From contig JAMOPD010000193.1 of NCBI GenBank assembly GCA_027064745.1, positions 1-12,727 on the forward strand: a stretch of DNA of 12,727 bases. The letters are read 5' to 3'. Shown here one piece after another: positions 1-12,727 of this stretch; position 1 is the first letter of the stretch; each line of letters starts with the position of its first letter. The notes beneath the pieces are model-generated. The model was given only the letters and a program-made list of their open reading frames with translations, was not told the origin of the DNA and made no database searches. A program made the position numbers and the translations under genes. The DNA is from Thermococcaceae archaeon (lineage in GTDB: Archaea; Methanobacteriota_B; Thermococci; Thermococcales; Thermococcaceae).

Positions 1-2578
1 AGACCTCTATAATCTGCAAACTAAAGCCATTAGGACCATTCCATGGATTGTCCCCAAGCTTTTTGAAGTAGAATTCCATTACGTAATAGTTTGTTTGCTC
101 GAGCATTCTGAAACGGAGGAGATCGAAGTCTCCTTTGCTGAATACTTTGTCCTTTGGATACGTGTAAGTTCCAGGCCCATAGTCATCACCCTCAGGATCC
201 TTTATGTCTGCAATGACAACACCTCTGACCTCTGTGGGCAATTTAACCTCTATGGGAGTGGTGATAATATCAAGCTGTCCGTTCTTTATAGTTGATACTG
301 CAAAGTATATATCCGAGGGGTTTTCAATGAATTTAAATGGCACTGTTATCTCGATACCGCTTGAGGTTATTTTTGAAGTACCGTTTCCTATGAATTTATA
401 GTCATCATAGCTGGTGGCGTTGTAAATCATGACCTTTCCATCCTTGTAGACGACATGGGTTGTCATCATAAGTCCGACACTGTCCTTGCTATAGGGATAA
501 TGGGAATATGAAAACTCACTGGGCTTTTTCTGGAGTAGGGTGAAAGTATTTCCAATGAAGCGTTTTGGATTCCAGATACTGATTTCGAGCTGAGTGATAT
601 TGCCCTTTACAATGAAGTGCAGACCCTTCCCGTCAAAGTAAAGTCTAACACCCTTAGCCTGTGTTGAAAGGCTTGACCATTCCTTTGTTTCTCCTTCCTT
701 AAGACCAACCAAGTCTCTGATGACATATGGCTCTCCATTAGGGAAGTAATCCCCATAGAGATAGCTTGGGGGTTTCAAGCCCGCAAGCTTATACATTTCA
801 TACAGATAATCTTTGAAGAGCCTTCCAAATCCCTGATCAAACCCACTGTCCTGATCCTTGCCGTACCACCAGAACCAGTCACTTCCTTCTGCACGGAGGA
901 GATACTCATATACCTCTTCCCATTTCTCGGAGCTCATCTGCGCTTTGTGCTCAAAAAGATCCTTTCTCGCCAGATAGAGCCAGTACCAACCTAAATTCTC
1001 CTGTCTCTCCCCTATCCACGTTGAGAGGGTTCCGTCTATCCAGCTTGATTCAGGCCAGAGATGCTTTTCGGTTTTTCCTACAAGGTCATAGAGTTCACTT
1101 AAGCTTGTAGCTTTAAGAAGGGCATCGATGTTATCCTTAAGATCAAGATATTTCATCTCTTTTGGCGTTAGAACGTTTGCCTTGTCACCGTACATCTCTA
1201 TGTACTCGCTGGGTGTTACCGTTCTGATCAGCCCCTGCTTCTGCAGTTCCTCAAGCTTCTGGTAGAGCATGTTCAGGAAGGCACTCCCTGTATAGGGATA
1301 GTTCTCCCATGGATTCTCACCATCTAGGGCTACAACATAAACAAGAGAGCCATCACGGTTTTCTTTCTGCACTTTAAGCAAATCTCCTATGAAGTCTGCG
1401 ACCGCCTGTTTCTGATTCATTCCAGCATAATTGAAGCCTACTTTATCACTCAGCACATGATCACGCGGGAAGATGTATATTTTTTTTCCATTGAATTCAG
1501 CAACCCATGGTTTGTAATAGTTCGAAATACCGCTGGGAACCCCCATCTTCTGAAGAACGAGTTGGTCAGATATGATCCATTGCCATCCATTCTCAGCAAG
1601 TATCTTAAGGGTCTCATCGTTGAGAGCACATTCCGCAGCCCATCCGCCCTTTGGAGTGGCCGTTCCATTTCCGAGGTATTTCCTGTATAACTCATTTGCC
1701 TTCTGAACTTGCTTCTTGAAGTCATCTTCCCAGCCTAGGTCGTTGAGTATCGGCCCTATAGGATGAGCATATGGGACCACAGTTACCTCAACGTTCCCAT
1801 TACCAAGCAGGTAGTTAACCTTTTCATACTCTTCAAAAACATGACTAAGAAGCCATTTCTGGACTTCCAAAACGGTCTTAACATCTTCCCTCGTGTAGCC
1901 TCCTGAGTTCACCTTTTCATACAGAGCCTTGAGTTCTGGATGTTCTATTATATAGTCATGGTTCAGCCAAGCCAGATTGAATAGGACGGCTAAATCTATA
2001 TAATCCTGCTCGGTGAATTCACTGGTTATCTTCTCTTTCTGCTCTTCGAGAGGCAAATTCCCATACTTAGCAAAAAGGGCATTTCTTTTGTCGGTTAGCT
2101 CTTTATACCGGACCCATGTTTTCCTCATTGGATTTCCGTTCTTATCCATAACAGGCTCTCCGTTCCACGGTATAGTATTATCAAAGAAACCTCCGGGAGC
2201 TTGAAGCATAAGCCACTTTTCATCTACTGTTAGGGCTTTCCCGTCTGCTATTTTCTCACTTATTTCTTCTCTCAAATCCATCTTGTCTTTTGTATACATG
2301 ACTACCTGCTGAATTAAAGAGCCAGATAAATCAATGGTTGCATGGACATCTGGATACTTGCTGAGTATTGCCGGCATCATCCAGTAATCCCTGGCTGCAT
2401 GCAACCTGACCCATGGAAGAACGAACTGATCATTTATAGGATCATAGTAGAATGGCTGGTGCATGTGCCATACTATGATAACGTTAAGTGGTTTTGCTTC
2501 ATCTGCATTTGCGTATCCATACATCCCGACAAGACTTCCAAACATTAAAAGAGTAAGAAATAAAGCAATCTTTTTCAT
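1..2578 (-). CDS. apu: Amylopullulanase, GH57, secreted (3' end outside window)
   Basis: Extracellular enzyme of GH family 57 that cleaves alpha-1,4 and alpha-1,6 bonds in starch and pullulan and so supplies maltodextrins to the adjacent transporter. I translated the frame from ATG 2578 to the left edge: 859 codons without a stop. Residues 1-25 form a signal peptide ending YANA before DEAKP. The GH57 motif HQP is at 40-42. The nucleophile is Glu316 in GWAAEC and the acid/base is Asp419 in ALDGEN; subtracting 25 residues gives 291 and 394, the numbers I recall for characterised Thermococcales amylopullulanases. A DOMON/glucodextranase-like binding module starts near 789 (DPEGDDYGPGTYTYP) and is cut by the window edge. 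The family usually has over 1,000 residues. The start codon follows the strong ribosome site GAGGTGAT, in which the malG stop lies; the gap to malG is 10 bases, so the genes are co-transcribed. Confidence 0.95.
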   Translation of the reverse strand, partial: MKKIALFLTLLMFGSLVGMYGYANADEAKPLNVIIVWHMHQPFYYDPINDQFVLPWVRLHAARDYWMMPAILSKYPDVHATIDLSGSLIQQVVMYTKDKMDLREEISEKIADGKALTVDEKWLMLQAPGGFFDNTIPWNGEPVMDKNGNPMRKTWVRYKELTDKRNALFAKYGNLPLEEQKEKITSEFTEQDYIDLAVLFNLAWLNHDYIIEHPELKALYEKVNSGGYTREDVKTVLEVQKWLLSHVFEEYEKVNYLLGNGNVEVTVVPYAHPIGPILNDLGWEDDFKKQVQKANELYRKYLGNGTATPKGGWAAECALNDETLKILAENGWQWIISDQLVLQKMGVPSGISNYYKPWVAEFNGKKIYIFPRDHVLSDKVGFNYAGMNQKQAVADFIGDLLKVQKENRDGSLVYVVALDGENPWENYPYTGSAFLNMLYQKLEELQKQGLIRTVTPSEYIEMYGDKANVLTPKEMKYLDLKDNIDALLKATSLSELYDLVGKTEKHLWPESSWIDGTLSTWIGERQENLGWYWLYLARKDLFEHKAQMSSEKWEEVYEYLLRAEGSDWFWWYGKDQDSGFDQGFGRLFKDYLYEMYKLAGLKPPSYLYGDYFPNGEPYVIRDLVGLKEGETKEWSSLSTQAKGVRLYFDGKGLHFIVKGNITQLEISIWNPKRFIGNTFTLLQKKPSEFSYSHYPYSKDSVGLMMTTHVVYKDGKVMIYNATSYDDYKFIGNGTSKITSSGIEITVPFKFIENPSDIYFAVSTIKNGQLDIITTPIEVKLPTEVRGVVIADIKDPEGDDYGPGTYTYPKDKVFSKGDFDLLRFRMLEQTNYYVMEFYFKKLGDNPWNGPNGFSLQIIEV

Positions 2579-2588
2579 ATACATCACC

Positions 2589-3917
2589 TCATTCCTTCAA
2601 ACCACCAAGAGTTAATCCACTCCTTATATAATTCTGTGAGAGCAGGAACATTATGAAGACTGGCAAGGCAAATATAAGAGCTGCAGCGGCGAACTGGTTC
2701 CATGAAATTGACCTCAGATCGGCGAGCATCGTGTAAAGCCACACTGTCAGTGGATAGTTCTCCTCACTGAGGAGAAGGTTAGCAAGGATCAGCTCTGTCC
2801 ATCCCCCAATGAATGCGAATATTGCAACTGTAGCTATTCCTGGCAGGGCCATTGGGATAAGCACGTGTCGTATGATTTGGATATAGCTGGCACCGTCGAC
2901 CAAAGCTGCTTCATCGAAGTCCGTTGAGATAGAATCAAGGTAGCCCTTAAGGAGCCATGTGTTAAAGGGCACACTTCCTGCGGAATATATTATCGGGAGC
3001 ACGTATATGTTGTTGGTCATATGAAGTTTAACGAGCATTCCATAAAGTGCTACCAGCCCTGCTATTCCAAGACCGCCTGAGACCTGTGTGAACATCAGGT
3101 AGAAGTAGAGAGTGTGCTCTCTTCCAAAGAATTTCAGCCTTGAGAATGAATAGGCCGAGGGTATGACGAGAAGTAGGGTTAGCAGTACAGTGAGCAATGC
3201 TATTATGAGGCTCCTTTTCATGTATCCCCAAACGTTACCACCGATTTTTGACATCATGATATACTCAAAGTTCTTAGCTTCTAATATATTGTCGCGTGCA
3301 TTAATCTTTCCTCCCTGCTGCAGGAATATTGTCTCCCCCTTGGCCATATATGTATTATTGCCTATTTTTTTGAATTTGGAGAGGTCTAACGGGAGATTTT
3401 TTGTATCTTTCACTGTCAGTATGATCTCTTCTCCTGAGACATTTATATTGCGAACCCCAAGCACTGCGCTTACCCTTCCTGCTTTCATTAAAATGTATTG
3501 ACCTCCTACAATTAATTTCGATCCATCTTCCCTGGTTTTTTCAGTTCCCCCTTTTCTTTCCTTTATTTTTATGTCAGACAATGAAAATCTCGCCGAGGAG
3601 ATTCTACCCTGTATCTTGCCATTCTTTACTTCCATATTAAACCTATTCAGGGAATCGGTAATCACTGCATCCTTTGTTGTCAGCGTAAATTCCTTCGTTT
3701 TTAAAAGTCCCTCTTCATGTCCGAAAAGAATTTCTCTGTAATTCTCCAGCGTTATATTTTTTGGAATCAGCTCCAGATGTGTTGTTGCCAGAGCTCCGGA
3801 AGGTTTCAAGGAGATTGTGAATATGTAATAGACCGGGAACAGTAAGAGTCCCATAATGACCAGAGCTAAGAGAGTCATTGCGACTGTTCTTCCAAGCTCA
3901 CCTTTTCTCATCCTCAT
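2589..3917 (-). CDS. malG: Maltodextrin ABC transporter permease MalG with a large extra domain
   Basis: Inner permease subunit of the maltodextrin importer, 442 residues. TM1 is at about 11-36 and five further membrane segments lie at about 236-428. The EAA loop that docks the ATPase reads EAALVDGASYIQIIRHVLIP from residue 336. Ordinary MalG proteins have about 280 residues. Here roughly 150 extra residues (about 68-223) sit between TM1 and TM2, on the outer face if the topology is normal. The insert is polar, strand-like (alternating residues such as NMEVKNGKIQGRI) and lacks membrane segments, and its DNA is AT-rich. It occupies the loop between the first two conserved membrane segments rather than the MalF P2 position of E. 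coli. ATG 3917 overlaps the malF stop by four bases (ATGA); ATG 3911 is a possible alternative. The family assignment is firm; the role of the insert is unknown. Confidence 0.93.
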   Translation of the reverse strand: MRMRKGELGRTVAMTLLALVIMGLLLFPVYYIFTISLKPSGALATTHLELIPKNITLENYREILFGHEEGLLKTKEFTLTTKDAVITDSLNRFNMEVKNGKIQGRISSARFSLSDIKIKERKGGTEKTREDGSKLIVGGQYILMKAGRVSAVLGVRNINVSGEEIILTVKDTKNLPLDLSKFKKIGNNTYMAKGETIFLQQGGKINARDNILEAKNFEYIMMSKIGGNVWGYMKRSLIIALLTVLLTLLLVIPSAYSFSRLKFFGREHTLYFYLMFTQVSGGLGIAGLVALYGMLVKLHMTNNIYVLPIIYSAGSVPFNTWLLKGYLDSISTDFDEAALVDGASYIQIIRHVLIPMALPGIATVAIFAFIGGWTELILANLLLSEENYPLTVWLYTMLADLRSISWNQFAAAALIFALPVFIMFLLSQNYIRSGLTLGGLKE

Positions 3918-4816
3918 GCCTCTGCCCCCTTCTGAAGCTTTGTAATTTTCATGCTAATTAGCATATATGCAGCGAGCACTATTGTGGCAATCAGCAGAAC
4001 AGCTGCAGCTTTGCCATAATGAGGTCTGGCCGAACCAAAAGCTTTCATATAACCGTAGAGCAGGAGAAATCTGTCTTGGAATAACCCTCCATTATATATG
4101 AACGGCACGAGGAAGTACTGGAAGCTTGCCGCTGAGGTCAGTATTGTGGCAAATGCTATTGGCTTGCTAACTATCGGAATAACAACCTTTGTGAGCCTCT
4201 GCCAATAGTTAGCTCCATCTATAATTGCGGCCTCAATCAATGTATCAGGCACTGATTGCAGTGCTGAGGTTATGACTGTCATCATGAAAGGATATGCGAG
4301 CCATACTTCGATAATGTTTAACGCCACAAATCCCCATGTGGCACTGGTTGTCCAATCCGGAGGGTTCATGATGCCAATATCCTTAAGGATTATATTTATC
4401 GGACCTACTACAGGATCAAACATAAAACGCCACACCATAACAGAGAACAGCAACGGGAGAGCCCACGGAATTATCAACAAAGCTCTGTAGAAAAACTTTC
4501 CTTTAACATACTTGTTATTATATAGAACACTAAGAAACACGCCAACCACAACTTTAAGCGTCACACTGGTGGCAACAAAAATCCACGTCCACAAAAATGC
4601 ATTTCTAAACCCACTATCGCTTAGAGCCCATTTGAAATTTTCTAGTCCTACAAACTGAAGCTTTGGAGCATCAGGTGCCTGTATAGGAAAATTTCCTAAT
4701 TGAGCATTTGTGAAAGCTATGTATATAGAGTACAGTATAGGATATATGTTGAAAAACAGGAACGCTGCCAATCCTGGCAGGATTAAAGCAAGAGCGGCCA
4801 CAGTTCTCTTACGCAT
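3914..4816 (-). CDS. malF: Maltodextrin ABC transporter permease MalF
   Basis: Second permease subunit, 300 residues from the chosen start. It pairs with MalG to form the membrane channel that receives sugar from MalE. Six hydrophobic segments are visible, the first at about 6-33 and the last near 268-290. The EAA loop is EAAIIDGANYWQRLTKVVIP from residue 195. It lacks the large P2 periplasmic loop of E. coli MalF; the extra domain of this transporter is on MalG instead. The frame is open to a GTG at 4822, but ATG 4816 is preferred: the ribosome site GAGGGGGTG then has normal spacing, whereas it would abut the GTG. It lies 53 bases downstream of malE, and its stop overlaps the malG start by four bases, which suggests coupled translation. 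Confidence 0.95.
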   Translation of the reverse strand: MRKRTVAALALILPGLAAFLFFNIYPILYSIYIAFTNAQLGNFPIQAPDAPKLQFVGLENFKWALSDSGFRNAFLWTWIFVATSVTLKVVVGVFLSVLYNNKYVKGKFFYRALLIIPWALPLLFSVMVWRFMFDPVVGPINIILKDIGIMNPPDWTTSATWGFVALNIIEVWLAYPFMMTVITSALQSVPDTLIEAAIIDGANYWQRLTKVVIPIVSKPIAFATILTSAASFQYFLVPFIYNGGLFQDRFLLLYGYMKAFGSARPHYGKAAAVLLIATIVLAAYMLISMKITKLQKGAEA

Positions 4817-4829
4817 CTCCACACCCCCT

Positions 4830-4853
4830 CAATTAAAAATTGAAGAAAAGAAA
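4830..4853 (-). terminator. U-rich tract with small palindrome between malE and malF
   Basis: Read on the minus strand, the malE-malF gap contains TTTTCTTTTCTTC followed by AATTTTTAATTG, which includes the palindrome CAATT-TTT-AATTG. Archaeal RNA polymerase terminates at U-rich tracts with little need for a hairpin, so partial termination here could leave more malE than permease mRNA. This is inference from composition only; the T tracts are interrupted. Confidence 0.35.
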
Positions 4854-4869
4854 AGTTCCAACATTGGCC

Positions 4870-6189
<1,320 letters not shown>

Positions 6190-6219
6190 TTATCACCTGT
6201 CATGACTTCGGTGTATTAG

Positions 6220-6236
6220 TATCATCGCCAGTGATA
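6220..6236 (-). promoter_or_regulatory. TGM operator of the mal operon
   Basis: On the minus strand the site reads TATCAC-TGGCG-ATGATA. It matches the Thermococcales glycolytic motif TATCAC-N5-GTGATA at 11 of 12 defined positions. This is the known target of Tgr/TrmBL1, and a gene of that family lies about 2 kb away. The site starts in the TATA box and covers the region up to the expected transcription start, the arrangement reported for repression in the absence of maltodextrin. Confidence 0.85.
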
Positions 6237-6242
6237 TATATA
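6235..6242 (-). promoter_or_regulatory. TATA box of the malE-malF-malG-apu operon
   Basis: The minus strand reads AAGG-TATATATA. A start about 25 bases downstream would fall near 6213, giving a leader of roughly 27 bases that contains the AGGTGATA ribosome site. The box overlaps the upstream edge of the TGM operator. Confidence 0.7.
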
Positions 6243-6290
6243 CCTTGCGCTTCAATGTGCATGTTTATGACACATGTTCAAAGTTAACCT
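6243..6290. other. Spacer upstream of the malE promoter with small inverted repeats
   Basis: This 48-base stretch lies between the GH13 stop and the malE TATA box. It contains overlapping short inverted repeats, for example ATGTG / CACAT flanking an 11-base loop (6255-6275) and CATGT / ACATG. There is no good T-rich terminator for the GH13 gene, so readthrough into malE is possible. The repeats may be chance or an additional regulator site. Confidence 0.3.
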
Positions 6291-8198
6291 TCAATTAATA
6301 ATACGGGCTATACAAAACGACCATGGATTTAGATATCCTTTGTCTAAATGACCAGCTAACAGCTTGTAGTCTGAAGTTAGTTCAATTCTCTGTCTGCTAT
6401 TGGAATAATTGATTGCAACAAGAATCTGTTCATCTCCGTATACCCTCTCATAGACCAGCAGCCCATCCCTGAAAATCAGTGGCTTAAATACCCCTACTTG
6501 AAGGGCTTTGCTTTTGCGCCGCAGCTTTATCAGCGCTTTTGTAACCTTCAGTATCTCCCAATCCCATCTTTCCGGATTCCATTCCATCAAAGCCCTTGAG
6601 CGCTCCATGGGAGAGCCATCTATGTTCCTAAGTCCTATCTCATCCCCGTAGTACATCGATGGGATACCTTTGTATGTCATCAAAAAAGCAAGTGCGCAGA
6701 GATACTTTCTCCTATCATTGACAAGCCCAAGAAAACGCTCCACATCATGATTATCCAAAAAATTGTACATAAGAAACTCGGCGGGTCCATAGTATGCACT
6801 CAGAAGCTCAAGCCAGTTTAGGAATTCCCCTGCATTCATCTCGTTGTAGACAAAGAATCTCAGAAAGGCCTCATATAGAGGATAATTCATTGTTCCATGG
6901 AATTTATCAAAAATCCAGAGTCTGGCATCATCCATAACCTCGCCGATAAGGTATGCATCCTCCGGCAGTTTATACCTGATCTCACGCCACAGCTCAGGTG
7001 AAACACCATGGGCAACATCAAGCCGCCAGCCATTGACACCTTTCTCAAGCCAGTGCTTCATCACGTTAGCTATGAAACGCCTGACCTCTGGATTCTCATG
7101 GTTCAGGCGGGGCATAAGCCAGACAGAGAAGAAGGTTTCATAGTTCCAGCCGAGTTTCTTAAGCTTTTCTGATTTATCTCTCTGCGACTCCTCAGAGCTG
7201 AGAACTTCCAGAAATCCCTCCGATATCACAGGAAACTTGACAATACGATAAAAATTTCTGTATCTGCTCTTCCTGCCATTTTTTACAACATCCTGAAAAC
7301 AAGGATGGAAAAAGCTCGTGTGATGGAATACACCATCGAGAATTAACCTGATGTCACTTTTTTTCAATTCCTTTACGAGTCTGTTAAAAGCCTCATCTCC
7401 TCCCAGCCTGCGGCTCACATGATAATAGTCCGTGACGTCGTAACCATGATACGTCTTTGATTTAAAGATCGGTGTTAGATACAGGGCATTTATGCCAAGC
7501 CCCCCAATGTAGCCAAGCCTCTGCAGAATTTCCCAGAGCTTACCATCCCTTTCAGCAAAGCGATCAGGCATTATCTGGTAAAAAACTCTGTCAAGCACCC
7601 ACTCAGGGAAGGAATATTTCTTGGGGTATGCTCTAAAATCTCCATACTCCACAACTCCATCCTGAGTGTGAATCTCAAAGTGATACTCCAGCTTTTCCTT
7701 CATGGGGAGAGTTGTCTCAAAATAATCGAAGAGATCATCAACAGCTTTTTTCCGCATCTCCATCCTATTTTCAGAGATAAGATATACCCTACGTGCCTTT
7801 CCTTTTAATGCCCTAAAACGCACATAGATTCTATCTCCAAACAGGTAGAGGTACGTAAGGGAGGGGTGGTGGTAAAATTCCTCACCGGAAAAAATTCTTG
7901 CTACACTTACTTCATCTTCCATCTTGTAGGAGAGCCTCCTGTAAAATGCTCTCTCGGGATTTTCAGGATCAGGGATTCTCGTGCCCTCAACGGAGAATGC
8001 ATAATACCAGAAGCCTTCAGGCAGCTCAACTTTTATGCTCCATCTGTTACCATTTTCCTTCATCCTGAAGCTCCCTTCATTGAAGGCATTGAAATTTCCA
8101 AGGAGATATGCATAACTTCCCTCCTTTGGAATTGAGAATTCAACAGAGGCCACCTTTCCCATAACGTCATCATCTCTGAATGCGAAAGTTTTATACAT
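6291..8198 (-). CDS. Cyclomaltodextrinase / maltogenic amylase (GH13)
   Basis: Cytoplasmic GH13 enzyme of 635 residues with no signal peptide; it probably opens imported cyclodextrins and shortens maltodextrins. Conserved regions: LDGVFHH (region I, Asp288), MPRLN (region V, 362-366, close to the MPKLN signature of the neopullulanase/cyclomaltodextrinase subfamily), GWRLDVAH (nucleophile Asp394), GEVMDD (acid/base Glu420) and FLDNHD (Asp485). The N-terminal roughly 75 residues (YLLGNFNAFNEG, PEGFWYYAF, DPENP) resemble a CBM48 starch-binding domain, followed by a CBM34-like domain. This extra N' domain is known from archaeal enzymes such as Pyrococcus furiosus PFTA. The frame opens at GTG 8210, but ATG 8198 is chosen because GGTGGTGG lies just upstream. 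It is upstream of malE in the same orientation and divergent from the regulator. Exact product specificity cannot be read from sequence. Confidence 0.92.
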   Translation of the reverse strand: MYKTFAFRDDDVMGKVASVEFSIPKEGSYAYLLGNFNAFNEGSFRMKENGNRWSIKVELPEGFWYYAFSVEGTRIPDPENPERAFYRRLSYKMEDEVSVARIFSGEEFYHHPSLTYLYLFGDRIYVRFRALKGKARRVYLISENRMEMRKKAVDDLFDYFETTLPMKEKLEYHFEIHTQDGVVEYGDFRAYPKKYSFPEWVLDRVFYQIMPDRFAERDGKLWEILQRLGYIGGLGINALYLTPIFKSKTYHGYDVTDYYHVSRRLGGDEAFNRLVKELKKSDIRLILDGVFHHTSFFHPCFQDVVKNGRKSRYRNFYRIVKFPVISEGFLEVLSSEESQRDKSEKLKKLGWNYETFFSVWLMPRLNHENPEVRRFIANVMKHWLEKGVNGWRLDVAHGVSPELWREIRYKLPEDAYLIGEVMDDARLWIFDKFHGTMNYPLYEAFLRFFVYNEMNAGEFLNWLELLSAYYGPAEFLMYNFLDNHDVERFLGLVNDRRKYLCALAFLMTYKGIPSMYYGDEIGLRNIDGSPMERSRALMEWNPERWDWEILKVTKALIKLRRKSKALQVGVFKPLIFRDGLLVYERVYGDEQILVAINYSNSRQRIELTSDYKLLAGHLDKGYLNPWSFCIARIIN

Positions 8199-8279
8199 AT
8201 TAACCACCACCCTATTTTAGTATCACTACCGATGTTTAAACTGATGCAAGTGAATATTAAAATCTTTGGAGGCGTGAAT
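8199..8279. promoter_or_regulatory. Divergent regulator/GH13 control region with degenerate TGM
   Basis: This 81-base gap holds one intact TGM half-site, TATCAC at 8221-8226. After five bases comes ATGTTT, which matches GTGATA at only three of six positions. The palindrome TTTAAA (8235-8240) can serve as TATA box on both strands. It would give starts near 8263 (plus) and 8211 (minus), each just before a ribosome site: GGAGG at 8268-8272 for the regulator, GGTGGTGG for the GH13 gene. The motif would then lie downstream of the TATA box for GH13 and upstream of it for the regulator. An alternative TATA for the regulator is CTATTTTAG at 8212-8220. Confidence 0.5.
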
Positions 8280-9305
8280 ATGAACGAGGAAGAGATTGTT
8301 GAAAAACTGCAGAAGCTTGGGCTAACTAAGTATGAAAGTCTGGCATATATAACTCTTCTAAAGCTTGGCCCTTGTAAGGCAACAGATGTAACAAAGGAAA
8401 GCGGTATCCCACACACACGAGTCTATGATGTTCTGAGCTCCCTTCACAGAAAGGGATTTGTCGATGTTATGCATGGCACACCAAGACTCTACAAGCCAGT
8501 TAACCCAGAGGTTGTACTTGAAAAGCTCAAAGAAGAGTTTATAAAGGACATAGACTCGTTAAAAGAAGCATTCCTTGAGCTATATCGTTCAGTTCATGGC
8601 GAAGAGTTGCCAGAAATTTGGACAATTCACGGCTTCGAAAATACACTTGAAAGAGCAGAATATATTGTCAGAACTGCAAAGTATGAAGTACTAATCAATA
8701 CCCCTTTTGAGTTCCTTTGGCTACTTAGAGAGGAAATAAAGAAAAGAAGAGACATTGTTTTTGTTATAATAAGCAATTTTGATGAAGTTCCAGACTGGCT
8801 CAAAAAAGACAACATAATACTGGCCAGAAGCGGTGGGGCCCCGTGGCTTATGGCAAGTTGGATAATAGGTGATATTGACTATGCTTTATTCTTCGGAGCA
8901 TTGCCAAGGGATAAAAGAAAAGAAAAATTCTATTCATTCTGGGCCAAGAGTCCAAAGATAATCCAGAACTACATGCACTGGTTTTACACAATTTACTTAG
9001 ACAACAGCAAAATTGTTAAGCCAATTGAATATGAAAACCTTGGAAAGCCACTGAGTCTTGTCAACATCAGGACACTTATAACTGTTCTCAAGCACACTTC
9101 CCTTCCGAAGAAGGTCGAAGTTGTGGGCAGACTCGTTGAGAGTAAAGAGCCCATAAACCTCGAAGGCCAGGTGGTTGAATATGAATACACACCCCTAACC
9201 GCAAGCATAACAATTCAGGACAAAAGGGGACGAGAATGGAAAGTTGGTGGGCTTGGAAGCTACTTTGAGGACATTGAAGGGGAAAAGTTCATACTTCTTG
9301 AGTAG
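8280..9305 (+). CDS. tgr: TrmB-family sugar-responsive regulator (Tgr/TrmBL1 type)
   Basis: Transcription factor of 341 residues, close to the usual TrmB length of about 340. An N-terminal winged helix-turn-helix (about 10-75) contains a likely recognition segment in ATDVTKESGIPHTRVYDVL. It is followed by a coiled-coil-like linker and a C-terminal TrmB sugar-binding domain from about residue 110 (IWTIHGFENTLERAEYIV onward). In Thermococcales, Tgr and TrmBL1 bind the TGM motif, repress sugar uptake and glycolytic genes, activate gluconeogenic genes, and release DNA when maltotriose or similar sugars bind. The TGM at the malE promoter and the half-site at its own promoter fit this. The frame extends 16 codons upstream, but ATG 8280 is chosen for the GGAGG at 8268-8272. 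It could instead be a strictly local TrmB paralogue; TGM sites across the genome would decide. Confidence 0.9.
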   Translation: MNEEEIVEKLQKLGLTKYESLAYITLLKLGPCKATDVTKESGIPHTRVYDVLSSLHRKGFVDVMHGTPRLYKPVNPEVVLEKLKEEFIKDIDSLKEAFLELYRSVHGEELPEIWTIHGFENTLERAEYIVRTAKYEVLINTPFEFLWLLREEIKKRRDIVFVIISNFDEVPDWLKKDNIILARSGGAPWLMASWIIGDIDYALFFGALPRDKRKEKFYSFWAKSPKIIQNYMHWFYTIYLDNSKIVKPIEYENLGKPLSLVNIRTLITVLKHTSLPKKVEVVGRLVESKEPINLEGQVVEYEYTPLTASITIQDKRGREWKVGGLGSYFEDIEGEKFILLE

Positions 9306-9314
9306 GTGGTTGAT

Positions 9315-9383
9315 ATGAATTTACTTGCATTTGAATACCTACCTATGAAAGTAGCAGGTGCTTATTTAAGTAAGGGCAGGTGA
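9315..9383 (+). CDS. 22-codon leader ORF, partial duplicate of the glgA start
   Basis: An ATG preceded by AGGTGGTTGAT opens a 22-codon frame ending in TGA. Residues 3-15 ([13 protein letters not shown]) match GlgA residues 5-17 ([13 protein letters not shown]) at 11 of 13 positions. Its stop codon lies inside the glgA ribosome site AGGTGA, and it is in the same frame as glgA, separated only by that stop and two codons. It may be a degenerate tandem duplication, a translated coupling leader, or both. The second half (AYLSKGR) does not resemble GlgA. Confidence 0.5.
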   Translation: MNLLAFEYLPMKVAGAYLSKGR

Positions 9384-9439
9384 GTAAAAATGAAAGTCCT
9401 CTTATTAGCCTTTGAATATCTACCTGTGAAAGTAGGCGG
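9321..9439 (+). repeat. Imperfect direct repeat of 38 bases, offset 81
   Basis: The copy at 9321-9358 and the copy at 9402-9439, inside the glgA coding start, are identical at 31 of 38 positions by hand count. Two of the seven differences are at third codon positions of synonymous changes around TTT GAA TAY CTA CCT. The offset of 81 is a multiple of three, so the reading frame is kept. Confidence 0.85.
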
Positions 9440-10730
9440 ACTGGCTGAGGCAGTTACAAGCATAGCAGAAGGACTGGCAAAGGTGGGACATGAAGTTCTC
9501 GTCTTTACACCCTCACATGGCCGCATCGAAGGGGAACAGGTAGCAGATTTCAGAATCACGGCATTCGGAGGAGAGTTTGAGGTCAAAGCATATGAAAGGA
9601 ACCAGAACGGTGTTAGAGTGTTTGCCTTGAGTGATGTCCTCCTCGATAATCCCGATGTTTATGGTCCTGGGTGGGAGGGACTGCTTCAAAAGACGGTTCA
9701 TTTTGGAAAGGCAAGTGCAGGCCTGCTCAATGAGCTCCTGAAGAATGAGAAAAAGCCTGAAGCCCTGCATGCCCATGACTGGCATACGGTCTTTGCAGCA
9801 GCCCTCATCAAGAAGTATTTCCACATTCCCCTAACTGCAACAATCCACAGGCTCAACAAATCCAAGATACCCGGCCACTTCTTCCATGATGCTCAGGTTG
9901 GAGAGCTGGCGCCCTACCCAGATATAGACCCCGAGCACACGCTTGCATACATTGCCGATGCAGTAACAACCGTCAGCAAAAGCTACATGTGGGAGGAATG
10001 GGGATTCTTCGGGATGTTTGAGGGGAAAGTAACCCACGTCTTCAACGGCATAGACTGCTCCTTCTGGAACGAGGCATTCCTGAGTGGAGATAGGAAGGAG
10101 CGCAGGAAAAAAATCCTCGAAAAGTTCGGCATGAGCGATGGAAAAACCTTCATGTTCATAGGTCGCTTTGACAAGGCTCAGAAAGGTGTTGATACGCTCT
10201 TCCATGCGATAGAACTGCTTTCCAAAGACCCTGCGTTCAATGAGATGCGCTTTATCGTGATAGGCAAAGGCGACCCTGGGCTTGAAAGGTGGGCTCACGC
10301 AATGGAGAACCGCTTCCCCAACTTCAAGGCTGTGACGAGACTCCTCAAGAGGGAGGAGGCCAGGGAGCTCTATGGTTCTGTGGATTTTGTCATAATCCCC
10401 TCCTATTTCGAGCCCTTTGGCTTAGTGCAGCTTGAAGCAATGTGCCTCGGGGCGATTCCGATAGCGAGCGCCGTAGGAGGCTTGAGAGACACGATAATCG
10501 ACATAGATGCTGATCCTGAGAACGCCACCGGAATCCTCGTACCTCCGAGAGATTCATTCGCTCTGGCTAGGGCGATGATAAGGGCAAAGGAGCTTGATGA
10601 GGAGACCTTGAACAGGTTAAGGACAAACGGTAAGGTAAGGGTTAAGGCATTCACATGGGAATCAGCTTGTAGAAGATATGTAGAGGTCTACCGGGATAAC
10701 ACAGATAAAGCAATATCCTTCATCCGCTAA
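9390..10730 (+). CDS. glgA: Glycogen/starch synthase (GT5)
   Basis: Cytoplasmic glucosyltransferase of 446 residues that extends alpha-1,4-glucan from a nucleotide-glucose donor and so builds the glycogen store. It has the GT-B fold of GT5. The N-terminal donor loop KVGGL is at 14-18 and HAHDWHT at 127-133. The E-x7-E motif is EPFGLVQLE with Glu341 and Glu349, followed by GGLRD at 363-367. The length is typical of compact archaeal GlgA (about 440) rather than the about 480 of bacterial enzymes. ATG 9390 follows AGGTGA at 9378-9383. A TATTTAAG at 9363-9370 might act as a private TATA box with a start near the ATG; otherwise it is co-transcribed with the regulator 84 bases upstream. Its stop overlaps that of rnp2 by four bases. 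Donor preference (UDP- or ADP-glucose) cannot be read here. Confidence 0.95.
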
Positions 10731-11095
10731 CGCCAGCCGAACTCCTTCAGGAACTTTATTTTTAATCTTTTTATCGTTCCAGAAACACCAATGGTTCTAA
10801 AAATCACCCATGAGCCGTTTATATGAGTGACCAGCGTCAGGGCAAAGCGAATATCCTCAACATGTTTTCTATCCACCCTGATTATCCCTGTCTGACTTTT
10901 TTCATCGAATTTTATTAACCATGGTTTTGCCCTGGCCGAGCCGAGAATTCCAAGCGTCGAAAGGCAAGCATCCCAAATAGCCCTCTTTACCTCCTCCCTT
11001 TTAAACGGCCTCTCCCCGATGAGCTGAAAGGCTATGTAGCGGTGCTTGTCCCTCAGGGTAGGTGGCAGGTACTTCGGCTTCTCCCTCATAGGCAT
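10727..11095 (-). CDS. rnp2: Ribonuclease P protein component 2 (Pop5)
   Basis: Archaeal RNase P protein subunit, 122 residues, homologue of eukaryal Pop5. With Rnp3 it forms the heterotetramer that activates the catalytic domain of the RNase P RNA, which trims tRNA 5' ends. Hallmarks are [14 protein letters not shown] near residue 9, [17 protein letters not shown] in the middle and the C-terminal [19 protein letters not shown]. The frame is open to TTG 11116 and includes a GTG at 11101. ATG 11095 is chosen because it lies one TATA-to-start distance from the TATA element at 11119-11125, so the mRNA would be leaderless; ATG 11089 ([10 protein letters not shown]) is nearly as good. It diverges from the radical SAM gene and converges with glgA. 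Confidence 0.93.
10755..10774 (+). terminator. T-rich tract inside rnp2, possible glgA terminator
   Basis: Twenty-five to 45 bases after the glgA stop, the plus strand has three T runs within 20 bases (TTT, TTTTT, TTTTT, broken by A and C). This fits archaeal U-dependent termination. Because glgA and rnp2 overlap, the tract lies antisense to the rnp2 codons for the lysine-rich C terminus (KRLKIKFLK). That Lys-rich coding may be the whole reason for the composition. Confidence 0.4.
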
Positions 11096-11147
11096 CTGCA
11101 CAACTTTGCCCGCCAACCTTTTTAAGTTCTACCCCAAACAATTTCCC
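11096..11147. promoter_or_regulatory. Shared bidirectional TATA, two leaderless transcripts
   Basis: The 52 bases between the start codons of rnp2 and the radical SAM gene hold a single TATA-like element, TTTTTAAG at 11119-11126, reading CTTAAAAA on the other strand. Its centre is about 26 bases from each ATG (11095 and 11148), the usual archaeal TATA-to-start distance. No ribosome site precedes either ATG. Each mRNA would thus begin at or next to its start codon. Confidence 0.55.
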
Positions 11148-12236
11148 ATGGCAGTAAGGAAGACAGACTACTTTTCGTACGCTGTGGGAGAGCTGCCAAA
11201 GGGCTGTCGGCTCTGCGTTAGGGGTGAGAAGCTCGTCCTGTTCACCACTGGAGTTTGCCCGAGGAGCTGCTTCTACTGTCCGCTGAGCCCCTGGAGGAGG
11301 GAAGATGTTGTTTACGCTAACGAGAGGCCTGTGAAAAGCTTTGATGACATCCTTAAAGAAGCTCTTCTGATGGAGGCCAAAGGGGCAGGCGTTACGGGTG
11401 GCGACCCGCTGGCAAGGCTCGACAGGACGACTGAGTATATACGGGTTCTCAAGGAGGCCTTCGGCGAGGACTTCCACGTTCACCTCTACACCACCGGCGC
11501 TTTGGCCACGAAGAAGAACCTCGAAAAGCTCTACGATGCTGGCTTAGATGAGATACGATTCCACCCTGATCTCTTCAACCCGAACTCGAAGCTCTTCAAA
11601 GTCGAGATTGAGAACATGAGAAACGCCTTCGACTTCGACTGGGACATCGGAGGTGAAATTCCCTCGATTCCGGGACAGTTCGAGAGGATGAAGTGGTATG
11701 CAGAGTTCCTTGACAGTCTCGGAGCGAAGTTCCTCAACGTGAACGAGCTTGAGTTCAGCGAGACGAACCTGAGGGCGATTCTCGACAGGGGCTACAGGCC
11801 GATAAGCGACGAGAGCGCCGCCATAAGGGGGTCCCTTGAGCTCGGCCTTAAGCTCCTCGAATGGGGTGAGGAGAACACCTCACTGAGCTACCATCTGTGC
11901 ACGGCGAAGCTTAAAGATGCAGTCCAACTTAAGAACAGGCTGAGGAGGATGGCCAAAAACGTGGCCAGGCCCTACATGGAGATAACCGAGGACGGAACGC
12001 TCCGGTTCGGCATTGCCGAATACGACGACCTCGACGAGCTTTACGAGCTTCTCGTCGAGGAGGCGGAGGTTCCACCAGAGTGGCTGTACATCAACAGGGA
12101 GAAGGGCAGGATAGAGATGCCGGAAGAGGTCGCTGTCGAGCTGGCTGAGGCAATAGAGGGCGATGTGAGGTTCTTCATCGTTGAGGAGTACCCGACCTTT
12201 GAGGGGATTGAGGTCGAGAGGGTTCCGTTGCCTTAA
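11148..12236 (+). CDS. Radical SAM protein, COG2108 type, function unknown
   Basis: Radical SAM enzyme of 362 residues. The cluster motif is CPRSCFYC (Cys37, Cys41, Cys44) and a GGD at 84-86 stands in the place of the SAM-binding GGE motif; VHLYTTG (111-117) is a typical following strand. Two more cysteines precede the motif (GCRLC, Cys20 and Cys23), and Cys251 lies in SYHLCTAKLKDAVQLKNR. These could bind an auxiliary cluster or metal. The overall pattern matches the archaeal family described as related to pyruvate formate-lyase activating enzyme (COG2108); I know of no established substrate. The frame opens at 11046, but ATG 11148 is chosen: the earlier part runs through the rnp2 coding start and promoter, and MAVRKTDYFSYAVGELPKGC looks like the true N terminus. 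Codons are G+C-rich compared with the sugar genes. Confidence 0.85.
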   Translation: MAVRKTDYFSYAVGELPKGCRLCVRGEKLVLFTTGVCPRSCFYCPLSPWRREDVVYANERPVKSFDDILKEALLMEAKGAGVTGGDPLARLDRTTEYIRVLKEAFGEDFHVHLYTTGALATKKNLEKLYDAGLDEIRFHPDLFNPNSKLFKVEIENMRNAFDFDWDIGGEIPSIPGQFERMKWYAEFLDSLGAKFLNVNELEFSETNLRAILDRGYRPISDESAAIRGSLELGLKLLEWGEENTSLSYHLCTAKLKDAVQLKNRLRRMAKNVARPYMEITEDGTLRFGIAEYDDLDELYELLVEEAEVPPEWLYINREKGRIEMPEEVAVELAEAIEGDVRFFIVEEYPTFEGIEVERVPLP

Positions 12237-12727
12237 CCCCGGAGGGCGAGCTTTGCAAGCGGGTCGGTGAGGTGGTACTCGCCATTCTCTTCCTCAATCC
12301 AGCCCATCTTCTTCAGGTTCTTCAGGAGTTCGTGAAGCCTTGGTTCAGGAGTTTTCATTTTCTTGAGTTCCAAGTAGTCTCGTATAAGGCTCCACCTGTT
12401 GTAGCCCAGTGATATTGCTTTTAAAATTCCCACGTACCGCCTGCTCCGCCTTTCAAGTTCCGAGAACTCGCCAAGGAGGAGGCCTTTGGCGATGCTGAGG
12501 GTTGAGTCCATAGCCCTTTGAAAGTCATGAGTTTCGAGGTATTTCGACCCGAATAGGACGAGCCAGCCTGGTATGCCGTCGAGTATGGAGACGGCCTTCT
12601 CAAGGTCTTCCTCCGGCACTTCAACCCCTGCCTCTTTAAATCCTGCTCGCAGAAATGCCCTTGATGTCTCGCCGTCAAAGGGCTTTACATAAATCTCTCC
12701 TCCGACCCTTCCGTAGAGAGGGCTCTC
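12233..12727 (-). CDS. Archaeal AAA ATPase, C-terminal part (5' end outside window)
   Basis: The last 164 codons of a gene entering from the right edge. The frame is open from base 12727 (ESPLYGRVGGEIYVKPF) to the stop at 12233. The segment resembles the end of the ATPase domain and the C-terminal region of archaeal P-loop ATPases of the ATPase_2/COG1672 type: an EIYVKPFDGETSRAFLRAGF-like strand-helix, then GIPGWLVLFG, then a winged-helix-like tail (GYNRWSLIRDYLELKK, LLKNLKKMGWIEEENGEYHLTDPLAKLAL). The Walker A and B motifs would be outside the window, so activity cannot be judged. Members are common in Thermococcales in many copies and their roles are mostly unknown. The stop overlaps that of the convergent radical SAM gene by four bases (TTAA). 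Confidence 0.8.
   Translation of the reverse strand, partial: ESPLYGRVGGEIYVKPFDGETSRAFLRAGFKEAGVEVPEEDLEKAVSILDGIPGWLVLFGSKYLETHDFQRAMDSTLSIAKGLLLGEFSELERRSRRYVGILKAISLGYNRWSLIRDYLELKKMKTPEPRLHELLKNLKKMGWIEEENGEYHLTDPLAKLALRG

Follow-up and report, generated by a model that had tools for sequence, protein, structure and literature searches.

The window—the whole stretch of DNA analysed, 12,727 nucleotides of contig JAMOPD010000193.1 from a Thermococcaceae archaeon—carries the gene of a TrmB-family sugar regulator upstream of the glycogen synthase gene glgA. The spacer between the two genes measures 84 nt and contains a small open reading frame (ORF). The features of this junction are as follows, all on the plus strand:

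8280..9305, plus strand, TrmB-family sugar regulator gene (Pfam PF11495 and PF01978), stop codon TAG at 9303–9305
9304..9308, plus strand, AGGTG resembling a ribosome site, part of copy 1; it overlaps the TAG of the regulator and aligns with 9379–9383
9315..9383, plus strand, 22-codon ORF with ATG start and TGA at 9381–9383, made up of copy 1 of the glgA start followed by GTAG and filler
9321..9354, plus strand, core of copy 1, 34 nt, from the repeat alignment
9355..9379, plus strand, filler CAGGTGCTTATTTAAGTAAGGGCAG, 25 nt, between the copies, without significant match
9380..9389, plus strand, second spacer copy with the glgA ribosome site AGGTGAG (9379–9385), comparable to GTGGTCAAAA in locus L036
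9390..10730, plus strand, glgA, glycogen synthase (GT5), full length with 446 aa (PF08323, PF00534; full-length relatives)
9402..9435, plus strand, core of copy 2, 34 nt, within glgA, from the repeat alignment

The longest ORF of the regulator spans 8232–9305. A start at 8280 appears likelier, since the MNEEE encoded there sits behind a ribosome-site-like GGAGGCG and since many relatives, among the matches listed, align only from residue 9–13; G047, one of the two nearest relatives, aligns from residue 1. On the other side of this gene, the longest ORFs of an amylase gene (to 8210, minus strand) and of the regulator (from 8232, plus strand) diverge within 8198–8280, 21 nt apart; with the likelier starts at about 8198 and 8280 the distance would be about 80 nt, and a weak TrmBL1-like site with 3 mismatches is found at 8221–8237.

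The small ORF has a ribosome-site-like sequence of its own, as the original prediction held: AGGTG at 9304–9308 lies in front of it, and 9295–9314 pairs with the 16S rRNA tail at −10.8 kcal/mol. At its other end, the TGA of the small ORF overlaps the ribosome site of glgA. The latter is predicted to be strong with −12.1 kcal/mol (−13.4 in G047 and −14.0 in G053, the other of the nearest relatives; median −10.6 over 80 loci). In this survey and in that of the intergenic gaps, three of 83 loci were skipped—two for short upstream DNA and one for a broken glgA.

The cores at 9321–9354 and 9402–9435 form a direct repeat of 34 nt with 85% identity and an offset of 81 nt. The counts given originally—11 of 13 residues identical between the ORF and GlgA residues 5–17, 31 of 38 bases (counted by eye) and a spacing of 81—are correct. 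The repeat reaches further in the 5′ direction than first stated: with a 6-nt gap and one 1-nt gap it extends from AGGTG (9304–9308 versus 9379–9383) to GTAG (9351–9354 versus 9432–9435), and the longest exact word common to the aligned copies has 9 bases. Of 2000 shuffles that preserve dinucleotides, none reached the repeat score. With thresholds of offset 25–300, at least 28 nt and at least 78%, this is the sole direct repeat in 152,577 bases of the genome—the window plus 20 contig stretches; at the same thresholds, 400 kb of the relative G013 hold six direct repeats, one of which has an equal score. Outside the repeat, the sequence preceding copy 2 and that following copy 1 are no more similar to the flanks of the other copy than shuffled sequence (1753 and 1789 of 2000 shuffles, respectively, reached the score), which fixes the ends of the repeat. 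A duplicated unit extending into the coding end of the regulator (CTTCTTGAGTAGG versus CTTATTTAAGTAAGG) was rejected, as its flank alignment is no better than that of shuffles. Two similar copies thus lie next to each other, oriented alike and matching better than chance allows, as in a partial tandem duplication.

A scan of the genome collection yielded two close relatives, besides a Bacteroidales locus that is unrelated. The nearest relatives come from metagenomes and bear the titles Thermococcaceae archaeon and Thermococcus sp.; their GlgA is 93% (L002, taken as G053) and 90% (L003, taken as G047) identical to that of the window. In G053 and G047, the regulator TAG is followed by GTGATCGGA and GTGGTCAAAA, respectively, and then by the glgA ATG—9 and 10 nt without any repeat—and both alignments display a single-copy, undivided junction. 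More broadly, glgA start regions were obtained from 82 of the 93 other family genomes, the remaining 11 being without a usable glgA start; none of these 82 relatives is a strain of the window's own species. The GlgA N-terminal motif was scanned for in three frames and up to 300 nt upstream of glgA (shortest 114) at all 83 loci: it occurs in the window and in 0 of the 82 relatives. A search with 9306–9500 in 94 genomes gave 16 that matched, and the first 72 bases of this query were matched by the window's own genome only. Because the junctions of G053 and G047 are undivided and the motif is absent from all 82 relatives, the duplication is most likely specific to the window's lineage. The undivided junctions in both nearest relatives also support the earlier suggestion of a duplication that left a scar between regulator and glgA. 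One further upstream repeat, at locus L038 (score 18), was rejected as a glgA-start copy: its AAGGTGGGCGG aligns to glgA codons 14 onward, and with its position about 105–135 nt ahead of glgA it probably belongs to the regulator's end.

Overall, the repeat is real, and the junction most likely arose when a gene start was partially duplicated in tandem, apparently in this lineage only, leaving an ordinary mutational scar. We consider it probable that about 56 bp were duplicated within this lineage and that the leftover is a scar without demonstrated function. The copied unit would comprise the glgA ribosome site, the start codon, and the first 14 codons. Slippage or end-joining might have occurred at the short word GTAG(G), which is found at the regulator stop (the region reads GAGTAGGTG) and in glgA codons 15–16 (codons 14–17 read AAAGTAGGCGGA); from the first GTAG to the second, this would give a unit of 56 nt (4 + 10 spacer + 42 coding). 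The second glgA start would have landed directly behind the first—with the 25-nt filler presumably formed at the joint—and the downstream copy, in frame with the remaining glgA, would serve as the working start. An in-frame loss of 6 bases and a single replacement would since have altered the upstream copy. Its frame would cover 12 codons of copy 1 and run for ten further codons via GTAG and the filler to the stop; if translated, it would yield a 22-residue by-product, probably without function.

These steps would connect the repeat and its absence from the relatives examined with the spacer arithmetic: 56 + 25 − 6 = 75, which equals the 84 nt of the window minus the 9 nt of G053. The regulator tail and copy 1 form a single alignment with the junction of the two relatives, gapped by 6 nt at GGTGCT and, versus G047, by a further 1 nt. 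The upstream copy thus occupies the position of the relatives' glgA start and keeps most of their codons minus six in-frame bases, namely the GGTGCT of their ATGAAGGTGCTTTTACTTGCA. Behind the filler, GTGAGTAAAA precedes the glgA ATG and resembles the GTGGTCAAAA of G047. The codons AAA GTA are common to both copies, whereas G053 and G047 have AAG and GTG or GTT, which is expected if the duplication postdates the split. Similarly, the two relatives carry GTAGG at the regulator stop and GTGGG or GTTGG in glgA; hence, the second GTAGG word appears to be new in the window's lineage.

Short tandem duplications at microhomology are a general mutational class. The junction resembles them in its short head-to-tail unit, the few bases shared at its proposed ends and its apparent confinement to one lineage; it differs by the 25-nt filler at the joint and by copies that have since diverged. 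GTAG(G) stands at both proposed ends, and a word this short may recur by chance. The filler at 9355–9379 has no evident relation to glgA or the regulator. Searched within a 42-base query against the 83 loci and 20 stretches of its own contigs, it matched itself and otherwise words of 9–11 nt among the best 15 matches listed. The duplication scar does not account for this filler, which counts against it.

The divergence of the copies bears on their age. Over 11 aligned codons (33 bases) they differ at five bases, with three synonymous codons (CTT/TTA, GCA/GCC, and TAC/TAT for copy 1/copy 2) and one replacement (ATG/GTG). Where both relatives agree, copy 2 shows a new state at three bases (CTT→TTA, GCA→GCC) and copy 1 at one (GTG→ATG), and the two relatives leave the direction of TAC/TAT undecided. 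The three changes of copy 2 itself all preserve the residue. Since 5 of 33 bases differ, the duplication is probably not very recent. Hence, the earlier description as a recent duplication under decay holds for the duplication, and 'recent' is doubtful, with three of the five differences on the glgA side. For comparison, among third positions where the two relatives agree, the window branch differs at 63 of 169 for the regulator and at 62 of 255 for glgA. Copy 1 thus seems to have decayed less than expected of a copy long without use, and copy 2 appears to have moved at a normal rate, though the numbers are small. A useless copy would be expected to change at least as fast per site, which—on these small numbers—speaks against the scar. 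Copy 1 may be under constraint, copy 2 may have been imported, or the difference may be due to chance, with counts too small to claim selection.

An imported copy 2 would mean that uneven recombination brought in the glgA of a related lineage, together with its own upstream bases, and placed it behind the start already present. Copy 1 would then be what remains of the resident start, copy 2 would be the incoming one, and the filler would be upstream DNA of the donor. This would fit the little decay of copy 1 and its TTA CTT GCA—codons of the relatives kept there and not in copy 2. It would also fit the plain identities, whose closest pair changes across the junction: G047–G053 for the regulator (82.6%, versus 81.6% for window–G053 and 79.6% for window–G047) and window–G053 for glgA (84.9%, versus 82.3% for G047–G053 and 81.5% for window–G047). 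However, AAA GTA is shared by both copies and absent from the two nearest relatives, the first 72 bases of 9306–9500 have no other match in 94 genomes, and in 150-nt steps the identity to G053 is unchanged at the junction (84.7, 82.7, and 80.7%), shifting only from about 9582. States shared by two of the three genomes and new versus other family members were counted as well, using rows with at least 55% identity, at least 60% coverage and no internal stop (54 for the regulator, 82 for glgA, and 18 for the downstream gene). At codon positions 1 and 2, window plus G053 share four such states in the regulator (other pairs 3 and 1), eight in glgA (1 and 3) and 15 in the downstream radical-SAM gene (2 and 5). 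At third positions, the corresponding counts are 16 (2 and 12), 11 (1 and 10), and 9 (4 and 4). These site counts suggest no clear change of ancestry, with regulator positions 1 and 2 hardly decisive, and we regard an imported glgA as unlikely. Within glgA, the tract 9582–10331 is 88–93% identical to G053 in 150-nt steps, with 74–87% on either side, reflecting either rate variation or a recombined tract.

Alternatively, the open state of the small frame might be what is kept, with the peptide itself being irrelevant. The duplication would have put 84 nt between regulator and glgA, which should end termination–reinitiation between the two, and ribosomes might instead pass from the regulator to the small ORF and on to glgA. 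In Haloferax and Escherichia coli, reinitiation is nearly lost at about 20 nt according to PMC10666635; hence, the small ORF could matter. The geometry fits such a passage: the small ORF starts 9 nt past the regulator stop and stops 6 nt before glgA, within its ribosome site, and the gap of copy 1 versus the relatives, which falls within the frame, has a length divisible by three (6 nt). In the two nearest relatives, the regulator stop lies inside the glgA ribosome site at a gap of 9–10 nt, and 19 of 64 loci have a gap of at most 11 nt. This resembles archaeal termination–reinitiation as described by Huber et al. (2023, PMC10666635) in that stops fall in or beside the next ribosome site. Coupling is efficient there at overlaps of 4 or 1 nt and already much weaker at 13–14 nt; in the present case, translation of the small ORF is putative. 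Moreover, glgA has its own ribosome site, whose pairing is stronger than the median of the loci, and across the 64 loci with an upstream regulator (window included) the gaps span 5–84 nt with 32 between 30 and 60 nt, so that coupling is no fixed trait of the family. In addition, 2603 of 20,000 base shuffles of the spacer contain a frame that begins within the first 30 bases and either has 20 or more codons or stays open up to the end of the spacer. Such a handover of ribosomes is thus improbable in our judgement, and that the accident became one at once—the copied gene start forming a 22-codon stepping stone between two coupled genes—is still less probable.

Upstream-ORF leader peptides are a known class, and a small ORF with a ribosome site ahead of a biosynthetic gene resembles them. 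A leader peptide or attenuator would act on glgA via its peptide or via a hairpin masking the ribosome site of this gene. At 37 °C, bases of the small ORF do pair at −19.0 kcal/mol with the filler and with the glgA ribosome site, and 9315–9395 gives a z of −2.69 (4 of 200 shuffles as low). For 9306–9400 and 9285–9440, z is only −0.75 (44 of 200) and −0.22 (73 of 200). In the model, the structure is unfolded at 85 °C, with only a rearranged stem of −1.1 kcal/mol at 75 °C—the growth temperature being assumed from the family. Because its significance varies with the stretch taken and no fold persists at 85 °C in the model, the hairpin was rejected as not robust. Rfam gave no match at E values up to 1 for 9000–9700, and a scan for promoters and terminators of bacterial type, not built for archaea, found none in 9200–9500. 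The small ORF is absent from 82 of 82 relatives examined, and conservation of its frame with excess synonymous change across relatives was accordingly not found. This case departs from the known class by the lack of conservation and of a robust RNA structure, and by a sequence that is explained by copying of glgA. The earlier alternative of a kept leader peptide found no support, given the motif in 0 of 82 relatives and the frequency of comparable open frames among the spacer shuffles; we deem regulation of glgA by such an element very improbable. Absence of the ORF from close relatives, together with broken copies, had originally been named as the mark of a functionless decaying duplication: the absence was found and broken copies were not, since the whole duplication is missing there.

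An assembly artefact joining two strains might produce a similar picture in a draft genome. The genome consists of 424 contigs with 85% completeness and 3.9% contamination and looks like a metagenome assembly. However, assembler words are far longer than the 9 bases of the longest exact word of the aligned copies. Since its similarity ends at codon 15, copy 1 would also be no working glgA start of any strain. An artefact is hence highly unlikely.

Among the papers listed in literature searches, titles and opening lines of abstracts contain nothing on the regulator–glgA junction or on such a repeat. The junction is a minor illustration of how duplicating a gene start can give rise to a short, spurious ORF that has a ribosome site and encodes a protein-like sequence, which is relevant when small proteins or leader peptides are called from single genomes. 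If ribosomes were indeed handed on via the small ORF, a stepping-stone ORF could be born in one mutation.

In locus L132 of G013, the ribosome site and start of a gene (9223–9258), presumably that of ribosomal protein L15e, resemble its own C-terminal coding stretch (9473–9510) with 84% over 38 nt; the start reads SKMGMYKY and the C-terminal stretch SKMGMVKY. Stops or a split frame interrupt glgA in G029 (C1:558651–559867) and G023 (C1:307314–308662), two genomes each listed as 99% complete. The TrmBL1 motif appears as TATCAC-N5-GTGATA in PMC4706686. No TrmBL1 operator at up to 3 mismatches lies in 9306–9389, and the five matches with at most 3 mismatches are, as a set, no more than chance (mean 4.36). 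One site, TATCATCGCCAGTGATA at 6220–6236, is one mismatch from the motif, lies just upstream of a solute-binding-protein gene (4870–6186, minus strand), and is perhaps a candidate operator of the sugar-uptake block.
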